Assembly (NCBI GenBank): GCA_021740845.1 | Contig: JAIOYZ010000006.1 | Coordinates: 62,001 to 126,000, forward strand | DNA from: Bacteroidia bacterium | GTDB taxonomy: Bacteria; Bacteroidota; Bacteroidia; UKL13-3 | Direction: 5' to 3' | DNA: 64,000 bases | Shown here: positions 1 through 64,000 of the stretch, in pieces | How positions within the stretch are numbered: position 1 is the stretch's first letter | Layout of the letters: the number at the start of each line of letters is the position of its first letter | Notes under the pieces: generated by a model | Seen by the model: the letters and a program-made list of their open reading frames with translations, nothing else | Databases searched by the model: none | Told to the model about the DNA's origin: nothing | Made by a program: the position numbers and the translations under genes

Positions 1-164
1 TTGATTACGTTTTATTATGTAATAAAATTTGTGGTGGAGCGCATTACCGCATGAAAATGAAAATAGTTATTGATTCAAAAGAAGATTACGCAAAATGGAT
101 GAGTAGCCAAAAGGTTTTGGTTGCTAACAAAGTAGCTTCAACAGCTGTAGCATTAAATAATTAA
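1..164 (+). CDS. coxB: Cytochrome c oxidase subunit II, C-terminal fragment
   Basis: Only the last 53 codons are inside the window; the gene starts upstream. The reading frame beginning at base 3 carries the CuA-site pattern C-x3-C-x3-H-x2-M (CNKICGGAHYRM at fragment residues 6-17), which in subunit II binds the dinuclear copper centre that accepts electrons from cytochrome c. A short hydrophilic tail follows and the gene stops with TAA at 162-164. The next gene, coxA, starts 24 bases later, the usual order in an oxidase operon. I cannot see whether a cytochrome c domain is fused upstream, so aa3 and caa3 types cannot be told apart here. Confidence 0.9.
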   Translation, partial: DYVLLCNKICGGAHYRMKMKIVIDSKEDYAKWMSSQKVLVANKVASTAVALNN

Positions 165-188
165 TAAAAGAAAATACACTAAACTGAT

Positions 189-2030
189 ATGAGCGATCAC
201 ACTACGCACCACAACCACGAGGAACATGAACACCACGAGGACAACTTCTTTTCGAAGTATGTCTTTAGCATGGACCACAAAATGATTGCAAGACAATTCC
301 TCATTACCGGTATCATAATGGGTACAATTGGTATGATTATGTCTTTGATTTTCCGTTTACAATTAGCATACCCAGACATGACCTTCCCTTTCTTAGAAGG
401 TATCCTTGGTCATTGGGGAAAAGATGGTAAACTTGATCCAAATTTCTATTTGGCATTAATTACTATCCATGGTACAATCATGGTATTCTTTGTATTAACA
501 GCAGGATTAAGTGGAACTTTTTCGAACTTACTTATTCCATTGCAAGTTGGAGCTAGAGATATGGCTTCTCCTTTCATGAATATGTTATCGTATTGGTTTT
601 TCTTCTTGTCTTCTGTAGTTCTTTTGCTTTCTTTATTTGTTGATGGCGGACCTGCTTCTGCTGGTTGGACGGTTTATCCTCCTTTATCTGCCTTGCCTAA
701 AGCAATTCCAGGATCTGGAACAGGTATGACAATGTGGTTAATTGCCATGGTATTGTTTATTGCCTCTGCATTATTGGGTGGTATTAATTATATCGCTACC
801 ATTCTAAACATGAGAACCAAAGGAATGAAAATGACTCGTTTACCATTAACCATTTGGGCGTTTTTGGTAACTGCAGTTTTAGGTTTATTATCTTTCCCAG
901 TTTTATTAGGAGGTTCTTTACTTTTAATCTTCGACCGTAGCTTTGGTACCTCTTTCTATTTATCAGAAATAGTGGCTGAATTTGCTGGTGGTATTGAACG
1001 TACAGGTGGTTCACCAATTTTGTTCCAGCATTTATTCTGGTTCTTGGGACATCCAGAGGTTTATATTATTTTATTACCTGCATTAGGTATTACCTCAGAA
1101 GTTATTGCAACTAATTCACGAAAACCTATTTTTGGATACCGCGCAATGATTGGTTCTATTTTGGCTATTGGAATTTTATCTTTCATTGTTTGGGGTCACC
1201 ATATGTTTATTACTGGTATGAACCCATTCTTGGGATCAGTATTTATGTTGGGAACTCTAATTATTGCAGTGCCATCTGCGGTAAAAACATTTAATTATTT
1301 GGCTACTTTATGGAAAGGTAATTTACATTTAACTCCAGCCATGATGTTTGCAATTGGATTGGTTTCTTTCTTTATTTCTGGAGGATTAACTGGAATTTAT
1401 TTAGGAAACGCCGCTTTGGATATTAACTTACACGATACATATTTTGTAGTTGCTCACTTTCACTTAGTAATGGGTAGTGCAGCTATTTTTGGTATGTTGA
1501 GTGGTATTTACCATTGGTATCCAAAATTGTTTGGAAGAATGATGAATGAAACTGCAGGACATATTCATTTCTGGTTAACTATTATTTCTGCTTATTGTGT
1601 ATTCTTCCCAATGCACTTTATGGGATTAGCTGGTGTACCTCGTAGATATTATGCTAATACTGCTTACGATCAATTCAATGTTTTTATTGATATGAATGAA
1701 TTTATTACCATAGCGGCTATTTTGGGTGGTGCTGCTCAGTTAATATTCTTAGCAAATTTCTTTATTAGCATTTATAAAGGAAAACGTTCTCCTCAAAATC
1801 CTTGGAATTCTAATACACTTGAGTGGACTGCTCCGGTTGAACATTTACATGGCAACTGGCCTGGAGATATTCCTCATGTTTACCGTTGGGCTTATGATTA
1901 TAGCAAACCTGGGGCTGATGATGATTTCATTCCTCAAAATGTACCTGATGCTGGTCAAGTTGATCCAATGGAAGAACCAGTTGGTTTACCAGTAAGTCAT
2001 AAAGTTGCCGAAGAAGTTTCTGTAGCTTAA
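189..2030 (+). CDS. coxA: Cytochrome c oxidase subunit I
   Basis: Catalytic subunit of an aa3-type heme-copper oxidase in the inner membrane, reducing O2 to water and pumping protons. All metal ligands are visible: His94 and His425 (low-spin heme), His288, His337 and His338 (CuB), His423 (high-spin heme), and Tyr292 in the GHPEVY motif that cross-links to His288. Glu290 of the same motif marks a type A1 proton-pumping oxidase. At 613 residues it is longer than many homologues because of a C-terminal hydrophilic tail of about 75 residues and a histidine-rich N-terminus (seven His in the first 16 residues). The start at 189 is the first ATG after coxB and gives this N-terminus; no better start lies downstream before the conserved region. 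Confidence 0.97.
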   Translation: MSDHTTHHNHEEHEHHEDNFFSKYVFSMDHKMIARQFLITGIIMGTIGMIMSLIFRLQLAYPDMTFPFLEGILGHWGKDGKLDPNFYLALITIHGTIMVFFVLTAGLSGTFSNLLIPLQVGARDMASPFMNMLSYWFFFLSSVVLLLSLFVDGGPASAGWTVYPPLSALPKAIPGSGTGMTMWLIAMVLFIASALLGGINYIATILNMRTKGMKMTRLPLTIWAFLVTAVLGLLSFPVLLGGSLLLIFDRSFGTSFYLSEIVAEFAGGIERTGGSPILFQHLFWFLGHPEVYIILLPALGITSEVIATNSRKPIFGYRAMIGSILAIGILSFIVWGHHMFITGMNPFLGSVFMLGTLIIAVPSAVKTFNYLATLWKGNLHLTPAMMFAIGLVSFFISGGLTGIYLGNAALDINLHDTYFVVAHFHLVMGSAAIFGMLSGIYHWYPKLFGRMMNETAGHIHFWLTIISAYCVFFPMHFMGLAGVPRRYYANTAYDQFNVFIDMNEFITIAAILGGAAQLIFLANFFISIYKGKRSPQNPWNSNTLEWTAPVEHLHGNWPGDIPHVYRWAYDYSKPGADDDFIPQNVPDAGQVDPMEEPVGLPVSHKVAEEVSVA

Positions 2031-2045
2031 TTAGAAAATTAAATT

Positions 2046-2073
2046 ACCACACCTTTCAAATGAAAGGTGTGGT
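2046..2073 (+). terminator. Strong hairpin between coxA and ctaA
   Basis: A near-perfect inverted repeat, arms CCACACCTTTC and GAAAGGTGTGG (2047-2057 and 2062-2072), lies 16 bases after the coxA stop. It is followed by TTAAATAAAAATTT rather than a clean T run. It could be a weak terminator that reduces readthrough from the structural subunits into ctaA, or an mRNA-stabilising 3' hairpin. Confidence 0.5.
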
Positions 2074-2087
2074 TAAATAAAAATTTA

Positions 2088-3059
2088 GTGATTCAACTAA
2101 ATAAACAAATACGATTTAGACGCCTTGGAATAATTACCATAGCGGCAGTGTTCTTTCTCATTTTTATAGGAGGATTAGTCCGAAGTACAGGAAGTGGAAT
2201 GGGTTGTCCGGATTGGCCAAAGTGCTTTGGACAGTTTGTACCACCAAGTGATATTTCAGAATTACCTGCGGACTACAAAACTAGATTTGCTGTTGCCGGA
2301 AAAGAAATAGCCGACTTTGATGCATTTAAAACTTGGACAGAATACTACAATAGGTTGGTAGGTGTTTTAATTGGTATTTTCATTTTATTGACAGTACTTT
2401 TTTCAATACCCTACTTAAAAAGCGAAAACAAAAAAATATTTTGGTTGAGCTTTCTGGCTTTCATATTAGTTGGTATCCAAGGTTGGATTGGAGCAAAAGT
2501 AGTTTCAAGTGATTTGGCGGTTTACATGATAAGTATACACATGCTAATTGCATTGGTTATTGTTGGCTTATTAATTTATACCGTTACAGCAAGCCAAGAA
2601 TTCACCATTATTCAAAACAAAGAATATGGTGCGTTAAAAGGACTTATATTATTGACTCTATTTATTTCATTGGTTCAAACCATAAGTGGAACACAAGTTA
2701 GAGAGGCAATTGATGAAGTAGCAAAAAGAATAGACAACAGGTGGATTTGGACAGAGGAGGTAGGTTTGTTGTTTAAAGCTCATAGAAGTTGGAGTTTATT
2801 AAATTTAGGTTTAAGCATATTCCTTTTAACTCGGTTCAAACAGTTATATGCTCGTGAATCTATCCTATACAAAGCCGGAATGGCTCTAATATTGTTAATG
2901 AGTACCCAGGCATTAACAGGTGCAGTTTTAGCTAACCTTGGATTTCCAAGTCAGTTTCAAAGCTTACACCTCACATTGGGAAGTTTAACAGCAGGATTGC
3001 AAATTTTTATTGCCATTCTGGTGTTTACTAAAGTAAGAATAATAAAAGAAAACGTTTAA
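2088..3059 (+). CDS. ctaA: Heme A synthase (COX15/CtaA family)
   Basis: Integral membrane enzyme that oxidises the C8 methyl of heme O to the formyl group of heme A, the cofactor of the adjacent oxidase. The family start RSTGSGMGCPDWPKC (Cys40, Cys46) and eight or so membrane helices are clear. Later His residues in ISIHML, FKAHRSW and QSLHLTLG fit three of the four expected heme ligands. The first ligand motif, usually ExxHR, reads EYYNR (Asn88). A GTG at 2067 is an in-frame alternative start but lies inside the preceding hairpin, so GTG 2088 is preferred. ctaB follows after 3 bases. Confidence 0.9.
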   Translation: MIQLNKQIRFRRLGIITIAAVFFLIFIGGLVRSTGSGMGCPDWPKCFGQFVPPSDISELPADYKTRFAVAGKEIADFDAFKTWTEYYNRLVGVLIGIFILLTVLFSIPYLKSENKKIFWLSFLAFILVGIQGWIGAKVVSSDLAVYMISIHMLIALVIVGLLIYTVTASQEFTIIQNKEYGALKGLILLTLFISLVQTISGTQVREAIDEVAKRIDNRWIWTEEVGLLFKAHRSWSLLNLGLSIFLLTRFKQLYARESILYKAGMALILLMSTQALTGAVLANLGFPSQFQSLHLTLGSLTAGLQIFIAILVFTKVRIIKENV

Positions 3060-3062
3060 AAC

Positions 3063-3971
3063 GTGGAAGTAAAAACTATACAAACAAATGAGACTATTGC
3101 CGAGGTGAGCAGCCTACGAGCAAAAGTGAGCGACTATAACCAATTGGTTAAGTTTAGACTTACTTTTCTTGTGGTATTTTCTTCGGTAGTAACTTATTTA
3201 ACTGCAAGTGCAGGAGCTATCAATTGGTTTGAGGTTGCGATGTTGGCTCTGGGTGGCTTTTTGGTTACAGGTGCTTCCAACGGAATAAACCAAGTTATTG
3301 AAAAAGATTTCGATAAGTTAATGCTGCGCACCGCAAACCGCCCAGTTGCAACAAATAGAATGAGTGTTACAGAAGCCTCATTGCTAAGTATGGCGATGGG
3401 AATTAGTGGTGTAATTATAATTGCTACATTTCTAAACCCACTCTGTGGTTGGTTGGCACTAGGAGCATTAATGAGTTATGCATTTGTTTATACTCCATTA
3501 AAAAGAATTTCACCAATTTCAGTTTTTGTAGGAGCTTTCCCTGGTGCAATCCCTACTATGCTTGGCTGGGTTGCTTTTACAGGAAAAATAGATATGCCTG
3601 CAATCATTTTATTTGGTGTTCAATTCTTTTGGCAATTCCCACACTTCTGGAGCATTGCTTGGATATTAGATGATGACTATAAAAGAGCAGGATTTAAAAT
3701 GTTACCTTCTACACCTGGTAGAGACAAAGGAACTGCATTTCAAACCTTAACATTTAGTTTGGCATTGATACCAATAGGAATGGTACCTTATCAATATGGC
3801 GTTAGTGGAATTATTTCTGCAGTAATTGCTGCTTTAGGTGGCCTAATGCTAAGCTATTATTCTTGGAAATTATTTAAGTCGTGTGAAATTGCAGATGCAA
3901 AGAAATTAATGTTTGCCTCATTCGTTTATTTACCCTTGGTTCAATTGGCTTATTTATTTGATAAAATATAA
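3063..3971 (+). CDS. ctaB: Protoheme IX farnesyltransferase (heme O synthase)
   Basis: UbiA-family prenyltransferase of the inner membrane that attaches a farnesyl group to heme b, giving heme O for CtaA next door. The prenyl-diphosphate/Mg-binding motif N76-x3-E-x-D-x-D and the following RTANRP (89-94) are intact, and the 302-residue length with about nine membrane helices is normal. The start is GTG at 3063, three bases after the ctaA stop. The next gene begins two bases after the stop, so translation is probably coupled. Confidence 0.95.
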   Translation: MEVKTIQTNETIAEVSSLRAKVSDYNQLVKFRLTFLVVFSSVVTYLTASAGAINWFEVAMLALGGFLVTGASNGINQVIEKDFDKLMLRTANRPVATNRMSVTEASLLSMAMGISGVIIIATFLNPLCGWLALGALMSYAFVYTPLKRISPISVFVGAFPGAIPTMLGWVAFTGKIDMPAIILFGVQFFWQFPHFWSIAWILDDDYKRAGFKMLPSTPGRDKGTAFQTLTFSLALIPIGMVPYQYGVSGIISAVIAALGGLMLSYYSWKLFKSCEIADAKKLMFASFVYLPLVQLAYLFDKI

Positions 3972-3973
3972 AA

Positions 3974-4555
3974 ATGGTTAGCAATACAGTACTACAAAAA
4001 GAAGAGCAAAATTATGTAATCAACCCAAAGAAATTTGTGTTGTGGTTACTAATAGTTGCTAGTGTTATGCTATTCGCTGGCTTTACCAGTGCCTATATTG
4101 TAAGAAGGGGTGAGGGAAATTGGGAGATTTTTAATTTGCCAACTTTTTTTGCTATAAATACTGTTCTTATTATTCTGTCTTCTATTTTCTTGCAATTGTC
4201 TTATATGGCTGCAAAAAAAGACAAATTAAGTCAGGTAAAATCGTTCTTACTAGTGAGTTTTTTAATTGGTGTTGGCTTTGTTTTTGGGCAATTTTTTGCT
4301 TGGAATCAATTGGTAGCCGACAACGTGTTTTTCTCTTTTTCAAACCCATCTAACGCATTTGTGTACGTGATATCAGGAGTACATTTATTCCACGTTTTGG
4401 GAGGTTTGGTTTTTATGCTACTCATGGTAGTAGCATCGTTCAGAAATAAGATTCATAAATTGTCTTTATTATATCTCAATATGTGTTTAACCTATTGGCA
4501 CTTTATTGGAATTCTATGGATTTACCTTTACTTGTTTTTATACCTATACAGATAA
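3974..4555 (+). CDS. Cytochrome c oxidase subunit III, first copy (short form)
   Basis: A 193-residue membrane protein with five predicted helices. The C-terminal signatures of subunit III are present: SGVHLFHVLGG and YWHFIGILWIYL. It lacks the long periplasmic loop of the second copy. The second subunit III gene starts 33 bases downstream. Two adjacent subunit III genes are common in Bacteroidota oxidase operons; whether both are stoichiometric subunits cannot be told from sequence. Confidence 0.9.
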   Translation: MVSNTVLQKEEQNYVINPKKFVLWLLIVASVMLFAGFTSAYIVRRGEGNWEIFNLPTFFAINTVLIILSSIFLQLSYMAAKKDKLSQVKSFLLVSFLIGVGFVFGQFFAWNQLVADNVFFSFSNPSNAFVYVISGVHLFHVLGGLVFMLLMVVASFRNKIHKLSLLYLNMCLTYWHFIGILWIYLYLFLYLYR

Positions 4556-4588
4556 AATTAATTAACCTAAACAAAGCATAATTCAAAA

Positions 4589-5344
4589 ATGGCTACAAAC
4601 ACTTTAAGTACTGAGAAAAAGTTTACCTGGGGCGGCGGCAAATCCCCGTTTAGTGTAAGCTATGGAAAGTTAATGATGTGGATTTTCTTACTTTCCGATG
4701 CCTTTACGTTCTCGTCTCTGTTAATCGCTTATGGATTTATCCGTTACAGTTTTCAATCTCCAATTGTAAACACGCTAATAAAACCATTTGATCATTTATC
4801 GCACGAGTTTGTTCAAGAGATGGTTGAAAAAACCAAGTATTTTGTTCAAGACCATTGGCCATCCCCAGAATTGGTATTTAACCATTTCCCTTTTATCCAT
4901 GGCGTTCATTTGCCTTTGTTCTTTGTAAGTTTAATGACATTCATTTTGATCTTTAGTTCTGTAACTATGGTATTGGCGGTAGAAGCTGGTCATAGAATGG
5001 CAAAAGATGAGGTGTCTAAATATATGTTGTTAACCATTATTGGTGGTGCTGCTTTCTTAGGCTGCCAAGCTTGGGAGTGGACAACCTTTATTGGAGAAGG
5101 AGCAAGATTATATGGTAACCCTTATGGACCGAGGTCATTTGCTGCCCTATTCTTTATTGTAACAGGTTTCCATGGCTTCCACGTATTTTCGGGGGTAGTG
5201 CTTAACGTTATAATTTATATTAATGTTTTAGCTGGTACTTACCAAAAAAGAGGTCATTATGAAATGGTTGAAAAAGTTGGTTTATACTGGCACTTTGTAG
5301 ACCTTGTTTGGGTATTTGTATTTACCTTTTTCTACCTTATCTAA
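4589..5344 (+). CDS. coxC: Cytochrome c oxidase subunit III, second copy (long form)
   Basis: A 251-residue heme-copper oxidase subunit III with FHGFHVFSGV and YWHFVDLVWVFVF near the C-terminus, the usual signatures of helices VI and VII. Compared with its 193-residue neighbour it has an insertion of roughly 60 residues after the first helix (rich in His, Phe and Pro). It ends 30 bases before the subunit IV gene and is clearly part of the same operon. Confidence 0.93.
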   Translation: MATNTLSTEKKFTWGGGKSPFSVSYGKLMMWIFLLSDAFTFSSLLIAYGFIRYSFQSPIVNTLIKPFDHLSHEFVQEMVEKTKYFVQDHWPSPELVFNHFPFIHGVHLPLFFVSLMTFILIFSSVTMVLAVEAGHRMAKDEVSKYMLLTIIGGAAFLGCQAWEWTTFIGEGARLYGNPYGPRSFAALFFIVTGFHGFHVFSGVVLNVIIYINVLAGTYQKRGHYEMVEKVGLYWHFVDLVWVFVFTFFYLI

Positions 5345-5374
5345 TTTAATTAATCCTAAAAATAACTTATTATA

Positions 5375-5710
5375 ATGGAACACATAGAAGAACATTTTGA
5401 GCATACAGAAACTCCAGCTGACATGAAAAGTCAGATTTGGAAAACATTTTGGATTTTGCTTGGCTTCACTGTAGTAGATATTTTCATTTACTTCATGCTT
5501 TTGAGCACCCACGCAATGTGGAAGAATTGGGTATTTATTATTTTGGGAATTGTAAAAGCATACTATATTGTTGGTGTATTTATGCACATGAAGTTTGAAC
5601 GCAAAACCCTTATGTATACCATAATTGTACCGATGGTTTTTGTGGTATTTTTTGTTACACTTATGGTTATAGAAGGCGACTTTACAAACCTTCTTAGATG
5701 GGGTAAATAA
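5375..5710 (+). CDS. Cytochrome c oxidase subunit IV (prokaryotic COX4 type)
   Basis: A 111-residue protein with an acidic, His-containing N-terminus followed by three hydrophobic helices. The conserved FMHMKFE turn sits between helices 2 and 3, as in the bacterial CoxD/CtaF-like subunit IV family. Its place directly after subunit III supports the call. Its final TAA overlaps the ATG of the SCO1 gene by one base, so the two are probably translated together. Confidence 0.88.
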   Translation: MEHIEEHFEHTETPADMKSQIWKTFWILLGFTVVDIFIYFMLLSTHAMWKNWVFIILGIVKAYYIVGVFMHMKFERKTLMYTIIVPMVFVVFFVTLMVIEGDFTNLLRWGK

Positions 5711-6360
5711 TGAAGCGAAAAGGCTTTTGGATAGCAACCGGACTACTTGTAGTTCCGGTTGCTATTTTTTATATACTTAGTGCAGGGACACATCATTTTA
5801 AATCTTTGCCTATTTATGGGGAACGCATTCCCCCAAATGGAAACGATATTAAAGATACTATCTTTTATCAAATTCCAGATTACTTTGTAAAGGATCAAAG
5901 TGGTGTTACCATTTCTTCCCAAAGTTTCCAAAACAGTATTTATGTGGCTAATTTTTTCTTTGCAAGTTGCAAGGATGTTTGTCCTACCATGAACAGACGT
6001 TTGGCCCAGGTTTATGATAAATACAGAGAGTTTGCTGAAGTTCAATTTATCTCTTTTACGGTAGACCCCAAAAACGATACCTTAGAAGTACTTGAAGCTT
6101 ATGCCAAGAAATATAATGCTGATCCTAAAATTTGGCATTTTGGACGCGCAGAAAAAGAAGCCTTATTACAAATTGGCCAAGGTTTTTTATTACCAGTTTC
6201 TATAGAAGATAAAACAATTGACCATAGTCAGCAGTTTATTTTGGTAGATAAAGAAAAACATATTCGCGGCATTTATGATAGTTTTAGTGATGTAGAAATA
6301 AAACGCTTAGAAGAAGATATCAAAGTATTATTATATGAGTATCACCACCCAGGAAAGTAA
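5710..6360 (+). CDS. SCO1/SenC copper chaperone for the CuA site
   Basis: Membrane-anchored, thioredoxin-fold periplasmic protein that delivers copper to, or reduces, the CuA centre of subunit II. An N-terminal helix (residues 6-23) anchors it. The copper ligands are all present: Cys87 and Cys91 in CKDVCP, and His172 in DHSQQF. The length of 216 residues is typical. It overlaps the next gene by 26 bases and sits where assembly factors are normally found in oxidase operons. Confidence 0.95.
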   Translation: MKRKGFWIATGLLVVPVAIFYILSAGTHHFKSLPIYGERIPPNGNDIKDTIFYQIPDYFVKDQSGVTISSQSFQNSIYVANFFFASCKDVCPTMNRRLAQVYDKYREFAEVQFISFTVDPKNDTLEVLEAYAKKYNADPKIWHFGRAEKEALLQIGQGFLLPVSIEDKTIDHSQQFILVDKEKHIRGIYDSFSDVEIKRLEEDIKVLLYEYHHPGK

Positions 6361-6886
6361 AGACAAAAAGTTTTTTAATTTTGCCATTGGCATTTCGGTA
6401 GTTGTATTTATTGCCGTTGTTGTTCTGAACCGAAAAGTATTGCCTAGTCCAGAAGTATTGCCCTCTTGGACTTATTATTTACCCATGTTAAATGCCATTA
6501 TTAATGGTACTTGTAGCATTTTATTATTGCTATCGCTTTACTTTATTAAGCAAAAAAATATTAATGCCCATAAGAATATTAACCTTACTGCATTTGGATT
6601 GAGTAGTCTCTTTTTAATAAGTTATGTTTTATTTCATTGGATGGCTCCAGAAACAAAATATCCAGAAGGAGATTCTTTTAGACCGATTTACCTTAGTATA
6701 TTAATTTCACATATTATTTTGGCTGCAATTGTACTTCCTTTAGTACTGTTAAGCTTTTATAGAGGAATTCAAATGCAGGTAGAACTACACAAAAAAATTG
6801 TCCGTTTTGCCTATCCAATTTGGTTGTATGTTACCGTAACTGGTGTTGTTGTTTACTTAATGATTAGCCCTTTTTACCCTCATTAG
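6335..6886 (+). CDS. DUF420 membrane protein (YozB/CtaM-like oxidase assembly factor)
   Basis: A 183-residue protein with about five membrane helices and the DUF420 pattern: an Asn-rich segment in helix 2 (LNAIINGT), conserved His residues in AHKNIN, ISHIILA and LHKKI, and a C-terminal YPIWLYVTVTGVVVYLM. The Staphylococcus aureus relative CtaM is needed for an aa3-type terminal oxidase, so a maturation role is likely here by family and by context. The gene overlaps the SCO1 gene by 26 bases, and the chosen ATG is the first in frame. Confidence 0.85.
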   Translation: MSITTQESKDKKFFNFAIGISVVVFIAVVVLNRKVLPSPEVLPSWTYYLPMLNAIINGTCSILLLLSLYFIKQKNINAHKNINLTAFGLSSLFLISYVLFHWMAPETKYPEGDSFRPIYLSILISHIILAAIVLPLVLLSFYRGIQMQVELHKKIVRFAYPIWLYVTVTGVVVYLMISPFYPH

Positions 6887-6912
6887 TGTTTCACAAAGCT
6901 TATCTTTACCAA

Positions 6913-7182
6913 ATGAAAAATTTGAAGGTTTTTGCCGTGTTAGTATGGTTATTTCTTTGTCCTCTTGCCCAAACTTCTGTTTATAGCCAATGTGCTATGT
7001 GCAAGAGTAATGTAGAAACGGCAAGAGAAGGAGGTGGAACCATGGTTGGCAATACCTTAAATAATGGAATAATGTATTTATTGGTTTTACCTTACGCCAT
7101 TGCAGGAGTTTTTGCTTTTATATATTATAAAAAATACAAAGAAAAACAGGCTGCAAATACTAACTCAACTACTCAATCTTAA
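6913..7182 (+). CDS. Small exported CxxC membrane protein of the cox operon
   Basis: An 89-residue protein of unknown function. It has a signal peptide (about residues 1-26), then CAMC (Cys27, Cys30) at the start of the mature region, a short Gly/Thr/Asn-rich linker and one C-terminal helix (about 53-72) followed by a Lys-rich tail. A CxxC facing the periplasm beside SCO1 and CtaM-like genes suggests a part in copper or thiol chemistry during oxidase assembly, but that is inference. A GTG at 6886 is possible; ATG 6913 is preferred because it gives a standard signal peptide. Confidence 0.75.
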   Translation: MKNLKVFAVLVWLFLCPLAQTSVYSQCAMCKSNVETAREGGGTMVGNTLNNGIMYLLVLPYAIAGVFAFIYYKKYKEKQAANTNSTTQS

Positions 7183-7193
7183 CTCAAACAATT

Positions 7194-7592
7194 ATGTGCG
7201 ATAAATACGAACCTAACAAAGGGTTGTCCATAGCCAAAGGAAAATGTCCTCAATGCCAAAGCGGCAAAATGTTTAATTATCCTTTTTATAATCTTAAAAG
7301 ATTTATGGATATGGATGCTACCTGTAAAGTTTGTGGTTTGAAATACGAAATTGAACCTGGCTTTTTTTGGGGAGCTATGTATGTAAGTTATGCGTTAACT
7401 GTTGGGCTTATGCTAGTTTTAGGTGGTTTCATACTTTGGGTAAGCAATGGCAAAGCAGATTTCTGGGGTTATGTTATTCCTATTATTAGTGCTTTATTGG
7501 CCTCTTCTCCCCTCACCTACCGATATGCAAGAGTGTTAATGCTCTATTTCTTTTCACCAATTCGGTTCAACCCGGATATGGCAAAAAAATAA
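7194..7592 (+). CDS. DUF983 zinc-ribbon membrane protein
   Basis: A 132-residue protein with a zinc ribbon at the N-terminus (Cys18, Cys21, Cys44, Cys47), then the conserved EPGFFWGAMYVSYA and two membrane helices. This matches DUF983, a family of unknown function that often sits in oxidase operons of Bacteroidota and alphaproteobacteria. It is 11 bases downstream of the CxxC protein and 5 bases upstream of the DUF393 gene, so it belongs to the same transcript. Confidence 0.85.
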   Translation: MCDKYEPNKGLSIAKGKCPQCQSGKMFNYPFYNLKRFMDMDATCKVCGLKYEIEPGFFWGAMYVSYALTVGLMLVLGGFILWVSNGKADFWGYVIPIISALLASSPLTYRYARVLMLYFFSPIRFNPDMAKK

Positions 7593-7597
7593 CCCAA

Positions 7598-7993
7598 TTG
7601 AATCCGCTACTTTTATATGATGGCAATTGTGCCTTGTGTAATTGGGCAGTTAAATTGGTATTGAGTTTTGATAAAAAACAAATCTTTCGTTTTGCTTCTT
7701 TACAATCTCAAACTGGTATAAAAACAATTCAAAAGTTTCGGGTTGAACCAAAGCTAGACTCAATAATTGTCTTGGTTCAAAACGAACTATTTACTGAAGC
7801 GGAAGCTGTATTTAAAATTGCTAAAATTCTCGGATTCCCATTAAACATAATACTTATTGGGAATTTATTGCCTGCAAAAACAAGCAAATTTATTTACCAA
7901 TGGATTGCTAAAAGACGGTATACGTTTTTTGGCAAATACGATTCTTGCCCCATCCCTCCAGCTAAAAATAAAAATCAATTTATTACAGATTAA
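7598..7993 (+). CDS. DUF393 (DCC-family) thiol-disulfide oxidoreductase-like protein
   Basis: A 131-residue protein with the family motif YDGNCALCN (Cys11, Cys14) at its very start and the typical Arg/Phe segment FRFASLQS. DCC proteins have a thioredoxin-like fold with a putative redox CxxC; substrates are unknown. No ATG precedes the motif in frame, so translation must start at TTG 7598, five bases after the DUF983 stop. It is the last gene of the oxidase group; the TonB receptor follows 38 bases later. Confidence 0.85.
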   Translation: MNPLLLYDGNCALCNWAVKLVLSFDKKQIFRFASLQSQTGIKTIQKFRVEPKLDSIIVLVQNELFTEAEAVFKIAKILGFPLNIILIGNLLPAKTSKFIYQWIAKRRYTFFGKYDSCPIPPAKNKNQFITD

Positions 7994-8031
7994 AGATTGG
8001 CATTCTCCAATTTTGAACCTAATATTACTTA

Positions 8032-10221
8032 ATGAAATTTATTAAAGGTCTATTAATTTTCTTTCTAACAATTCAATTAGCTAGCGCACAATCGCAAGAT
8101 AGTAGCTATCAAAAAATGAATGAACTAGTAATTTCTGCGGATAGGTTTCAAGAAAAAATAAAAGACCTTCCAAGACAAATTGAATTAATAGATCAGAAAA
8201 AAATACTTCAACTTAACCAACAAACTACAGCTAATTTATTGGAGCAAACAGGAAGTGTATTTGTTCAAAAAAGTCAGCAAGGAGGCGGAAGCCCTGTTAT
8301 TAGAGGGTTTGAAGCCAATAGGGTTTTATTAGTAATAGATGGCATAAGATTAAACAATGCCATTTATCGGTCTGGGCATTTGCAAAATGTAATTCGTGCC
8401 GACCAATATTCTCTTGAGAGTATGGAGGTTTTATTTGGCCCTGGAAGTTTGATGTATGGATCTGATGGCTTAGGAGGAGTGGTACATTTTAACACCCTAA
8501 AGCCAAAAATAAACTCAGGAATTTCTGGAAATGTATCAGCAAGATTTAGTAGCGCGAACCAAGAATTTACGAGCAATTTTGGATTACAGGCCTCTTATAA
8601 AAAGTTCGCCTTTTTAGTAAACTATACCGAAAGCAATTTTGGAGATTTACGTCAGGGAGCCAATAGGAATAGTGAAATGGGGGATTTAGGATTGCGAAAG
8701 GTTTATCAAAAAAGATTGGGTGATACCGATAGAGTTGTAAGCAACAATGACCCAAATTTGCAAGTGGGTAGCGCTTATAAACAACAGAATTTAATGACAA
8801 AATTATTGTTTCAGCCAAAGGAATACCAACAACATTTGGTGAGTTTTCATTATAGCAACTCCAGTGATGTTCCTCGTTACGACAGGCTATCAGAAACTGT
8901 AAATGATACACCCACACAAGCAGAATGGTATTATGGACCTGAGAAATTTACCTTAATAAGCTACCAATTTGAGGATGGGAAAGAAAGAACTTACTCTGAT
9001 CAAATTAGGCTAACAACAACGTACCAAAACATTGAAGAAAGCAGAAACAGTAGAAGTTTTGGAAGTTCTAAACTGACCCAAAGAAATGAGAATGTTAACG
9101 TGGCATCTGTAAATTTAGATTTAAGGAAAAAGAAAAATATTCATGAGATTAGATATGGATTGGAATATTCTTTTAATAAAGTTAATTCTAATGCAACAGC
9201 TACTAATGTTAATACACTAGCTCAAACTGCAGCTAGCACACGTTACCCAGACGGGGGCTCACAAATGTGGTGGTTGGCAGCTTATGCTAGTTTAAACCAA
9301 GAATTAAACTCAAATTGGATACTATCCGAAGGCATACGAATTAGTAATACCCAATTAAACTCTATGTTTACAGACAAACAGTTTTACAGCTTTTTACCTA
9401 ATGAAACGCATCAAAATAATATGTCGATTTGCGGAAACCTTGGTGTTGTTTATTTGCCTAATAAAAATGCAAAAATCTATGCCAATACTGGTAATGCCTA
9501 CAGAACTCCAAATGTAGACGATATGAACAAACTTTTCGATTCCAAGCCAGGGCAAATAATGGTTGTTCCAAATGAAAATCTCAAGCCAGAACAATCATGG
9601 ACTTCTGAAATCGGCGTTTGGTTCAAACCGAGACCTAAAATAAGTGTTGAAGCAAATGTGTATTATACACAATTATGGAATGCCATAATTATTTTACCAA
9701 GCCAATTAAACGGCAATGATTCTAGTGTTTACGATGGAAAAAACACAGCCATTTTTTCCAATCAAAATGCGCAAGGAGCTTATATTTACGGATACCATTT
9801 ACAAGTATCTTATTTAATTAACAAGCTCTTTTCTATTCAATCTAGTGTAAACTATGCCTATGGACGAATTAAGGCAGATAGCATTATGCCAGCGGACCAT
9901 ATACCGCCAGTTTTTGGCAGAACTACTTTAGATTTTAAACATAAAAAATGGCAGGCAAGTTTATACTCAGTGTATAGTGCGGCAAAAAAATTGGAAGATT
10001 ATTATTTAAATGGGGAAGACAATATTCAATATGCTACTGCCAATGGAATGCCAGCTTGGTATACTTTAAATTTACAAGGTGGCGTAGTTTTAGGAAAGAA
10101 GGAATCGTATGTGTTGAGAGTGGGAATGGAAAATATTTTGGATAGAAACTACCGTACTTTTTCGAGCGGGATGAGTGCAGCTGGAAGAAATATTTGGATA
10201 AACTTTAGGATTAAATTTTAA
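8032..10221 (+). CDS. TonB-dependent outer-membrane receptor (heme/siderophore-type)
   Basis: A 729-residue outer-membrane receptor. It has a signal peptide (1-19), a plug domain with SPVIRGFEANRVLLVIDGIR and RADQYSLESMEVLFGPGSLMYGSDGLGGVV, and a C-terminal barrel with alternating aromatic strands ending in Phe. The plug resembles hemoglobin/transferrin-type receptors rather than SusC, and there is no carboxypeptidase-like N-terminal domain. It lies 38 bases after the oxidase assembly genes and could be co-transcribed, which would fit iron, heme or copper uptake; the ligand cannot be read from sequence. It ends back-to-back with the ZIP transporter gene with no gap. Confidence 0.9.
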   Translation: MKFIKGLLIFFLTIQLASAQSQDSSYQKMNELVISADRFQEKIKDLPRQIELIDQKKILQLNQQTTANLLEQTGSVFVQKSQQGGGSPVIRGFEANRVLLVIDGIRLNNAIYRSGHLQNVIRADQYSLESMEVLFGPGSLMYGSDGLGGVVHFNTLKPKINSGISGNVSARFSSANQEFTSNFGLQASYKKFAFLVNYTESNFGDLRQGANRNSEMGDLGLRKVYQKRLGDTDRVVSNNDPNLQVGSAYKQQNLMTKLLFQPKEYQQHLVSFHYSNSSDVPRYDRLSETVNDTPTQAEWYYGPEKFTLISYQFEDGKERTYSDQIRLTTTYQNIEESRNSRSFGSSKLTQRNENVNVASVNLDLRKKKNIHEIRYGLEYSFNKVNSNATATNVNTLAQTAASTRYPDGGSQMWWLAAYASLNQELNSNWILSEGIRISNTQLNSMFTDKQFYSFLPNETHQNNMSICGNLGVVYLPNKNAKIYANTGNAYRTPNVDDMNKLFDSKPGQIMVVPNENLKPEQSWTSEIGVWFKPRPKISVEANVYYTQLWNAIIILPSQLNGNDSSVYDGKNTAIFSNQNAQGAYIYGYHLQVSYLINKLFSIQSSVNYAYGRIKADSIMPADHIPPVFGRTTLDFKHKKWQASLYSVYSAAKKLEDYYLNGEDNIQYATANGMPAWYTLNLQGGVVLGKKESYVLRVGMENILDRNYRTFSSGMSAAGRNIWINFRIKF

Positions 10222-10953
10222 CTAATGCCCAAGGCTAATACTTATTAAAGCTGCTAGGCCAATTCCAATTAAAACGGCACTTAATTTACTTTTATTGAAA
10301 TGATGTTGTTCGCTATTTTCGAATAGAATGGTGGTTGAAATGTGCAAGAAAGTTCCAATTACAAAAGCCATAAAATAATCGAAGAATTCTTCTTGAATGC
10401 TTGTTCTTAAATAAACGCTTAAACTGGCGCCAATTAAAGCCATTGAACCATAAATCAAACTAATATTTCTGAGAGAGAAATTACTCAAATTTATACCTTT
10501 TAGTATGCTTATTAAGGCAAATGCAGCAGGTATTTCGTGAAGGATAATACCAAATAACAAAGAATAAAAACTAGAACTAGAAGTTTGCCACAAAGCACCT
10601 AAAGGGAAGCCTTCTGTAAAAGAATGCAAACTCATAGAAGCAACTATGCCAATAGGAATTACTTTAGATTTTAAATGATGGTGAACATGCATATGGCCAT
10701 GTTCAATTCCTTCTGAATATTTCTCTAAAAAGATTTGGAAAAAGAAACCACCTAATACCAAAAGTCCTTTGTAAAAATCGAATACTTGAAATACCTCTGG
10801 TATTAAATTAAGCATGGTAATACCCAAAAGATAGGCACCAGCAAAAGCCAAAAACCAATTTAGTTGATTTTGATATTTCTTAGAACTTTTGATGGCCAAA
10901 TAACTGCCAAACAAAGGACCAATAGGTAATAAAAGTAGCCAAAATGAACTCAT
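10222..10953 (-). CDS. ZIP-family divalent metal transporter
   Basis: A 243-residue inner-membrane protein with about eight helices. It has the paired ZIP motifs HSFTEG (His110, Glu114) in helix IV and HEIPAAF (His139, Glu140) in helix V, which form the transport metal site, and a His-rich cytoplasmic loop (HGHMHVHHH, 85-93) between helices III and IV. ZIP proteins bring zinc, iron or manganese into the cytoplasm. It overlaps the upstream PAP2 gene by 4 bases and converges on the TonB receptor gene. Confidence 0.93.
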   Translation of the reverse strand: MSSFWLLLLPIGPLFGSYLAIKSSKKYQNQLNWFLAFAGAYLLGITMLNLIPEVFQVFDFYKGLLVLGGFFFQIFLEKYSEGIEHGHMHVHHHLKSKVIPIGIVASMSLHSFTEGFPLGALWQTSSSSFYSLLFGIILHEIPAAFALISILKGINLSNFSLRNISLIYGSMALIGASLSVYLRTSIQEEFFDYFMAFVIGTFLHISTTILFENSEQHHFNKSKLSAVLIGIGLAALISISLGH

Positions 10954-11513
10954 GCTTTTACATTAATATACTTGTATACATACCTTGAAAAAGCCGTTCC
11001 AAAAATAATTCCGGTGATGCCTCCTGCCAAAACGTCGGCAGGATAATGAACGCCCACATAAACTTGAGAAAAAGAAATAAGTGCCGCCCAAAACAATGCT
11101 AAAGGCAATAACCATTTTACTTGTTTAAAAAAGAAAGGCATAAACATGGCCAAAGCAAAATGGTTGGTAGCATGAGCCGACATAAAACTATAACCAGCGC
11201 AACTTGAAATTAAATGACGGGTTATACCTTGCAGACTTGGTTCGGCACAAGGTCTTATGCGCATGAAAGTATTCTTAACAAGGTTTGCGCTAAATTGATC
11301 GGTAGCCAAAATCATTAATGCTGCGGCAAGAATAATTTTCCAACTTTCTATTTTGTATTGCTTAATTACAAAAAATACAAAGAATGCATACAATGGATAC
11401 CAAGTAGATTGGTTGCGCATTAGCACACAAAAGCTATCCAAAAATGGATTGGCCATTCCGTTGTTAATGGCGATAAAAGCTTGCTTGTCTAAATTGAATA
11501 AACTATCTAACAT
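10950..11513 (-). CDS. PAP2-superfamily phosphatase
   Basis: A 187-residue membrane phosphatase with five or six helices and the three acid-phosphatase blocks: KNTFMRIRP, the Ser/His block FMSAHATN, and SQVYVGVHYPADVLAG. The family consensus in block 3 begins Ser-Arg; here it is Ser-Gln. Likely substrates are undecaprenyl or other lipid pyrophosphates. A GTG at 11516 is also in frame, but ATG 11513 is preferred. The start overlaps the end of the methyltransferase gene by 11 bases and the stop overlaps the ZIP start by 4. Confidence 0.88.
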   Translation of the reverse strand: MLDSLFNLDKQAFIAINNGMANPFLDSFCVLMRNQSTWYPLYAFFVFFVIKQYKIESWKIILAAALMILATDQFSANLVKNTFMRIRPCAEPSLQGITRHLISSCAGYSFMSAHATNHFALAMFMPFFFKQVKWLLPLALFWAALISFSQVYVGVHYPADVLAGGITGIIFGTAFSRYVYKYINVKA

Positions 11514-12249
11514 CACTTTTTTGAACTAGTAAAATAAGCCTATCGCTTTCTTCAATATTAAAAGGTGATAAATCATAAGCACCAAAATTTTCAATAGATT
11601 TAAAACCCACTTTTTCAAACATAGATTCAAAATCTGTTAACCCCAATGTTTGAACTTTCTCTTGGTATTGAAGGTTTTTGCCCATTTGATCGAAGGAAAT
11701 AGTTTTGATAATTTTTCCATCAATTACTTCCTTTTTCAATTTAAATAAAATTCCATCACGCACTTTTTCCTCATAAGGAACAATGGTTTTAAGAACTTTA
11801 TGTGCATTGAAAAAATCTATTAGTAAGTAGCCTCCTGGTTGAAGAATAGAGTAAATCCTTTCCAGAACAAGCCTATCAACTTCCAGGCTATCAAAGTAAG
11901 CGAAACTTGTAAAAAGGTTTAAGGCAATATCAAATTTGGACGAAAGCATTAACTCTCTTAAATCACAAACCTGAAAATGGAGTTGTTCATTTTCAAACTT
12001 CTTAGCTTGCTCAATACTATGAGCTGCTAAATCAACACCGGTAACATCAAAGCCAAGAGAATTTAGGTAAATGCTGTGCCTACCCATCCCACATGCTAAA
12101 TCAATAATTTTTGCATCTGGGTTCGGTTTGAACCGATTAATAAGATTCTTAAGAAAAAATTCTGCTTCTTGCATATCCCTATTTCCATACAAAATGTGGT
12201 AATAAGGTGAGTCAAACCAATCTTCAAACCATTCTTTATTCTTCTCCAT
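11503..12249 (-). CDS. Class I SAM-dependent methyltransferase
   Basis: A 248-residue cytoplasmic protein with a Rossmann methyltransferase fold. SAM-binding motif I is IIDLACGMGRHSIYL (from about residue 48), followed by GVDLAAHSIEQA and LNLFTSFAYF. The substrate is not evident; small-molecule or lipid methylation is as likely as anything. It is the first gene of a leftward three-gene operon with PAP2 and ZIP. It carries one full copy of the iterated GGTTYRAACC dyad at 12125-12134. Confidence 0.88.
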   Translation of the reverse strand: MEKNKEWFEDWFDSPYYHILYGNRDMQEAEFFLKNLINRFKPNPDAKIIDLACGMGRHSIYLNSLGFDVTGVDLAAHSIEQAKKFENEQLHFQVCDLRELMLSSKFDIALNLFTSFAYFDSLEVDRLVLERIYSILQPGGYLLIDFFNAHKVLKTIVPYEEKVRDGILFKLKKEVIDGKIIKTISFDQMGKNLQYQEKVQTLGLTDFESMFEKVGFKSIENFGAYDLSPFNIEESDRLILLVQKSDVR

Positions 12250-12377
12250 GCGTGGCTACGAATTTATGTTTTTCCAAGCAAATACCATGAGAAGGAAACC
12301 AATAGGTTCAAACAAAATTTAGGCCGTTTATACGAAACAATTTGGAGAAGACGTTAAGCCAAATACCTTTGAACTTT

Positions 12378-15188
12378 ATGAAACACCTGAAACAACTCTT
12401 CCTTCTCTGCATCATTCTATGTCAATTCTCAAACAGAATTTTGGCTCAAACCGGTTCTATTTCTGGAGAATTATCTGATACCACCAACTACAAACCCATG
12501 GTATTTTGCAGTGTTTCGTTAATAAAAAAGGACTCCAGTATTTTTAGAAATCAGTTTAGCAATCAAAAATCTCAATTTCGGTTCAGCCAATTACCTGCTG
12601 ATACTTACACCCTTTTAATTACCCGCCCAAGCTATGCAGATTATAAAGAGGAGCTTATTTTAAAAGAAGGTGAAGAAAAAAATTTGGGGATGTTGGTACT
12701 TTTATCCAAGGAAAATTTATTGCGTGAGGTTCTAATTAAAGACCATTCTGCTATTAAAATAAAAGGTGATACTACAGAGTTTTTGGTAGATTCTTTTTTG
12801 GTAAACAAGAATTCTAATGTAGAAGATTTATTGAAACGATTGCCTGGACTGCAAGTTGACAAGGATGGAAAAATAACGGCACAAGGACAAGAAGTTAAGA
12901 AAGTATTGGTGGATGGGGAAGAATTTTTTGGTGATGACCCAACTGTTGCCACCAAAAATTTGCGAGCCGATAATGTTGAAACCGTTCAGGTATTTGATCA
13001 AAAAAGTGAGCAAACCATACAAACAGGAGTGGATGATGGCACCAAAGAAAAAACCATTAATCTAACTTTAAAGGAGAATTCCAAGAAAGGATATTTTGGA
13101 AAAGTAGGTGCTGGTTATGGAACCAAAAATGAAAGTAAAGTAGATGGAGTTAACCAATCTTTTGGTAATGAAAATAGATATGAGGGAGAAGCCATGTATA
13201 ATAACTTTAAGAACAAACGAAAGTTCTCTGTTTTCTCTACGGTAAGCAATACTAACAAAACTGGTTTGGGTTGGGAAGACCGAGAAAAATACATGGGAGG
13301 CAATAATATGGAATACGATGAAGCAAGTGGCTATATGTATTCCTTTTTTGAAGGTGACCCAAATGGTTACAATGGTAATGGAATTCCGCAAACCACGTTT
13401 ATGGGAGCCTTTTATGGAGATAAAATAAAAAAAGACAAATTATCCTATAGCCTTACTGCTACAAGAAAGCAAAGCCATATTCAAGGTATAGATAAAAACT
13501 TTACTCAGTATATTTTACCAGATACCATGTATTTTAATACTCAGGTAAATAAAATGGATAACAATAGAAATACCAATACCATTAATGGCAAATCTGAGTT
13601 ACAAATAGATTCTACAAGCAGTATAAAAATAAAGGCCAATTTAACCCAAACCAATTTTGATAATAGAAATACTTTTTCATCTGAAAATTACAATGGCTTA
13701 TCTCAAATAGTAAACAAAAACAACCGCGAAAATCACAACCAAGGTTATTCTATTACGGGTAATTATTCCTTGCTTTATGTAAAACGATTTGCCAAACTAG
13801 GACGATCGATTACTTTGCAATGGGACCAGCGAATTACAGACAACCAAAGCGAAGGAAATTTGCTATCGAATACCACCTTTTACAATGGCGACACAATTAA
13901 TAGTATTAATAGCGAACAAAATTTGGATCAATTGAAATTGAGTGAAGAAAAAGGAAATAATTTTGGAGCCAAAGCCACTTATACCGAACCTCTCACCAAA
14001 ACCTGGTCAATGATATTGGATTATGATTATCACCTTACCTTAAATCATTCTTTAATTAATTCATTGGTAAAAACACCCTCTGGTGGATATACCAATAGGA
14101 TTGATTCATTGAGTAACGATTTAAAGTACAATATAGGCATACAAAAGGGTGGAATCAGTTGGCGGTATATTACCAAAAAAATTAATACTTCATTTGGAGG
14201 AAGAATTAGTCAGACACAATTAACTCAAGAAAATTTGATAAAAGATACCACCTCTTACCAAAACTTTTTTAATGTGTTTCCTTCCGCACGTTTTAATTAC
14301 AAAATTGGAACCACAAAAAGTATAGGTGTAAATTATAGTGGCAATACTCGCCAGCCTAGCTTGCAACAAATAAACCCAATTCAAGATTTAAGCAATCCCT
14401 TGGTGATATATAAAGGCAACCCAAATTTAAAACAACTTTTTAGCAATTCATTTAGTTTAAATTATAACAGTTACAAACCCATTACCGGTAGAAGTTTGTA
14501 CCTTAGTGCCAGCTATAGCTTTACCTACAACGATTTTGCTAATTACGATGAAGTAGATAATTTGGGAAGAAAACTATATAAAACAGTGAATGTGGATGGA
14601 AACCAATCTGCAAGTGGGTATGCCCATTATTATTTTAAGCTATCCTCAAAAGGTCTTGGTTTGAGCCAAAGTATTAGCCCAAGTTATAGCAAGAATGCCA
14701 ATTTTATTAATGGCTTATCTAATACCAATTACAATACAAGGATTAATTACGATATTGATTTGTATTACGAAAAAGAAGAAGTTTTTGAGGTTAATTTTTC
14801 ACCAGGAATAAATTATAGTAAATCAAAAACTAGCCTTAGGCCAGATGCTACCACAGAGTTTTTCATCTATTCATTTTACTCTAGCATCAATGTGTATTTA
14901 CCAAAGAAGTTTGAATGGTTTATAGATGGACAATGGAACATAAGAAAACAAACTGATGTATTTACCAAAAACAATAACAATGTATTGATTAGTGCATTTG
15001 TCTCTAGAAAATTTTTAAAGGGAGAAAATCTAATTGCCAAAATTGGGGTGGAAGATTTGTTGAACCAAAATATTGGTTTTAGTAGAAATGCCAATAGCAA
15101 TTATATCAACGAAAACACTTACCTAGTTTTAAGAAGGTATTTTCTTTTTAGCTTAACCTATGAATTCACTAAAAGCCCAGCCAAATAA
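12378..15188 (+). CDS. TonB-dependent-type outer-membrane barrel with CarboxypepD-like domain
   Basis: A 936-residue outer-membrane protein: signal peptide (1-24), carboxypeptidase-regulatory-like beta domain (about 25-110), plug-like segment with NVEDLLKRLPGLQVDKDGKI and EEFFGDDPTVATKNL, then a long barrel rich in Asn, Tyr and Ser (outer membrane beta-barrel family). Such proteins commonly precede a GLPGLI gene, as here (3-base gap), and may act as a pair in export or uptake of peptides or metals. An upstream TTG at 12342 would add 12 residues ahead of the signal peptide, so ATG 12378 is chosen. Confidence 0.88.
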   Translation: MKHLKQLFLLCIILCQFSNRILAQTGSISGELSDTTNYKPMVFCSVSLIKKDSSIFRNQFSNQKSQFRFSQLPADTYTLLITRPSYADYKEELILKEGEEKNLGMLVLLSKENLLREVLIKDHSAIKIKGDTTEFLVDSFLVNKNSNVEDLLKRLPGLQVDKDGKITAQGQEVKKVLVDGEEFFGDDPTVATKNLRADNVETVQVFDQKSEQTIQTGVDDGTKEKTINLTLKENSKKGYFGKVGAGYGTKNESKVDGVNQSFGNENRYEGEAMYNNFKNKRKFSVFSTVSNTNKTGLGWEDREKYMGGNNMEYDEASGYMYSFFEGDPNGYNGNGIPQTTFMGAFYGDKIKKDKLSYSLTATRKQSHIQGIDKNFTQYILPDTMYFNTQVNKMDNNRNTNTINGKSELQIDSTSSIKIKANLTQTNFDNRNTFSSENYNGLSQIVNKNNRENHNQGYSITGNYSLLYVKRFAKLGRSITLQWDQRITDNQSEGNLLSNTTFYNGDTINSINSEQNLDQLKLSEEKGNNFGAKATYTEPLTKTWSMILDYDYHLTLNHSLINSLVKTPSGGYTNRIDSLSNDLKYNIGIQKGGISWRYITKKINTSFGGRISQTQLTQENLIKDTTSYQNFFNVFPSARFNYKIGTTKSIGVNYSGNTRQPSLQQINPIQDLSNPLVIYKGNPNLKQLFSNSFSLNYNSYKPITGRSLYLSASYSFTYNDFANYDEVDNLGRKLYKTVNVDGNQSASGYAHYYFKLSSKGLGLSQSISPSYSKNANFINGLSNTNYNTRINYDIDLYYEKEEVFEVNFSPGINYSKSKTSLRPDATTEFFIYSFYSSINVYLPKKFEWFIDGQWNIRKQTDVFTKNNNNVLISAFVSRKFLKGENLIAKIGVEDLLNQNIGFSRNANSNYINENTYLVLRRYFLFSLTYEFTKSPAK

Positions 15189-15191
15189 TTT

Positions 15192-15932
15192 ATGAAAGCA
15201 ATAATCTATACCCTATTTATATTTTTCGGTTTGAACCAATTGGGTTCGGTTCAAGCCCAAAACCTTTTATTGACAGGCAAGATAACCTTTGAAAAAAAGG
15301 AAAACATGCACAAGCAATTTACGGAAGAAAACAGTTGGAATGCGGAGTGGAGAAAGAATATGCCCAAATATAAAGTGGATGAATTTGAATTGTTTTTTTC
15401 TCCATCTCAAACCATTTATAAAATCTCAAAGGAAGACGAAAGCCCTTATTTTTCATGGTCGAAAGTGGCAGCAAGCAATACGGTAAAGCTTCTTTTTGAA
15501 GGAAGAAAATACGAAGCAGAAAAAACCATTTACGAGAAAAACTACCGTCTACAAGATAGCATTCCTACCTACGAATGGAAATACCATGGAGAGTTTAGAA
15601 CCATAGCAGGATATTCTTGTCGTAAGGCCAGTACCATTATTTTAGATTCCATTTATGTCATTGTATTTTATACCGATGAAATTCCGGTATCGGCAGGACC
15701 AGAATCATTTACGGGATTACCAGGAATGGTTTTAGGAGTGGTATTACCAAGGTTGAATCTTACCTATTTTGCCACCAAAGTAGAAGGTCAATTGCTAGCA
15801 GAAAATGCTTTTGAAATTCCAAAATCAAAATCGAAGCGAGTAGGTTTTAAGGAATTTAACACCGAACTAAATAAGGCCTTATCGGATTGGGGTGAATACG
15901 CAGCAAAGGTATTGTGGAAGGCCAACCTTTAA
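15192..15932 (+). CDS. GLPGLI family secreted protein
   Basis: A 246-residue protein with a signal peptide (about 1-22) and the family signature in the form GPESFTGLPGMVLGV at about residues 174-188. The GLPGLI family is found mainly in Bacteroidota, is of unknown biochemical function, and is typically encoded just after a TonB-type barrel, as here. The signal-peptide core is interrupted by polar Asn-Gln (FGLNQ) encoded by a full copy of the iterated dyad at 15228-15237. Confidence 0.88.
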   Translation: MKAIIYTLFIFFGLNQLGSVQAQNLLLTGKITFEKKENMHKQFTEENSWNAEWRKNMPKYKVDEFELFFSPSQTIYKISKEDESPYFSWSKVAASNTVKLLFEGRKYEAEKTIYEKNYRLQDSIPTYEWKYHGEFRTIAGYSCRKASTIILDSIYVIVFYTDEIPVSAGPESFTGLPGMVLGVVLPRLNLTYFATKVEGQLLAENAFEIPKSKSKRVGFKEFNTELNKALSDWGEYAAKVLWKANL

Positions 15933-15978
15933 GTTAATTCCATTCAAACAATTTGTCTAAAAGTCTTACAGCTGCTTA

Positions 15979-17181
15979 TTATTTTTTGAACCTAGGTTTA
16001 AAGAATTTATTTGCAGGCGGGCGTTTGCTGGAGTTGGGAGAATAGGTAGGACCAGCACCTAATGACGCAGGCAAAGGCAATTTAGGGATTTCCTTTTCAA
16101 TAAGAGTTTCAATTGCATGAAATCTGCGTTGGTCTTTTTCATTGATAAACGTGATGGCAGTACCTTTAGATTCGGCACGAGCGGTTCTTCCAATCCTATG
16201 AACATAATCTTCTGGATCTGGCGGAACATCAAAGTTTACAACCAAGTCAATTCCATCTACATCAATACCACGGGAAAGGATATCGGTACCAATAAGCACT
16301 TGAACTTTTCTATTTCTGAACTCATTCATTAAATCTTCGCGTTCCTTTTGTTCTAAATCAGAATGGAAAGATTTGGCTTTAAGACCAATTTTCTTCAACT
16401 CAAATTGAAGACTTTTAACTTTGTCTTTTGTACCTGCAAAAATGATAACGCTTACAAAAGTTTGTGCCTTAAAAATTTCACCTAATAAAGGAATTTTTTG
16501 GTTATCGTAAGTGAGATAAGCTTGTTGTAAAATTCCCTCAGCAGGTTTAGAAATAGCAATAGTAATTTCTTCTGGTTTGTAAAGAATTTTGTTTGCTAAG
16601 GTTCTAATTTTTGGCGGCATGGTAGCAGAAAACAACAAAGTTTGCCTATCGTGCGGCAAATAAGAAATGATTTTAATGATATCATCGTAAAAGCCCATAT
16701 CGAGCATTCTATCTGCTTCGTCTAAAACCAAATGTTCTAGTTTATCAAAATTCATATCGCCAGTTGCCAACAAAGAAATCAATCTTCCAGGAGTAGCAAT
16801 AATTATATCGGCTCCATGTTTTAGAGCTTTCTTTTGTTGATCCCAAATAGCACCATCTCCCCCACCGTAAATTGAAATAGAACTTACAGGAACATAATAA
16901 CTAAAACCAGCTACTTGTTGGTCTATTTGCATGGCCAATTCACGCGTGGGAACTAATATTAAAGTATTAAGATGGCTATGATCTGATTCCACAATCTTGT
17001 TGAGGATTGGCAAAACATAAGCAGCTGTTTTTCCTGTTCCGGTTTGTGCACAAGCAATTAAATCTTTATGGTCTAAAATAGCGGGAATAGCTAATTCTTG
17101 GATGGGAGTTGGTTTGTTAAAACCCATGGCATCCAAACCATCCATGAGCGAGTAATCAAAATAAAATTCGTCGAAAGTCAA
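15979..17181 (-). CDS. DEAD-box ATP-dependent RNA helicase (RhlE-like)
   Basis: A 400-residue helicase core with all standard motifs: Q motif (NKPTPIQ), Walker A (AQTGTGKT), PTREL, TPGR, DEAD (LDEADRMLDMGF), SAT (LFSATMP), and HRIGRTAR in the second RecA domain. The C-terminal extension is short and basic (PPANKFFKPRFKK), as in RhlE-type helicases that act in ribosome assembly or mRNA turnover, often in the cold. It stands alone; the neighbour upstream is separated by about 130 bases that hold a terminator. Confidence 0.95.
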   Translation of the reverse strand: MTFDEFYFDYSLMDGLDAMGFNKPTPIQELAIPAILDHKDLIACAQTGTGKTAAYVLPILNKIVESDHSHLNTLILVPTRELAMQIDQQVAGFSYYVPVSSISIYGGGDGAIWDQQKKALKHGADIIIATPGRLISLLATGDMNFDKLEHLVLDEADRMLDMGFYDDIIKIISYLPHDRQTLLFSATMPPKIRTLANKILYKPEEITIAISKPAEGILQQAYLTYDNQKIPLLGEIFKAQTFVSVIIFAGTKDKVKSLQFELKKIGLKAKSFHSDLEQKEREDLMNEFRNRKVQVLIGTDILSRGIDVDGIDLVVNFDVPPDPEDYVHRIGRTARAESKGTAITFINEKDQRRFHAIETLIEKEIPKLPLPASLGAGPTYSPNSSKRPPANKFFKPRFKK

Positions 17182-17270
17182 AGTAGTTTTTTTTGCAAGA
17201 TAGGCAAATGGACTGGTTTTGGCATTATGGTAAAAACATGGATGATTTGCTGTGTAAATGAAAGGTTTAA

Positions 17271-17310
17271 AACAAAAAGCCAGAGAGAATAATTGTTCGC
17301 TCTGGCTTTA
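17271..17310 (-). terminator. Rho-independent terminator of the small membrane-protein operon
   Basis: Arms AAAGCCAGAG (17276-17285) and CTCTGGCTTT (17300-17309) form a 10-bp stem with a 14-base loop. Read leftwards the stem is followed by TTTTTGTTTT, a proper U tract. It lies 6 bases past the stop of the gene ending at 17316 and ends that transcript before the helicase gene. Confidence 0.8.
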
Positions 17311-17315
17311 CTATT

Positions 17316-17672
17316 TTAGTTTTCTTTTGATTTCTTTTTGCCTCTAAAAAACAAATAGAGGTTCAAGAAAAGCATTACACCTAAATAAATTGAGAACCAT
17401 CCTATTTTATAACTTAAGACTTCCAACAAGTTTCTAGTATCAGGAATATCATAATCGATGCGGAGTTGGAGTAAGGCATAGCCAATATTTAGTAAGTAAA
17501 AACCTACTTTAAAAAGATGGTTGGTTGCATCGGCAATTTCTTCTCTTCCTTTAAAAATATCTATCATAAAAATACGAGCATTTTTGAACAAGGAATTAGA
17601 AACATAAATGGTTAACAAGAGGGTAATTGGCAAATAAATGCCATACGCTAAAACTACAAAATTGGTTTCCAT
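17316..17672 (-). CDS. Small membrane protein, tandem paralogue B
   Basis: A 118-residue protein of unknown function with three hydrophobic helices and a Lys-rich C-terminus (GKKKSKEN). It is visibly homologous to the gene 17 bases upstream: both share IYLPIT in helix 1, a hydrophilic stretch of about 30 residues, GxYLLNxGYA in helix 2 and a FLNLY/YFNLY segment in helix 3. I recognise no named family. It is the last gene of a set headed by a GbsR/MarR-type regulator and is followed by a clear terminator. Confidence 0.8.
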   Translation of the reverse strand: METNFVVLAYGIYLPITLLLTIYVSNSLFKNARIFMIDIFKGREEIADATNHLFKVGFYLLNIGYALLQLRIDYDIPDTRNLLEVLSYKIGWFSIYLGVMLFLNLYLFFRGKKKSKEN

Positions 17673-17689
17673 ACGAGTTGTATTAAGAG

Positions 17690-18055
17690 TTAATTAATTT
17701 GAAAAATTTGTTGAATGTTTTTTGAGAATTTGGCAAATGCATAGAGGTTAAAGTAATGGAGCAATCCTAAACCTATAAGCAAAACGCCCAATCGAAAAGC
17801 AATGGATTCGAAAGCCATGAGCCATGAATCTACACTGCCAAAAAAATTTATTGAAATTACCGCATAGCCTAAATTGAGCAGGTAATAACCAATTAATAAG
17901 AATTTATTTACGCTTTGAACCAAATGAGTTTGCTGATGAAAGGCCCGCATCAAATAAACTTCACCCTTTTGGTTCAAATCTTTACCAATACCGATGGTGA
18001 TGTAAAAGGTAATGGGCAAATAAATGAGATAAGAAACTATATTGAAGGATTCCAT
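17690..18055 (-). CDS. Small membrane protein, tandem paralogue A
   Basis: A 121-residue three-helix membrane protein, paralogous to its downstream neighbour (shared IYLPIT, GYYLLNLGYA, FNLYAF). No catalytic or metal-binding residues stand out. An operator-like dyad (18105-18122), a possible -7 box (TATGTTTT on the minus strand, 18087-18094) and a full GGTTYRAACC site (18076-18085) lie in the 74 bases upstream, so this pair may have its own promoter apart from gbsR. Confidence 0.8.
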   Translation of the reverse strand: MESFNIVSYLIYLPITFYITIGIGKDLNQKGEVYLMRAFHQQTHLVQSVNKFLLIGYYLLNLGYAVISINFFGSVDSWLMAFESIAFRLGVLLIGLGLLHYFNLYAFAKFSKNIQQIFQIN

Positions 18056-18075
18056 TTCTATTGTAATTTAATTTT

Positions 18076-18085
18076 GGTTCAAACC
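18076..18085. repeat. Iterated dyad GGTTCAAACC, intergenic copy 1
   Basis: Full copy with T-rich left and A-rich right flanks (TTTGGTTCAAACCGAA), 21 bases upstream of the start of paralogue A. It sits just downstream of that gene's possible -7 box, so if a protein binds it, it could affect this promoter. Confidence 0.8.
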
Positions 18086-18104
18086 GAAAACATACTTATT
18101 ATAT

Positions 18105-18122
18105 TTTCAAGAATTATTGAAA
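18105..18122. promoter_or_regulatory. Operator-like dyad upstream of the paralogue pair
   Basis: TTTCAAGA-AT-TATTGAAA: the same 8-2-8 layout as the dyad upstream of the regulator gene, with one mismatch in the left arm. It lies 50-67 bases upstream of the ATG at 18055; the other copy lies 38-67 bases upstream of its gene. Inferred to bind the GbsR/MarR-type regulator. Confidence 0.55.
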
Positions 18123-18129
18123 CATAAGG

Positions 18130-18507
18130 TCAATAAAAAAAGGCTAATTCCTTTGCTTCTTGAAAATTTAGGTATACATAAAACACAGCCGTGATAGGCG
18201 AAAGAAATAACAAAGCAAATAAGCCAAAAAAGGTTAAAGGCGGAATTAAACCAATAAGGAAAACAAGTAAAAAATAGGCAAATATTTTCCTCTCTCTACT
18301 TTGCTTATACCCCGCCAAAAACCAATTAATAAAGAAGCTGGCTAATTGAAAAGAGCCAATTATATAGTAGAAATAGAAAAAATCATGTGACCATTTAAAT
18401 TGGCCTTCACTAATTAGTTGAACCAAGAAAGCAAAAACCACAACGCCCAATGCAATCAGTTGAATCCAGGCATCTGCTTGTTTAAAATTTCTGAATTTCG
18501 TTTTCAT
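18130..18507 (-). CDS. Small four-helix membrane protein of unknown function
   Basis: A 125-residue protein with about four hydrophobic helices, an Arg/Lys-rich N-terminus (MKTKFRNFKQ) and a basic cytoplasmic loop (KQSRERK) between helices 2 and 3. I recognise no family. Its start is 4 bases after the stop of the GbsR/MarR-type regulator, so it is certainly in that transcript. It is not obviously homologous to the two paralogues downstream. Confidence 0.78.
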   Translation of the reverse strand: MKTKFRNFKQADAWIQLIALGVVVFAFLVQLISEGQFKWSHDFFYFYYIIGSFQLASFFINWFLAGYKQSRERKIFAYFLLVFLIGLIPPLTFFGLFALLFLSPITAVFYVYLNFQEAKELAFFY

Positions 18508-18511
18508 AAAA

Positions 18512-19018
18512 TTATTTTAAGAGTTTTAATAAAGTACTAAAGAACCAACTTTCGTCGGCTTTCAACATTACCTCCACCGACTTATCCATTTTGCCTACAA
18601 AATCGCCTAAATTGGCAACGGTTTTACTAAAGGCCGCATGCTCCGGATTTTCTTTGCTACCTTCAAATTCGTTTAATTGACCCAAGACTTTAAGTACAGG
18701 TTCAATTTCTCTTCTTTTACGTTCTTTGGCAATTCTTCTGGCAATTTCCCAGATGTCTTTTTCGGCCACAAAATACTCCTTACGATCGCCAGGAACCAAT
18801 TCTTTGCTCACCAAGGTCCAGTTAATTAAGTCGCGAAGATTCATGTTTGCATTGCCGCGCGAAATGCTTAAATCTTCCATTACATCTTCGGTAGTAAGTG
18901 GTTTTGGAGAAATAAGCAACAAGGCGTGAACCTGTGCCATACTTCTGTTTATACCCCATTCGCTACCTAAAGTTCCCCAGGTTTGAATAAATTGTTTTTT
19001 TGCTTCCTCAAATTTCAT
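18512..19018 (-). CDS. GbsR/MarR-family transcriptional regulator
   Basis: A 168-residue DNA-binding protein. A winged helix-turn-helix (about residues 25-85, with TTEDVMEDLSISRGNANMN as the recognition region and a wing at VPGDRKEYF) is followed by a helical C-terminal part for dimerisation. The GbsR subgroup includes repressors of osmoprotectant genes, though in Bacteroidota these regulators sit in varied contexts. Upstream lie a perfect Bacteroidota -7 box and a long palindrome, so autoregulation is likely. It heads the set of three small membrane protein genes. Confidence 0.88.
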   Translation of the reverse strand: MKFEEAKKQFIQTWGTLGSEWGINRSMAQVHALLLISPKPLTTEDVMEDLSISRGNANMNLRDLINWTLVSKELVPGDRKEYFVAEKDIWEIARRIAKERKRREIEPVLKVLGQLNEFEGSKENPEHAAFSKTVANLGDFVGKMDKSVEVMLKADESWFFSTLLKLLK

Positions 19019-19037
19019 GTGGTGGTAATTACGAGGA

Positions 19038-19068
19038 CAAATGTATAAACACTTTTTAAACTTTCAAT
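19038..19068 (-). promoter_or_regulatory. Promoter of the GbsR-type regulator gene
   Basis: On the minus strand TACATTTG (19038-19045) is an exact match to the Bacteroidota -7 consensus TAnnTTTG. An ATTG (3 of 4 to TTTG) lies 19 bases further upstream, inside the palindrome, so a repressor bound there would cover the -33 element. Confidence 0.55.
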
Positions 19069-19093
19069 ATTTATTGAAAGTTTAATTTCAATA
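19056..19093. promoter_or_regulatory. Long palindromic operator plus extra half-site
   Basis: A perfect inverted repeat with 14-bp arms (19056-19069 and 19072-19085) around a TT centre; the core is TTTCAATA-TT-TATTGAAA. A third half-site TTTCAATA follows at 19086-19093. It overlaps the presumed -33 region of the regulator gene and has a one-mismatch sister site at 18105-18122. Confidence 0.7.
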
Positions 19094-19145
19094 AATAGCT
19101 AAAAGATTGATTGAGTGAAAAATAAAATTTCTTGCAAATAGGTTT

Positions 19146-19155
19146 GGTTCAAACC
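19146..19155. repeat. Iterated dyad GGTTCAAACC, intergenic copy 2
   Basis: Full copy with perfect extended symmetry (TTTGGTT-CA-AACCAAA), about 100 bases upstream of the alcohol dehydrogenase start. A second copy in the opposite orientation follows 43 bases later, close to four helical turns. Confidence 0.85.
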
Positions 19156-19188
19156 AAAAGCTGTTTTTAATTAAAATAATAGAAATTC

Positions 19189-19198
19189 GGTTTGAACC
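19189..19198. repeat. Iterated dyad GGTTTGAACC, intergenic copy 3
   Basis: Full copy (TTCGGTTTGAACCAAA), 53 bases upstream of the alcohol dehydrogenase ATG and opposite in orientation to the copy at 19146. The 233-base gap 19019-19251 otherwise holds the regulator promoter and palindrome described separately. Confidence 0.85.
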
Positions 19199-19251
19199 AA
19201 AACTCATTTAACAGAAAAAGGTTACTATTGATACACATAAATTAACAAACC

Positions 19252-20289
19252 ATGCAAACACTCGCATACGCAGCTTTTGACGCTAATTCGCCTTTAAAAG
19301 AACATACCATAGAACGCAGAGAACTCGGAGTAAAAGATATCCAGTTAGAAATAATGTATAGTGGCGTTTGCCATTCTGATATACACCAAGTAAAAAACGA
19401 ATGGGGAGCTACCACCTACCCTATTGTTCCTGGACATGAAATTGTTGGGAAAGTAGTTGCCATTGGCTCGGAAGTTACAAATTACAAACTAGGAGATATT
19501 GCGGGTGTTGGATGTTTTGTAGATAGTTGTAGGCATTGCAATCCTTGCAAAGAAGGAGAAGAAAATTTTTGTGAAGGCGCAGTTACCTGGACGTATAATT
19601 CAATACCTGCCGGTGCAAGTATGCCAACCTATGGCGGTTATTCTAAAAGCATGGTTGTAGACGAATTGTATGCCTTGCATATTGACCCTAAAATGGATTT
19701 AAGCAGAGTGGCTCCATTGCTTTGTGCTGGTATTACTACTTACTCGCCATTACGACATTGGAATGTTGGAAAAGGAACAAAATTAGCAGTTCTGGGTTTA
19801 GGAGGATTGGGCCATATGGCAGTTAAATTTGGTGTCTCATTTGGTGCAGACGTTACAGTTCTAAGTTCGTCTGAAAATAAACGCGCAGACGCAATGGCTT
19901 TAGGTGCACATCATTTTGTAAATTATAAAAATGAAGCAGAAGCTAATGCATGTATTAATTCCTTCGACTTAATTTTAGATACTGTTTCGGCAGAACACGA
20001 TTTAAATTTCTTTATGAATATGCTGAAAAGAGATTCTAAAATGGTATTGGTTGGTTTGCCTTCTGTACCAACTGAATTTAGCCATAGAAGCGTGATTGGA
20101 AGAAGAAGAAGCCTGAGTGGTTCATCAATTGGCGGTACAAAAGAAACCCAAGAAATGCTAGACTATTGCGCAGAACATCAAATTTATTCTGATGTAGAAA
20201 TGATTACTCTCCCAGAAATTAATACTGCATACGAACGCATGCTTAACAATGATGTAAAGTATAGATTTGTGATTGATTTGATGAAATAG
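19252..20289 (+). CDS. Zinc-dependent NAD(P) alcohol dehydrogenase (YahK/CAD-like)
   Basis: A 345-residue medium-chain dehydrogenase/reductase that interconverts alcohols and aldehydes. Catalytic zinc ligands Cys40 and His62-Glu63 (GHE) and the four structural-zinc cysteines 93, 96, 99 and 107 are present, as is the nucleotide-binding GLGGLG at 182-187. The closest type is the cinnamyl-alcohol-dehydrogenase-like group (E. coli YahK), which prefers NADPH and acts on many aldehydes. It is transcribed alone, divergent from the GbsR-type gene. Confidence 0.93.
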   Translation: MQTLAYAAFDANSPLKEHTIERRELGVKDIQLEIMYSGVCHSDIHQVKNEWGATTYPIVPGHEIVGKVVAIGSEVTNYKLGDIAGVGCFVDSCRHCNPCKEGEENFCEGAVTWTYNSIPAGASMPTYGGYSKSMVVDELYALHIDPKMDLSRVAPLLCAGITTYSPLRHWNVGKGTKLAVLGLGGLGHMAVKFGVSFGADVTVLSSSENKRADAMALGAHHFVNYKNEAEANACINSFDLILDTVSAEHDLNFFMNMLKRDSKMVLVGLPSVPTEFSHRSVIGRRRSLSGSSIGGTKETQEMLDYCAEHQIYSDVEMITLPEINTAYERMLNNDVKYRFVIDLMK

Positions 20290-20312
20290 CTCAGCTTTTG
20301 TATAAATTTAGA

Positions 20313-21011
20313 TTATTTAGCTAGAACTAGTAAGGAGAATCCACCTAATACTTTTGCGGCAAGATCTTGATTTATTTTGAACATTAATTTTCTAGGCAAA
20401 ACTGCAATTTTAGATTTTTTGGTCTTTCTTGGTAAATCCAATGTACCAGCAGTATAAAAGAAATCTACAATTTCATAGCCTGAATCAACCAAGGTAGCTA
20501 ATGCAGTATCCTTCGTAAAATAATGCAGGTGCCCAACAGAATTTCGTTTTTCGATTAGTTTATTTCTCAAAATCTCCTGAACTGAAATATCTAAGGGGAT
20601 ATGAAATATTGAATATTTTGACTTGTTTTTACACGTTTTCAAAAAACCCAAATAATCATCAACATGTTCAAAAACATCAATCATTAAAAGTAAATCAACC
20701 TTTTGATTTGTATCCAAAAAATTCTCTTGTTTAAACTCTAGTCTTTCTTTTTCTCTTAACTTTGCAAGTTTAATAGCATCAAGCGAAATATCATAACCTG
20801 TAAAGTTTATATTCTCCTCCATTGACAAGTGTAATTGATTTAATATTTCACCAGCACCACAACCTATTTCAACAATTGTTTTTGGATTTATAGGATTCCG
20901 ACCTAGCATTTTAACTATTTGTTGTGCTTTCCATGGTGAATCTTCCACATGCCAAGAAGGGTTATTTTTTAAATATTCACCATTTTCATCTGTATATATT
21001 CTTTCGGTCAT
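20313..21011 (-). CDS. SAM-dependent methyltransferase (Methyltransf_23-like)
   Basis: A 232-residue protein with SAM motif I IVEIGCGAGEILNQL (about residues 46-60), the acidic ribose-binding position in GYDIS, and LLMIDVFEHVDDYLGF, typical of the methyltransferases found in polysaccharide clusters. It lies 250 bases beyond the RidA gene at the end of the exopolysaccharide operon, on the same strand. It may be a separately transcribed sugar or small-molecule methyltransferase of that cluster; the substrate is unknown. Confidence 0.85.
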   Translation of the reverse strand: MTERIYTDENGEYLKNNPSWHVEDSPWKAQQIVKMLGRNPINPKTIVEIGCGAGEILNQLHLSMEENINFTGYDISLDAIKLAKLREKERLEFKQENFLDTNQKVDLLLMIDVFEHVDDYLGFLKTCKNKSKYSIFHIPLDISVQEILRNKLIEKRNSVGHLHYFTKDTALATLVDSGYEIVDFFYTAGTLDLPRKTKKSKIAVLPRKLMFKINQDLAAKVLGGFSLLVLAK

Positions 21012-21261
21012 AGTTTTAAATTTTGTTCTAATCGACCCAAATAACTAACTTTCATTATTAAGGCACGAAATTCTGTAACGGACAATAAGGAGAGAAATGA
21101 AATATCCCAAATCTAGCCGAACCAAGGCATTTTAGCTTCATTCCAAATGTATTTATTCTCCAAGTAATTACCATAGGTAATTTCATAGATTTTTACTAAT
21201 GGTACTCATTCATTTTAAGTGAAACAAAAAAAACTAAACTAACATCTTAAGATGAGCCGCT
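21012..21261. other. Non-coding gap between the methyltransferase and RidA genes
   Basis: These 250 bases hold no convincing gene. A short perfect inverted repeat AATTACC-ATA-GGTAATT lies at 21166-21182. CATCTTAAGATG at 21243-21254, followed leftwards by a T-rich run, could be a very weak end signal for the exopolysaccharide operon. The presumed promoter of the methyltransferase gene should be here, but I see no clear match to TAnnTTTG. Confidence 0.5.
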
Positions 21262-21669
21262 TTAAACAGTAGCAATCACTTTCAATTCAATAGCAATTGG
21301 AGTTGGAAGGCAATTGATTTCAAGCGTTGTTCTGCAAGGAGGATCAATGGCGAAATATTCTGCCCAGAGTCTGTTGTAGGTTGGGAAATCATCCTTCATA
21401 TTGGTTAGAAAAACGGTTACATCAACAATATTTTCCCATTTGCTACCTGAATCTTCTAGGATATTTTTGATATTGTTAAATACCGAACGGCATTGTTTTT
21501 CTATATCGTAGCTGATGATATTTCTGTTTTCATCTAATTCAACACCTGGAATAATTTTGGTGCCTTTTTCTCTTGGGCCAACACCAGAAAGGAAAAGTAA
21601 ATTACCAACGCGCTTTGCATGTGGGTAATGGCCAACTGGCTCAGGTGCTTTATTTGAATGAATGCTCAT
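21262..21669 (-). CDS. RidA-family deaminase (2-aminomuconate-deaminase-like)
   Basis: A 135-residue RidA/YjgF protein. The family Arg (CRTTLEI, about residue 115) and the C-terminal Glu-containing segment IELKVIATV are present. The start EPVGHYPHAKRVGNLLFLSG resembles the 2-aminomuconate deaminase subgroup more than general RidA. RidA proteins hydrolyse reactive enamine/imine intermediates. It lies only 4 bases after the last glycosyltransferase of the exopolysaccharide operon, an unusual place; no other tryptophan or kynurenine gene is in the window. Confidence 0.88.
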   Translation of the reverse strand: MSIHSNKAPEPVGHYPHAKRVGNLLFLSGVGPREKGTKIIPGVELDENRNIISYDIEKQCRSVFNNIKNILEDSGSKWENIVDVTVFLTNMKDDFPTYNRLWAEYFAIDPPCRTTLEINCLPTPIAIELKVIATV

Positions 21670-21673
21670 GGTA

Positions 21674-22447
21674 TCAAGATTTATCGGGTCGAAAATAACT
21701 AAAAAAGCGGTATTGGAATAATTTCACAAATGGTTTTAAAAGTAAGGTATACCATTTTGGGTTCAAACTATTTATTTGCCAAGCTCTTCGGTCTTCTATG
21801 TTTGCCTTTAATCGGTTCAAAAAGGACCTATTACTAGCGCCACCTGTGCGCATTTTAACAAAGAACTTTGGAATGTATTGCAGTTGAATTTGGTGGTTTA
21901 AAATAAAGCGAAGCATGAGTTCATAATCGGCAGCACTTTTTAAGAGAGTATTGAAGGAACCATATTTTTGATAAACCTCACGTTTGGCAAAAAAAGCAGG
22001 ATGAGGTGGCATCCAACCATAAAAAAAGTCGTTTGGTTTATAAACTCCCGAATCCCACAAGCGAACAATTTTATTGGTATTGGAGCTTTTTACATAATAC
22101 AAATTAGAATAAACAGCATCGCATTTAGTCTTCTCAAAAGCCTCCACTACTTGCGATAAAACAAAAGGATGCGCATAATAATCGTCGGAATGCAAAAGTG
22201 CAATAATATCTCCTGTGGCTAAAGCAATGCCTTTGTTAAGTGCAAAATAAACGCCTTCATCGGGTTCAGAAATAAACTTAGAAATTTGATTGCCAAACGA
22301 TTTTACCACATCAACGGTACCATCTTTGGAACCACCATCCACAATGATGTACTCTATCTCTACATTTTGCTGAGACAATACAGATTGAATGGCATCTTGA
22401 ATAAATGCTTGATTAGAGAAAACTGCTGTAATTACTGATACTTTCAT
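21674..22447 (-). CDS. Glycosyltransferase family 2
   Basis: A 257-residue GT-A-fold enzyme with the opening VSVITAVFSNQAFIQDAIQS, nucleotide-sugar motif IIVDGGSKDGT and metal-binding LLHSDDYY (DxD equivalent). This is the WcaA/PglJ-like kind that adds one sugar to a lipid-linked oligosaccharide at the cytoplasmic face. It is the last glycosyltransferase of the operon; its start shares one base with the stop of the gene upstream. The donor sugar cannot be inferred. Confidence 0.9.
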   Translation of the reverse strand: MKVSVITAVFSNQAFIQDAIQSVLSQQNVEIEYIIVDGGSKDGTVDVVKSFGNQISKFISEPDEGVYFALNKGIALATGDIIALLHSDDYYAHPFVLSQVVEAFEKTKCDAVYSNLYYVKSSNTNKIVRLWDSGVYKPNDFFYGWMPPHPAFFAKREVYQKYGSFNTLLKSAADYELMLRFILNHQIQLQYIPKFFVKMRTGGASNRSFLNRLKANIEDRRAWQINSLNPKWYTLLLKPFVKLFQYRFFSYFRPDKS

Positions 22448-23253
22448 TACTTGAGTGTTCCATTAATGGTGGTACGAACTGTATCAAAAAACCACCCATA
22501 TTTACTAAAATACCTAAAGGCAGAAACGATATGGTATTTCAATAATTTTATACTTTTATAAGAACCTTTTTCGTAATGGTGTAATATGGAAACTGTAGGG
22601 TAATAAATAGTCTGAAACTGTTGGTTGATGCGACGACTTAAATCTGTATCTTCTAAATACATAAAGAAGGATTCATCAAATAAGCCAACAATATTTAGCA
22701 CTTCCATTCTCAACAACATAAAGCAACCCGATAGATTGGGAACCTCCATTTGCAGATTATAATCTTTGTGCTTGAGTTCGTATTGATCCATTCGTTTTAA
22801 TAGAGCTGGCTTCAAAAAACCAGGAATAAAACGGCGCATAATTAAGTCGAAAGGAGTAGGTAACATTTTGCAAAGGTTTTGAATTTCACCATTTGCATAC
22901 AGCACTTTTGGCATTAACAAACCTACATTTGGGGAGGCTTCCATAAAGGAAATCATCTTATCCAAATCACTTGGTTCAAACAGAATATCTGGATTTAAAA
23001 CTAAATGGTAATCGGCTTGATCCAACATTTTTTTGATTGCCAAATTATGGGCTCTACCGTAACCTAAATTCTTTCCAGAAAAAATGTATTCAAGTTTACC
23101 GTTTTTAGGTAGGTCTGAACCAATAGAATTTTCGGGAGAATTATCTACAATAATTAGATGATGAAAATGGGAAGAAGCGCAAACGGCATCCACCAAATCT
23201 GAGATTTGGGAGAATTGGTGTTTATAAATAACTATAGATGCGCTTACCCTCAT
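22447..23253 (-). CDS. Glycosyltransferase family 2 (rhamnosyltransferase WbbL-like)
   Basis: A 268-residue GT2 enzyme with VSASIVIYKH at the start, IIVDNSPEN, the Asn-Leu-Gly-Tyr-Gly-Arg-Ala segment that marks WbbL-type enzymes (NLGYGRAHNLAI), LNPDI as the DxD equivalent, and FDESFFMYLEDTDLSRR. WbbL relatives add rhamnose or similar deoxysugars to the growing repeat unit. A gap of 66 bases separates it from the GT4 gene upstream; it abuts the next GT2 gene. Confidence 0.9.
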   Translation of the reverse strand: MRVSASIVIYKHQFSQISDLVDAVCASSHFHHLIIVDNSPENSIGSDLPKNGKLEYIFSGKNLGYGRAHNLAIKKMLDQADYHLVLNPDILFEPSDLDKMISFMEASPNVGLLMPKVLYANGEIQNLCKMLPTPFDLIMRRFIPGFLKPALLKRMDQYELKHKDYNLQMEVPNLSGCFMLLRMEVLNIVGLFDESFFMYLEDTDLSRRINQQFQTIYYPTVSILHHYEKGSYKSIKLLKYHIVSAFRYFSKYGWFFDTVRTTINGTLK

Positions 23254-23319
23254 TTTGACACTTACCGAACAAATAAACGATAAACTTTTGGGTAAAAAAA
23301 AACTGAATAAGCTAAAATT

Positions 23320-24417
23320 TTAATTTAGAATTTCTTTTCCGGAAATAATATCTCGGTAAAAGTCCTCATATTCTTTAACCATTCGTTCAACGCTAAAATC
23401 GTAATTAGACTTAAAAGGTGTTGGTTCAGGCATATTATTGAATATTTGTATTAATTCTGAACTTTTAGTTGGAGAAAATAAACGATGAGGCACACCAGAT
23501 TTGGAGACCAAATCTTGATGAGCAGGAATATCAGATAAAATAGGATACAATCCACAGCTCAATGCCTCTAGTGCTGAATTAGGCATCCCTTCAGAAAGAG
23601 AAGCGGAAATATAATAATCGGCAATTTGTAAATATGGGGCTGGATATTCTTGATAGCCCAACCAAATGATATCGCCTCTGTTTTTATATTTTTCTCTTAA
23701 CTCAAATTCGGATTCACCAGTACCGATTACTAAAACTAGAAAACTAAATTGAGTGAAACTGCTAACAAAAGCTTCTAAAAAAAAATCAATATTTTTTATC
23801 TTATTTATTCCGCCATGGGTAACTAATATTTTAAGTTTTGAACTGAACCCCAAACTTGCCTTCAAATCAATCTTTTTGATAAGAGGCAAACAAGAAAACA
23901 AATTGGAATCAATTCCATTATCTATAATCCGACCATTAGATTTTTGTTTTAAATAAGAAACCAAACTAGAACTTACAATACTTTTATAAGCAGCCTTATT
24001 AAAAGCATACTCCTCCAAAAAAGCAATCCATTTACCCTTAAAGGAACCATAAGATGCTACATAATTTGCTGATAAATTACCATGTATAGTGGCCAAATGT
24101 AAATATTTTGCCAAAAAAACTGAAGTATAAAGGGAGCCTCTAAAAGAATGGGTATGAATTAAATCTGGATTGTAATTTTCAATTTCATTTCGAAGATTTT
24201 TAATTAAACCTAATTGATCATTGCCAATATTTAGGCATACTACAATTATTTTTTCCCTAACGAACAAGGGTAATTCAGAAATAAAACTCGCTTCAGAAAA
24301 GGTGTAAATCCTAATTTCAAATTCTGATTTGTTTATATATTTTGAGATATAAAAAATTATTTTTGTTAATCCTCCTCTATCTAATGACGAATGTACAATT
24401 GCTATTTTTCTCCTCAT
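23320..24417 (-). CDS. Glycosyltransferase family 4
   Basis: A 365-residue GT-B-fold enzyme. The N-terminal domain opens with IAIVHSSLDRGGLTKIIFY; the C-terminal domain has LVTHGGINKIKNIDFFLEAF and the donor-binding ExFGxxxxE-like segment SEGMPNSALEALSCG. Such enzymes transfer hexoses with retention. A run of nine A:T pairs (23777-23785) lies in the coding region. The start overlaps the stop of the polymerase gene by 4 bases, so the two are translationally coupled. Confidence 0.9.
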   Translation of the reverse strand: MRRKIAIVHSSLDRGGLTKIIFYISKYINKSEFEIRIYTFSEASFISELPLFVREKIIVVCLNIGNDQLGLIKNLRNEIENYNPDLIHTHSFRGSLYTSVFLAKYLHLATIHGNLSANYVASYGSFKGKWIAFLEEYAFNKAAYKSIVSSSLVSYLKQKSNGRIIDNGIDSNLFSCLPLIKKIDLKASLGFSSKLKILVTHGGINKIKNIDFFLEAFVSSFTQFSFLVLVIGTGESEFELREKYKNRGDIIWLGYQEYPAPYLQIADYYISASLSEGMPNSALEALSCGLYPILSDIPAHQDLVSKSGVPHRLFSPTKSSELIQIFNNMPEPTPFKSNYDFSVERMVKEYEDFYRDIISGKEILN

Positions 24418-25643
24418 CCCAATTCCTCCAATTCTTGGTTATTTTTTTTTGAATACAGGTAATTGAAATCAATAAAAAAGAAAAGTAAAAAGGAATTACA
24501 GTAATAAGCACTATTGGGAAGAAAATTAAATTGAACCAAGAATAATAAAAAAAACGGCATAAGGCTAACTTTCCATGCCCTTTTTAATAAAAGGTATTGT
24601 AAATATATAAATACTAAAAACAATAACCCATATTGACCCCATAAAAATATTATTCCATTGTGAGGCATATGAACTTCGTTCTTAAATTGAGAAGCATAAG
24701 ATTCAGAATAAGAAGCACCACCGGGTCCATAAAGAAAAAAATTGCTTTTAATATATTCAATGCCACCTAAAATTGAATTTAGTCGCTCATCGTTACTCGC
24801 AGTAGACATATTATTATCTTTATAAAATACAAATCTAGATATTGAAGAGTTTGGATTTTCAAAGGCGTAATGGGTAAATTGGTCTTGAAATAGAAATGCA
24901 AACAATGCCAAAACGCTCATAAATGCGGCGAAATAAAAAAAATGTTCCTTTTTAAATTTGGGCCAAAAATACCCCAAAAGCAAAATAATAAATGAAATAA
25001 AACCTTGTCGTGATCCAGAAATTTCAATTAGGTAAAATCCAATAATAAATAAAAATAAAACCAAAAATCTATTTTTGGTATTGGCAAATCCTCTTAGTGT
25101 GAAAAAAATTATTCCAATAAATGAAATTACAGCTGTTGAAAAAGAACTAGGATCAATCAAAGTACCACTAACCCTTCTATTATCTCTATGAAAGGTATCT
25201 GGCAAAACCAAATTAAAGGCAATTGGAAACTTAGAATCGAAATAGGCTTCAATTATTAATATTCCAAGTGAAATAGAACAAAGTATTAGAAAGTACTTCT
25301 TCAACGACTCTAAATTTTTATATAAAATAAAAGTCCAGTTAAAGTAAAACAAATATAATAAGGCTCGAATTAAATCATTAAAATTGGGTTTAAATCCATT
25401 TATTAAAAACTCAATAATTGAAAGAAAAAAAGAAAAAAGCAGGAAGAAGATTACATTCCAAGTATTTAATAAATCCAAGTACCTTTTGGAATCAAAATTC
25501 TTAAAAAAATAATATCCTGAAACAAAAAAACAAAAAAGGATTATAGTGGAATAGGGCAGAAAAATTAGTTTGGAAAGATAATACAAATTGGTAAGAATAA
25601 TAACTCCAACCATCCAATTCAATATTTCTTCAAGTTTCCTCAT
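24414..25643 (-). CDS. Wzy-like O-antigen/exopolysaccharide polymerase
   Basis: A 409-residue protein with about eleven membrane helices and a large periplasmic loop (roughly residues 245-320). It contains GSRQGFISFIILL and PHNGIIFLWGQYG, the two short patterns usual in the O-antigen ligase/polymerase (Wzy_C) superfamily. In this setting between Wzz-like and glycosyltransferase genes it is most likely the repeat-unit polymerase. A nine-T run (24442-24450) lies within the last 10-15 codons. Confidence 0.82.
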   Translation of the reverse strand: MRKLEEILNWMVGVIILTNLYYLSKLIFLPYSTIILFCFFVSGYYFFKNFDSKRYLDLLNTWNVIFFLLFSFFLSIIEFLINGFKPNFNDLIRALLYLFYFNWTFILYKNLESLKKYFLILCSISLGILIIEAYFDSKFPIAFNLVLPDTFHRDNRRVSGTLIDPSSFSTAVISFIGIIFFTLRGFANTKNRFLVLFLFIIGFYLIEISGSRQGFISFIILLLGYFWPKFKKEHFFYFAAFMSVLALFAFLFQDQFTHYAFENPNSSISRFVFYKDNNMSTASNDERLNSILGGIEYIKSNFFLYGPGGASYSESYASQFKNEVHMPHNGIIFLWGQYGLLFLVFIYLQYLLLKRAWKVSLMPFFLLFLVQFNFLPNSAYYCNSFLLFFFIDFNYLYSKKNNQELEELG

Positions 25644-25669
25644 GCTTTTCTAAGATTGTATCCTATTTA

Positions 25670-26620
25670 TTATTGAACCAAATTCAATTGAATCATTTTT
25701 TTTAGTAAAAACCTGCTAAAAAACAATGGGCATGACGCTAAAATCCAGGCACCAGAAAGTTTGATATTTGAATCCAACTTCTTTAAGCGTTCATCTTTAA
25801 AAAATTTTCTTGCATTTTTTAGTGTTCCATTTTTAATATTTCCCATTACACTTAGAAAAAGTAATTTGGCAATAAATGTTTCAAAGTCCAATTTGTATGA
25901 TTTCCAATCAGAAGTTTCATAAAACAACGCTTCAAACAAATTTATAACAGGGGGTTCTTCTAATACCTTGACAGGCACATCCGCTCTATTGTTTGCATTT
26001 CTATTATAAGTTGACCCAATATACTCGCCAATTACCACCTTTTCTTTTTGGAATATTTTAGACCAAAGTAAAATATCCTCACCATTAGAAATGCCTTCAT
26101 CAAAACCACTCATCTCCATTAGAATATTTTTTGGAATGCAAACTGAATTAGAATTGACTGGAACGTCGGCCTTCACAAATGCCCGATAAAAATTGGGATG
26201 TTGATATACTTTATTCTTAATGTCACCCTTCAAGTATTTGGCCAATCTCAGGTTTCCATTTGACTCAACAATTTTGTAGGAATTAGAAACCAAACCTGCA
26301 TTTGGAAACGCATCTATTAGTTTTTTCAATTCCAGCAAATTATCAGGCTCCCATAAATCATCGCCATCTAAAAAAGTTATCCAATTATTTTTAGCCAAGG
26401 AAATCCCCTTATTTCTAGCTGCAGAAACACCTTGCTTTTTTTCTGATACCAATTGAATCCTCTTATCATTAATTTTCGAAACAATAGTAATTCCATTGTC
26501 TGTTGAATTATTATCTACAACAATCAATTCAAAATCAACATAGGTTTGGTTCAAAACAGAAACGATTGTTCTTTCAATTGAATTGGCCTTATTGTATAAT
26601 GGAATTATTATGGAAAACAT
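25670..26620 (-). CDS. Glycosyltransferase family 2
   Basis: A 316-residue GT2 enzyme: FSIIIPLYNKANSIERTI, LIVVDNNSTDN, GVSAARNKGI and the metal-binding FLDGDDLW are all in order in the first 100 residues, as in many O-unit glycosyltransferases. The last 100 residues are helical and less conserved. It is the first glycosyltransferase gene after the chain-length gene and 26 bases upstream of the polymerase gene. Confidence 0.92.
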   Translation of the reverse strand: MFSIIIPLYNKANSIERTIVSVLNQTYVDFELIVVDNNSTDNGITIVSKINDKRIQLVSEKKQGVSAARNKGISLAKNNWITFLDGDDLWEPDNLLELKKLIDAFPNAGLVSNSYKIVESNGNLRLAKYLKGDIKNKVYQHPNFYRAFVKADVPVNSNSVCIPKNILMEMSGFDEGISNGEDILLWSKIFQKEKVVIGEYIGSTYNRNANNRADVPVKVLEEPPVINLFEALFYETSDWKSYKLDFETFIAKLLFLSVMGNIKNGTLKNARKFFKDERLKKLDSNIKLSGAWILASCPLFFSRFLLKKMIQLNLVQ

Positions 26621-26655
26621 ATTTGAATAAAATAAAACTTAGACACCGAATTACT

Positions 26656-27738
26656 TTAATTAAGTAATTGAGGGATTTTTTTTCTATTAATAAACAAATA
26701 AACTGTTGTCCATAATCCCACCCCAAAAATAAACATCACAAATGCACCAAGAAAACCAAACAATGGAGCACTTTTCTCTTTTTTAACTAAGGGAGCAAAA
26801 GGCTGATCAACCAACTGAAATACGGGTTTTTCTTGATCCAAATTAAACTTGGCAATTTCCTTGTTCTTAATAATTTCGGCATACATGATATTTAGTAATT
26901 CTGCCTCTTTTCTCAAGCGCGCTTCTGGCAATCTACCTTGATATTTAAACACATTAAAAGCTGCATCTCCTGCAACTGCTGTTTCCTGCTCTTTCTCCAT
27001 CATAAGAGCCTTTATAGAATCTGCCTTTTGACTAATTAATTGGTAGTTTTCTAATAAATTTTTGGTAGTAGAGTATTCATAAAACTCTATTGCTTTTTGG
27101 TAAATGGCATTCACAAAGGTCATAGAAAGTTCTTCGTTCCGTGATTCAAAATCAATGGTTAATATTCCACTATTAGATGACCCAACAAAAGAGTTAGAAT
27201 TCTTTTTCACGGTTTCAAATTTCATTCTATTAGATTCCCTTAAAATCAATAAAATTTGATTCATGGCCTTTTGTTCTTGGAAGTTTGCATCATCCACATG
27301 CTTCGAGGAAAAGCCAATAAAATCATCCATTAGGGTATCGCTTTTCCAGGCATTGTTTACATGCAATGTTTTGGCTAAAACATCCCCAATTCTTTCTTTC
27401 GAATTACCAAAAGGGGCTAACATTGCTTCGCCTAAAATTCGTTTAGTTGACAATAAAAACAAAATTTTATCTTCTGTTATTCCAGGGCCATTACCACCCA
27501 TTCCTAATTGACCAGCCAATGCGCTCAGAGGGTTGCCAGAAAACGATTTGGTTTCATTTATCATAAAACTCAAATTGGCTTTGTAGTATGGTTTATAATT
27601 GAAAGAATAGAATAAACCTAGTCCTAAACCTATTAATCCAATGAACAATATTATTCGTATTCTTCTTTTTAAATAAGCTAGATATTCTTTAAAAAACAGG
27701 CTTAAATTTTCCATGTTAGCACCTTTTTCCATATCCAT
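26656..27738 (-). CDS. Wzz-like polysaccharide chain-length/co-polymerase protein
   Basis: A 360-residue inner-membrane protein with the Wzz layout: N-terminal helix (about residues 27-48), a periplasmic coiled-coil domain, the Pro-rich VDQPFAPLVKKEKSAP segment and a second helix near the C-terminus (about 330-350). There is no Walker motif or Tyr-rich tail, so no fused tyrosine kinase. Three in-frame ATGs (27738, 27732, 27714) are possible; 27738 leaves a 2-base gap to the exporter gene, 27714 gives the start MENLSLFFKEYL and looks equally natural. Confidence 0.88.
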   Translation of the reverse strand: MDMEKGANMENLSLFFKEYLAYLKRRIRIILFIGLIGLGLGLFYSFNYKPYYKANLSFMINETKSFSGNPLSALAGQLGMGGNGPGITEDKILFLLSTKRILGEAMLAPFGNSKERIGDVLAKTLHVNNAWKSDTLMDDFIGFSSKHVDDANFQEQKAMNQILLILRESNRMKFETVKKNSNSFVGSSNSGILTIDFESRNEELSMTFVNAIYQKAIEFYEYSTTKNLLENYQLISQKADSIKALMMEKEQETAVAGDAAFNVFKYQGRLPEARLRKEAELLNIMYAEIIKNKEIAKFNLDQEKPVFQLVDQPFAPLVKKEKSAPLFGFLGAFVMFIFGVGLWTTVYLFINRKKIPQLLN

Positions 27739-27740
27739 AT

Positions 27741-30206
27741 TTACTTCAAAAGGGTTGAAAGAATTACCAGCATACTAGTTAAACTGGTTGCAATTGAAAT
27801 CACTTCCACGGTAGACAGATTTTTCTTTTCGTCTTTAATTGGAATTACAATTTCCGAACCGGGCTTTATTTTTGGATAAAACTTAAAGAACAAAAAGCTT
27901 TTTGTATCATTGGCTGTTCCATTGGCATAAACCACATATGAACGTTTTTTCAAAGCCTGAGAACTAAATCCACCAGCTTGCGAAACATAGGTTTTTAGAG
28001 AGGCGCGTTTATCGTAACGTAGGCGAACGGGATACAAAACTTGGCCACTCACCAAAACGGTTTGTTTAATTATGGGAATTTCCAAAATATCATTTTCCAT
28101 TAAAAACAAATCTCCTTTGGAGCCTGGATTCTTTAATATCTTATCTAAATTTATTCCAACAATATCTGTGGTGCGCTCCATTTCTTTTTCAATCTCTTCA
28201 CTTAATTTGGTGGTATCCTTACTCAATTTTCGCAAAGCCTCCAATTTATTTTCTTTAACAACTAAATCTTGGAAAGTATTACTCTTTGGCCTAATTAAAA
28301 TTGCTCCTTCTGGAAAGCCTCTAGCGGTTAAACCACCTGCCCTTTTAATCACATCTGAAATGCGTTCATTTCCTTTCGCTAAAACATAGGTTCCCGGAAA
28401 CATCACTTGCCCATTTACCACTACCTGCTTTTGCTTTTGGTAACTTGGCTGTGGGAAAATAGTAACTACATCAAATGGTTTCAAAAGCACTTCGCTTTCA
28501 CCTTTTAAATCTTTTTGAATGGAAATAGTTGTAATTTTAGAAAGCTCGGTTTGAGGATTTTTTCTGTCTACATTGTAACTTCTTTCCGAAATTTGAATAT
28601 TCTCCAAAGAGGCCGATTCTTTTAATCCTCCAGCCAAAATGATTAAATCCTCTACTCGCATATTTTCTGCATAAGGATAAATACCTGGCTTCATTACTGG
28701 ACCATTTATGGTTATGGTATAATTCTCTCTCATTTCCAATTTGGAAACAATGGTAATTTTATCTTCCCGTTTCAATTCAAGGTCTTTGGTTCCCTTAATT
28801 ATTTCAAGCAAATCCACCGAAATAACCTCCATAGAATTGTCGTCCTTTTTTCGCAAAACTGTTGCACGGGTCATAAAGGCATCTTCCTTTAATCCATCTG
28901 CATTTTTTATTAAACTACTTAAGGTTTTATTACTTTCAAGACTAAAGTACCCTGGTCTAAATACTGCTCCTTCAATAGCAATTCTATTTTCAAATCTGCT
29001 TAATACACTGTCAATGGTAAACACATCTCCATTTTTGGGTTGGAAGCTTACATACATTGCCTTATCAATATCTGAAATGCTTTTTTGTGAGCCAGTATTT
29101 CTTACTACCTTTATTCGTTCTGTATAAGCAACTGGAGAAAAGCCTCCTGCAAAATTCAATAATTGAGAAAGAGTTTCTTTATCTTTCATTTCAAAAAAAC
29201 CTTCTCTTTTTGTAAACCCTTTTACCTCCACCCTATTTTCATAAGGTTCTACTTTTATAACATCTTGATCTTTTAATGGAATATTTCCTTTGCTATTACC
29301 ATTTAAAAGAAAATCATACATATCTATTTTGGCAATAACCTTATTTCCTCTAACCAATTTAATATTTCTGAAGGAACCATTTAAATTTGGACCACCAGAG
29401 GCATACAAGGCATTAAAAACAGTGGCCAAAGAAGGAAGGGAATAGGTTCCAGGTAAAGTTACTTCACCTAAAATAATAACCTTAATACTTCTTATGCTTC
29501 CTAAATTTACAGATACAGAAGTTTGGCCTGAACCAATTCTTGGATAAACACTAATGAGTTTGTTTCTAATTTTTATTTGTGCTTGCTCAACTGTTAAACC
29601 TGCTACCAGCACCGGACCTAAATTTGGAATTCTAACTTGGCCTTCTGGGCTAACTACCAATCTGTAACTCTGCTCGGAATACCCAAAAATATCAATCAAC
29701 AATTCATCATCAGGACCCAATTGGTAATTAACAGGTGTGGCCATTTTTAAATTCGGTTCAAAACTTAATTTAGGATTATTGAATAATTCTGAACCAAATA
29801 TTTTTGGAATCAAAATTTCAAATGGATTTCCTTCATCCAAACTTCTGTTAACGCGGGAGTTATTATCAGCATTATCCTCCTTAATTGCATTTTGGTTTGA
29901 ACCAAGTGATTTGTCTTTGGCAAGAATTTCCTCCAACCTAACTTTAAATTTAGCAATTTCAGCTTCCGGCATTTTCCTCTTTTGCAATTCATACTCGATG
30001 TCTTGCTGGGTATAACCACTATTTAAAAATTGAACATAAAAATTCTTGATTTGGTCGTCATTTAATTCATCTACTTTTAATGAGGCTAAATTTTGACCTT
30101 GAATCTTCATTTGCTGTGCATTGGCTGAAGAGGAAAGAATTAGTGATAATAACACCAAGAATACTCGTAACCAACTGCAATTAGTCTTTTTAAACCTATT
30201 ATACAT
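27741..30206 (-). CDS. SLBB-domain polysaccharide export protein (Wza-type)
   Basis: An 821-residue outer-membrane or periplasmic exporter: signal peptide (about 1-31), a helical region, a Poly_export domain beginning at YQLGPDDELLIDIFGY, several SLBB domains (clear restarts at VIILGEVTLPGTYSL, VEVKGFTKREGFF, IAIEGAVFRPGYF, ITINGPVMKPGIY, VVVNGQVMFPGTY, VLVSGQVLYPVRL) and a C-terminal hydrophobic helix. Wza is a lipoprotein with fewer SLBB repeats; here no lipobox cysteine is visible at the signal cleavage site (ANAQQ). It is the first gene of the exopolysaccharide operon. Confidence 0.92.
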   Translation of the reverse strand: MYNRFKKTNCSWLRVFLVLLSLILSSSANAQQMKIQGQNLASLKVDELNDDQIKNFYVQFLNSGYTQQDIEYELQKRKMPEAEIAKFKVRLEEILAKDKSLGSNQNAIKEDNADNNSRVNRSLDEGNPFEILIPKIFGSELFNNPKLSFEPNLKMATPVNYQLGPDDELLIDIFGYSEQSYRLVVSPEGQVRIPNLGPVLVAGLTVEQAQIKIRNKLISVYPRIGSGQTSVSVNLGSIRSIKVIILGEVTLPGTYSLPSLATVFNALYASGGPNLNGSFRNIKLVRGNKVIAKIDMYDFLLNGNSKGNIPLKDQDVIKVEPYENRVEVKGFTKREGFFEMKDKETLSQLLNFAGGFSPVAYTERIKVVRNTGSQKSISDIDKAMYVSFQPKNGDVFTIDSVLSRFENRIAIEGAVFRPGYFSLESNKTLSSLIKNADGLKEDAFMTRATVLRKKDDNSMEVISVDLLEIIKGTKDLELKREDKITIVSKLEMRENYTITINGPVMKPGIYPYAENMRVEDLIILAGGLKESASLENIQISERSYNVDRKNPQTELSKITTISIQKDLKGESEVLLKPFDVVTIFPQPSYQKQKQVVVNGQVMFPGTYVLAKGNERISDVIKRAGGLTARGFPEGAILIRPKSNTFQDLVVKENKLEALRKLSKDTTKLSEEIEKEMERTTDIVGINLDKILKNPGSKGDLFLMENDILEIPIIKQTVLVSGQVLYPVRLRYDKRASLKTYVSQAGGFSSQALKKRSYVVYANGTANDTKSFLFFKFYPKIKPGSEIVIPIKDEKKNLSTVEVISIATSLTSMLVILSTLLK

Positions 30207-30375
30207 GCCTACCTTTTTAGTTTAGATTGCCGCAAATTAGCCAAAATGGTCAATTTTTTCCTATTAAAATCCAAGTGAAGCAACTTTTCCCAATAATTAA
30301 TGCACTTCTCTTATATTCGTGGCACTTTTAAGGATATTATTTTAAAGGTAAATAGCTCATTATAAAAAGGAATAC

Positions 30376-32652
30376 ATGTTTAATAAAACTATACTCGTTT
30401 CGATTTTCTTTCTGTTTTCATTTTCAATTGTGGCTCAAACCGGAGAAATAAGAGGCTTTGTTTACGACAAAGAAACCGGGGAACCCATTATTTTTACCAA
30501 TGTAATTATTAAGGAATTAATGCTTGGCAAGTCTACAGATGCCAATGGATTTTATTCTCTTTCTAAGGTAAAACCAGGCACTTATACCTTAATGTGTTTT
30601 AGCTTGGGTTATGATACCACTTTTGCAAAAATCAATTTGGCTCAAGGTAGAATTGTTACCCAAAACTTGTATTTGGTTTCCAAAAAGTTTGAACTCAATA
30701 CTATTGAAATTAAGGCCGACAGGCAAAAAGTAAAAGAGAATGTAAATATTTCTACCAATGTTATTACGCAAAAAGAATTAAAACAATTACCAACTTTTGG
30801 TGGTGAACCCGATTTGGTTCAATACCTACAAGTATTGCCAGGTGTAAACTTTAGTGGTGATCAAGGGGGCCAATTGTATGTGAGAGGCGGTCCTCCGGTT
30901 ATGAATAAAGTGATGATTGATGGAATGATAATTTACAATCCTTTTCACAGCATTGGTTTGTTTTCTGTATTTGATGCCGATATCATTAGAAATGCAGATG
31001 TAAGTACAGGCGGTTTTAATGCACAATATGGAGGCAGAATTAGTGGGATTATTGATGTTACCACCCGCGAGGGAGATAAAAAACGCTTTTCGGGAAAGGT
31101 GGCTGTTAATCCCATAACCGCAAAAATTTTATTGGAAGGTCCTTTGAGAAAATTTACAGAAGATGGTGGTAGTGCTTCTTATGTATTATCCTATAAAACT
31201 TCCTATCTAGATAAAACATCCAAATCTTTGTATAGTTATGCTGATGCTGTAAATGGTCTTCCTTATTCCTTCAATGATATTTACGGAAAAATTTCTAATA
31301 TCTCTCCTAATGGGAGCCGTATTAATTTATTTGGATTTAGGTTTACAGACAATACCAATTTTCCATCCAATCAATACTCATGGGTATCTAATGGTTTTGG
31401 AGGAAACATGCTTGTAATTCCTGATGGTTCCAATACTTTGATTAATGCCAATTTGGGTTATTCAAATTATAAAATGGACCAAAAAACTGCGGATAATCTG
31501 CCAAGAGAAAGTAGTATTAGTAGCTTTAATGCCAGTATAAATTTCACCAATTTTATTGGAAAAGACGATGTTAAATATGGGTTTGAGGCTATTGGATTTT
31601 CTACCAATTACAATTACACCAATGCCTATGGAAGAATCTTGTCACAAGACGATTACTCTTCTGAAATACATACCTTTTTTAAATACAGAAAAGTTTGGAA
31701 CAGGTTAGTTGTTGAGCCAGGCTTAAGGGCAATTTATTATGCATCATTAACAGAAGGTAGTTTTGAACCAAGGCTCGGAATGAAATACAATTTGACCAGT
31801 GCAATCCGTTTGAAATTAGCTGCTGGAACGTATTCTCAAAACTTAATGTCGGCCACAAGCGACCAGGATGTAGTAAATTTATTTTATGGATTTTTATCAA
31901 GCCCAGACAGAGTAAACAGTGATATTAGAAGACAAAAAGCACAACATTTAGTGGTAGGAACAGAAATTGATTTGGGTAGAGATATTGAGATTAATATAGA
32001 AGGGTTTGTTAAGAATTTCACCCAAATAACCAATATCAATAGAGACAAACTTTACGATGATAATCAGGCCAACCAATATTTAGATTATTATTTACGTGGC
32101 GATGTAATTAAAGAAACTGGAAAAGCATATGGTGGTGATGCCCGTTTAAAATACGAGCACAAAAGCATTTATTTCTGGGCAGTTTATTCCTTAACTTTTG
32201 TTACAAGAAACGATGGAAGGAGAGATTATACGCCAAGTTTTGACAGACGACATAATATCAATTTAGTTTTTAGTTACACCTTTGGTGACCGCAAAAGTTG
32301 GAGTGTAAATTCACGTTGGAATTTTGGTTCAGGCTTTCCTTTTACCCAAACACAAGGATTCTATGAAAATGTAAACTTTAATGGTGGTGTAGGCACCAAT
32401 GTTAATAATCAAAATGGAAATTTAGGTATTTACTTTACAGATATCAATACGGGCCGACTTCCTTATTTTCATAGATTAGACGCCTCAATTTCCAAGAAAT
32501 ACAAATTGTCTAAACACCAGTCTATGAGCTTTACGCTTTCTGCCACCAATGTTTACAACAGAGACAATATTTTTTACTTTGATCGCTTAAATTACAAGAG
32601 AATTAATCAGCTTCCTATAATGCCAACTTTAGGGTTTAACTATACTTTTTAA
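30376..32652 (+). CDS. TonB-dependent receptor with CarboxypepD-like domain
   Basis: A 758-residue outer-membrane receptor: signal peptide (1-20), carboxypeptidase-regulatory-like domain (about 22-110, GEIRGFVYDKETGEPI), plug (QYLQVLPGVNFSGDQGGQLYVRGG, MIDGMIIYNPFH, GGFNAQYGGRISGIIDVTTREG) and a barrel ending in NYTF. The plug lacks SusC features. It is divergent from the exopolysaccharide operon with 169 bases between them. Its last 24 bases overlap the end of the convergent GT39 gene. The ligand is unknown. Confidence 0.9.
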   Translation: MFNKTILVSIFFLFSFSIVAQTGEIRGFVYDKETGEPIIFTNVIIKELMLGKSTDANGFYSLSKVKPGTYTLMCFSLGYDTTFAKINLAQGRIVTQNLYLVSKKFELNTIEIKADRQKVKENVNISTNVITQKELKQLPTFGGEPDLVQYLQVLPGVNFSGDQGGQLYVRGGPPVMNKVMIDGMIIYNPFHSIGLFSVFDADIIRNADVSTGGFNAQYGGRISGIIDVTTREGDKKRFSGKVAVNPITAKILLEGPLRKFTEDGGSASYVLSYKTSYLDKTSKSLYSYADAVNGLPYSFNDIYGKISNISPNGSRINLFGFRFTDNTNFPSNQYSWVSNGFGGNMLVIPDGSNTLINANLGYSNYKMDQKTADNLPRESSISSFNASINFTNFIGKDDVKYGFEAIGFSTNYNYTNAYGRILSQDDYSSEIHTFFKYRKVWNRLVVEPGLRAIYYASLTEGSFEPRLGMKYNLTSAIRLKLAAGTYSQNLMSATSDQDVVNLFYGFLSSPDRVNSDIRRQKAQHLVVGTEIDLGRDIEINIEGFVKNFTQITNINRDKLYDDNQANQYLDYYLRGDVIKETGKAYGGDARLKYEHKSIYFWAVYSLTFVTRNDGRRDYTPSFDRRHNINLVFSYTFGDRKSWSVNSRWNFGSGFPFTQTQGFYENVNFNGGVGTNVNNQNGNLGIYFTDINTGRLPYFHRLDASISKKYKLSKHQSMSFTLSATNVYNRDNIFYFDRLNYKRINQLPIMPTLGFNYTF

Positions 32653-34290
32653 AGTACTGTCTGAACCAAGGCGCTCATAAAACACAAAGCCACCCTTGCG
32701 ACCTATTTCTTTCATTTCTGAATTAATATGGTCGTTGATATTATTGATATGTAAACTAAAATAGGCAGGTTTATCTAAGTTTCCTGTTTGCATCCAATGC
32801 GCATCTAGTGAAAGCGAATTAGAAGGTATTTGCTTTTGAGAATAAAAGTATTGAGCATAACTTTTATATCCTAAAGTTTCTACATACACATCTTTACCCT
32901 GAAGACTTTGAAAAAATTGAATGGCAGGACCTTGGCTATATTTCTCAATATTTACGGCTAAAGCTATTAATAGAGTAGGAATCAAGAAGGAGGTAAAAAG
33001 CAAATATTGTAAGCTTGCACGCATCATTTGTTTATTTCTATAACAATACATGGTATAAAAGGTTAACAAAAGCAAAGCCACTCCAGGCAGGCTTTCATAA
33101 CCTGTCCAACCACCATCTATAGAAAGTGAAGCCACTGCAAAATCATCCTTGATATAGGGAATTAGTTCGTCCTTAAAATAATCAATTAATGGCAAAATTA
33201 TGAAAGCCAAAGCCAAAACAATCCCGATAACCGAAAACAAAATTCTTTGGATCAAACCTAACTTAACTTGTGCCTTTTGCCATGATTCTAAATATTGGGC
33301 AGCGAGGAAAGTTAAGGGCAAATAACACAAAGAACTGTAATGAACAATCTTAGTTTCAACAATAGAAAACAAAATTAAAACCACCCAAAAGAACAATTGC
33401 ATCATTTTATGAAAATCTTTTTGAGGTGCATTATTTTGTTGCTTTGAGCCATTGATTAAAAATGGCAAAGCAAATACCGATGCAGGAAAACACCCCAACA
33501 ACAAAACCACAGGATGATACCAAAAAGGCTGTCCATGCCCTGCAACCGGATTCAAAAACAGGTCGGCTTGGTACTTTATAAATTCAACCAAAAAACTTGG
33601 GCCACTTTGCCAAGTTTCAACACCAAACCAAAGTGCACTTACAAGTAAGGCGCTTAAAGTTGCAAAGGCTAAATCCTTCCAAAGAAAAAACTTTTTAAAT
33701 TTAGTTAGGATCAAAAAGACTAAAAATAACAAAACAACTACCACCACCGCTACCGGACCTTTAGTAATAATTGCCAAACCAATAAACATACCTAAAAGCC
33801 AAGCATGTTTGCTTAATTGGTTTTGGGTGTATAGAAACAATTGATAAACCGCAGAGAAAATAAATAGGTTATAAATTGGATCAATAATACCTGTTTTAAA
33901 ATACAAGTGAGGCGTAATAGAGCCAGAAATAAAAAGCACCCACCAAAATGCCATTTGGGTGCTAAACCACTTTTTACCAATATTAAAAACCAACAACAAA
34001 GTAGCAATTCCAACCAAAGCATTTGGGAACCTTGCAGCAAACTCATTTACTCCAAAAACCTTCATACTTAAGGCTTGTAGCCAAAAGAACAAAGGCGGCT
34101 TTTCCATAAAAGGCTTAAAATTAATTTGCACTTTTTGGTAATTACCAGTAAGAAGCATTTCTCTTGCAGATTCAGCAAAATTCACTTCATCCCAATCAAA
34201 CAAATGCACTGAACCTAAAAATGGAACAAACAAAATAAGTCCCCAAATAAAAACTAGGATGCGATCATATTTAAAAAGAATGTCTTTCAT
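32629..34290 (-). CDS. GT39/ArnT-type lipid-linked glycosyltransferase
   Basis: A 553-residue inner-membrane enzyme with 11-13 helices. The first periplasmic loop carries FDWDEVNFAESAREM with the acidic pair expected for catalysis in the PMT/ArnT family, followed by KPFMEKPPLFFWLQAL, a signature of ArnT-like enzymes that transfer a sugar from a polyprenyl phosphate donor to lipid A or other acceptors. Its start overlaps the PAP2 gene by 4 bases, so the two form an operon. Substrate unproven. Confidence 0.9.
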   Translation of the reverse strand: MKDILFKYDRILVFIWGLILFVPFLGSVHLFDWDEVNFAESAREMLLTGNYQKVQINFKPFMEKPPLFFWLQALSMKVFGVNEFAARFPNALVGIATLLLVFNIGKKWFSTQMAFWWVLFISGSITPHLYFKTGIIDPIYNLFIFSAVYQLFLYTQNQLSKHAWLLGMFIGLAIITKGPVAVVVVVLLFLVFLILTKFKKFFLWKDLAFATLSALLVSALWFGVETWQSGPSFLVEFIKYQADLFLNPVAGHGQPFWYHPVVLLLGCFPASVFALPFLINGSKQQNNAPQKDFHKMMQLFFWVVLILFSIVETKIVHYSSLCYLPLTFLAAQYLESWQKAQVKLGLIQRILFSVIGIVLALAFIILPLIDYFKDELIPYIKDDFAVASLSIDGGWTGYESLPGVALLLLTFYTMYCYRNKQMMRASLQYLLFTSFLIPTLLIALAVNIEKYSQGPAIQFFQSLQGKDVYVETLGYKSYAQYFYSQKQIPSNSLSLDAHWMQTGNLDKPAYFSLHINNINDHINSEMKEIGRKGGFVFYERLGSDSTLKSIVKP

Positions 34291-34922
34291 TTATTAAATC
34301 TTTTAAAAAGGATATTCAGCCTTCCATTTTGATACACATACAAGTAAATTAATAAGGTAATTGTGGTTCCAATTATAGAACCTATACAAGTATCAATAAG
34401 AAAATGCTGTAACAAATATATTCTTGTAAATGCAGTAAATACAGCCAATCCAAGAAAAAATAATTTCAAGGATTTATTTTGAACCAAAAAACTTAGGCCC
34501 GCAAAAAAGGAAAAGGCAGAAGTGGTGTGTCCAGAGGGAAAACTATTTTTTAAAACCCATTCTGCACCTGGAATATAATAATAAGAATTTGGAGGAAGCT
34601 CCCTTAAATAAAACAAAGGTCGGTAATGATCAGCAAAAACAAAATTCTTGAGAGCTTGGGTCAAACCAGAACTTACCAGATATGAAATTAAAAGATATAC
34701 TGCAATTTTAGGTTTATAAAAAAACAAGCTTAAGCATACTAAAACTATAAAGATTCCATCACCGAAATAGGTTCCATAAAGGCAAATAAAATCAAGAAAA
34801 TAATTATGGTATTGGTTGACCCAAAGGCTTATTGAAAGTTGAGAATATTGTATTTGAAATATTAACAAAATCAATAAAACACTAACCAGTCCATACAAAA
34901 AGAAATCCTTACGCCAACTCAT
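34287..34922 (-). CDS. PAP2-superfamily lipid phosphatase
   Basis: A 211-residue membrane phosphatase with six helices and complete catalytic blocks: KNFVFADHYRP, the SFPSGHTT block and TRIYLLQHFLIDT (Arg, His and Asp in place). ATG 34922 (MSWRKDF) is chosen over an in-frame ATG at 34949 because the latter lies inside the terminator of the upstream operon. Coupled to the GT39 gene, it may recycle a lipid-phosphate by-product or trim lipid A; this is inferred from pairing only. Confidence 0.88.
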   Translation of the reverse strand: MSWRKDFFLYGLVSVLLILLIFQIQYSQLSISLWVNQYHNYFLDFICLYGTYFGDGIFIVLVCLSLFFYKPKIAVYLLISYLVSSGLTQALKNFVFADHYRPLFYLRELPPNSYYYIPGAEWVLKNSFPSGHTTSAFSFFAGLSFLVQNKSLKLFFLGLAVFTAFTRIYLLQHFLIDTCIGSIIGTTITLLIYLYVYQNGRLNILFKRFNK

Positions 34923-34939
34923 GGCAGCAATATTAAAAC

Positions 34940-34973
34940 AAAAATGCAAATCCTGAATAGAATTTGCATTTTT
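34940..34973 (-). terminator. Rho-independent terminator of the SusCD operon
   Basis: Stem AAAAATGCAAAT / ATTTGCATTTTT with a roughly 10-base loop. Read leftwards the stem continues into TTTTTGTTTTAAT. It lies about 10 bases past the stop of the last gene of the SusC-SusD operon (34983) and just upstream of the PAP2 start. Confidence 0.75.
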
Positions 34974-34982
34974 GATAATTTG

Positions 34983-35843
34983 TTAATTACACCCAATTTT
35001 TATTTTGGGTTGGTCTGTTGTTCTATCTACAGTTCCCGTATAAACTTTTCTTCGTACCGTACATTCAATTTCTTTTGGTTTAAAAGTTGGAGAAAAACCA
35101 AAGAATTTTGCAGGAGAAAAAGTTAGGTAAAACCTACCCGTACTATTATCCTTAGACATTTCTAAATTTGGATTATCGCCTGTAGCAAAAAAGGTAGAAG
35201 GTTGGTAAACAACGCTAAGTCCAGTTAATGTATCTGTACCGGTAGCTTTAATCCATAAAAAGGCATCCCCTTCAGCTAAATCTTTCATACCAATATTTGT
35301 ATCTACAGGATTATCGTAATAAATGGTAGTAACTTCTTCTGGTAGAATAATGGCAGGCACTTGATAAATATAACTACGAGTTAATTTTGGAGGAGTAATT
35401 GGAATTATCAAATCCTCAGTTTTCAAATCAGGATCACCATAACCACCACCATCTTTAGGTTTTACTAAAAATTTAATCCCTTTACTATAAACCTCACTAG
35501 CAGGAACCTCATAAAATTCTGTTGGTATCATTTCGTAATACCAAACTTTTGGTCCTTTGGTTTCGTCTTTAATCATTACCAAAATATCGCTTGAACTTTT
35601 CCAAGGTTTATCGCCTGTACCATTTACTTTTGGACTAGAAGCAGGCAATTCAACAGGACTCCATGTCCAAATATAAAACGGACCGGGCTGATCGGCACAA
35701 GAGGTATTTGTAGTTTTGCTCAAATCTACATACAACCTTACCGTTTGAGTAACATCTGGATTTTCTGGTTCAATCCATGCTGCTTGGCCCATTACCAAAG
35801 AGCTAAGACAGGTAAATAAAACACTATATATAATTCTTTTCAT
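34983..35843 (-). CDS. Secreted protein of the SusCD operon, unknown function
   Basis: A 286-residue protein with a signal peptide (about 1-19, ending VMGQ) and a beta-rich mature part with Trp/Pro/Tyr-rich stretches. Two similar halves may be present, one starting at AAWIEPENPDVTQTVRLYVD and another near the PAIILPEEVTTIYYDNPVD segment, both resembling E-set modules. I do not assign a family with confidence (possibly the DUF4961 kind). Position as last gene of a SusC-SusD operon suggests glycan binding at the cell surface, replacing SusE/SusF, but there is no lipobox. Confidence 0.75.
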   Translation of the reverse strand: MKRIIYSVLFTCLSSLVMGQAAWIEPENPDVTQTVRLYVDLSKTTNTSCADQPGPFYIWTWSPVELPASSPKVNGTGDKPWKSSSDILVMIKDETKGPKVWYYEMIPTEFYEVPASEVYSKGIKFLVKPKDGGGYGDPDLKTEDLIIPITPPKLTRSYIYQVPAIILPEEVTTIYYDNPVDTNIGMKDLAEGDAFLWIKATGTDTLTGLSVVYQPSTFFATGDNPNLEMSKDNSTGRFYLTFSPAKFFGFSPTFKPKEIECTVRRKVYTGTVDRTTDQPKIKIGCN

Positions 35844-35850
35844 AACAATC

Positions 35851-36339
35851 TTATTTTCTTAAAAACTCAATATTATAACTCATTACCCAAGTATCTTTTC
35901 CTTTGCAAGAGTTGTAAACTTCTTTAGAAAGTTTCAAATTATCTTGAGGGCGAATTGGGCCATTCAATTTTAAATCGAAAGCAGTTCCACCATCTGGAGT
36001 GAAGGTAATTTTGCTAGGATATAAAACATCATCAAAAGCCCAAGTTCCAGAAGCTCCTCCAAAAAAGTTGAAGCTTAAACCAGCAGTATCAACAGTATAA
36101 GTTGTTGCTGTAAACTTAATATTTGGCAATTTTCCTGAATTAGAAAAATAACCAAAAATATTAGCTGATTCTTTTGTTAATGAGGTTTCATCCACTTGAA
36201 TAGCTTTTGACATTTGCCAATCGGCCATAATCCCTTCCATTTTACTAGCAGGCATTCCTATTTCTTTTGTTTCTTTTTTACATGCTCCAACAAGAAGGGT
36301 TGAAACTAGTAGTATATAAACGTAATTTTTCATTTTCAT
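35851..36339 (-). CDS. SusCD-associated lipoprotein (DUF5004-like)
   Basis: A 162-residue lipoprotein: short signal peptide with lipobox LLVGAC (Cys20), then a beta-rich lipocalin-like or DUF5004-like domain with MADWQMSKAIQVDE at the start and WVMSYNIEFLRK at the end. ATG 36339 leaves 5 bases after susD; in-frame ATG 36333 is also possible, and 36354 would overlap susD. Probably surface-exposed and part of the glycan-binding complex, by context only. Confidence 0.78.
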   Translation of the reverse strand: MKMKNYVYILLVSTLLVGACKKETKEIGMPASKMEGIMADWQMSKAIQVDETSLTKESANIFGYFSNSGKLPNIKFTATTYTVDTAGLSFNFFGGASGTWAFDDVLYPSKITFTPDGGTAFDLKLNGPIRPQDNLKLSKEVYNSCKGKDTWVMSYNIEFLRK

Positions 36340-36344
36340 ATGTA

Positions 36345-37727
36345 TTATTCGCATCCTCCTTCGGCATTAAATTCAAAGACACTAGTATTTTCACCAACTG
36401 GAAATTGTAAAGCTAAACCTGGGCAATTCCATTTAGAAGTTCTAATCATAACAGAACCAGAACCAGTAGGATCTTCCTTAGCTCCAATTCTCTTTAAATC
36501 TTGAACACGAACCCCTTCGCATGGAAACTCTAATCTTCTCTGTTTCCTGGCCATTGTAATTAAATCGGCAGCAGGTGTATTAGTTGGTAGATTATAAGTA
36601 TTAGATTGATATGCTCTTGTTAGAATATCATTGATATCACCAACTGCTGTGGTTAAATCAGTACCTAAAATTGCACAAGCTTCTGCACGCATTAATTTCA
36701 ATTGAGATAAATAACTGATAGGGTTACTTAAAAAATCTGAATTAAATTTTGTTATACCATATGTTTCAGAAGCATCACCAGGACTAAAGATAGTATAGAA
36801 TGCAGAACGTTTGTCGGCAGTATCAGCAGTAGCTTCTAAATATAAAGATTTAGACAAACGATTAGGTGATGGGTTTGAAGGATTAACAATTCTAAAATTA
36901 TTAATATAAGTAGCAGCCCTATTGTCTCCCACTCCAGTACTTACAAAAGAAAATATTTTTTCAGTTGAAGTAAGTGCATTTTCAAATCTATTAAGAGTTG
37001 GATCCATTGTATATTTTGGAATTAGCTCATCACAAACCTCTTTTACTTTGGCATAATTATTCATTTGGAAATATACTTTTGCCAACAATGCTTTAGCAGC
37101 ATCTTTTGTTGCATAATTTCCATTCTGATCTGGTAAACCAACGATGGCACTTTCAATATCACCTAAAATAAATGAATAAACTGCTCCTACACTTGCACGG
37201 GCTTTAGGTGAGGTTTCAACTTCTTCTCTGATTACAACCCCTAAATGCGAATTATCTGTGGTATACCCATAAGGTTGAGCCCAAATACGAACGATATCAA
37301 AATAAATCATTGCACGCAAAAACTTGGTTTCTGCTTCAACTCTTGATTTGAATGCGGCATCAACAGTTATACTCCCATCTGATAATTTCTTTTGTAAGAA
37401 ATTTAATCGGAATATAACGTTGTATAAATCTCCATAAAGGCTACTTACATCACTATTAAAAAAATTGGTTGTATGTTGGTAAACTGGTACGGTAAAACCA
37501 CTTTGAGGCTTTTCTAAATTATCACCCATCAATTCATTAAAAAACTGAACTCTGCCATTATAATGGTTGGCCATTGCATCATAGCAAGAATTCAAAATAT
37601 TGGCTAAATCTTGTTGGGATTGCACTGCTTCACTTTCCAACTGAGTACCTTCAGGTTTAATTTCAAGCCATTTACGGCATGAACCTAAAGACAGCATTAA
37701 TACTCCTATAATTAATAATCTCTTCAT
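36345..37727 (-). CDS. SusD/RagB-family starch-binding lipoprotein
   Basis: A 460-residue surface lipoprotein: lipobox SLGSC (Cys17), N-terminal segment LEIKPEGTQLESEA, helical TPR-like region (SRVEAETKFLRAMIYFDIVRIWAQPYG is a family hallmark) and C-terminal segment with ARKQRRLEFPCEGVRVQDLKR, all standard for SusD. It forms the lid on the SusC barrel and binds the oligosaccharide. It follows the susC gene by 11 bases. Confidence 0.95.
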   Translation of the reverse strand: MKRLLIIGVLMLSLGSCRKWLEIKPEGTQLESEAVQSQQDLANILNSCYDAMANHYNGRVQFFNELMGDNLEKPQSGFTVPVYQHTTNFFNSDVSSLYGDLYNVIFRLNFLQKKLSDGSITVDAAFKSRVEAETKFLRAMIYFDIVRIWAQPYGYTTDNSHLGVVIREEVETSPKARASVGAVYSFILGDIESAIVGLPDQNGNYATKDAAKALLAKVYFQMNNYAKVKEVCDELIPKYTMDPTLNRFENALTSTEKIFSFVSTGVGDNRAATYINNFRIVNPSNPSPNRLSKSLYLEATADTADKRSAFYTIFSPGDASETYGITKFNSDFLSNPISYLSQLKLMRAEACAILGTDLTTAVGDINDILTRAYQSNTYNLPTNTPAADLITMARKQRRLEFPCEGVRVQDLKRIGAKEDPTGSGSVMIRTSKWNCPGLALQFPVGENTSVFEFNAEGGCE

Positions 37728-37738
37728 CTTTTCTCTAA

Positions 37739-40700
37739 TTAAAATTCAATATTTATTTGAACACTAAACGTTTTTTCTTGTGGTGGTGTTAAATAGGTAA
37801 TATTTTGTGAACCCATATTACGTGAACTATTTAAATCACCAGAAGAACCACCTTCAGAATCTCTACCAATTTCAGGATCTAAACCATCATAATTTGTCCA
37901 TGTAAAGATATTGGTTGCAATTGCAGAAATACGCATGCTAGTTAATTTCATCCTTTTGCAATTAGCACTAGGCAAATTATAACCAACTGTTAAATTTCTT
38001 AACCTTGCATAACTTCCATCTTTTAACCAAAGTGTTGTATTACTCCATTCATCAGGCAGTCCATAAGTTCTATAATCTTTAGTCATTCTAGGAAATTTGC
38101 TTACATCGCCTGGGTTTTGCCAACGATCGTAAACTCTTTCGTCCATATTCCAATCTGTAACCAAAGAAGTTTGACGTTTTTGTGAAGATTCATAAATGTT
38201 TGACCCAAAACTATAAATTATCAAAATACTCATGTCCCACTGCTTGTAGCGGAAAGTATTGGTCATACCACCTATTGCTTTTGGAATTATTTGACCAACT
38301 GCGGTACGGTTTTTATTATCATAAACCGAAGTTTGATTGCCATTGATATCCAAATACACTGGTAAACCTGTATTGGCATCAACGTGCGACCAACGAATTA
38401 AATAATTGGTACCAACGGGTTTCCCAACCACCACACGAGTATCATTTGTACCACCACTTACGGCATCTTCAGTATAAACACCTAAGCTCGTAATTTCATT
38501 GTGGTTTCTAGCCACGTTAAAATTGGTTGTCCATTGAAAATCTTTGGTAACAATGTTTCTTGATTTAAAACTAAACTCAACACCTTCATTTAAGATACCA
38601 CCTACATTATCCCAATATTGAGAAAATCCTATAGATTGAGGTATGGTTAAATACATCAAAACATCAGAAGTTACTTTTCTGTAATAATCTAATTCTACTG
38701 TTAAACGATCTTTAAAGAACCCTGCTTCTACTGCAACATCATAATTATTAGAGGTTTCCCAACGAATGTTTCTATTTTCTAGTTTTAAAGGAAATAAGGT
38801 TGGATTTCCATTGTAAGTAATATTGTTTGAAGCGGCTGAGTATGTTGCATAACGGGCATCATCAGGAATATTTGCATTACCAGATTTACCCCAACCTGCT
38901 CTTAATTTTAAAAAACTAAAATGGCTATTTCCTTTCATAAACTTCTCTTCAGAAATCACCCAGCTACCAGAAAGAGAAGGGAAATTAGCCCAACGGTAAT
39001 TGGCTCCAAAACGAGAAGAGGCATCTGTTCTAAAAACTCCTTGAATAAAATATTTCTGCTTATAGTTATAAGTTGCTCTTGCAAAATAGCTCAAGAAACC
39101 CCAATTAGTACCAGGTTGAGCTAAATAACGAGCTGTTAATAATTTATCAAAATTATCTGTAAATAAACCGCCAACATTTGTAGAATCCGCAGACCTTCTA
39201 ATGGTATTTGCCCTTTGGTATTCATTACCAACCATCACTTGAAAATTGTGCTTTTCCTTGATGGATTTCATATAAGTGGCAGTAACATAATAATTAAAAT
39301 TCTTTACAAAAGACATTCCTCTGTATGCATCCCCATCATTAGCATTACCTGTAATTTCAGAAGATCTCCATTGGTCATCCGTTTGGTTCATATAATCGTA
39401 GCTTGTTTGAGCTTGCACCACTACATCTTTTATTGGTGTTAAAGTTAGGTTCAAACCAGTTAAGGCTCTTAACTCTTCTGTTCTCCACTTCAAATTATCC
39501 ATCATGCGAACCGGATTGTTTCCAGAACGATAATAGGTACCATCGGCATTGTATATAGGATAAATTGGTAATGCAGTACTCATGGCAGCACCTAATCCCC
39601 CAGACCAACCTGCATTTACTCTATTATTTAAGCCTCTGCTTAATGAACTATTTATTCCAATTTTCAACCATTGGGTAGCCTTATAATCCATATTAATTCT
39701 TCCAGCAGTCCTAACAAAAGAGTTTCCTGCTAGGTACGAACCATTATTATCATGAGATAGGTTCATAAAGGTATTTAATTTTTCACCGCCTTTGGTGGCA
39801 GAAAAGTTCATCCCATATTTGGCACCTGTTTGAATAGTTTCATCAACCCAATCTGTATTGGTGGCCATTGCTTGATCATAAGTGATACCTCCAGGTAACG
39901 GAGCTCTACCTGCATGTCCATCATTCTCCCAAGCCTCTTGGTTTAATTGTAGCCATTGTTTGTTGTTCAACATTTTTGGTCTGGCTGTTGGCGTTGAAAT
40001 TCCCGCACGCGCTTGCGCTCCAAATTTCCAGCCTTTTCCTTTTCCACGTTTGGTAGTAATTAAAATAACCCCATTTGCACCTCTTGATCCATAAATAGCA
40101 TTGGCAGCGGCATCTTTTAATACCTCAACACTTTCAATATCATCTGGGTTTAAGGAAGATAATGGGTTATTATTCATACCTCCCGAATTACCTAAAATAA
40201 AATAATCTTGGGTAATTGGAATTCCATCTACAACATATAATGGATCCCCACCTGCACTTATAGAGGAAATACCTCTAATCCTAACAATAGAGGCAGATCC
40301 AGCTAAACCACTTCCTACCGTTACTTGTACACCAGGAGCCTTACCCTGCAAAGCAGCTTCAAAACTCGGAACAGGCAAATCGTTTAATTCTTTTCCACCA
40401 ATTTTTGTGATGGCACCCGTAACCTCACGCTTCCTTTGCACACCATAACCAACAACAACAAGCTCATCCATTTGCTTGCGGTCTTCTTTTAAAACCACAA
40501 CAACTGTAACATCCGATTCTCCAAGTGTTACCTCTTTGGTAATATTGGCAAATCCAATTGAAGAAATTTTTAATCGATAATTCCCTGGTTTCAATTTTTT
40601 AATTTCGAAAAAACCGAGTGGATCCGTTACCGCGCCATAACTAGAACCTTCAACCTGAACGGTTGCTCCAATTACCGGTTCATTGCCTACATCTTTAACC

Positions 40701-40777
40701 GTACCCTTTATACTTTGGGCACTTGCGGATGTTGCAAAGATTAATAATAAATAAAAAGTAAGTAATCTTGTATTCAT
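37739..40777 (-). CDS. SusC/RagA-family TonB-linked outer-membrane transporter
   Basis: A 1012-residue transporter: signal peptide (about 1-21), carboxypeptidase-regulatory-like domain (GTVKDVGNEPVIGATVQVEG), the SusC-specific DELVVVGYGVQRKREVTGAI, a plug (LQGKAPGVQVTVGSGLAG, RIRGISSISAGGDPLYVVDG, ANAIYGSRGANGVILITTKRGK) and a barrel ending in NIEF. It imports oligosaccharides with SusD using TonB energy. ATG 40777 gives a normal signal peptide; an ATG at 40804 adds nine residues and is less likely. Confidence 0.96.
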   Translation of the reverse strand: MNTRLLTFYLLLIFATSASAQSIKGTVKDVGNEPVIGATVQVEGSSYGAVTDPLGFFEIKKLKPGNYRLKISSIGFANITKEVTLGESDVTVVVVLKEDRKQMDELVVVGYGVQRKREVTGAITKIGGKELNDLPVPSFEAALQGKAPGVQVTVGSGLAGSASIVRIRGISSISAGGDPLYVVDGIPITQDYFILGNSGGMNNNPLSSLNPDDIESVEVLKDAAANAIYGSRGANGVILITTKRGKGKGWKFGAQARAGISTPTARPKMLNNKQWLQLNQEAWENDGHAGRAPLPGGITYDQAMATNTDWVDETIQTGAKYGMNFSATKGGEKLNTFMNLSHDNNGSYLAGNSFVRTAGRINMDYKATQWLKIGINSSLSRGLNNRVNAGWSGGLGAAMSTALPIYPIYNADGTYYRSGNNPVRMMDNLKWRTEELRALTGLNLTLTPIKDVVVQAQTSYDYMNQTDDQWRSSEITGNANDGDAYRGMSFVKNFNYYVTATYMKSIKEKHNFQVMVGNEYQRANTIRRSADSTNVGGLFTDNFDKLLTARYLAQPGTNWGFLSYFARATYNYKQKYFIQGVFRTDASSRFGANYRWANFPSLSGSWVISEEKFMKGNSHFSFLKLRAGWGKSGNANIPDDARYATYSAASNNITYNGNPTLFPLKLENRNIRWETSNNYDVAVEAGFFKDRLTVELDYYRKVTSDVLMYLTIPQSIGFSQYWDNVGGILNEGVEFSFKSRNIVTKDFQWTTNFNVARNHNEITSLGVYTEDAVSGGTNDTRVVVGKPVGTNYLIRWSHVDANTGLPVYLDINGNQTSVYDNKNRTAVGQIIPKAIGGMTNTFRYKQWDMSILIIYSFGSNIYESSQKRQTSLVTDWNMDERVYDRWQNPGDVSKFPRMTKDYRTYGLPDEWSNTTLWLKDGSYARLRNLTVGYNLPSANCKRMKLTSMRISAIATNIFTWTNYDGLDPEIGRDSEGGSSGDLNSSRNMGSQNITYLTPPQEKTFSVQINIEF

Positions 40778-41090
40778 GGAGGCAAAATAATATTTACCTA
40801 ACATATAAAAAATTTCGACTAAAAAAATTTGAATAAATTGTTAGAATCCTTGTTATAAATCTAATATTAATTACTTGTGGGAATGAACCCAGTATATAAT
40901 TATTGTCCAATTGGTAGAAAAAATCAAAAAAAAAGTTACAAAACAGACCAAAATCAGGTCCATTATTTTTTACTTTTCCCCTTTTTCTATTTCGGTTTGA
41001 ACCAAAAAGCGGGAATTAAAAAAATTTAATTAATAATTTCTTTTTATGGGAAAACTCATAAATTGCGAACATCAATTACTTTATATTATT
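40778..41090. other. Divergent intergenic region of the Sus locus
   Basis: About 313 very A+T-rich bases between susC (leftward) and the T9SS protein gene (rightward). It has several A runs, a full iterated dyad at 40994-41003, and no convincing TAnnTTTG box for either gene. The control of both halves of the locus should lie here. I see no gene. Confidence 0.6.
40994..41003. repeat. Iterated dyad GGTTTGAACC, intergenic copy 4
   Basis: Full copy with flanks TTC and AAA, 88 bases upstream of the preferred start of the T9SS-secreted protein gene, in the Sus locus control region. Confidence 0.85.
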
Positions 41091-42806
41091 ATGAAAAAAT
41101 TATTACTAATCGCGGCGGCATTGGTGGCAAGCACTGGTGTTTTCGCTAAAAAAGTGAAGGTACAGGTTGACATGACTGGTCAAACAATATCTTCTAATGG
41201 CTTGCATGTTGTAGGAAACTTTAAAAACGTTAACTACGATGGAACAGACGAAAATCCATCACAATACAATTGGGATCCAGCAAATAATACAATGTCTAAT
41301 GGTGGAAATGGCAACATTTACTCAGTAATGTTAGATATTCAAGGAGATTTAGTTTACGAATTTAAATTCATAAACGATAACGATTGGGCTGGTGCTGAAA
41401 GCATCCCTGCTGAATCTCAAGTTGGTGGCGGAAATGGAAACCGTTGGGTTTATATTCCAGCTGGTACAGATACTATTGAATTGCCTGCAATTAAATTTAG
41501 TGGCAACGCACCAATGGGTCAATATTTACTTCGTTTAAAAGTAGATATGTCATTAGCTGGTACCGTTGATGCTGCTGGTGTTCACGTGGCTGGTGATTTG
41601 CAAGGTTGGGATCCTGCAAAAACTAGAATGGTTAATTACACAGGTGATGGAAAATACGAATCAACTGTTTACCAAACTATTTTATTTGTAGATAGCAACT
41701 CTTACAGCTACAAATTTGTAAATGGAGATGCTTGGGGTAAAGACGAGTCTGTACCTTCTGAGTGTGCTACTAGCAATAACAGAACTGTTTTAGTTAATGC
41801 AATGGATGTGGTTAAAGACATCGTTTGCTATGCTAAATGTGATGTTTGTAAGGTTGTTCCTAAATTCGATATCGTATTTAACGTAGATGTAGAAAGCATT
41901 TGCGATGTAGATTCAGTTGACGTTGCTGGTGGTTTATTAGATGGTAGCTGGGGTGTTGGTAACAAAATGACTAAAGTTGGTGCTACCAATGTTTGGACAG
42001 GCTCTCAAATGGGAATTGATTCTGGTTCTACTGTACAATACAAATACCGTTACTACAAAGCTGGTGTTCAAAACTGGGAGCAAATTGCATCTCCTTCTGG
42101 AAACCGCGAATTGAAATTAACAGAAAATACTACACTTCCTGCTAATTGTATTAATACTTTTGCTAATTGTGCTCCTAGACCTGCGCCACAAAATATTACT
42201 TTCAAAGTTGATATCAGTGAAATTACTCCTAACGGAAACCAATATTTAGTTGTTGATTTCTTAGGTGGTAAAAATGCTCCAATTCGTTTAACTCAAATGG
42301 AAGGAAATCCAGCTGTTTACATGCATACATTAAATGCAGTTTGTAATGGTACTTTGTATTACTATTTTATGAATGGTGATAGCAGTGTTGATTTAAATGC
42401 TGAGCAATTTGCTGATACTACAGACCGTGATTGTACTAAGCCAAATGGTGTAGGTGGATTCAATAGAGAATTAGTTAGAACTACAGCAACTGATTTAACT
42501 TTGTTCTACAAATTTAGCTCTTGCAAAACCAGCACAAATGGTTTATTTGATGCAAATACCATCTCTGCTAACTTACGTTTATATCCTAACCCTACTAGCA
42601 CTTATACAGTTATTGAATTTAATGACAACGCTAACAGCCACAATGTTCAAGTAATGGATATTGCTGGTCGTGTTATCAGAACTTACGATAACCACAAATA
42701 CAATACCTTGAGAATCGACAAAGATGAGTTGACTCCTGGTATTTATTTTATTAATGTTGCTAACGATAAAAACCAAACTGGTTCTATCAAATTATTAATC
42801 GACTAA
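41091..42806 (+). CDS. T9SS-secreted multi-module starch-binding-like protein
   Basis: A 571-residue exported protein: signal peptide (1-19), about four tandem E-set/CBM-like modules (restarts at KVQVDMTGQTISSNGLHVVGN, LKVDMSLAGTVDAAGVHVAGD, IVFNVDVESICDVDSVDVAGG, ITFKVDISEITPNGNQ) with repeated W-G and Y-x-Y-K-F strands, and a C-terminal type A sorting domain (LYPNPTSTYTVIEF to the end). A start at 41046 is in frame but would put 15 extra residues before the signal peptide. Its place in the Sus locus and CBM20/48-like repeats suggest a surface glycan-binding protein doing the job of SusE/SusF. A strong terminator follows. Confidence 0.85.
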   Translation: MKKLLLIAAALVASTGVFAKKVKVQVDMTGQTISSNGLHVVGNFKNVNYDGTDENPSQYNWDPANNTMSNGGNGNIYSVMLDIQGDLVYEFKFINDNDWAGAESIPAESQVGGGNGNRWVYIPAGTDTIELPAIKFSGNAPMGQYLLRLKVDMSLAGTVDAAGVHVAGDLQGWDPAKTRMVNYTGDGKYESTVYQTILFVDSNSYSYKFVNGDAWGKDESVPSECATSNNRTVLVNAMDVVKDIVCYAKCDVCKVVPKFDIVFNVDVESICDVDSVDVAGGLLDGSWGVGNKMTKVGATNVWTGSQMGIDSGSTVQYKYRYYKAGVQNWEQIASPSGNRELKLTENTTLPANCINTFANCAPRPAPQNITFKVDISEITPNGNQYLVVDFLGGKNAPIRLTQMEGNPAVYMHTLNAVCNGTLYYYFMNGDSSVDLNAEQFADTTDRDCTKPNGVGGFNRELVRTTATDLTLFYKFSSCKTSTNGLFDANTISANLRLYPNPTSTYTVIEFNDNANSHNVQVMDIAGRVIRTYDNHKYNTLRIDKDELTPGIYFINVANDKNQTGSIKLLID

Positions 42807-42823
42807 TTTTAATTAGCTCATAT

Positions 42824-42857
42824 AAAAAAAGCTCCGATTCGTCGGGGCTTTTTTTTT
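42824..42857 (+). terminator. Rho-independent terminator with UUCG loop
   Basis: AGCTCCGA-TTCG-TCGGGGCT stem-loop (42830-42849) followed by T9, about 20 bases after the T9SS protein gene. The UUCG tetraloop and the long flanking A and T runs make this one of the clearest terminators in the window. Confidence 0.92.
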
Positions 42858-42886
42858 GCCTTTACTTAGAGTTTTTTAACCTTTGG

Positions 42887-42917
42887 TTTGCAGATTTAAC
42901 AGAATCATTTATCTTTC
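42887..42917 (+). promoter_or_regulatory. Promoter of the GH97 gene
   Basis: TTTG (42887-42890), exactly 19 bases, then TATCTTTC (42910-42917): 4/4 and 7/8 matches to the Bacteroidota sigma-factor consensus TTTG-N19-TAnnTTTG. The predicted transcript would begin about 30 bases before the ATG at 42955. Confidence 0.6.
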
Positions 42918-42954
42918 AGAATTCAAATATTAGCTCGACAATTATTTAACTTAT

Positions 42955-45066
42955 ATGAAAAAACTTGGCGTACTTTTAGCCCTATTGCTATTCATTAGCA
43001 TCTCATCAAATGCTCAAACCCAAACATCTTCCTCTCCTAACGGAAAAGTGAATTTATCTTTCACCCTTTTAAACGGAAAAGCTAGCTATAGCCTTACCTA
43101 TAAAGGAAAACAAGTTATTGAAGAATCTTCCCTTGGCTTTAAAATAAAAGACATGCCAGATTTTGGTAATTCCTTTACAGTTATAAGCTCTGATAAAAAA
43201 TCAATTTCAGATTCTTGGGAACCAGTTTGGGGGGAGGTAAAAAAAATTGAAAATAATTACAACGAATTAGCAATAACCTTACGAGATAATGCTACCAAGC
43301 CTCATGTTTTAAGAATTGTTTTTAAAGTATATAATGATGGTGTTGGATTTAGATATGAATTCCCACAACAAGAAAATTTATTTCACTTTATCATAGAAGA
43401 GGAATTAACTTCTTTCAACCTTAGCGGCGACCATAAAATATGGTGGATTCCTGGTGATTTCGACACTAATGAATACGCATATTATACTTCCAAAATTTCT
43501 GAAATTGCCCAAATGGCAAAGAAAAGAGATGGTGCAATTTTTACCGCCACTCCTATTTCTGGAGCATTTGTTCAAACTCCATTGATGATAAAATCTGCGG
43601 ATGGAATTTATATGAATATCCACGAAGCAGCTTTAATTAATTACCCATGCATGGATTTAAAATTTGATGTTGGCACTTTTGATGCAACAACAGCATTAGC
43701 GCCAGATGCAGTTGGGAATCTTGCCTATATGCGAGCTCCAACACACACTCCTTGGAGAACAATTGTAGTTAGCGATGATGCTAGAGAAATTATTGGTTCA
43801 AAAATGATTTTAAACCTAAATGAGCCTTCTAAAATAAAAGACCCAAGCTTTATAAAACCAATGAAATATGTGGGCATTTGGTTAGAAATGCATTTGGGTG
43901 TTTCCACTTGGGATTATGCCGGGCAACAATCTGCCTCTGATGCTACCAGTGATGGCAAAGCAAAAACAAAAGTGAAACATGGTGCCACTACCGAAAACAC
44001 AAAAAAATACATCGATTTCGCAGCTGAAAATGGCTTCGGTGGCGTATTGGTAGAAGGTTGGAATGCTGGTTGGGAAGATTGGTTTGGCCAATGGAAAGAA
44101 GATGTATTTGATTTTGTTACCCCCTACCCAGATTATGATGTTAAAGGTTTGAACCAATATGCAAGAAGTAAAGGTGTTGGTATAATTACACACCTCGAAA
44201 CAAGTGGTAGCGCCACCAATTTTGAAAGATATATGGATACTGCCTACAGACAAATGGCCTATTATGGAAGTCCAGCTTTTAAATCTGGCTATGTTGGCAA
44301 AATAATTCCTAGAGGCGAATACCACGATGGCCAATGGATGATTAACCATTACAATCGTTCTATTTCCAAAGCAGCTGATTATGGTTTAATGGCTGTTATT
44401 CATGAACCTGTTCGACCTACGGGTTTACACAGAACTTATCCTAATTTTATGGCTGCAGAAGCTGCTCGCGGACAAGAATTTAATTTTTGGAGCGAAGGAA
44501 ATCCACCTGAACACGAAACCATTTTGCCTTTTACTCGCTTAATGGGCGGACCAATGGATTATACTCCAGGTATATTTAAAATTAAGAAAAGCTACTATGT
44601 TCCAGGAGCCAAAGAACAAGTACACACAACACTTAGCAAGCAATTAGCTTTGTATTTAACCTTGTATAGTCCAGTTCAAATGGTTACAGATTTACCCGAA
44701 AATTATTTGGCTAAAAAGGATGCATTCCAATTTATTAAAGATGTGGCTGTAGATTGGGATGATACTAAAATATTGTTGGCAGAACCTGGTGATTTCTTAG
44801 CAATTGCAAGAAAAGCTAAAGGAACTAATAACTGGTTTGTTGGCGGAATTACTGATGAAAATGCAAGAACATTAACTGTTGATTTTAGCTTTTTAGATAA
44901 AGGTAAAAAATACGAATTAACAGTTTACAAAGATGCACCAGATGCCAGTTGGGACGAAAATCCTGAGGCATATGTAATTGAAAAAATTACCATAACCAAC
45001 AAAACAAAATTAAAAGTAAATCTTGCGCGTGGTGGTGGTTTTGCCATGAGTGTATTTATGAAATAA
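42955..45066 (+). CDS. Glycoside hydrolase family 97 alpha-glucosidase (SusB-like)
   Basis: A 703-residue exported enzyme: signal peptide (1-20), N-terminal beta-sandwich, central TIM barrel and C-terminal beta domain. Glu415 (HLETSG), Glu484 (HEPVRPTG) and Glu508 (ARGQEF) stand at a constant offset of 24 from the catalytic Glu residues 439, 508 and 532 that I recall for Bacteroides SusB, so this looks like the inverting GH97a type that releases glucose from alpha-linked maltooligosaccharides in the periplasm. It has its own promoter and terminator but lies directly beside the SusCD operon and T9SS protein. Confidence 0.93.
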   Translation: MKKLGVLLALLLFISISSNAQTQTSSSPNGKVNLSFTLLNGKASYSLTYKGKQVIEESSLGFKIKDMPDFGNSFTVISSDKKSISDSWEPVWGEVKKIENNYNELAITLRDNATKPHVLRIVFKVYNDGVGFRYEFPQQENLFHFIIEEELTSFNLSGDHKIWWIPGDFDTNEYAYYTSKISEIAQMAKKRDGAIFTATPISGAFVQTPLMIKSADGIYMNIHEAALINYPCMDLKFDVGTFDATTALAPDAVGNLAYMRAPTHTPWRTIVVSDDAREIIGSKMILNLNEPSKIKDPSFIKPMKYVGIWLEMHLGVSTWDYAGQQSASDATSDGKAKTKVKHGATTENTKKYIDFAAENGFGGVLVEGWNAGWEDWFGQWKEDVFDFVTPYPDYDVKGLNQYARSKGVGIITHLETSGSATNFERYMDTAYRQMAYYGSPAFKSGYVGKIIPRGEYHDGQWMINHYNRSISKAADYGLMAVIHEPVRPTGLHRTYPNFMAAEAARGQEFNFWSEGNPPEHETILPFTRLMGGPMDYTPGIFKIKKSYYVPGAKEQVHTTLSKQLALYLTLYSPVQMVTDLPENYLAKKDAFQFIKDVAVDWDDTKILLAEPGDFLAIARKAKGTNNWFVGGITDENARTLTVDFSFLDKGKKYELTVYKDAPDASWDENPEAYVIEKITITNKTKLKVNLARGGGFAMSVFMK

Positions 45067-45089
45067 TTGAAGAGTTTAACCTATTAAAA

Positions 45090-45127
45090 GAGAACTGACT
45101 TTTATTTAAAAAGTCGGTTCTTTTTTT
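45090..45127 (+). terminator. Rho-independent terminator of the GH97 gene
   Basis: Stem GAACTGACTTTT / AAAAGTCGGTTC (45092-45103 and 45109-45120, one T-G pair) with a 5-base loop, followed by T7. It sits about 25 bases after the GH97 stop. The downstream T run leads into TTGAACCAA, a partial iterated-dyad match. Confidence 0.9.
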
Positions 45128-45145
45128 GAACCAAAAACAAAAATT

Positions 45146-45496
45146 ATGATAACCGTTTACGGAATAAAGAATTGTGACACCATGAAGAAAGCCTTTATTT
45201 GGCTGGATGAAAATAAAATTCCATATCAATTTCACGATTACAAAAAACTAAGCATCGACAAGCCAAGTATCTTAAATTGGATCAAAACGAAACCTTTAGA
45301 AGAGTTGATAAATAAGAAAGGCATTACGTTTAAGAAATTAAGTGAAGAAGAAAAAAATGCCTGTTTGAACCAAAATACTGCCATTGAATTAATGATAGAA
45401 AAAACATCCATGATAAAGCGCCCAATTCTCATTTTAGAAAATGGAGAATTGCTTCTTGGGTTTGAACCAAACTCTTGGAAAGAAATTCTGCTTTAA
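45146..45496 (+). CDS. ArsC/Spx-family reductase-like protein (YffB type)
   Basis: A 116-residue thioredoxin-fold protein with the N-terminal YGIKNCDTMKKAFIWL (single Cys10), the central Pro-containing segment KRPILILENG and the normal 115-120 residue length of the ArsC/Spx/YffB group. YffB-like members are probably glutathione- or thiol-dependent reductases, not true arsenate reductases; the Arg triad of ArsC is not evident. A YdeI-like gene follows after 4 bases. A full dyad lies at 45459-45468. Confidence 0.88.
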   Translation: MITVYGIKNCDTMKKAFIWLDENKIPYQFHDYKKLSIDKPSILNWIKTKPLEELINKKGITFKKLSEEEKNACLNQNTAIELMIEKTSMIKRPILILENGELLLGFEPNSWKEILL

Positions 45497-45500
45497 TGCC

Positions 45501-45995
45501 ATGGAAAAGGAGTTTTCATTTATTGGAAAGGTAGAAAGGATTGATGCAATCTTCAAATCATTCTGCATAGATGTGCCAGAAACTATTCTAGAAAAACTCC
45601 CCACAAAAGGCAGGTTTAGAACCGAAGGATCAATGAATGGAATTCCCTTTAATTTGGCCATTCAAACTCAAAAACCAGCCAGAAAATACCTAACGGTTAG
45701 TCAGGATTTACTCAAGAAAATGAAAGTAAAGGATGGCGAACCAATTGAAGTAAAATTTTATTTGGTTAGCTCAGAAAAACTAGATATTCCAGAAGAATTT
45801 TTGGCCGTTTTGGAAGGTGATGAGCTAGCAGAAAAAATGTTTAATGAATTTACAACTGGCAAAAAAAGAGGACTTATTCATTATATAAATACAGGTAAAT
45901 CTATAGACACCAGAATTAAGCGTTCTTTTGAAATGGCCCATAAAATTAAAACTAGAACTTTATACGGGCAAATCAACTCAAAAAAAGAAGATTAA
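45501..45995 (+). CDS. DUF1905/YdeI-like protein
   Basis: A 164-residue cytoplasmic protein: an N-terminal DUF1905 beta-barrel-like domain (FSFIGKVERIDAIF to VKFYLVSSEKL) and a C-terminal YdeI/OmpD-associated helical domain (VLEGDELAEKMFNEFTTGKKRGLIHYINTGKSIDTRIKR). The biochemical role is unknown. A longer frame begins at 45441 inside the preceding gene; ATG 45501, 4 bases after its stop, fits the domain boundary much better. Confidence 0.82.
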   Translation: MEKEFSFIGKVERIDAIFKSFCIDVPETILEKLPTKGRFRTEGSMNGIPFNLAIQTQKPARKYLTVSQDLLKKMKVKDGEPIEVKFYLVSSEKLDIPEEFLAVLEGDELAEKMFNEFTTGKKRGLIHYINTGKSIDTRIKRSFEMAHKIKTRTLYGQINSKKED

Positions 45996-46106
45996 GAGTG
46001 TCCAATTCATAAAGCATACCCAAACCAGCAAATGGCTTTTGGGGATAATTACCGCGTTCATAACAATCTGATTAAAGCTAGTTTCGTTAGCAGTTGTAAT
46101 TAGTCC

Positions 46107-49100
46107 ATGCGAAAAAATCATTTTCAAAAAATAAACCTTCCTCGGGAGTGGGGTGGGAAGCAAGCTTTTCTTTGGGTATTGGGGAGAGTATTGGTAGTGT
46201 TGTGTCTTGTAATGCTTTTTCAACAACGCATTAAAGCTCAACAAACAATGGTTTACACCGATGAAATAAAATTCTACAATCGGGGTATTGAATTATTCGA
46301 CAAAGAGAAATATGCTGCCGCACAAAAGCACTTTGATTGGTACCAAAGAATTGGTCACCAACCATTGAATAAAATAAATGCTGAATATTATTCTGCAGTT
46401 TGTGCAATGGAATTGTTTAATCCAGATGCAGAAAATTTATTTCTTCAAATAGTAAACAAATACCCAGAAAACCCAAAATCAAAATTGGCCATTTTACAAT
46501 TAGGGAAACTTTATTACCGGAATAAAAATAATAAAGGCGCTGTACAATGGTTAGATAAGTTTGATACAAAATATGTAAGTAATGAAGCCTTAAAAGAATA
46601 TTACTTTATATATGGCTATTCACTTTTTAAGGTTGAACGCTACGATGATGCAAAAAAATCCTTCGCTCCCATAAAGGATGAAAAAAGCAAATATTACGAT
46701 GCCACCAATTATTATTACGGATATGTTTGCTATAAATCTGGTGCATTTGATGAAGCCTTAGAACATTTTGGTAGAGTAAAATACCACAAAACATTTGGAC
46801 CATTAGCAAGCGTATATATTGCACAAGTTTATTTTGCCCGCAAACAATACAAAGACGTTATCTCATTTTGCGATACCATCAGAAACCAGGAGGTAGCCAA
46901 TGATGTGGCAGGTATGGTTGGTCAATCTCATTATTTATTGAACCAATTCGATCAAGCTGTTCCTCACCTAGAGAAATTTATGAGTGCAGCTCCTGTTGTT
47001 CCAGGGGCCAATGATTATTACATGCTTGGTTATTCTTATGTACAAACAGGCAACTACAAAAAGGCAATAGATCAACTAATGAAAATCGATTCAAAAAACG
47101 ACACTATCGCTCCATTTGTACAATACAATCTGGGAATAAGTTATCTAAAATTAGAAAACAAAACTGCCTCCAGAGCAGCTTTCGACAATTGCTATAACCT
47201 TGATTCTACAGGCAATTTGGCTGAACCTAGTTTATTCTTTTCTGCAAAACTTTCAGATGAATTGGGCTTACAAGGAATTGCAATGAACAAATATGTAAAG
47301 TTCATAGATAAATTTAATGATAGTGATTATTCTGAGGAAGCAAGAAGTAATTTAAGCAATATCTTATTGAATGCAAAAAACTACCGAGAAGCAATTAAGA
47401 TATTAGAGAGTTTAAAGAAACCAAATAAGCAAGATTTAACAAATCTCCAGCGCGTAAATTATTATAGGGCAGAAGAATATTACCTTAACAATAATTACGA
47501 GGAAGCACAAGGCCTATTTAAGAAAGCAGCCAAGGAAGAGTATGATAGAAAAATTACGGGCCTCTCCTATTTCTGGCTTTCTGAGTACGATTATAGAAAC
47601 CAAAATTACAAGGGTGCTTTGGAGAATCTGAAGAAATTTCAATCGTATCCAGAGGTTAAATCAACACGTTTCTACAATCACTCTTTCTATAATCAAGGTT
47701 ATGATTATTTAAAACTATCTGATTATGCTAAAGCAGTGGATGCATTTATTGCATACGAAAGTAAAGAAAGCACCCCAAGCAATCCAGAGGCATATACAGA
47801 CGCAGCAATAAGAACCGCAGATTGTTTTTTTGCAGATAAAAAATACGAAAAAGCTATTGAGTATTATGGTAAAATAATTCAAAAAGAATTGAATGGTGCA
47901 GATTATGCCCTTTACCAGAAAGCCTTAATTTTAGGGGTTCTAGGAAGAAATGAAGAGAAAATGATTGCCTTAAAAACCATTGAAAAAAACTACCCAAAAT
48001 CTCCCTATATTGATGACGCAGTTTTTGAAATGTCGGATATCTATTTAAAATCAGAAGAGTATCCAAAAGCAATTGAATCCTTTGGTTCAATCATAACCAA
48101 TTATCCTCGTTCTATTTATTTAAGAAAATCCATTTTAAATAAATCATTAGCCTTATTCAACATAAAAAAAGACGATGAAGCTTTAGAAGAAATCAAAAAA
48201 TTAATCATCAATTATCCCAATAGCGAAGAAGCCAGAGAAGCTTTACCAATGGTTCAAAATATTTTTGTAAACCAAGGCAAAGGAGAAGAATACTTGAACT
48301 TTATTCGTGTTTTACCAAATGTAGTTATTTCTGCTTCTTCTCAAGACTCCTTAAGTTATGAGTCTGCCTTTAATTTATATCAAAAAGAAAATTACGAAAA
48401 AGCTAGCAAGGGATTTGGTACATATATTACTCGTTTCCCTGGTGGTTATTTTATCCTTAAAGCAAACTACTTCAAAGCAGAAAGCGATTACAAACAAAAG
48501 AAATACGATGATGCCTTGGTGGGTTACGAATATGTAGCTAACTCCTTGCGCAGTGAATATTCAGAACGTTGTACCCGCCAAAGTGCAGTATTGTTAAATA
48601 CCCGAAAAAATTACGAGGCAGCCTATACTTATTTTTCTGCCCTCGAAAGAATTGCAAGCAATAGAGACAATTTACAATTAGCATTATTGGGTCAGATGAG
48701 AACCTGCTCTTATCTAAACAAAGTAGATTCTGCAGCATTTGCATCCATAAAATATATTAATTCTGGTATTGCTCAAAAAGAGGGTTTAATTGAAGCCCAA
48801 ACGTTTGTTGGAAGATACTACATGAAACAAAGCTATTTGGATTCGGCTCAAACAGCGTTTACACAAGTATTAAAAGAAACCAAAAACATTTATGGAGCAG
48901 AAGCAAAATACAATATCGCTTTGATCCAATACAAAAGAAAAGAATACAAAACTGCACAAAAAACAATCTTTGAACTCAATGATAAATTTAGCGGTTTTGA
49001 CAATTGGGTTGCAAAAGGATTTGTACTTTTAGCAGATACCTACATCCAACAAAAAGATTATTTTCAAGCTAAGGCAACCTTGCAAAGTTTAATTGATAAT

Positions 49101-49226
49101 TACGATGGGGAGGATATATTAAACGAATGCAAAACCAAACTTACAGAAATTGCCGAGTTGGAAAATAGCCAGAAAAAAGAATCTCAAAAACAAATAGAAC
49201 AAAGGATTAAACAAAGTGAAAAATAA
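46107..49226 (+). CDS. Large exported tetratricopeptide-repeat protein
   Basis: A 1039-residue protein with a basic N-terminus and signal-type helix (about 27-45, ending IKAQQ), then TPR repeats across the whole length (for example YNRGIELFDKEKYAAAQKHF, YYGYVCYKSGAFDEALEHF, YEKAIEYYGKIIQKE, LVGYEYVANSL). The last 25 residues are a Gln/Lys/Glu-rich helix. It is probably periplasmic or attached to the outer membrane, a scaffold for protein or polysaccharide handling. The barrel gene downstream starts at or just after its stop, suggesting they work as a pair. Confidence 0.85.
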   Translation: MRKNHFQKINLPREWGGKQAFLWVLGRVLVVLCLVMLFQQRIKAQQTMVYTDEIKFYNRGIELFDKEKYAAAQKHFDWYQRIGHQPLNKINAEYYSAVCAMELFNPDAENLFLQIVNKYPENPKSKLAILQLGKLYYRNKNNKGAVQWLDKFDTKYVSNEALKEYYFIYGYSLFKVERYDDAKKSFAPIKDEKSKYYDATNYYYGYVCYKSGAFDEALEHFGRVKYHKTFGPLASVYIAQVYFARKQYKDVISFCDTIRNQEVANDVAGMVGQSHYLLNQFDQAVPHLEKFMSAAPVVPGANDYYMLGYSYVQTGNYKKAIDQLMKIDSKNDTIAPFVQYNLGISYLKLENKTASRAAFDNCYNLDSTGNLAEPSLFFSAKLSDELGLQGIAMNKYVKFIDKFNDSDYSEEARSNLSNILLNAKNYREAIKILESLKKPNKQDLTNLQRVNYYRAEEYYLNNNYEEAQGLFKKAAKEEYDRKITGLSYFWLSEYDYRNQNYKGALENLKKFQSYPEVKSTRFYNHSFYNQGYDYLKLSDYAKAVDAFIAYESKESTPSNPEAYTDAAIRTADCFFADKKYEKAIEYYGKIIQKELNGADYALYQKALILGVLGRNEEKMIALKTIEKNYPKSPYIDDAVFEMSDIYLKSEEYPKAIESFGSIITNYPRSIYLRKSILNKSLALFNIKKDDEALEEIKKLIINYPNSEEAREALPMVQNIFVNQGKGEEYLNFIRVLPNVVISASSQDSLSYESAFNLYQKENYEKASKGFGTYITRFPGGYFILKANYFKAESDYKQKKYDDALVGYEYVANSLRSEYSERCTRQSAVLLNTRKNYEAAYTYFSALERIASNRDNLQLALLGQMRTCSYLNKVDSAAFASIKYINSGIAQKEGLIEAQTFVGRYYMKQSYLDSAQTAFTQVLKETKNIYGAEAKYNIALIQYKRKEYKTAQKTIFELNDKFSGFDNWVAKGFVLLADTYIQQKDYFQAKATLQSLIDNYDGEDILNECKTKLTEIAELENSQKKESQKQIEQRIKQSEK

Positions 49227-49230
49227 GACC

Positions 49231-50907
49231 ATGACAAATAAAGCCATCCTTAAACTAGCCAGTCTTTTGTTAGGTATTTTCTGTTTGAACCAAGTAAATG
49301 CCCAAACTACCGATAGTTTATTAAAAGATAATAAGATAACTGTAATAAAAGATTTCATTCCTGTTTTATCTGAAGCTATCAAGATCCCTGTAAATCCAAA
49401 TCCAGAAAAACCAGAAATCATCCCTCCTGTTTTTAACTACGATATTCCCAGTAAACAGTTTTTGGTTCAGCCTACAATTTATACTATTAAACCTTTAAGT
49501 GTAGGCACCATGTTATTACCAAAACTAAAAGGCAATTACATGAAACTTGGCTTTGGAAATAACCAAATGCCATTGGCAGAAGTTTACCTAAACACCGTAA
49601 GAAACAAACAATACCAAGCTGGCATGTTTTTAAAACATTTATCTGGTAATGGAGATGCCAATTACAATAATTTTGCTAACAGCACTGCTTATGGTTATGT
49701 AAAGAAATTTACTCAAAAAGGTGTGTTTGGTGCTGATGCTTACTTTCATAGAAATATGGTTAACTATTATGGTTCACCCAATGATGTTTTGGATTTAAAA
49801 AACAATGAACCCAAAGTTGTTTATCATTTATACGATATCAAAACCAATTATCAGAATTACACTAAAGATAGCAATGGATTAATTTATAAATTAGATTTAA
49901 ACTATTATAACTTTAATAACTCTGGTAGCTTTAATGAAAACGATGTTGCTATTAAAGCAAAAATAAGCAAGAGCTATGCAAGCATTCCTTTTGAATTATT
50001 AACAGGCTTGAGAATTAACAACAATTCTATTAAAGACCTTAATAGCAATTGGAACAATTACCAGAGAATTTACTTCGATTTAAACCCTCAAATATTCATG
50101 AATGGCAACGACTATTACTTGAGAGGTGGTTTCAATTCTACCATCGCAAGTGATACTGCCGGTTCTGGGTTTCATTTCTTCCCTAAGGCTGAAGGTGGTT
50201 ATTCTATAATTGCACGAAAAATGGTTGTTTATGCAGGACTTACTGGTAAGCTTGAACCAAATACTTACAGAAGTATTTTAACAGAAAATCCATTTGTAAA
50301 TCAAATGCTCTTGAAAAACACTGTCAACAAAATTGAAATTTATGGAGGTTTAAAAGGTGAATTGACTCCTCAAACAAGTTATCAAATTTCTACCTCATCT
50401 GTTTCTGTAGAGAACATGACTTTCTATTCTCAAGATTCAATAAAGGGTTCTCAAATTTTATTATACGATAAAGGCAACTCTAAGTTTACAACCTTAAGTT
50501 TTGGATTGCAACATCAATTAAACGATAAGTTTAGATTGGGTTTTGTAAGCAATATTTATGGATATCAATTGAAGAATTTAACCCGTGCATATGGTAGACC
50601 AGAATTTGAAGCAAAATTGAATACTACCTACAATATCGGAGATAAGTTTTTAATCAAATTAGATCTTATTTATTGGGGTGAAAGATATGGTAGATTAGAT
50701 GCCAATAGAGCTGATAGCACTTTTGGTTCAACCGATTACAAAATGAAACCTTTTGTAGATCTAAATATTGGAATAGACTATAGATATAACAAAAACTTTT
50801 CTGCCTTCATAACCTTTAATAATATAGCAAATAACAATTACCAAAGGTTTTATAGCTACCCAGTTTATGGTATCAATATTTTAGGTGGATTTACATTTAC
50901 ATTTTAA
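49231..50907 (+). CDS. Outer-membrane beta-barrel protein paired with TPR protein
   Basis: A 558-residue protein: signal peptide (about 1-24), a Pro-rich periplasmic segment (IPVNPNPEKPEIIPPVFNY), then a barrel of amphipathic Tyr/Asn-rich strands ending GINILGGFTFTF with the terminal Phe needed for BAM insertion. There is no plug or TonB box. ATG 49231 is preferred; a GTG at 49216 would overlap the TPR gene by 11 bases. The pairing with a very long TPR protein recalls outer-membrane secretion or adhesion modules, but I recognise no named system. Confidence 0.82.
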   Translation: MTNKAILKLASLLLGIFCLNQVNAQTTDSLLKDNKITVIKDFIPVLSEAIKIPVNPNPEKPEIIPPVFNYDIPSKQFLVQPTIYTIKPLSVGTMLLPKLKGNYMKLGFGNNQMPLAEVYLNTVRNKQYQAGMFLKHLSGNGDANYNNFANSTAYGYVKKFTQKGVFGADAYFHRNMVNYYGSPNDVLDLKNNEPKVVYHLYDIKTNYQNYTKDSNGLIYKLDLNYYNFNNSGSFNENDVAIKAKISKSYASIPFELLTGLRINNNSIKDLNSNWNNYQRIYFDLNPQIFMNGNDYYLRGGFNSTIASDTAGSGFHFFPKAEGGYSIIARKMVVYAGLTGKLEPNTYRSILTENPFVNQMLLKNTVNKIEIYGGLKGELTPQTSYQISTSSVSVENMTFYSQDSIKGSQILLYDKGNSKFTTLSFGLQHQLNDKFRLGFVSNIYGYQLKNLTRAYGRPEFEAKLNTTYNIGDKFLIKLDLIYWGERYGRLDANRADSTFGSTDYKMKPFVDLNIGIDYRYNKNFSAFITFNNIANNNYQRFYSYPVYGINILGGFTFTF

Positions 50908-50917
50908 CTAAAAAACA

Positions 50918-52222
50918 ATGAGCGTTTTTAAAATACAAGGTGGCAAAAAATTAAAGGGTGAATTAACACCTCAAGGTGCCAAAAATGAGGCTCTTCAAAT
51001 ATTATCTGCAGTTTTACTTACAGAAGATGAAATAGAAATTTCTAATATTCCTCTCATAAGGGATGTTATGAAATTAATTGAACTTCTGGGTGATTTAGGT
51101 GTAGAAGTTAAAAAGGTAAAAGAAGATACTTATTCTTTTAAAGCTAAAAACGTAAACTTAGATTATTTACTTAGCGAAGATTTTAAACTTAAGGGTGCCA
51201 GTTTAAGAGGTTCTATCATGATTATTGGACCACTATTGGCTCGCTTTGGCTTGGCTTATATTCCAGAACCAGGAGGAGATAAAATTGGCAGAAGACCTGT
51301 TGATACACACCTTAGAGGTTTTGAAAATTTAGGAGCAACCTTTGAACACATGCACCAAGAGCGCTTCTATAAAATTAATGGCAAAGAGTTAAGAGGTGCC
51401 TATATGTTATTGGATGAGGCTTCTGTTACAGGTACTGCAAATATTCTGATGGCAGCCAGTTTAGCCAAAGGCAGAACAAGTATTTATAATGCCGCAAGCG
51501 AACCATATATCCAACAATTATGCAAAATGCTTAATAGCATGGGTGCTAAAATAACTGGTGTTGGTTCAAACCTATTGCATATTGATGGGGTTGAAAAACT
51601 TAGTGGTTGCCGCCATAGAATGTTGCCAGATATGATTGAGATTGGTAGTTTTATTGGTCTTGCAGCTGCAACTAATTCTGATATAACCATTAAAAATTGT
51701 TCTATCGAGAACTTAGGAATTATTCCTAAACAGTTTCAAAGAATGGGAATTAAAATGAATATCAATGGCGATGACATTCATATTCCAGAACAAGAATCCT
51801 ATAAAATTGAAACCTTAATTGATGGTTCTATTTTAACTATCAAAGATGGCATTTGGCCTTCCTTTACTCCTGATTTAATTTCAATAGCTTTGGTTACTGC
51901 CACGCAAGCTAAGGGCAGTGTTCTTATTCATCAATGGATGTTCGAGAGCCGTTTGTTCTTTGTAGATAATTTAATTGATATGGGTGCTAAAATTATCCTG
52001 TGCGATCCACACCGTGCTGTTGTTATTGGTTCAAACCGAGAAACAAAATTGCGCGGAATTAATATGTCGTCACCAGATATTAGAGCCGGTGTATCTATGC
52101 TTATCGCAGCTTTAGCGGCACAAGGAACAAGTACTATAAACAATATTGAGCAAATAGATAGAGGCTACCAGCATATTGATGAACGCCTAAGGGCAATTGG
52201 CGCAGACATCACTAGAATCTAA
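50918..52222 (+). CDS. murA: UDP-N-acetylglucosamine 1-carboxyvinyltransferase
   Basis: A 434-residue cytoplasmic enzyme that transfers enolpyruvate to UDP-GlcNAc, the first committed step of peptidoglycan synthesis. Lys22-Asn23 (GAKNEA) and the inside-out alpha/beta barrel repeats are present. In the mobile loop the usual Cys (E. coli Cys115) is Asp121, in PGGDKIGRRPVD; this change is known to make MurA insensitive to fosfomycin. A TlpA-like gene starts on its stop codon (TAATG). Two full dyads lie in the gene (51563, 52028). Confidence 0.96.
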   Translation: MSVFKIQGGKKLKGELTPQGAKNEALQILSAVLLTEDEIEISNIPLIRDVMKLIELLGDLGVEVKKVKEDTYSFKAKNVNLDYLLSEDFKLKGASLRGSIMIIGPLLARFGLAYIPEPGGDKIGRRPVDTHLRGFENLGATFEHMHQERFYKINGKELRGAYMLLDEASVTGTANILMAASLAKGRTSIYNAASEPYIQQLCKMLNSMGAKITGVGSNLLHIDGVEKLSGCRHRMLPDMIEIGSFIGLAAATNSDITIKNCSIENLGIIPKQFQRMGIKMNINGDDIHIPEQESYKIETLIDGSILTIKDGIWPSFTPDLISIALVTATQAKGSVLIHQWMFESRLFFVDNLIDMGAKIILCDPHRAVVIGSNRETKLRGINMSSPDIRAGVSMLIAALAAQGTSTINNIEQIDRGYQHIDERLRAIGADITRI

Positions 52223-52725
52223 TGAAATTACTCCTTTCATTTTTTTTATTTTTCGGTTTGAACCAAACTCTTTTGGCTCAGAAAAAATCATTTTCTATTG
52301 GAGATACTTTGCCCAATTTTGAGTATCAAGGTCAGTTTGCACGCAACTATCAATTAAAGGAATTAAAAGGTTCTTACGTTTTGATCCAATTTTGGGCTTC
52401 ATGGAATCAAGAAAGCCGTTCGATGCAATTTGATTTTATTGAAACCTATGGAAAATACAAGGATAAAAAGTTTAAGAAAGGTAGGAGATTTTATATCATT
52501 AGTGTTAGCCTCGATGAAGACAGAGTTATATGGGAATTAAGTTTAAAAAAAGATAACCTTCCTTGGAAATCTAACGTTTGCGATTTTCAGGTTTGGAACT
52601 CCCCTATTGTTAAAAACTGTAGAATTAACAGCATTCCTTTTAATTATTTAGTAGATCCCGACGGCAGAATAATTGCCAAAAACCTCACCAAAGAACAATT
52701 AGACGAAATCTTGAAAGGCTTGTAG
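52222..52725 (+). CDS. TlpA/AhpC-like thioredoxin-fold protein lacking the CxxC
   Basis: A 167-residue exported protein: signal peptide (about 1-20, with FGLNQ from a full dyad at 52255-52264), then a thioredoxin-fold AhpC/TSA-type domain with IGDTLPNFEYQG, VLIQFWASW and the cis-Pro segment INSIPFNYLVDPDG. The place of the WCxxC redox motif reads WASWNQES, so there are no active-site cysteines; the two Cys residues further on are not in a redox motif. It may be a structural or binding protein. It is coupled to murA by one overlapping base. Confidence 0.85.
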   Translation: MKLLLSFFLFFGLNQTLLAQKKSFSIGDTLPNFEYQGQFARNYQLKELKGSYVLIQFWASWNQESRSMQFDFIETYGKYKDKKFKKGRRFYIISVSLDEDRVIWELSLKKDNLPWKSNVCDFQVWNSPIVKNCRINSIPFNYLVDPDGRIIAKNLTKEQLDEILKGL

Positions 52726-52792
52726 AATGTCACATTGTCACCAAAAAAGGCGTGGCAAAGGATTTGAACCTAAGCAAAGAAAAAGGAATAGA

Positions 52793-53377
52793 ATGGCACA
52801 AGAACAAAATAACCAAAACGAAGAAATCGAATTTAAGGCAGACAATACCCATATCGACGAGGAATTAAAGGAGATTGCAAATGAAATTGAAAATCACCAG
52901 CCAACTGCCACAAATGAAGAATCTGTCAGTGAGGAAGAGAAAGTAAAAGCCGAATTGGCATCGGTTCAAGACAAATATTTAAGATTGTATTCTGAGTTTG
53001 AAAATTACAAACGTAGAACAACAAAAGAAAGATCTGATTTATTTAAAACAGCCAATCAAGAAATGGTTTTGGCTATGATTCCAGTCTTAGATGATTTTGA
53101 AAGAGCTTTGCAAGCAATGGTTACTTCAGAAGAAAATAAGACAATTAAAGAAGGGGTTGATTTAATTTACAACAAATTAAAAAGCACCTTAACCCAAAAA
53201 GGTTTAAAAGAAATGGAAGCAGAAGGGAAACCTTTTGATGTTGAATTCCATGAAGCCATTACTAAAATTCCAGCTCCAAGTGAAGAATTAAAAGATAAAA
53301 TTGTGGCAGTTTTAGAAAAAGGATATTTCCTTCACGATAAGGTTATAAGGTTTGCAAAAGTTATAATTGGCGAATAA
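52793..53377 (+). CDS. grpE: GrpE nucleotide-exchange factor
   Basis: A 194-residue co-chaperone that releases ADP from DnaK. It has an acidic, disordered start ([14 protein letters not shown]), a long coiled coil ([28 protein letters not shown]) and the compact beta domain with [14 protein letters not shown]. An in-frame ATG at 52727 would add a basic 22-residue N-terminus absent from GrpE proteins I know; ATG 52793 is chosen. dnaJ follows after 5 bases. Confidence 0.93.
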
Positions 53378-53382
53378 AAAAA

Positions 53383-54540
53383 ATGGCAAAAAGAGATTAT
53401 TACGAAGTACTGGGTGTAGGTAGAAATGCTGCCGCAGATGAAATTAAAAAAGCATATAGGCAGATGGCTATTAAATTCCATCCAGACAAAAATCCAGGGA
53501 ATAAAGAAGCCGAAGATAAATTTAAAGAGGCAGCAGAAGCTTATGAAATATTAAGTGATGCAGATAAAAAGGCTCGCTACGATAGATTTGGCCACCAAGG
53601 AATGGGTGGCGCCGGTTCTCATGGTGGAGGCGGAATGAACATGGATGATATCTTCAGTCAATTTGGAGATGTATTTGGAGATGGACATCCTTTCGAATCT
53701 TTTTTTGGTGGAGGCGGCCAACGCAGAGGCGGTGGCGGAAGACGTCAACGAGTGGGAACCAACCTTAGGGTAAAAGTAAAGTTAACCCTTCAAGAAATTG
53801 CAACTGGCGTTGAGAAAAAATTAAAAGTAAACAAACAAATTTCTTGCTCCACCTGCGGAGGCAATGGAGCAAAAGATAAAGCATCTTTTAAAACCTGCGG
53901 AACTTGCGGTGGCGCTGGACAGGTTAGAAAAGTTACCCAAACATTCTTAGGACAAATGGCAACCACATCTACTTGCCCAACTTGTAATGGAGAAGGAAAT
54001 GTAGTTACTTCTAGCTGTAGCAGTTGCCGTGGAAGTGGAAGAATGGAAGGCGAAGAAATTATCACAGTTAATATTCCAGCAGGTGTTGCAGATGGTATGC
54101 AACTTTCGATGAGTGGAAAAGGAAATGCTCCTGAAAGAGGTGGAATTCCAGGTGATTTAATTATCTTAATTGAAGAAATTGAAGACCCAATTTTAAAACG
54201 CGATGGTAACAATATCATCTACGATTTATACATGAATTTTGCCGATGCTGCTTTGGGAACTCAGGTAGAAATACCAACAGTTACTGGAAAAGTAAAGTTA
54301 AAAATTGATGCTGGAACGCAAGCTGGAAAGATATTGCGCTTAAGAGGTAAAGGTTTACCTGAACTTAACTCTGGCTACAGTGGAGATCAATTGGTTCAAG
54401 TAAATGTTTGGACACCAAAAAAATTAAGTTCTGAGGAAAAAGCACTTTTGGAAAAACTAAGAGAGGCAGAGAACTTTAGTCCAAAACCAGATAAAAACGA
54501 TCATGGCTTCTTTGATAGAATGAAGGAGTTTTTTAATTAA
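53383..54540 (+). CDS. dnaJ: DnaJ chaperone
   Basis: A 385-residue Hsp40 of the type I kind: J domain with HPD (33-35), Gly/Phe-rich linker, four CxxCxGxG zinc-finger repeats ([32 protein letters not shown]) and C-terminal substrate-binding domains. With GrpE just upstream it serves the DnaK cycle; dnaK itself is not in the window. Its stop overlaps the stop of the convergent gene by 4 bases. Confidence 0.97.
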
Positions 54541-55307
54541 AACTTAGGGCAACCTAATCTTCCTTTTCTTTGAGTTATATTGATATACAAGCCTATTCCT
54601 GTGTAGTAATATCCATCTGGCGGTATCCAAGAACGCTTGTGTAGATTTCCCGACATTTTATTGGAGGTGCTAATATTAACGGTATTTTGCCAATACAGGC
54701 TTATATTATTTGTTATTCGCATTCCTAATACCAGGCCAAAATTTCCAACAACAGCAAGTTGCTTATCTGCTTGGTCTTTTGATGTTTTGATTTCGCCAGC
54801 ATAGCCAACTGAGGAAAATATCCTATCAATGGATTCTGTTTTGGTATTTACCGTAAAATATTTCGACCTAAAGGAAATAGCACCCAGACCAATTTGACCA
54901 TTTACAGTAAATCGTCCATTGGTTAAACCCGCATTGTCATTAAAGCTATAATCTATATTAAATTGAATGTCGTTAAAATCACAGCTAGAACCTTGTGTGT
55001 TTTGGGATTTTAATGTAAGTAAATGGCCATTTCTGTATTCTAAACCCATTTCCCAACGGCTGTTTAAAGCTTTATTTATTGACCCAAAAAAAGATGGAAT
55101 TAGTTCATTAAACTCTCCATAATTGGTAGTAATTTGATAATCCATTTGGTTGGTAAGGTAAATGGAATATCCAACACCTCCTCCAAACCTAAAATCCTCC
55201 CAACTCCAACCTCTTGATAAATAACTTTGCGACAGAGTTGCACCATTTCCAAAAGTGTTTGAAAGGTTAAAAATGAAAATAAAAATTAGTAATCGCAAAT
55301 TTTTCAT
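54537..55307 (-). CDS. Exported beta-rich protein, paralogue 2 of a tandem pair
   Basis: A 256-residue exported protein with a signal peptide (about 1-19) and a beta-barrel-like mature part ([45 protein letters not shown]) ending RLGCPKF. It is closely related to the gene 97 bases upstream; both share the DQMDY/NQMDY, SNTQG/SQNTQG, SKMSGNLxK and PPDGYxYxGI segments. I recognise no named family; probably a small outer-membrane barrel. ATG 55307 is preferred over 55391, which would precede the signal peptide by 28 residues. Confidence 0.8.
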
Positions 55308-55403
55308 AAGAACCGGGGCATTTCTTAATTTGTTCTTAACGAATTTAGGATAAAATAAATAAAATGCAAGCAGCTCATTTTTTTGAGCCAAACCATACCT
55401 TGC

Positions 55404-56219
55404 CTATTTAAAAGGAGAATAATACTGCAATCTTGGGCAGCCTAATCTACTTCCACCTACACCAAATCTCAAATAAACACTAATTCCAGAATAAAAATAT
55501 CCATCAGGTGGGATCTTAGCTGTTTTAACCAAATTGCCCGACATTTTACTTGAGGAAGATACTTGAATACTATTTTCCCAATATAAATCAACAGTTCTAG
55601 ATAATTTAAAGCCCAAACTTAATCCAAGGTTACCAATTACAGCTAACTTTTTATTTGGAATGTCTACAAACTTTTTACCTTTAAAATCAGAACGATCCTC
55701 ATATCCATATCCAACGGTAGAAAGCTTTTCGGTAATAGTTAAAAAATTTGGATTCACCGAGAAATACATGCTTTTGAAATAAGTTAATCCGATACCATAT
55801 TGAACATTTACGGTAACTCTCTTTTGGTTCAAATCAATATTGTCGTTTAGAGTTCTGTGCCAAATTGATTGAATTTCTTGGTAATTACATTGTATTCCTT
55901 GGGTATTAGACGATTTTAAGGTTTGAAAGGAACCAAATTTCATAACAAGTCCCCATTCTTTGTCTTGGTTAAGTTGTTTAAAACCACCTAGTGTAAGATT
56001 TGGCCTTAACTCATGAAAGTCTCCATAATGTTTTGTAATGGCATAATCCATTTGATCGCCTAAATACAAGGCATATCCCAAACCTACGCCTAAACGCCAA
56101 CCATCCAATGGAGAATGATTGTTTAATTTGGGACTTCCCAAATTATTTATCTCACCAGCTTTCACTGCAAATGAAAAGCTAAGTAAAATTAACAAATAAT
56201 ATATCTGTCTATTTTTCAC
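55404..56219 (-). CDS. Exported beta-rich protein, paralogue 1 of a tandem pair
   Basis: A 271-residue exported protein with a signal peptide (about 1-21). The mature part repeats the plan of its downstream paralogue (WRLGVGLGYALYLGDQMDYAI, FKQLNQDKEWGLVMKFGSF, SSKMSGNLVKTAKIPPDGYFY) and ends GSRLGCPRLQYYSPFK, again with a Cys near the C-terminus. The strand pattern suggests an outer-membrane barrel of about ten strands. Function unknown. Confidence 0.8.
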   Translation of the reverse strand: MKNRQIYYLLILLSFSFAVKAGEINNLGSPKLNNHSPLDGWRLGVGLGYALYLGDQMDYAITKHYGDFHELRPNLTLGGFKQLNQDKEWGLVMKFGSFQTLKSSNTQGIQCNYQEIQSIWHRTLNDNIDLNQKRVTVNVQYGIGLTYFKSMYFSVNPNFLTITEKLSTVGYGYEDRSDFKGKKFVDIPNKKLAVIGNLGLSLGFKLSRTVDLYWENSIQVSSSSKMSGNLVKTAKIPPDGYFYSGISVYLRFGVGGSRLGCPRLQYYSPFK

Positions 56220-56391
56220 CTAAATTTTATTAAAAAGTATATTGTTCCAACAAATAAAATCGAATTTATTGGATTAGCAAATAGGACCTTACATTAATTT
56301 TTTTTAATGCCTAGATAAACCGCTTAAATAATTATTTATCTGCTAAAAAAAGTTTACCCTCACGTATAATTAATTGTGCTTATTTGCACCT
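56220..56391. other. Divergent intergenic region
   Basis: About 170 A+T-rich bases between the exported paralogue and the ABC transporter gene, with an 8-T run and AT-rich inverted repeats too short to call. The promoters of both directions should be here. No clear -33/-7 pair stands out, and no gene. Confidence 0.4.
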
Positions 56392-57309
56392 ATGATTTTG
56401 CAAATTGAAAACGTTCACAAAAGCTACCAAAACCATGTAGCTCTTAAAAATATTAATTTGGAGATAGAAAAAGGCTCCATTTTTGGATTATTAGGGCCCA
56501 ATGGTGCAGGAAAAACAAGTTTAATTAGAATCCTTACAAGTATTACAGAATCAGATTCTGGAACCATCTTGTTTAATGGGATACCACTTTCTAGTAATGA
56601 TATCTACAAAATGGGATACCTTCCAGAAGAAAGAGGCCTGTATAAAAAAATGACAGTAAAAGATCAGCTACTTTATTTTGCTGAACTAAAAGGCCTTTCC
56701 AATTCTATTGCCAAACAAAAACTCAAGTACTGGATAGATAAATTTGAAATCAGAAATTGGTTAGACAAAAAAGTGGAGGAACTCTCAAAAGGAATGCAAC
56801 AAAAAGTGCAGTTTATTGCCACCGTTTTGCATGAACCTGAATTAATAATTTTAGATGAGCCTTTTTCTGGGTTCGACCCAATAAATGCACAGCTATTAGT
56901 AGATGAAATATTGCAATTGAAACAAAATGGTTCAACCATTATTTTCTCAACTCATAGAATGGATTCAGTTGAATTGCTTTGTGATAATTTTGCCCTTATC
57001 AACCAATCCGAATTGGTTTTAAAAGGCGACCTAAAAAGCATCAAGCAACAATTCAAAAAAAATCAATTCCAAATTACTTATACAGGTGAAACTCTCCAAT
57101 CCGACGAATTCCTAAAAGTAGAATCGGATACAAATTCGGATGGTATTAACAATTCAATTATTTCTTTGGTTCAAACCAAAACCAATAATGAGTTATTAAT
57201 GCATTTATTAAACAAAGGAATTTCTATACATACATTTGGAGAAAAACTCCCAAGTATGGAAGAAATATTTATAATGGCAGTTCAACAAAAACATATACAA
57301 CATGCATAA
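56392..57309 (+). CDS. ABC transporter ATP-binding protein (NatA-like)
   Basis: A 305-residue ATPase: Walker A GPNGAGKT (35-42), ABC signature LSKGMQQ (131-137), Walker B LIILDEP (151-157) and the H-loop STHR. The C-terminal 80 residues form the extra domain usual in exporters of the NatA/YhaQ kind. It overlaps its permease gene by 8 bases. ATG 56392 gives the natural start MILQIENVHKSY; a GTG at 56374 would add six residues. Likely exports sodium, a drug or a lipid; undetermined. Confidence 0.93.
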   Translation: MILQIENVHKSYQNHVALKNINLEIEKGSIFGLLGPNGAGKTSLIRILTSITESDSGTILFNGIPLSSNDIYKMGYLPEERGLYKKMTVKDQLLYFAELKGLSNSIAKQKLKYWIDKFEIRNWLDKKVEELSKGMQQKVQFIATVLHEPELIILDEPFSGFDPINAQLLVDEILQLKQNGSTIIFSTHRMDSVELLCDNFALINQSELVLKGDLKSIKQQFKKNQFQITYTGETLQSDEFLKVESDTNSDGINNSIISLVQTKTNNELLMHLLNKGISIHTFGEKLPSMEEIFIMAVQQKHIQHA

Positions 57310-58609
57310 AATTTGGCTAATCTGTAAACGTGAATACCTTACTAGAGTAAAGAAAAAATCTTTCTTGGTAATGACTTTACTATCTCCCCTTTTGATAGTT
57401 CTTTTCTATGGAATAATTTTCTATTTTTCTTTTAACCGCGACCTTGCTGAAGAGAAAAAAATAATACTTGTAAGTGATGCTACGGGCTTGTTTTCGGGGA
57501 AATTGGAGAATACCAAAACCATAACTTTTTCCTTTGAACAATTAACAGACCCGCTGGCAAAAAACCTATTGAAAGCAGAAAATGCCTATGGTGTTTTATT
57601 TATAAATCAAAAAGATTCAATAATAAACTACGATTTATTAGCCAATGAACAACCTGGCCTTAACACACTTTCAGCAATTGAAGAAAAATTAGAAAATGTT
57701 GTTAAAAGTAATAAGCTTGCCGCTAAAGGAATTGACAAAACAGTTCTAAAAGAAATTAACGACACCCATGTTAATGTTAGCACGAGAAAAAACACAGAAG
57801 ATGGCTACGAAAAAGGTAATTCTGGTGTTACAACAATGATTGGTTTCTTAGGTGCTTTCTTAATTTATTTCTTCATTTTCTTATACGGTGTTCAGGTAAT
57901 GAAAGGTGTAATTGAAGAAAAAACTAACCGCATTGTAGAGGTAATTATTTCTTCGGTTAAACCATTTCAATTGATGATGGGAAAAATAACAGGAATTGCT
58001 TTAGTTGGCCTAACCCAGTTTATTATTTGGGTGGCCTTGGTTTTATTGTTAAGTGGACCAGTTTCTTCTTTAGTTATGAATTTACAGCATGTTGAACCAA
58101 GCGCAATTACTGCAAATGGACAAGAAACATTATCACAGGCAAAAGAAATTGGTGCAGCTGGAATTCTTTCCGAATTGGGTAATTTTAATTACGTGCTAAT
58201 TATTGGTTTGTTCATCTTTTATTTTATTGGTGGCTACTTATTTTATGGTGCGCTATTCGCTGCGGTTGGCTCTGCTGTTGACAACGAAACTGATACCCAA
58301 CAATTTATGATGCCCATTACTTTGCCATTGATTTTTTCTATTGCAATAGCTCAATCCATTATCAATGCACCAAACAGTTCTTTATCCGTTTGGCTTTCTA
58401 TGATACCTTTTAGTTCTCCAGTAATTATGATGGTGCGATTGCCATTTGGGATACCAACTTCCGAAATTATTGCATCAATGCTTTGCATGATTATTGGCTT
58501 TGTTGGAACGGTTTGGTTTGCTGGTAGAATATATAGAATTGGAATTTTAACTTACGGCAAGAAACCTACTTATAAAGAACTTTTCAAATGGCTCTTTCGT
58601 AAAAATTAA
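57302..58609 (+). CDS. ABC transporter permease (NatB/ABC-2 type)
   Basis: A 435-residue membrane protein: N-terminal helix (about 20-43), a large periplasmic domain (about 45-175) and five or six more helices with KGVIEEKTNRIVEVIISSVKPF, the hallmark of ABC-2 permeases. Partner of the ATPase immediately upstream. The stop shares one base with the start of the MFS gene (TAATG), so all three are translated as a unit. Confidence 0.93.
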   Translation: MHKIWLICKREYLTRVKKKSFLVMTLLSPLLIVLFYGIIFYFSFNRDLAEEKKIILVSDATGLFSGKLENTKTITFSFEQLTDPLAKNLLKAENAYGVLFINQKDSIINYDLLANEQPGLNTLSAIEEKLENVVKSNKLAAKGIDKTVLKEINDTHVNVSTRKNTEDGYEKGNSGVTTMIGFLGAFLIYFFIFLYGVQVMKGVIEEKTNRIVEVIISSVKPFQLMMGKITGIALVGLTQFIIWVALVLLLSGPVSSLVMNLQHVEPSAITANGQETLSQAKEIGAAGILSELGNFNYVLIIGLFIFYFIGGYLFYGALFAAVGSAVDNETDTQQFMMPITLPLIFSIAIAQSIINAPNSSLSVWLSMIPFSSPVIMMVRLPFGIPTSEIIASMLCMIIGFVGTVWFAGRIYRIGILTYGKKPTYKELFKWLFRKN

Positions 58610-59832
58610 TGAGCAGAAAATCTTCTTTACTTGTCTTAAGTATACCTTCCTTCCGATACTTTTTATCCACGCGTTTGTTCCTTACAATAGGTTTTCAAAT
58701 GCAGGCAGTAATTATTGGGTGGGAAATTTATAAGGTAACTGGAGATCCTTTTTCGTTGGGTTTGGTTGGTCTTGCAGAAGCTATTCCAGCTATTTCTATT
58801 GCACTTTATGCTGGCCATATAGCAGATATTTCCAACAGAAAAACAATTCTCCTTTTTAGTTTATTTGCTCTCATTTTAAGCAGCTTTGGTTTGCTTTGGA
58901 GCTTCTCTGGTTTGGTTCAAAACTCCCCTAAAATTTATGCCGTTTACGCATTTATTTGTATGAGTGGTTTTGCCCGTGGATTTTATGGACCAACCGCATT
59001 TGCTCTTATATCTCAATTGGTGCCAAAAGATATTCTTACCAATGCAGGAACTCTAAATAGCACCGTCTGGCAATTTGCAGCCGTTATTGGTCCCGCTTTG
59101 GGTGGATTTAGTTATGCCTATTTGGGATTAAATTATAGCTATATAGTAATTATTTCCCTTATGTTACTGGCCTTCCTCAGTTTGTTTCAAATAACATATC
59201 GGTTTGAACCAAAACCAAAATCTGAAGAAAAAATTTGGGATAGACTTAAGGAAGGTTTATCATTTGTTTACCGAAGTAAAATTATTCTTTCAGCCTTATC
59301 ACTTGATTTATTCTCAGTGCTCTTTGGTGGCGCAACAGCCCTCCTACCTGTATTTGCAGATGAAATTCTAAAAACTGGTCCTGAAGGATTAGGAATACTA
59401 AGAGCTGCTCCATCTCTTGGCGCGGTAATAATGATGACCATCTTATCCTTAAGGCCAACAATTCATGAAGCTGGTAAAATATTAATAAAAGCAGTAGGTG
59501 CTTTTGGTTTGTGTATGCTCCTATTGGGTTTGTCGGAGAACTTCTATCTATCGTTGTTTGTGCTCTTCTTAAGTGGAGCTTTTGATAGTATTAGTGTCGT
59601 TATCCGTTCTAATATTTTACAAGTACATACACCAGATTCTATGCGAGGAAGAGTTTCTGCAGTTAATACCATATTCATAGGCTCATCAAATGAAATTGGA
59701 GCCTTTGAAAGTGGTTTGGCATCTAAACTAATTGGCACAGCAAACGCAGTAATTTTTGGGGGCTTAATGACTTTAGGTATTGTAGGATTTACCCAAGTAA
59801 ATGCGAAAGAATTAAAGGATTTAAAATTCTAG
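58609..59832 (+). CDS. MFS transporter (EntS/MFS_3-like)
   Basis: A 407-residue major-facilitator transporter with about 12 helices and the loop 2-3 motif GHIADISNRKTIL (variant of GxxxDRxGRR). The closest group is the EntS-like exporters. A long-standing motif, MRGRVSAVN, lies in loop 10-11. Being coupled to an ABC exporter suggests a joint role in efflux of the same or a related compound. Its end overlaps the convergent rimM gene by 4 bases. Confidence 0.9.
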   Translation: MSRKSSLLVLSIPSFRYFLSTRLFLTIGFQMQAVIIGWEIYKVTGDPFSLGLVGLAEAIPAISIALYAGHIADISNRKTILLFSLFALILSSFGLLWSFSGLVQNSPKIYAVYAFICMSGFARGFYGPTAFALISQLVPKDILTNAGTLNSTVWQFAAVIGPALGGFSYAYLGLNYSYIVIISLMLLAFLSLFQITYRFEPKPKSEEKIWDRLKEGLSFVYRSKIILSALSLDLFSVLFGGATALLPVFADEILKTGPEGLGILRAAPSLGAVIMMTILSLRPTIHEAGKILIKAVGAFGLCMLLLGLSENFYLSLFVLFLSGAFDSISVVIRSNILQVHTPDSMRGRVSAVNTIFIGSSNEIGAFESGLASKLIGTANAVIFGGLMTLGIVGFTQVNAKELKDLKF

Positions 59833-60341
59833 TTGATAGACAACAATCCTTCTGGTAAATCTACATAGAGTATCTTCTTTTCGTCGTCTATTTCTATGAG
59901 AATTTCCTCAACCAAGGGAATCAATATTTCTTGGCCATTGTAATTAATTTGAGCAAGCGATTGATAAGGATTTTCAATGATATCTATTACCTCGCCTAAC
60001 TCACCATGAGTTTCGTCTATTACCATGTAATGCAAGGGTAAATCCAATTCCCAATCGTTTTGTTTCTTTACAAATTTCTTTGGAAGTAGAACAACTTTAC
60101 CAAGAAACAATTGTGCGGCTTCCATATTGTCAATGCCTTCAAACTTCACTAGCAGCTCTTGCTCCATTCCAGATTTCATCGACTGGATATAAAAAGGAAC
60201 GGGCTTTCCCCGAAATTCGAGAAAAGCCCATTCTGTATTTTTTATGGATCGACTTAAAAAAATTTTAAGCTCACCTTTTGTGCCATGAATTTTTCCAATG
60301 GAACCAACTTCAATGAAGTCATTTCTTTGGATGGTTTTCAC
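59829..60341 (-). CDS. rimM: 16S rRNA processing/ribosome maturation factor RimM
   Basis: A 170-residue protein with an N-terminal RimM beta barrel (VGSIGKIHGTKGELKIFL) and a C-terminal PRC-barrel (LPLHYMVIDETHGELGEVIDI, LIPLVEEILIEID). It binds ribosomal protein S19 and assists 30S assembly. It follows rpsP by 11 bases, the usual partner; trmD and rplS, often next in other phyla, are not present here. Confidence 0.95.
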   Translation of the reverse strand: MKTIQRNDFIEVGSIGKIHGTKGELKIFLSRSIKNTEWAFLEFRGKPVPFYIQSMKSGMEQELLVKFEGIDNMEAAQLFLGKVVLLPKKFVKKQNDWELDLPLHYMVIDETHGELGEVIDIIENPYQSLAQINYNGQEILIPLVEEILIEIDDEKKILYVDLPEGLLSIN

Positions 60342-60352
60342 AGCAAAAGAAA

Positions 60353-60913
60353 TTATTCAGCAGGAGTTTCAGTTGCTTCTTCAGTAGCAGCTTCTTCTGT
60401 TGCTGGAGCTTCTTCTGTAGCTACTTCTTCAACAGGGTTAGCAGCAGCTTCAGCAGCAGCAGCTTTTGCAGCTATTTTATCCAAACGAGCTTGATTAACT
60501 TTAGCTTCATGAGCTAATTTAGCAGCCAATTGCTCAGTAACACCCGATTTAACACGAGTAACATGAGATTGAACTTTGCTTTCTTTTTCGCTGATCCAAG
60601 CTGCAAATTTAGCATCTGCTTGTTCTTGAGTCATTGCACCCTTCTTCACTCCAACTGCCAAATGTTGCTTCATCAAAGCACCTTTGTAAGAAAGAATTGC
60701 ACGACAAGTGTCGGTGGGTTGAGCACCATTTTGTAACCAGTAAGAGGCTCTGTCAACATCTAATTCGATTGTTGCAGGTTGTGTCTGAGGAAGGTACGAA
60801 CCAATTTTTTCGATAAACTTACCATCTCTCGGAGCACGCGAATCCGCCACCACTACGTGGTAAAAAGGTGATTTTGAACGTCCATGACGTTGTAATCTAA
60901 TTTTTACTGACAT
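60353..60913 (-). CDS. rpsP: Ribosomal protein S16 with long acidic C-terminal extension
   Basis: The first 80 or so residues are standard S16 ([37 protein letters not shown]). The protein runs on to 186 residues, about twice the E. coli length, with a helical segment to about 150 and an Ala/Glu/Thr-rich tail (roughly 150-186). Longer S16 proteins are usual in Bacteroidota. The repetitive GCA/GCT/GAA codons make the local base composition unlike its neighbours. Confidence 0.96.
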
Positions 60914-61008
60914 ATAATTATAAAGTATTTAAGCCCGGGGTCTCCTTTTCCGGGGTCGCAAATATGGTATATTTTTTTGAAAAACAAAAGGTTTCCCTGT
61001 TTTTCAAG
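60914..61008 (-). promoter_or_regulatory. rpsP leader with G+C-rich direct repeat and promoter
   Basis: Read on the minus strand, GACCCCGG occurs twice 16 bases apart within 60935-60957, a G+C island in AT-rich DNA. Upstream, CATATTTG (60959-60966) matches the -7 consensus 7/8, and TTTG lies 18 bases further (60985-60988). The repeat would be at the 5' end of the mRNA, where many ribosomal-protein leaders carry a protein-binding structure; that is inference. Confidence 0.45.
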
Positions 61009-61476
61009 CTAAAATTCCACCAAACCAAATTGGCTAAAATGATGTGTAAAGTGTTTTCTTTGAAAAAGATACCACTCTTCTTTGTTTAATGGACCAAAGA
61101 TTGGATGGGTAAAATTAGCCTCTGGGTTAGCTTCCCAAAACTCAATATAAACCTCCACTTCCTTTATTAGAGCCTCTTGTGCTTTTGTAAATGTCTCAAA
61201 TTTTAGGGGCTGTAATCCAGGACCTAAAAATGGTGCTGCAAAATCTCTCTTTAATGGAGCCTCACTCATTAACATTATTCGCTTAACCTTTTCCACTTTA
61301 TCTGCTGGAGTAACAAGTGGCACAGAAAACAAACCTCTCGAAAATTCTAAAGGCAAAAGCAAATGCTCCAACATATGTTGTGCAGTCATTGTGCCCCATA
61401 AGCCAGGAGTTTCCGGCTTTAGCTTTTCAATTAAGATGGCTATTTCTGAACTAGGAAAGGCAAGGAATTTATCCAT
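61009..61476 (-). CDS. DUF1569 (DinB-like) protein
   Basis: A 155-residue protein with the two His clusters of the DinB-like four-helix metal-binding fold: TAQHMLEHLL (about residues 32-41) and RKHFTHHFSQFG near the C-terminus. This matches DUF1569. DinB-fold proteins are often thiol-dependent metalloenzymes, but no substrate is known for this group. It starts 2 bases after the lipoprotein gene, so it is in the purB operon. Confidence 0.85.
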   Translation of the reverse strand: MDKFLAFPSSEIAILIEKLKPETPGLWGTMTAQHMLEHLLLPLEFSRGLFSVPLVTPADKVEKVKRIMLMSEAPLKRDFAAPFLGPGLQPLKFETFTKAQEALIKEVEVYIEFWEANPEANFTHPIFGPLNKEEWYLFQRKHFTHHFSQFGLVEF

Positions 61477-61478
61477 AA

Positions 61479-62030
61479 TTACGGGTTAATTTCTGTGATT
61501 TTATATTTCCCTTTTATCATTCTAAACCAAATCTGACCATCATCTCCAATCATGGCTCCTTTTTTATCCCTATATATTTCCATAGGATCTTGGTTCAAAA
61601 TTTCTTCTACAAAATCAGGTGCAAAAATAGAATCGAATTTAGACATAAATGTTTTTTTGTCCTTGAAGTCCCTTAATGGAAACTGAATCATTCCAGCAAT
61701 TTTCTCCTTATTTCTATCCATTACATCCCATTGAAAAGTTTTGAAAAACTTAACAAAATATTTTGCATTTGGGAATCCAGCATCATCCCAACTTGTTGCA
61801 ATGGTGCTATCTCTAAAAAGTTGTGGTTTGTGCTGGTATGGGTTTGGCAAAGTATAATCAATAACTTTGGCATCCATACCAGGAATAGTTCCTTCATAGT
61901 TGTCGTTTGAAACTTTTGGAATTTCAATTTTGGTTGAATCTACTTCATCAAATACCACATGCGGTGTTGGTTCATCACAAGCAAATAATAACAAACCCAT
62001 GGCTAGTAAAGTAATTACGCTTAATTTCAT
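61479..62030 (-). CDS. Lipoprotein of unknown function
   Basis: A 183-residue protein with a lipobox (LLFAC, Cys18) and an acidic mature part; Trp- and Tyr-containing segments such as SWDDAGFPNAKYFVKFF and GQIWFRMIKGKYKI suggest a compact alpha/beta domain. I recognise no family. It overlaps the end of purB by 4 bases (ATGA), and the DUF1569 gene follows directly. Confidence 0.8.
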   Translation of the reverse strand: MKLSVITLLAMGLLLFACDEPTPHVVFDEVDSTKIEIPKVSNDNYEGTIPGMDAKVIDYTLPNPYQHKPQLFRDSTIATSWDDAGFPNAKYFVKFFKTFQWDVMDRNKEKIAGMIQFPLRDFKDKKTFMSKFDSIFAPDFVEEILNQDPMEIYRDKKGAMIGDDGQIWFRMIKGKYKITEINP

Positions 62031-63373
62031 ATTTTACCTGTATAATTTTGAGGTGTTATTTTTAACAACTCTTGTTTTACAATATCAGTAACCGGCAAGG
62101 TATGAATAAATTCATGAATGCTGGTCTTCGTAATTTGTTCATTGGTACGTGTAAGTGCTTTCAAGGCTTCATAAGGCTTTTCAAACCCTTCTCTTCTCAA
62201 GATTGTTTGAACCGCTTCTGCAACTACAGCCCAATTATTTTCTAAGTCTTGATCCAATTTTTGCTCATTTAATAACAATTTACCCAAACCTTTTTCTAAA
62301 GATTTAAATGCAATCATCATATGAGAAAATGGCACTCCCACATTTCTTAAAACAGTACTATCTGTTAAATCTCTTTGCAAACGAGATATTGGAAGCTTAG
62401 CAGATAAATGCTCCAAAATAGCATTGGCAATTCCCAAATTTCCTTCTGCATTTTCAAAATCTATTGGGTTTACTTTATGAGGCATAGCACTAGAACCAAC
62501 CTCTCCTGCTTTTAATTTCTGCTTAAAATATTCCATGGCAACATATTGCCACACGTCTTTTGAGAAATCTAATAAAATGGTATTGATACGTTTAAAGGCA
62601 TCAAAAATGGCGGCCAAATTATCGTAATGTTCTATTTGGGTGGTTGGGTGCGACCTATCTAAACCCAAAGTTTTGCAAAAATTACTGCCAAATTCAACCC
62701 AATTAATTTCTGGATATGCAACATAATGCGCATTTAAATTTCCGGTAGCGCCACCAAATTTGGCAGGATATGTTAATTGGTTTAATTGTGCTATTTGAAC
62801 GTCTAATCTTCTTACAAAAACCTGCCATTCTTTACCCAAACTAGTTGGAGAAGCTGGCTGACCGTGAGTTCTGGCTAACATAGGAATGCGTTCCCAATCT
62901 TTAGATTGTTGGGCCATAATTCCTTTTACCAAATTTAATTGAGGCATTATTACTTGCTCAATGGCAAGTTTCATGCTCAATGGAATGGCAGTATTATTTA
63001 TATCTTGTGAGGTTAAACCAAAATGAACAAACTCCGATTCGGCCTTTAATCCTAATTCCTCAAAAATATCTTTTATAAAATATTCAACGGCCTTTACATC
63101 GTGGTTGGTGGTTTGTTCAATTTCCTTAATTTTTTTGGCTTGATCCAAACTCAATTCTTGGTAAACCTTGCGGATAGCAACTTTATGAGCCTCCGAAACC
63201 TTACCAGCCAATTGAGGCAATGGGATTTCACTAAGTGCAATGAAATATTCCATTTCCACCCAAACCCTATATTTTATCAAAGCAAACTCACTAAAATAAT
63301 CTCCTAGTGCTTCTGTTTGCCTTCTGTATCTTCCGTCTATTGGCGAAATTGCCGTTAATGCCTCTAATTGCAT
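62027..63373 (-). CDS. purB: Adenylosuccinate lyase
   Basis: A 448-residue enzyme of the fumarase/aspartase superfamily that cleaves adenylosuccinate and SAICAR in purine synthesis. The signature loop GSSAMPHKVNPIDFE, the catalytic His in HYDN/TSQDINNTAI, and ARTHGQPASPT are intact. Length is typical of the E. coli-type PurB. First gene of a leftward operon with the lipoprotein and DUF1569 genes. Confidence 0.97.
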   Translation of the reverse strand: MQLEALTAISPIDGRYRRQTEALGDYFSEFALIKYRVWVEMEYFIALSEIPLPQLAGKVSEAHKVAIRKVYQELSLDQAKKIKEIEQTTNHDVKAVEYFIKDIFEELGLKAESEFVHFGLTSQDINNTAIPLSMKLAIEQVIMPQLNLVKGIMAQQSKDWERIPMLARTHGQPASPTSLGKEWQVFVRRLDVQIAQLNQLTYPAKFGGATGNLNAHYVAYPEINWVEFGSNFCKTLGLDRSHPTTQIEHYDNLAAIFDAFKRINTILLDFSKDVWQYVAMEYFKQKLKAGEVGSSAMPHKVNPIDFENAEGNLGIANAILEHLSAKLPISRLQRDLTDSTVLRNVGVPFSHMMIAFKSLEKGLGKLLLNEQKLDQDLENNWAVVAEAVQTILRREGFEKPYEALKALTRTNEQITKTSIHEFIHTLPVTDIVKQELLKITPQNYTGKI

Positions 63374-63387
63374 ATCTAAAATTTTAA

Positions 63388-63418
63388 CAAAAATAACTGC
63401 TTCAACGCCAAATAAAAA
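63388..63418 (-). promoter_or_regulatory. purB promoter
   Basis: On the minus strand TATTTTTG (63388-63395) matches TAnnTTTG exactly, with TTTT (3/4 to TTTG) 19 bases upstream (63415-63418). It lies 15 bases from the purB ATG, giving a very short leader. Confidence 0.5.
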
Positions 63419-63466
63419 CCTATTTCTCCACTTGCGTATCTTAATTGAATGAATTAATTTACCCTC

Positions 63467-64000
63467 ATGAATTTAACTCGCTGCAATTGGACCCAAGACG
63501 ACTCTTTGATGATGGCATACCACGATGAAGAATGGGGTATACCTTTATATGATGATCAGAAATTATTTGAATTCCTTGTGCTCGATGCCTTCCAAGCAGG
63601 CTTGAGTTGGAAAACAATTTTACACAAACGCAAGAATTTCGAGAAAGCCTTTGATCGGTTCAACCCGAAAAAAATTGCTAATTACAAGGAGGAAAAATTA
63701 GAAGCTTTAATGCAAGATGCTGGCATTATTAGAAACCGTTTGAAAATTTGGGGAACAGTAAAAAATGCAAAGGCATTCCTTGAAGTGCAAAAAGAATTCG
63801 GCAGTTTTAACCAGTATATCTGGCAGTTTGTAAACCACCAACCTATTGTAAATAATTGGGATTCCATGAGTCAAGTTCCAGCAAAGACTCCTGAAAGTGA
63901 TGCCATGAGCAAGGACCTGAAAAAACGAGGATTTACCTTTGTTGGTTCAACCATTTGCTATGCTTTTATGCAAGCAGCTGGCATGGTAAACGACCATATT
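63467..64000 (+). CDS. tag: DNA-3-methyladenine glycosylase I, N-terminal part
   Basis: The first 178 codons of the gene; it continues past the window. It removes 3-methyladenine from alkylated DNA. The family start is clear: CNW, then YHDEEWGIPLYDDQKLFEFL, the QAGLSWKTILHKRKNF segment with the base-binding Trp and Glu residues, and near the end GSTICYAFMQAAGMVNDH with the zinc-site His region. Two 9-bp GGTTCAACC sites fall in this short stretch. Confidence 0.95.
   Translation, partial: MNLTRCNWTQDDSLMMAYHDEEWGIPLYDDQKLFEFLVLDAFQAGLSWKTILHKRKNFEKAFDRFNPKKIANYKEEKLEALMQDAGIIRNRLKIWGTVKNAKAFLEVQKEFGSFNQYIWQFVNHQPIVNNWDSMSQVPAKTPESDAMSKDLKKRGFTFVGSTICYAFMQAAGMVNDHI

Follow-up and report, generated by a model that had tools for sequence, protein, structure and literature searches.

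Matching palindromes at gbsR and M1 suggest that a GbsR-type regulator controls an undescribed pair of small membrane proteins

The GbsR proteins were surveyed by Ronzheimer and colleagues in 2018, who grouped 179 of them (PMC6207618). In that survey, the gene neighbourhood of 73 of the 179 proteins, primarily from Euryarchaeota and Bacteroidetes, gives no deducible role, and the Bacteroidetes neighbourhoods are said to give 'no consistent picture' (PMC6207618). The survey describes the aromatic cage of the inducer site as absent outside the osmostress group (PMC6207618). As for mode of action in B. subtilis, a second report assigns promoter occlusion at the -35 region to OpcR and a roadblock to GbsR (PMC7396694).

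The locus considered here lies in a 64-kb stretch of DNA, the whole of which was analysed and is referred to as the window. A first-pass annotation of this stretch had pointed out three small membrane-protein ORFs beside a regulator gene, and all three are present where it placed them, each on the minus strand; its span (17316-18507) excludes the regulator gene and operator 1. In transcription order, the minus-strand set reads gbsR, TM4, M1, M2, and then an ORF that by eye resembles a DEAD-box helicase. The features are as follows.

Operator 1 (predicted), 19059..19082, no strand assigned: AACTTTCAATATTTATTGAAAGTT, PWM score 34.1, the locus being in the PWM training set.
-7 element, 19038..19045, minus strand: TACATTTG, 19 nt after the operator-1 TTG, by sequence reading.
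gbsR, 18512..19018, minus strand: GbsR/MarR-type regulator (putative repressor) of 168 aa, from the ORF.
TM4, 18130..18507, minus strand: small membrane protein of 125 aa between GbsR and M1, from the ORF.
Operator 2 (predicted), 18102..18125, no strand assigned: TATTTTCAAGAATTATTGAAACAT, PWM score 20.6, 47 bp upstream of M1.
M1, 17690..18055, minus strand: membrane protein of 121 aa, from ORF, alignment, model, and tree.
M2, 17316..17672, minus strand: membrane protein of 118 aa and the more conserved paralogue, from ORF, alignment, model, and tree.
Possible terminator after M2, 17276..17309, minus strand: arms AAAGCCAGAG/CTCTGGCTTT with a T-rich tail after them, from sequence reading only; absent from the terminator scan, in which loops were limited to 8 nt.

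M1, M2, and TM4 all fall below every Pfam and NCBIfam cut-off, as expected from the annotation's statement that none matches a family, and no cut-off was reached when M2 was searched together with 12 of its relatives. Identity with YdiK was considered and rejected: the matches of 9 of 13 M2 proteins to that model (best E 0.0012) were taken as composition, and the window M2 scores 12.5 bits against a cut-off of 305. Between E 0.001 and 0.1, some M2 proteins match models of YdiK or of Na+/H+ antiporter subunit B, with the scores shown far below cut-off. A defence role for the set was likewise rejected, since none of the membrane proteins matched a PADLOC defence model; the regulator gave only a weak Csa3 match (E 0.0077). 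One profile scan of viral contigs yielded no relative. The conserved regulator-membrane gene order, which the annotation had proposed to look for in a neighbourhood survey, is borne out by the loci described below. Thus, neither a characterised family nor an absence of conserved order, the two outcomes it had named as speaking against the set, was encountered. In the open-licence literature searched, no earlier description came to light.

Aligned over 117 columns, M1 and M2 share 28% identity (E 2e-14), and the profiles of the two families match each other at E 3.2e-30; together with the tree of M proteins discussed below, these values support the suggested origin by duplication. Among the motifs reported as shared, IYLPIT and YLLN(I/L)GYA are exact, but FNLY is not, the third shared motif being NLY (YFNLY in M1, FLNLY in M2). 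Similarly, the description of a three-helix pair suits the AlphaFold2 model of M2, which has three long helices (10-sequence alignment, mean pLDDT 79.2), but the model of M1 has a short C-terminal helix in addition to its three long ones (10-sequence alignment, mean pLDDT 82.6). By a simple hydropathy scan, M1 has three flagged stretches, and M2 and TM4 have two each. The third protein is rightly placed between the pair and the regulator, but its reported four helices come from sequence reading and hydropathy flags two. The M1 model found no informative match among solved structures (best Foldseek E 0.77), and its best VIA-align 2 result (Z 10.9) is to a designed helical bundle and is uninformative. 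Tyr, Thr, and Asn are invariant in the M alignments, as is a His in M1, where His100 and Asn103 are invariant across 13 aligned relatives. The M2 alignment has no invariant His, and in neither alignment is Glu or Asp among the invariant columns; Glu84 of M2, located at helix 3, is nearly invariant. The helix 3 motif is G-x-M-H-x-x-N in single-copy relatives such as that of locus L016 and a Streptomyces protein (see below), x-H-Y-x-N in M1, and M-x-x-x-N in M2.

Relatives of M1 were found in 18 of 98 near genomes, and 17 of these 18 have two or more matches. With the M2 profile, matches were obtained in 49 of the 395 class genomes (one of them, in G096, a weak fragment with E 5.6e-4), 35 of these having two or more, and in 25 of 395 genomes of a phylum-wide draw, one of these outside the class. 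Extra M2-profile matches in G005 and G008 (E about 9e-5) were taken as chance membrane similarity and set aside; that in G008 (L123), the one annotated of the two, is a full ABC protein on its annotation. In a tree of 73 M proteins, from which rows with X and M matches of 260 aa or more were omitted, M1 stands apart from the rest (97/98), the M2 proteins of pairs are grouped (100/98), and 12 single-copy forms are placed between the M1 and M2 groups. Fourteen rows are labelled single, two of these (L091 and L128) only because the gene caller missed the partner, and owing to these mislabelled rows the labels recover neither M1 nor M2 as a single group. The tree is limited by few columns and long branches, for which the tool issued a warning, and the M1 rows tend toward the longer branches. 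The simplest reading is that M1 and M2 would derive from one old duplication followed by joint retention. In one genome (G600, L121 5997-6206), M2 is seemingly broken by stops and a frame change, with M1, GbsR, and both operators retained.

The sole plasmid record matching M comes from Streptomyces cynarae (L203 4989-5833, NZ_CP106794.1), where a single-copy M is followed by a DUF393/DCC1-like gene (PF04134, E 4.2e-12). This M shares 47% identity with M2 over 83 residues (E 8e-12) and is also detected by the M2 HMM when that locus alone is searched. The locus has a G+C content of 68%, as do its surroundings, which makes a stray contig from Bacteroidota improbable.

The window regulator matches PDB 1ku9 (MJ223) over residues 3-127 (E 2.7e-17). 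Its matches to Pfam MarR_2 (E 9.8e-6, 26.1 bits, cut-off 27) and to the NCBIfam CudC model (E 4e-12, 46.3 bits, cut-off 218) are both below cut-off, and judged by its sequence it is classed as a CudC relative, not a CudC equivalog. In line with membership in the GbsR family (MarR superfamily), the protein has a winged-helix MarR/GbsR sequence related to MJ223, and a palindromic site stands, in silico, at its own promoter. Its C-terminal stretch is conserved, with Asp155, Trp158, and Lys168 invariant in the alignment. GbsR relatives (E 1e-15 or better) are present in 128 of 395 genomes of the class, namely in 47 of the 49 with M versus 81 of the 346 without M. None of the annotated GbsR neighbours is a choline or betaine transport or synthesis gene, many neighbours being unannotated.

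At all 34 loci that define the motif, a 24-bp near-perfect palindrome with the consensus AACTTTCAATAATTATTGAAAGTT stands before GbsR. A PWM built from these 34 GbsR-upstream sites was used to scan 45 M loci (518,642 bases, score 16 or more; L123, whose match is the ABC protein, is included). The scan found 34 sites directly before M genes, in 33 of the 45 loci; because these M-side sites are absent from the training set, they constitute an independent test. Eight of nine further sites immediately precede a gene for a TM4-like protein, another small membrane protein, or DCC1; the ninth (L098) lies in the gap after GbsR. A Markov-1 control of 1.56 Mb, three times as large, contained no site at a score of 16 or more. 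In the 64-kb window, operator 1 is the sole place within 3 mismatches, operator 2 is an imperfect palindrome match, and the next best PWM site scores 9.2. The matching palindromes at gbsR and M1 thus suggest that GbsR controls the undescribed pair.

Not every locus follows this arrangement. Twelve of the 45 have no site of 16 or more directly before M: six have it before the preceding gene (L091, L102, L106, L110, L120, L122), L098 has it in the gap after GbsR, L033 and L107 have weaker sites only (13.5 and 14.5), L119 is without a second site, and L118 and L123 are without any. Of the 11 M loci without a nearby GbsR, nine carry the palindrome at M. Eight of these nine genomes were searched and seven encode GbsR elsewhere (G069, G141, G265, G354, G374, G390, G411), G303 having none. 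In G028, the pair is present with no GbsR match and no site at the M locus (best score -1.1), which fits joint loss.

The pattern alone is insufficient to define the regulon, for which position and matrix score are needed. For instance, a loose pattern occurs in 109 of 295 class genomes versus about 49 for a reversed control, and among 20 loci fetched by pattern, eight are without GbsR, some of these scoring high. GbsR is encoded elsewhere in two of the eight genomes (G276, L165; G196, L180), and the other six have no GbsR match. Palindromes at L173 5450 (G064, score 29.8) and L176 5414 (G090, score 26.7) are in genomes without a GbsR match, and could be due either to chance or to another regulator with a similar site. 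In the window's genome, the pattern with one mismatch gave four places versus five for the control. The core pattern gave four places in the same 4.09 Mb versus none for the control: two at this locus, and two inside ORFs with scores of 0.5 and 10.8. As only two of these sites score as real, the predicted regulon in this genome is this operon alone.

Another sequence, TTTGGTTYRAACCRAA, lies near M1 and gbsR and was considered as the GbsR operator. It was rejected because, with one mismatch allowed, 13 copies are present in the 64 kb versus 0.05 expected; it also occurs in same-genus loci, is not a constant element of GbsR promoters in other loci, and was set aside as a separate repeat. The palindromic repeat TTYGGTTYRAACCRAA has, with one mismatch allowed, 13 copies per 64 kb (0.05 expected), located at 7737, 9617, 12122, 15225, 18073, 19143, 19186, 29891, 40991, 45456, 52252, 57165, and 59198, and is also found in the same-genus loci L089 and L123. 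It is a candidate REP-like or regulatory repeat of the genus.

The consensus of the -7 element of Bacteroidota promoters is TAnnTTTG. An exact TAnnTTTG is found 18-21 nt past the operator-1 TTG at 29 of 34 loci, for a background of 0.0005 per position, and by this spacing operator 1 overlaps the -33 region, its half-site nearer gbsR supplying the -33 TTG of the predicted gbsR promoter. On the M side, an exact -7 element at that distance accompanies four of 34 sites, all without adjacent GbsR (L105, L115, L126, L034). Beside GbsR, the spacing of the two operators is 558-661 bp at 44 of 51 loci, 700 bp in one, and 910-998 bp in six; these six, which include the window (957 bp), have a small membrane gene between GbsR and operator 2. 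From this placement, site 1 would probably act by promoter occlusion and site 2 by a roadblock or loop.

With the threshold set at 14, operator 1 was found in 59 and operator 2 in 54 of 63 GbsR loci (4 and 9 being without). By the basis on which loci were chosen, the respective numbers are 31 and 30 of the 31 chosen for M, 12 and 9 of the 12 chosen for the operator, and 16 and 15 of the 20 chosen for GbsR. At GbsR loci without M, the first gene past operator 2 encodes a DCC1-like protein, an SDR (TIGR01777), a fatty acid desaturase, a CMAS/UbiE-like methyltransferase, DUF2071, a polyprenyl synthetase (one locus), or a small membrane protein. The family names were mostly tested on one member each; for the TIGR01777 SDR, the tested member (L106) scores 252.2 bits, above the cut-off of 207.35. 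Across the phylum, the repressor-operator pair precedes genes for membrane-anchored thiol-redox (DCC1-like), SDR, SRPBCC, DUF2071, methyltransferase, and desaturase proteins, and once for a polyprenyl synthetase. Within 4 kb, the modelled families, including M and TM4, are always downstream of GbsR on the same strand (171 of 171 matches, none upstream).

The neighbour-family HMMs were built from the loci of the first survey, and a fair test is therefore provided by the 32 later GbsR loci, none chosen for M, which comprise 12 of the 20 operator-pattern loci and 20 GbsR loci picked by hand (8 of these 20 because the genome's M genes lie elsewhere). At least one listed family (DCC1, SDR, SRPBCC, DUF2071, methyltransferase, desaturase, polyprenyl synthetase, or the membrane-SRPBCC fusion c28) is downstream in 25 of the 32 (11 of 12 and 14 of 20). 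The methyltransferase and polyprenyl synthetase models consist of one protein each, from L171 and L172, and L172 counts only by self-match, as the model was built from its own protein. Fusions of an N-terminal hydrophobic domain (four stretches) to a C-terminal SRPBCC-like domain are seen at L194 7354-8259 and L116 6487-7401; such fusions lie downstream of GbsR in 5 of 63 loci, the SRPBCC match of L116 being just below cut-off.

TM4 also has relatives at other GbsR loci. A five-sequence TM4 profile aligned to a profile of 11 small membrane proteins from such loci with an hhalign probability of 99.1% (E 1.2e-18), and by this sequence comparison the TM4-like proteins of several loci are assigned to one family with the window TM4. 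TM4-like and M2 profiles showed no relation (hhalign 0.7%). Elsewhere in the window, positions 3063-7993 hold a cluster of cytochrome oxidase type (CtaB-like, Cox3-like, and SCO-like by eye) that ends in a single-domain DCC1-like protein (7598-7993, PF04134, E 2.3e-20); the PWM scan found no GbsR operator in this cluster.

Taken together, these observations make it fairly probable that GbsR is a repressor of its own gene and of a membrane or lipid-modification set, represented here by TM4 and M1-M2. As a GbsR-type MarR-family repressor, it would bind the 24-bp palindrome twice, in its own -33 region and just upstream of M1, and would thereby keep down both its own gene and the small membrane operon. 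M1 and M2, apparently the duplication products of a single-copy ancestor and presumably co-expressed, would most probably assemble into an inner-membrane hetero-oligomer. The proteins would be made once GbsR is freed by an inducer, probably one that is hydrophobic or derived from the membrane, and the module would most likely serve the upkeep of membrane lipid or a lipid-soluble cofactor under stress, with M1-M2 as its membrane subunits. This role is favoured because the genes that share the switch are, by family name, of lipid, isoprenoid, or redox type or are membrane-linked. Caution is warranted because the predicted switch in the window's genome governs GbsR, TM4, M1, and M2 only, with no lipid-type genes. 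The evidence concerns control and not chemistry: what the computation shows is the order of the genes, the duplication, the conserved palindrome with its placement, and the common targets, whereas DNA binding by this GbsR, repression, the hetero-oligomer, the class of inducer, and the lipid role are inferred. Of the sensor, small transporter, and envelope-stress module offered by the first-pass annotation, the last comes nearest, given the genes of lipid and membrane type found with the same operator in other genomes. A more specific version is possible but doubtful: M1-M2 might be the membrane core of a redox or lipid-maintenance complex with DCC1-like thiol oxidoreductases and TIGR01777 SDRs, under the two-operator GbsR switch. 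Its homo-oligomeric ancestor, with Met-His-x-x-Asn in helix 3, might have been duplicated to give a hetero-oligomer, the His being retained in M1 and lost from M2, and the switch would extend across Bacteroidota and the M-DCC1 association as far as Streptomyces.

Other explanations of the pair were also considered. MarR repressors of efflux genes sense the efflux substrate, and a paralogous membrane pair adjoins a MarR-type repressor with a conserved palindrome here, this operon being the only target found in the window's genome. M1-M2 might then export a hydrophobic or cationic compound as a small hetero-oligomer, with GbsR sensing that substrate. This is rather unlikely, since no transporter model cut-off is reached by M1 or M2 and the same operator stands before enzyme genes in relatives. 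The SMR-like heteromer that had been suggested is disfavoured in particular, as each protein has three long helices and no invariant acid, although Glu84 of M2 is nearly invariant. Alternatively, M1-M2 could carry a quinone or heme as lipid-soluble redox cofactor and exchange electrons with the DCC1-like thiol oxidoreductase, which occurs in the gene run of M at 6 of 31 M loci and beside M on the Streptomyces plasmid. The invariant Tyr, Thr, and Asn, with His in M1, would suit such a role, as would the GbsR locus with a polyprenyl synthetase and those with UbiE/CMAS-like methyltransferases. However, DCC1 is missing from the run at 25 of the 31 loci and from the predicted regulon of the window, M2 has no invariant His, and the M1 model has no structural match, which leaves electron exchange of this kind unlikely.

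It is very unlikely that M1-M2 serve as membrane sensor or anti-repressor, binding GbsR or letting it go and so linking the state of the membrane to the operon. The pairing of GbsR with M is conserved and the C-terminal stretch of GbsR (Asp155, Trp158, Lys168) could meet a membrane partner, but 81 of the 128 GbsR genomes have no M2 match and loci among these keep the operator, so M is not needed for the retention of GbsR. Action of the palindrome in RNA, as a hairpin before the start codon instead of a GbsR operator, is highly improbable: at the M genes, 19 of 34 sites are only 5-19 bp away from the called start that follows and could fold, but the same motif covers the -33 region at GbsR, which is untranscribed from that promoter. 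Repression by GbsR from both palindromes is retained as the preferred reading. With a searchable operator, the Bacteroidota GbsR becomes a testable regulon in which unnamed membrane groups (M1/M2 and TM4-like) are tied to the regulator and to DCC1-like, TIGR01777, SRPBCC, and DUF2071 genes.

In paired SMR transporters such as EbrAB and YkkCD, two paralogous membrane proteins of some 110-120 residues are encoded side by side, and each has four helices, the first with a conserved Glu. M1-M2 resemble these pairs in being adjacent, paralogous, and of similar size. In contrast to the four helices per SMR subunit, the M1 and M2 models (10 sequences each) have three long ones, and instead of the helix-1 Glu the M1 and M2 alignments have no invariant Glu or Asp. 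The SMR family model was absent from the matches of the window proteins, taken to E 10, and from those of 13 M2 proteins, taken to E 0.1, HMMER filters dropping most matches above E 0.1. Light and singlet-oxygen regulons contain photolyase, TIGR01777, and CFA synthase, and their enzyme families overlap with those found here (TIGR01777, CFA-like methyltransferase, DCC1-like). They have photolyase, whereas none is close to the GbsR/M locus in 40 genomes; a photolyase or light linkage was rejected on this basis, as 33 of the 40 searched genomes encode photolyase/cryptochrome and the nearest is about 18 kb away (G280).

The closest described systems are the Bacillus regulators GbsR, OpuAR, and OpcR, with the CudC model, which like the window GbsR are MJ223-related and whose operators are, as here, A/T-rich inverted repeats (PMC6207618, PMC7396694). 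The -35 block by OpcR and the roadblock by GbsR in Bacillus are the two types of site suggested for this locus, but the Bacillus family controls choline/betaine uptake and synthesis (PMC6207618, PMC7396694), and no such gene is among the annotated neighbours here. CydE, a GbsR-type repressor of membrane-protein genes (cydAB), is similar to the role proposed here, although its target is cytochrome bd oxidase and M1 and M2 have no CydA/B match in Pfam or NCBIfam (PMC6207618). For the GbsR proteins of Bacteroidetes, the operator and its target set now offer a consistent picture.

Follow-up and report, generated by a model that had tools for sequence, protein, structure and literature searches.

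A conserved putative operator links a GbsR-type regulator to a pair of membrane-protein genes in Bacteroidota

Genes and inverted repeats at the locus

The window, i.e., the whole 64-kb stretch of DNA that was analyzed, belongs to a 4.09-Mb genome of 66 contigs whose closest named relatives are uncultured Bacteroidota. It harbors a gene for a GbsR/MarR-type regulator (gbsR), a membrane-protein gene directly behind it, two paralogous membrane-protein genes (A and B), and two dyads (sites 1 and 2). In the direction of gbsR, the features are as follows.

19086..19097, no strand: extra half-site TTTCAATAAATA, absent from relatives
19056..19085, no strand: site 1, perfect 30-bp palindrome with 14-bp arms and a 2-bp center, putative autoregulatory operator of gbsR
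19038..19045, minus strand: putative -7 box TACATTTG of the gbsR promoter, assigned from sequence
18512..19018, minus strand: gbsR, GbsR/MarR-type regulator, 168 aa (Mj223, 1KU9, E value of 2.7e-17; CudC model, E value of 4e-12, under the cut-off; MarR_2 slightly under the cut-off)
18130..18507, minus strand: membrane-protein gene, 125 aa, 4 bp behind gbsR, between gbsR and site 2
18133..18153, minus strand: weak terminator-like hairpin with a 4-bp stem and a T-tract, just upstream of site 2; the hairpins of relatives are stronger
18105..18122, no strand: site 2, TTTCAAGAATTATTGAAA, one-mismatch copy of the 18-mer, putative operator 5' of the membrane pair
18073..18089, plus strand: copy of an iterated motif that lies outside the regulon, within inserted sequence separating site 2 from the start of A
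17690..18055, minus strand: protein A, one of the paired membrane proteins, 121 aa
17316..17672, minus strand: protein B, the other paired membrane protein, 118 aa, highly conserved, with three predicted helices

The 125-aa gene, which was missing from the initial annotation, probably shares the gbsR transcript. Homologs of its product are found at other loci, placed after site 2.

The core of site 1, TTTCAATATTTATTGAAA, lies at positions 19062-19079 and, written as halves, reads TTTCAATA-TT-TATTGAAA, an exact match to the palindrome initially described over the -33 region. Site 1 is the longest palindrome of the window, and an equal length was reached in none of 30 order-2 Markov shuffles. 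The second-longest is ACCACACCTTTCAAATGAAAGGTGTGGT (2046-2073), with 13-bp arms. In the direction of gbsR, the TTG of the -33 element falls in the right arm of site 1, and a protein residing on this site would, judging from the sequence, mask that element. Among 70 orthologous sites, the TAnnTTTG box is found 34 nt from the start of the dyad in 39 and at 33 to 36 nt in 50. In many orthologs gbsR starts approximately 5 nt past the -7 box, and this spacing suggests that gbsR leaders are very short in many relatives. The extra half-site noted beside the palindrome is indeed present, but it is not conserved in relatives.

Site 2 ends 49 bp before the ATG of A at position 18055, in agreement with the initial description of a one-mismatch copy upstream of the tandem membrane genes. 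The similar distances of the two sites from their genes, which had been given weight in that description, proved specific to this genome: 40 of 50 loci in relatives have site 2 at 2 to 26 nt from the start codon, whereas here an insertion of approximately 30 nt, which holds the iterated-motif copy, parts site 2 from the start of A.

This motif is a 13-mer, TTTGGTTCAAACC (near-palindrome TTTGGTTCAAACCRAAA), present in 691 copies in the genome (designated G000), with none for the reversed control. The window contains 36 loose sites (2.1 expected), including those at 18073-18089, 19143-19159, and 19185-19201 and 30-odd more. Every one of the 19 genomes of the genus has a raised copy number (10 to 691), and none of the other 79 relatives exceeds 5 copies. 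Within the window, 23 of the 29 copies of TTGGTTCAAA are inside genes, where alignment to relatives points to substitutions rather than insertions. The 13-mer is reminiscent of DNA uptake sequences or of highly iterated palindromes. We considered it as a second operator of the gbsR system and rejected this, as it is spread genus-wide and is absent at the locus in relatives.

A scan of the whole genome with the core pattern gave 14 matches, against 6 for a control pattern. The initial annotation had looked to such a search for copies upstream of related genes. Two of the matches are the sites described here. Of the other 12, eight fall inside genes, one has no called gene nearby, and three are intergenic and unconvincing. 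Sites 1 and 2 are the only strong sites with a gene-proximal placement of this type that the scan found in the genome. Loose matches to the 18-mer in the window (six with up to 3 mismatches, 3.9 expected) are not in excess, which leaves the two strong copies as the ones that count. Given the nature of the remaining matches, we rejected a wider regulon for this genome, and the regulon here looks local.

Conservation of the dyads and their association with the membrane pair

Orthologs of gbsR were collected from 32 of 98 relatives and from 80 loci of named genomes, after which duplicate contigs were removed, and a dyad core was counted only when it was a perfect TTTCAR-N6-YTGAAA. The core occurs within 150 nt upstream of gbsR in 70 of 89 orthologous loci, compared to 0 of 1,447 background windows (132 nt, same loci), and between gbsR and the following gene in 50 of 91 loci, compared to 6 of 1,447 background windows (450 nt); as the sampled genomes are related, these and the other counts and probabilities serve as guides only. 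The initial annotation had named absence of the dyads beside orthologous genes as an outcome that would refute it, and the dyads recur. In the seven genomes of the genus that harbor gbsR, site 1 is present in all seven, and site 2 is perfect in six and one base off in the seventh. Orthologs of gbsR with other neighbors, or of other clades, lack the dyad. One gbsR clade (loci L025, L029, L030, L032, and L033) also lacks it and retains one half, TTTCAA-N6-CYAWAA, at a similar upstream place, possibly a diverged operator.

The operon behind site 2 differs among loci. Site 2 precedes whichever operon comes next, which encodes the membrane pair at some loci and, at others, a methyltransferase, a fatty-acid desaturase, a TIGR01777-type SDR, or a DCC1-like thiol-disulfide oxidoreductase that has a membrane part. 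The membrane pair had been presented as the sole target besides the regulator; this does not hold in the many relatives whose site 2 fronts the oxidoreductase, the SDR, or the desaturase. At loci L050-L057 and L070-L138, from many Bacteroidota, a conserved set lies downstream of the gbsR-site 2 unit and consists of the DCC1-like oxidoreductase with a membrane part, the TIGR01777-type SDR, a DUF2071 protein, and the fatty-acid desaturase. A light-response link for the DCC/TIGR01777/DUF2071 neighbors was considered and dropped, as the literature searched gave it no support.

The protein B family is present in 49 of 395 genomes of the class in a profile search. Among 43 B-bearing genomes searched, 42 harbor a match to the regulator, a weak one in G303, and only G028 is without any. 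In a sample of relatives, the regulator co-occurs with the pair in 17 of 18 genomes versus 15 of 80 (Fisher P of 2e-9, a guide given the relatedness of the genomes). The pair is unlinked from gbsR in 11 genomes, and in 10 of these (G069, G134, G141, G265, G279, G303, G354, G374, G390, and G411) a perfect dyad lies no more than 141 nt upstream of the pair; in G173 the dyad was not found. The gbsR locus, read with 1.5 kb on each side in 8 of those 10 genomes, contains no pair. In G374, gbsR and the pair are 3 Mb apart on the same contig, and the unlinked pair of G069 bears the exact 18-mer of site 1 of the window. In G028 the pair is present, and neither gbsR nor the dyad was found. Nine linked pairs (e.g., in G389 and G121) have no dyad within 420 nt upstream; some linked pairs without a dyad have a gene in between, and others (G389) have none. 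The sites, the overlap of site 1 with the promoter, their conservation, the association in trans, and the joint absence of dyad and regulator are established by sequence.

Proposed regulation and alternative explanations

We propose, with a probability of roughly 85%, that a single regulator acts through the two dyads on gbsR itself and on the membrane pair. The 168-aa GbsR-type protein would bind TTTCAR-N6-YTGAAA as a dimer. At site 1 it would cover its own -33 element and repress gbsR along with the adjoining 125-aa gene, and from site 2 it would control the operon of the two paralogous membrane proteins, most likely also by repression. A ligand or signal would release the protein, so that the regulator and the membrane proteins would be induced together. 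DNA binding, the sign of regulation (including that at site 2), and the signal are what we infer here. A single regulator for itself and the pair had been suggested initially from the two sites of the window, and the comparison now argues strongly for such a link, through the dyads beside orthologs, the unlinked pairs, and G028.

The mode of control at site 2 is less clear than that at site 1, as the usual -7 box was not found at sites 2 (only 3 of 50 have one within about 80 nt). There, the dyad comes 10 to 18 nt after a terminator-like T-tract and is itself closely followed by the start codon. A roadblock, as in Bacillus subtilis GbsR, and an unusual promoter are both possible. The missing -7 box would also fit a weak promoter in need of help, and this raises the alternative that both sites are bound by the regulator, with activation of the pair from site 2 instead of repression. 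We consider this improbable, although it is the least improbable of the alternatives: sites 2 lie at or beyond the expected transcript start, and their usual position close before the start codon is a repression-type placement, and B. subtilis GbsR itself works as a roadblock (PMC7396694).

The terminator-like hairpins and T-tracts that adjoin site 2 in many loci would also suit a role in RNA, with site 2 as a hairpin or part of a terminator after gbsR rather than an operator. This is very unlikely. Site 2 shares its sequence with site 1, which precedes the transcript start; it accompanies the pair to positions that lack an upstream gbsR; and the stem in RNA would consist of just 6 A/T-rich pairs. 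That the dyads are chance A/T-rich palindromes, for which the chance-level number of loose matches in the window might speak, is refuted by the conservation of their position and sequence across families and by their absence jointly with the regulator. A different regulator could bind the dyads, with gbsR merely one target beside the pair, as the position of a dyad cannot by itself name the protein that binds it, and the three intergenic matches elsewhere in the genome could be further sites of such a protein. For a MarR-type protein, binding to its own promoter is the usual case. In addition, the dyad is tied to gbsR in most orthologous loci, the sole pair without gbsR (G028) is also without the dyad, and gbsR orthologs of other clades lack it, all of which makes a different regulator unlikely.

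Relationship to known GbsR-type systems

The regulator aligns to Mj223 (1KU9) over residues 3-127, which places it by sequence, with a winged helix-turn-helix head and a C-terminal part, among the GbsR-type proteins; the Mj223 structure has served to model GbsR (PMC6207618). An inverted-repeat, A/T-rich operator in the promoter region, a trait of GbsR-type regulators, has its likely counterpart in the conserved TTTCAR-N6-YTGAAA. All 32 aligned members match the CudC model (NCBIfam NF047500), but weakly, and with 46.3 bits against a cut-off of 218 we ruled out that the regulator is CudC. Among the neighbors examined there were no choline/betaine synthesis or Opu transport genes, the context of the osmostress branch, and no cydAB, the context of CydE. 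This combination of a CudC score far under the cut-off and the lack of betaine or cytochrome bd neighbors places the regulator outside both branches with a known role. Residues Y82, F83, and W90 are conserved and fall in the region near the linker where the osmostress branch has its aromatic cage, a likeness at the level of the region only. A 2018 survey of GbsR-type regulators could deduce no role from gene neighborhoods for most Bacteroidetes members (PMC6207618). The present regulator appears to belong to a clade of the GbsR family that is without an assigned role and has a conserved putative operator.

Protein B gave no convincing Pfam family and no PDB match by sequence, and its predicted structure, a three-helix model of moderate confidence, gave no fold match in the PDB. 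We tentatively raise the possibility that the signal sensed by this GbsR clade of Bacteroidota comes from the membrane or from thiol redox and that the clade controls an as yet unrecognized envelope module, in which A and B would form a two-protein membrane complex, often with the membrane-anchored DCC1-like oxidoreductase, the TIGR01777-type SDR, and lipid-modifying enzymes. The regulator would control its own gene by promoter occlusion and its targets by a roadblock close to the start. The conserved operator provides a handle, as it defines a small regulon across Bacteroidota and links an uncharacterized membrane pair to a regulator.

The system resembles GbsR, OpcR, and OpuAR in its fold family, as judged by sequence, and in its A/T-rich inverted-repeat operators (PMC6207618, PMC7396694). 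It differs from them in the operator sequence and in its putative targets, which are uncharacterized membrane proteins and redox or lipid enzymes. CydE, a GbsR-type repressor of cytochrome bd genes, likewise adjoins its target operon (PMC6096048). With respect to operator position, OpcR of B. subtilis covers the -35 region, as site 1 here covers the -33 element, and the roadblock of B. subtilis GbsR is start-proximal, as is site 2 (PMC7396694).
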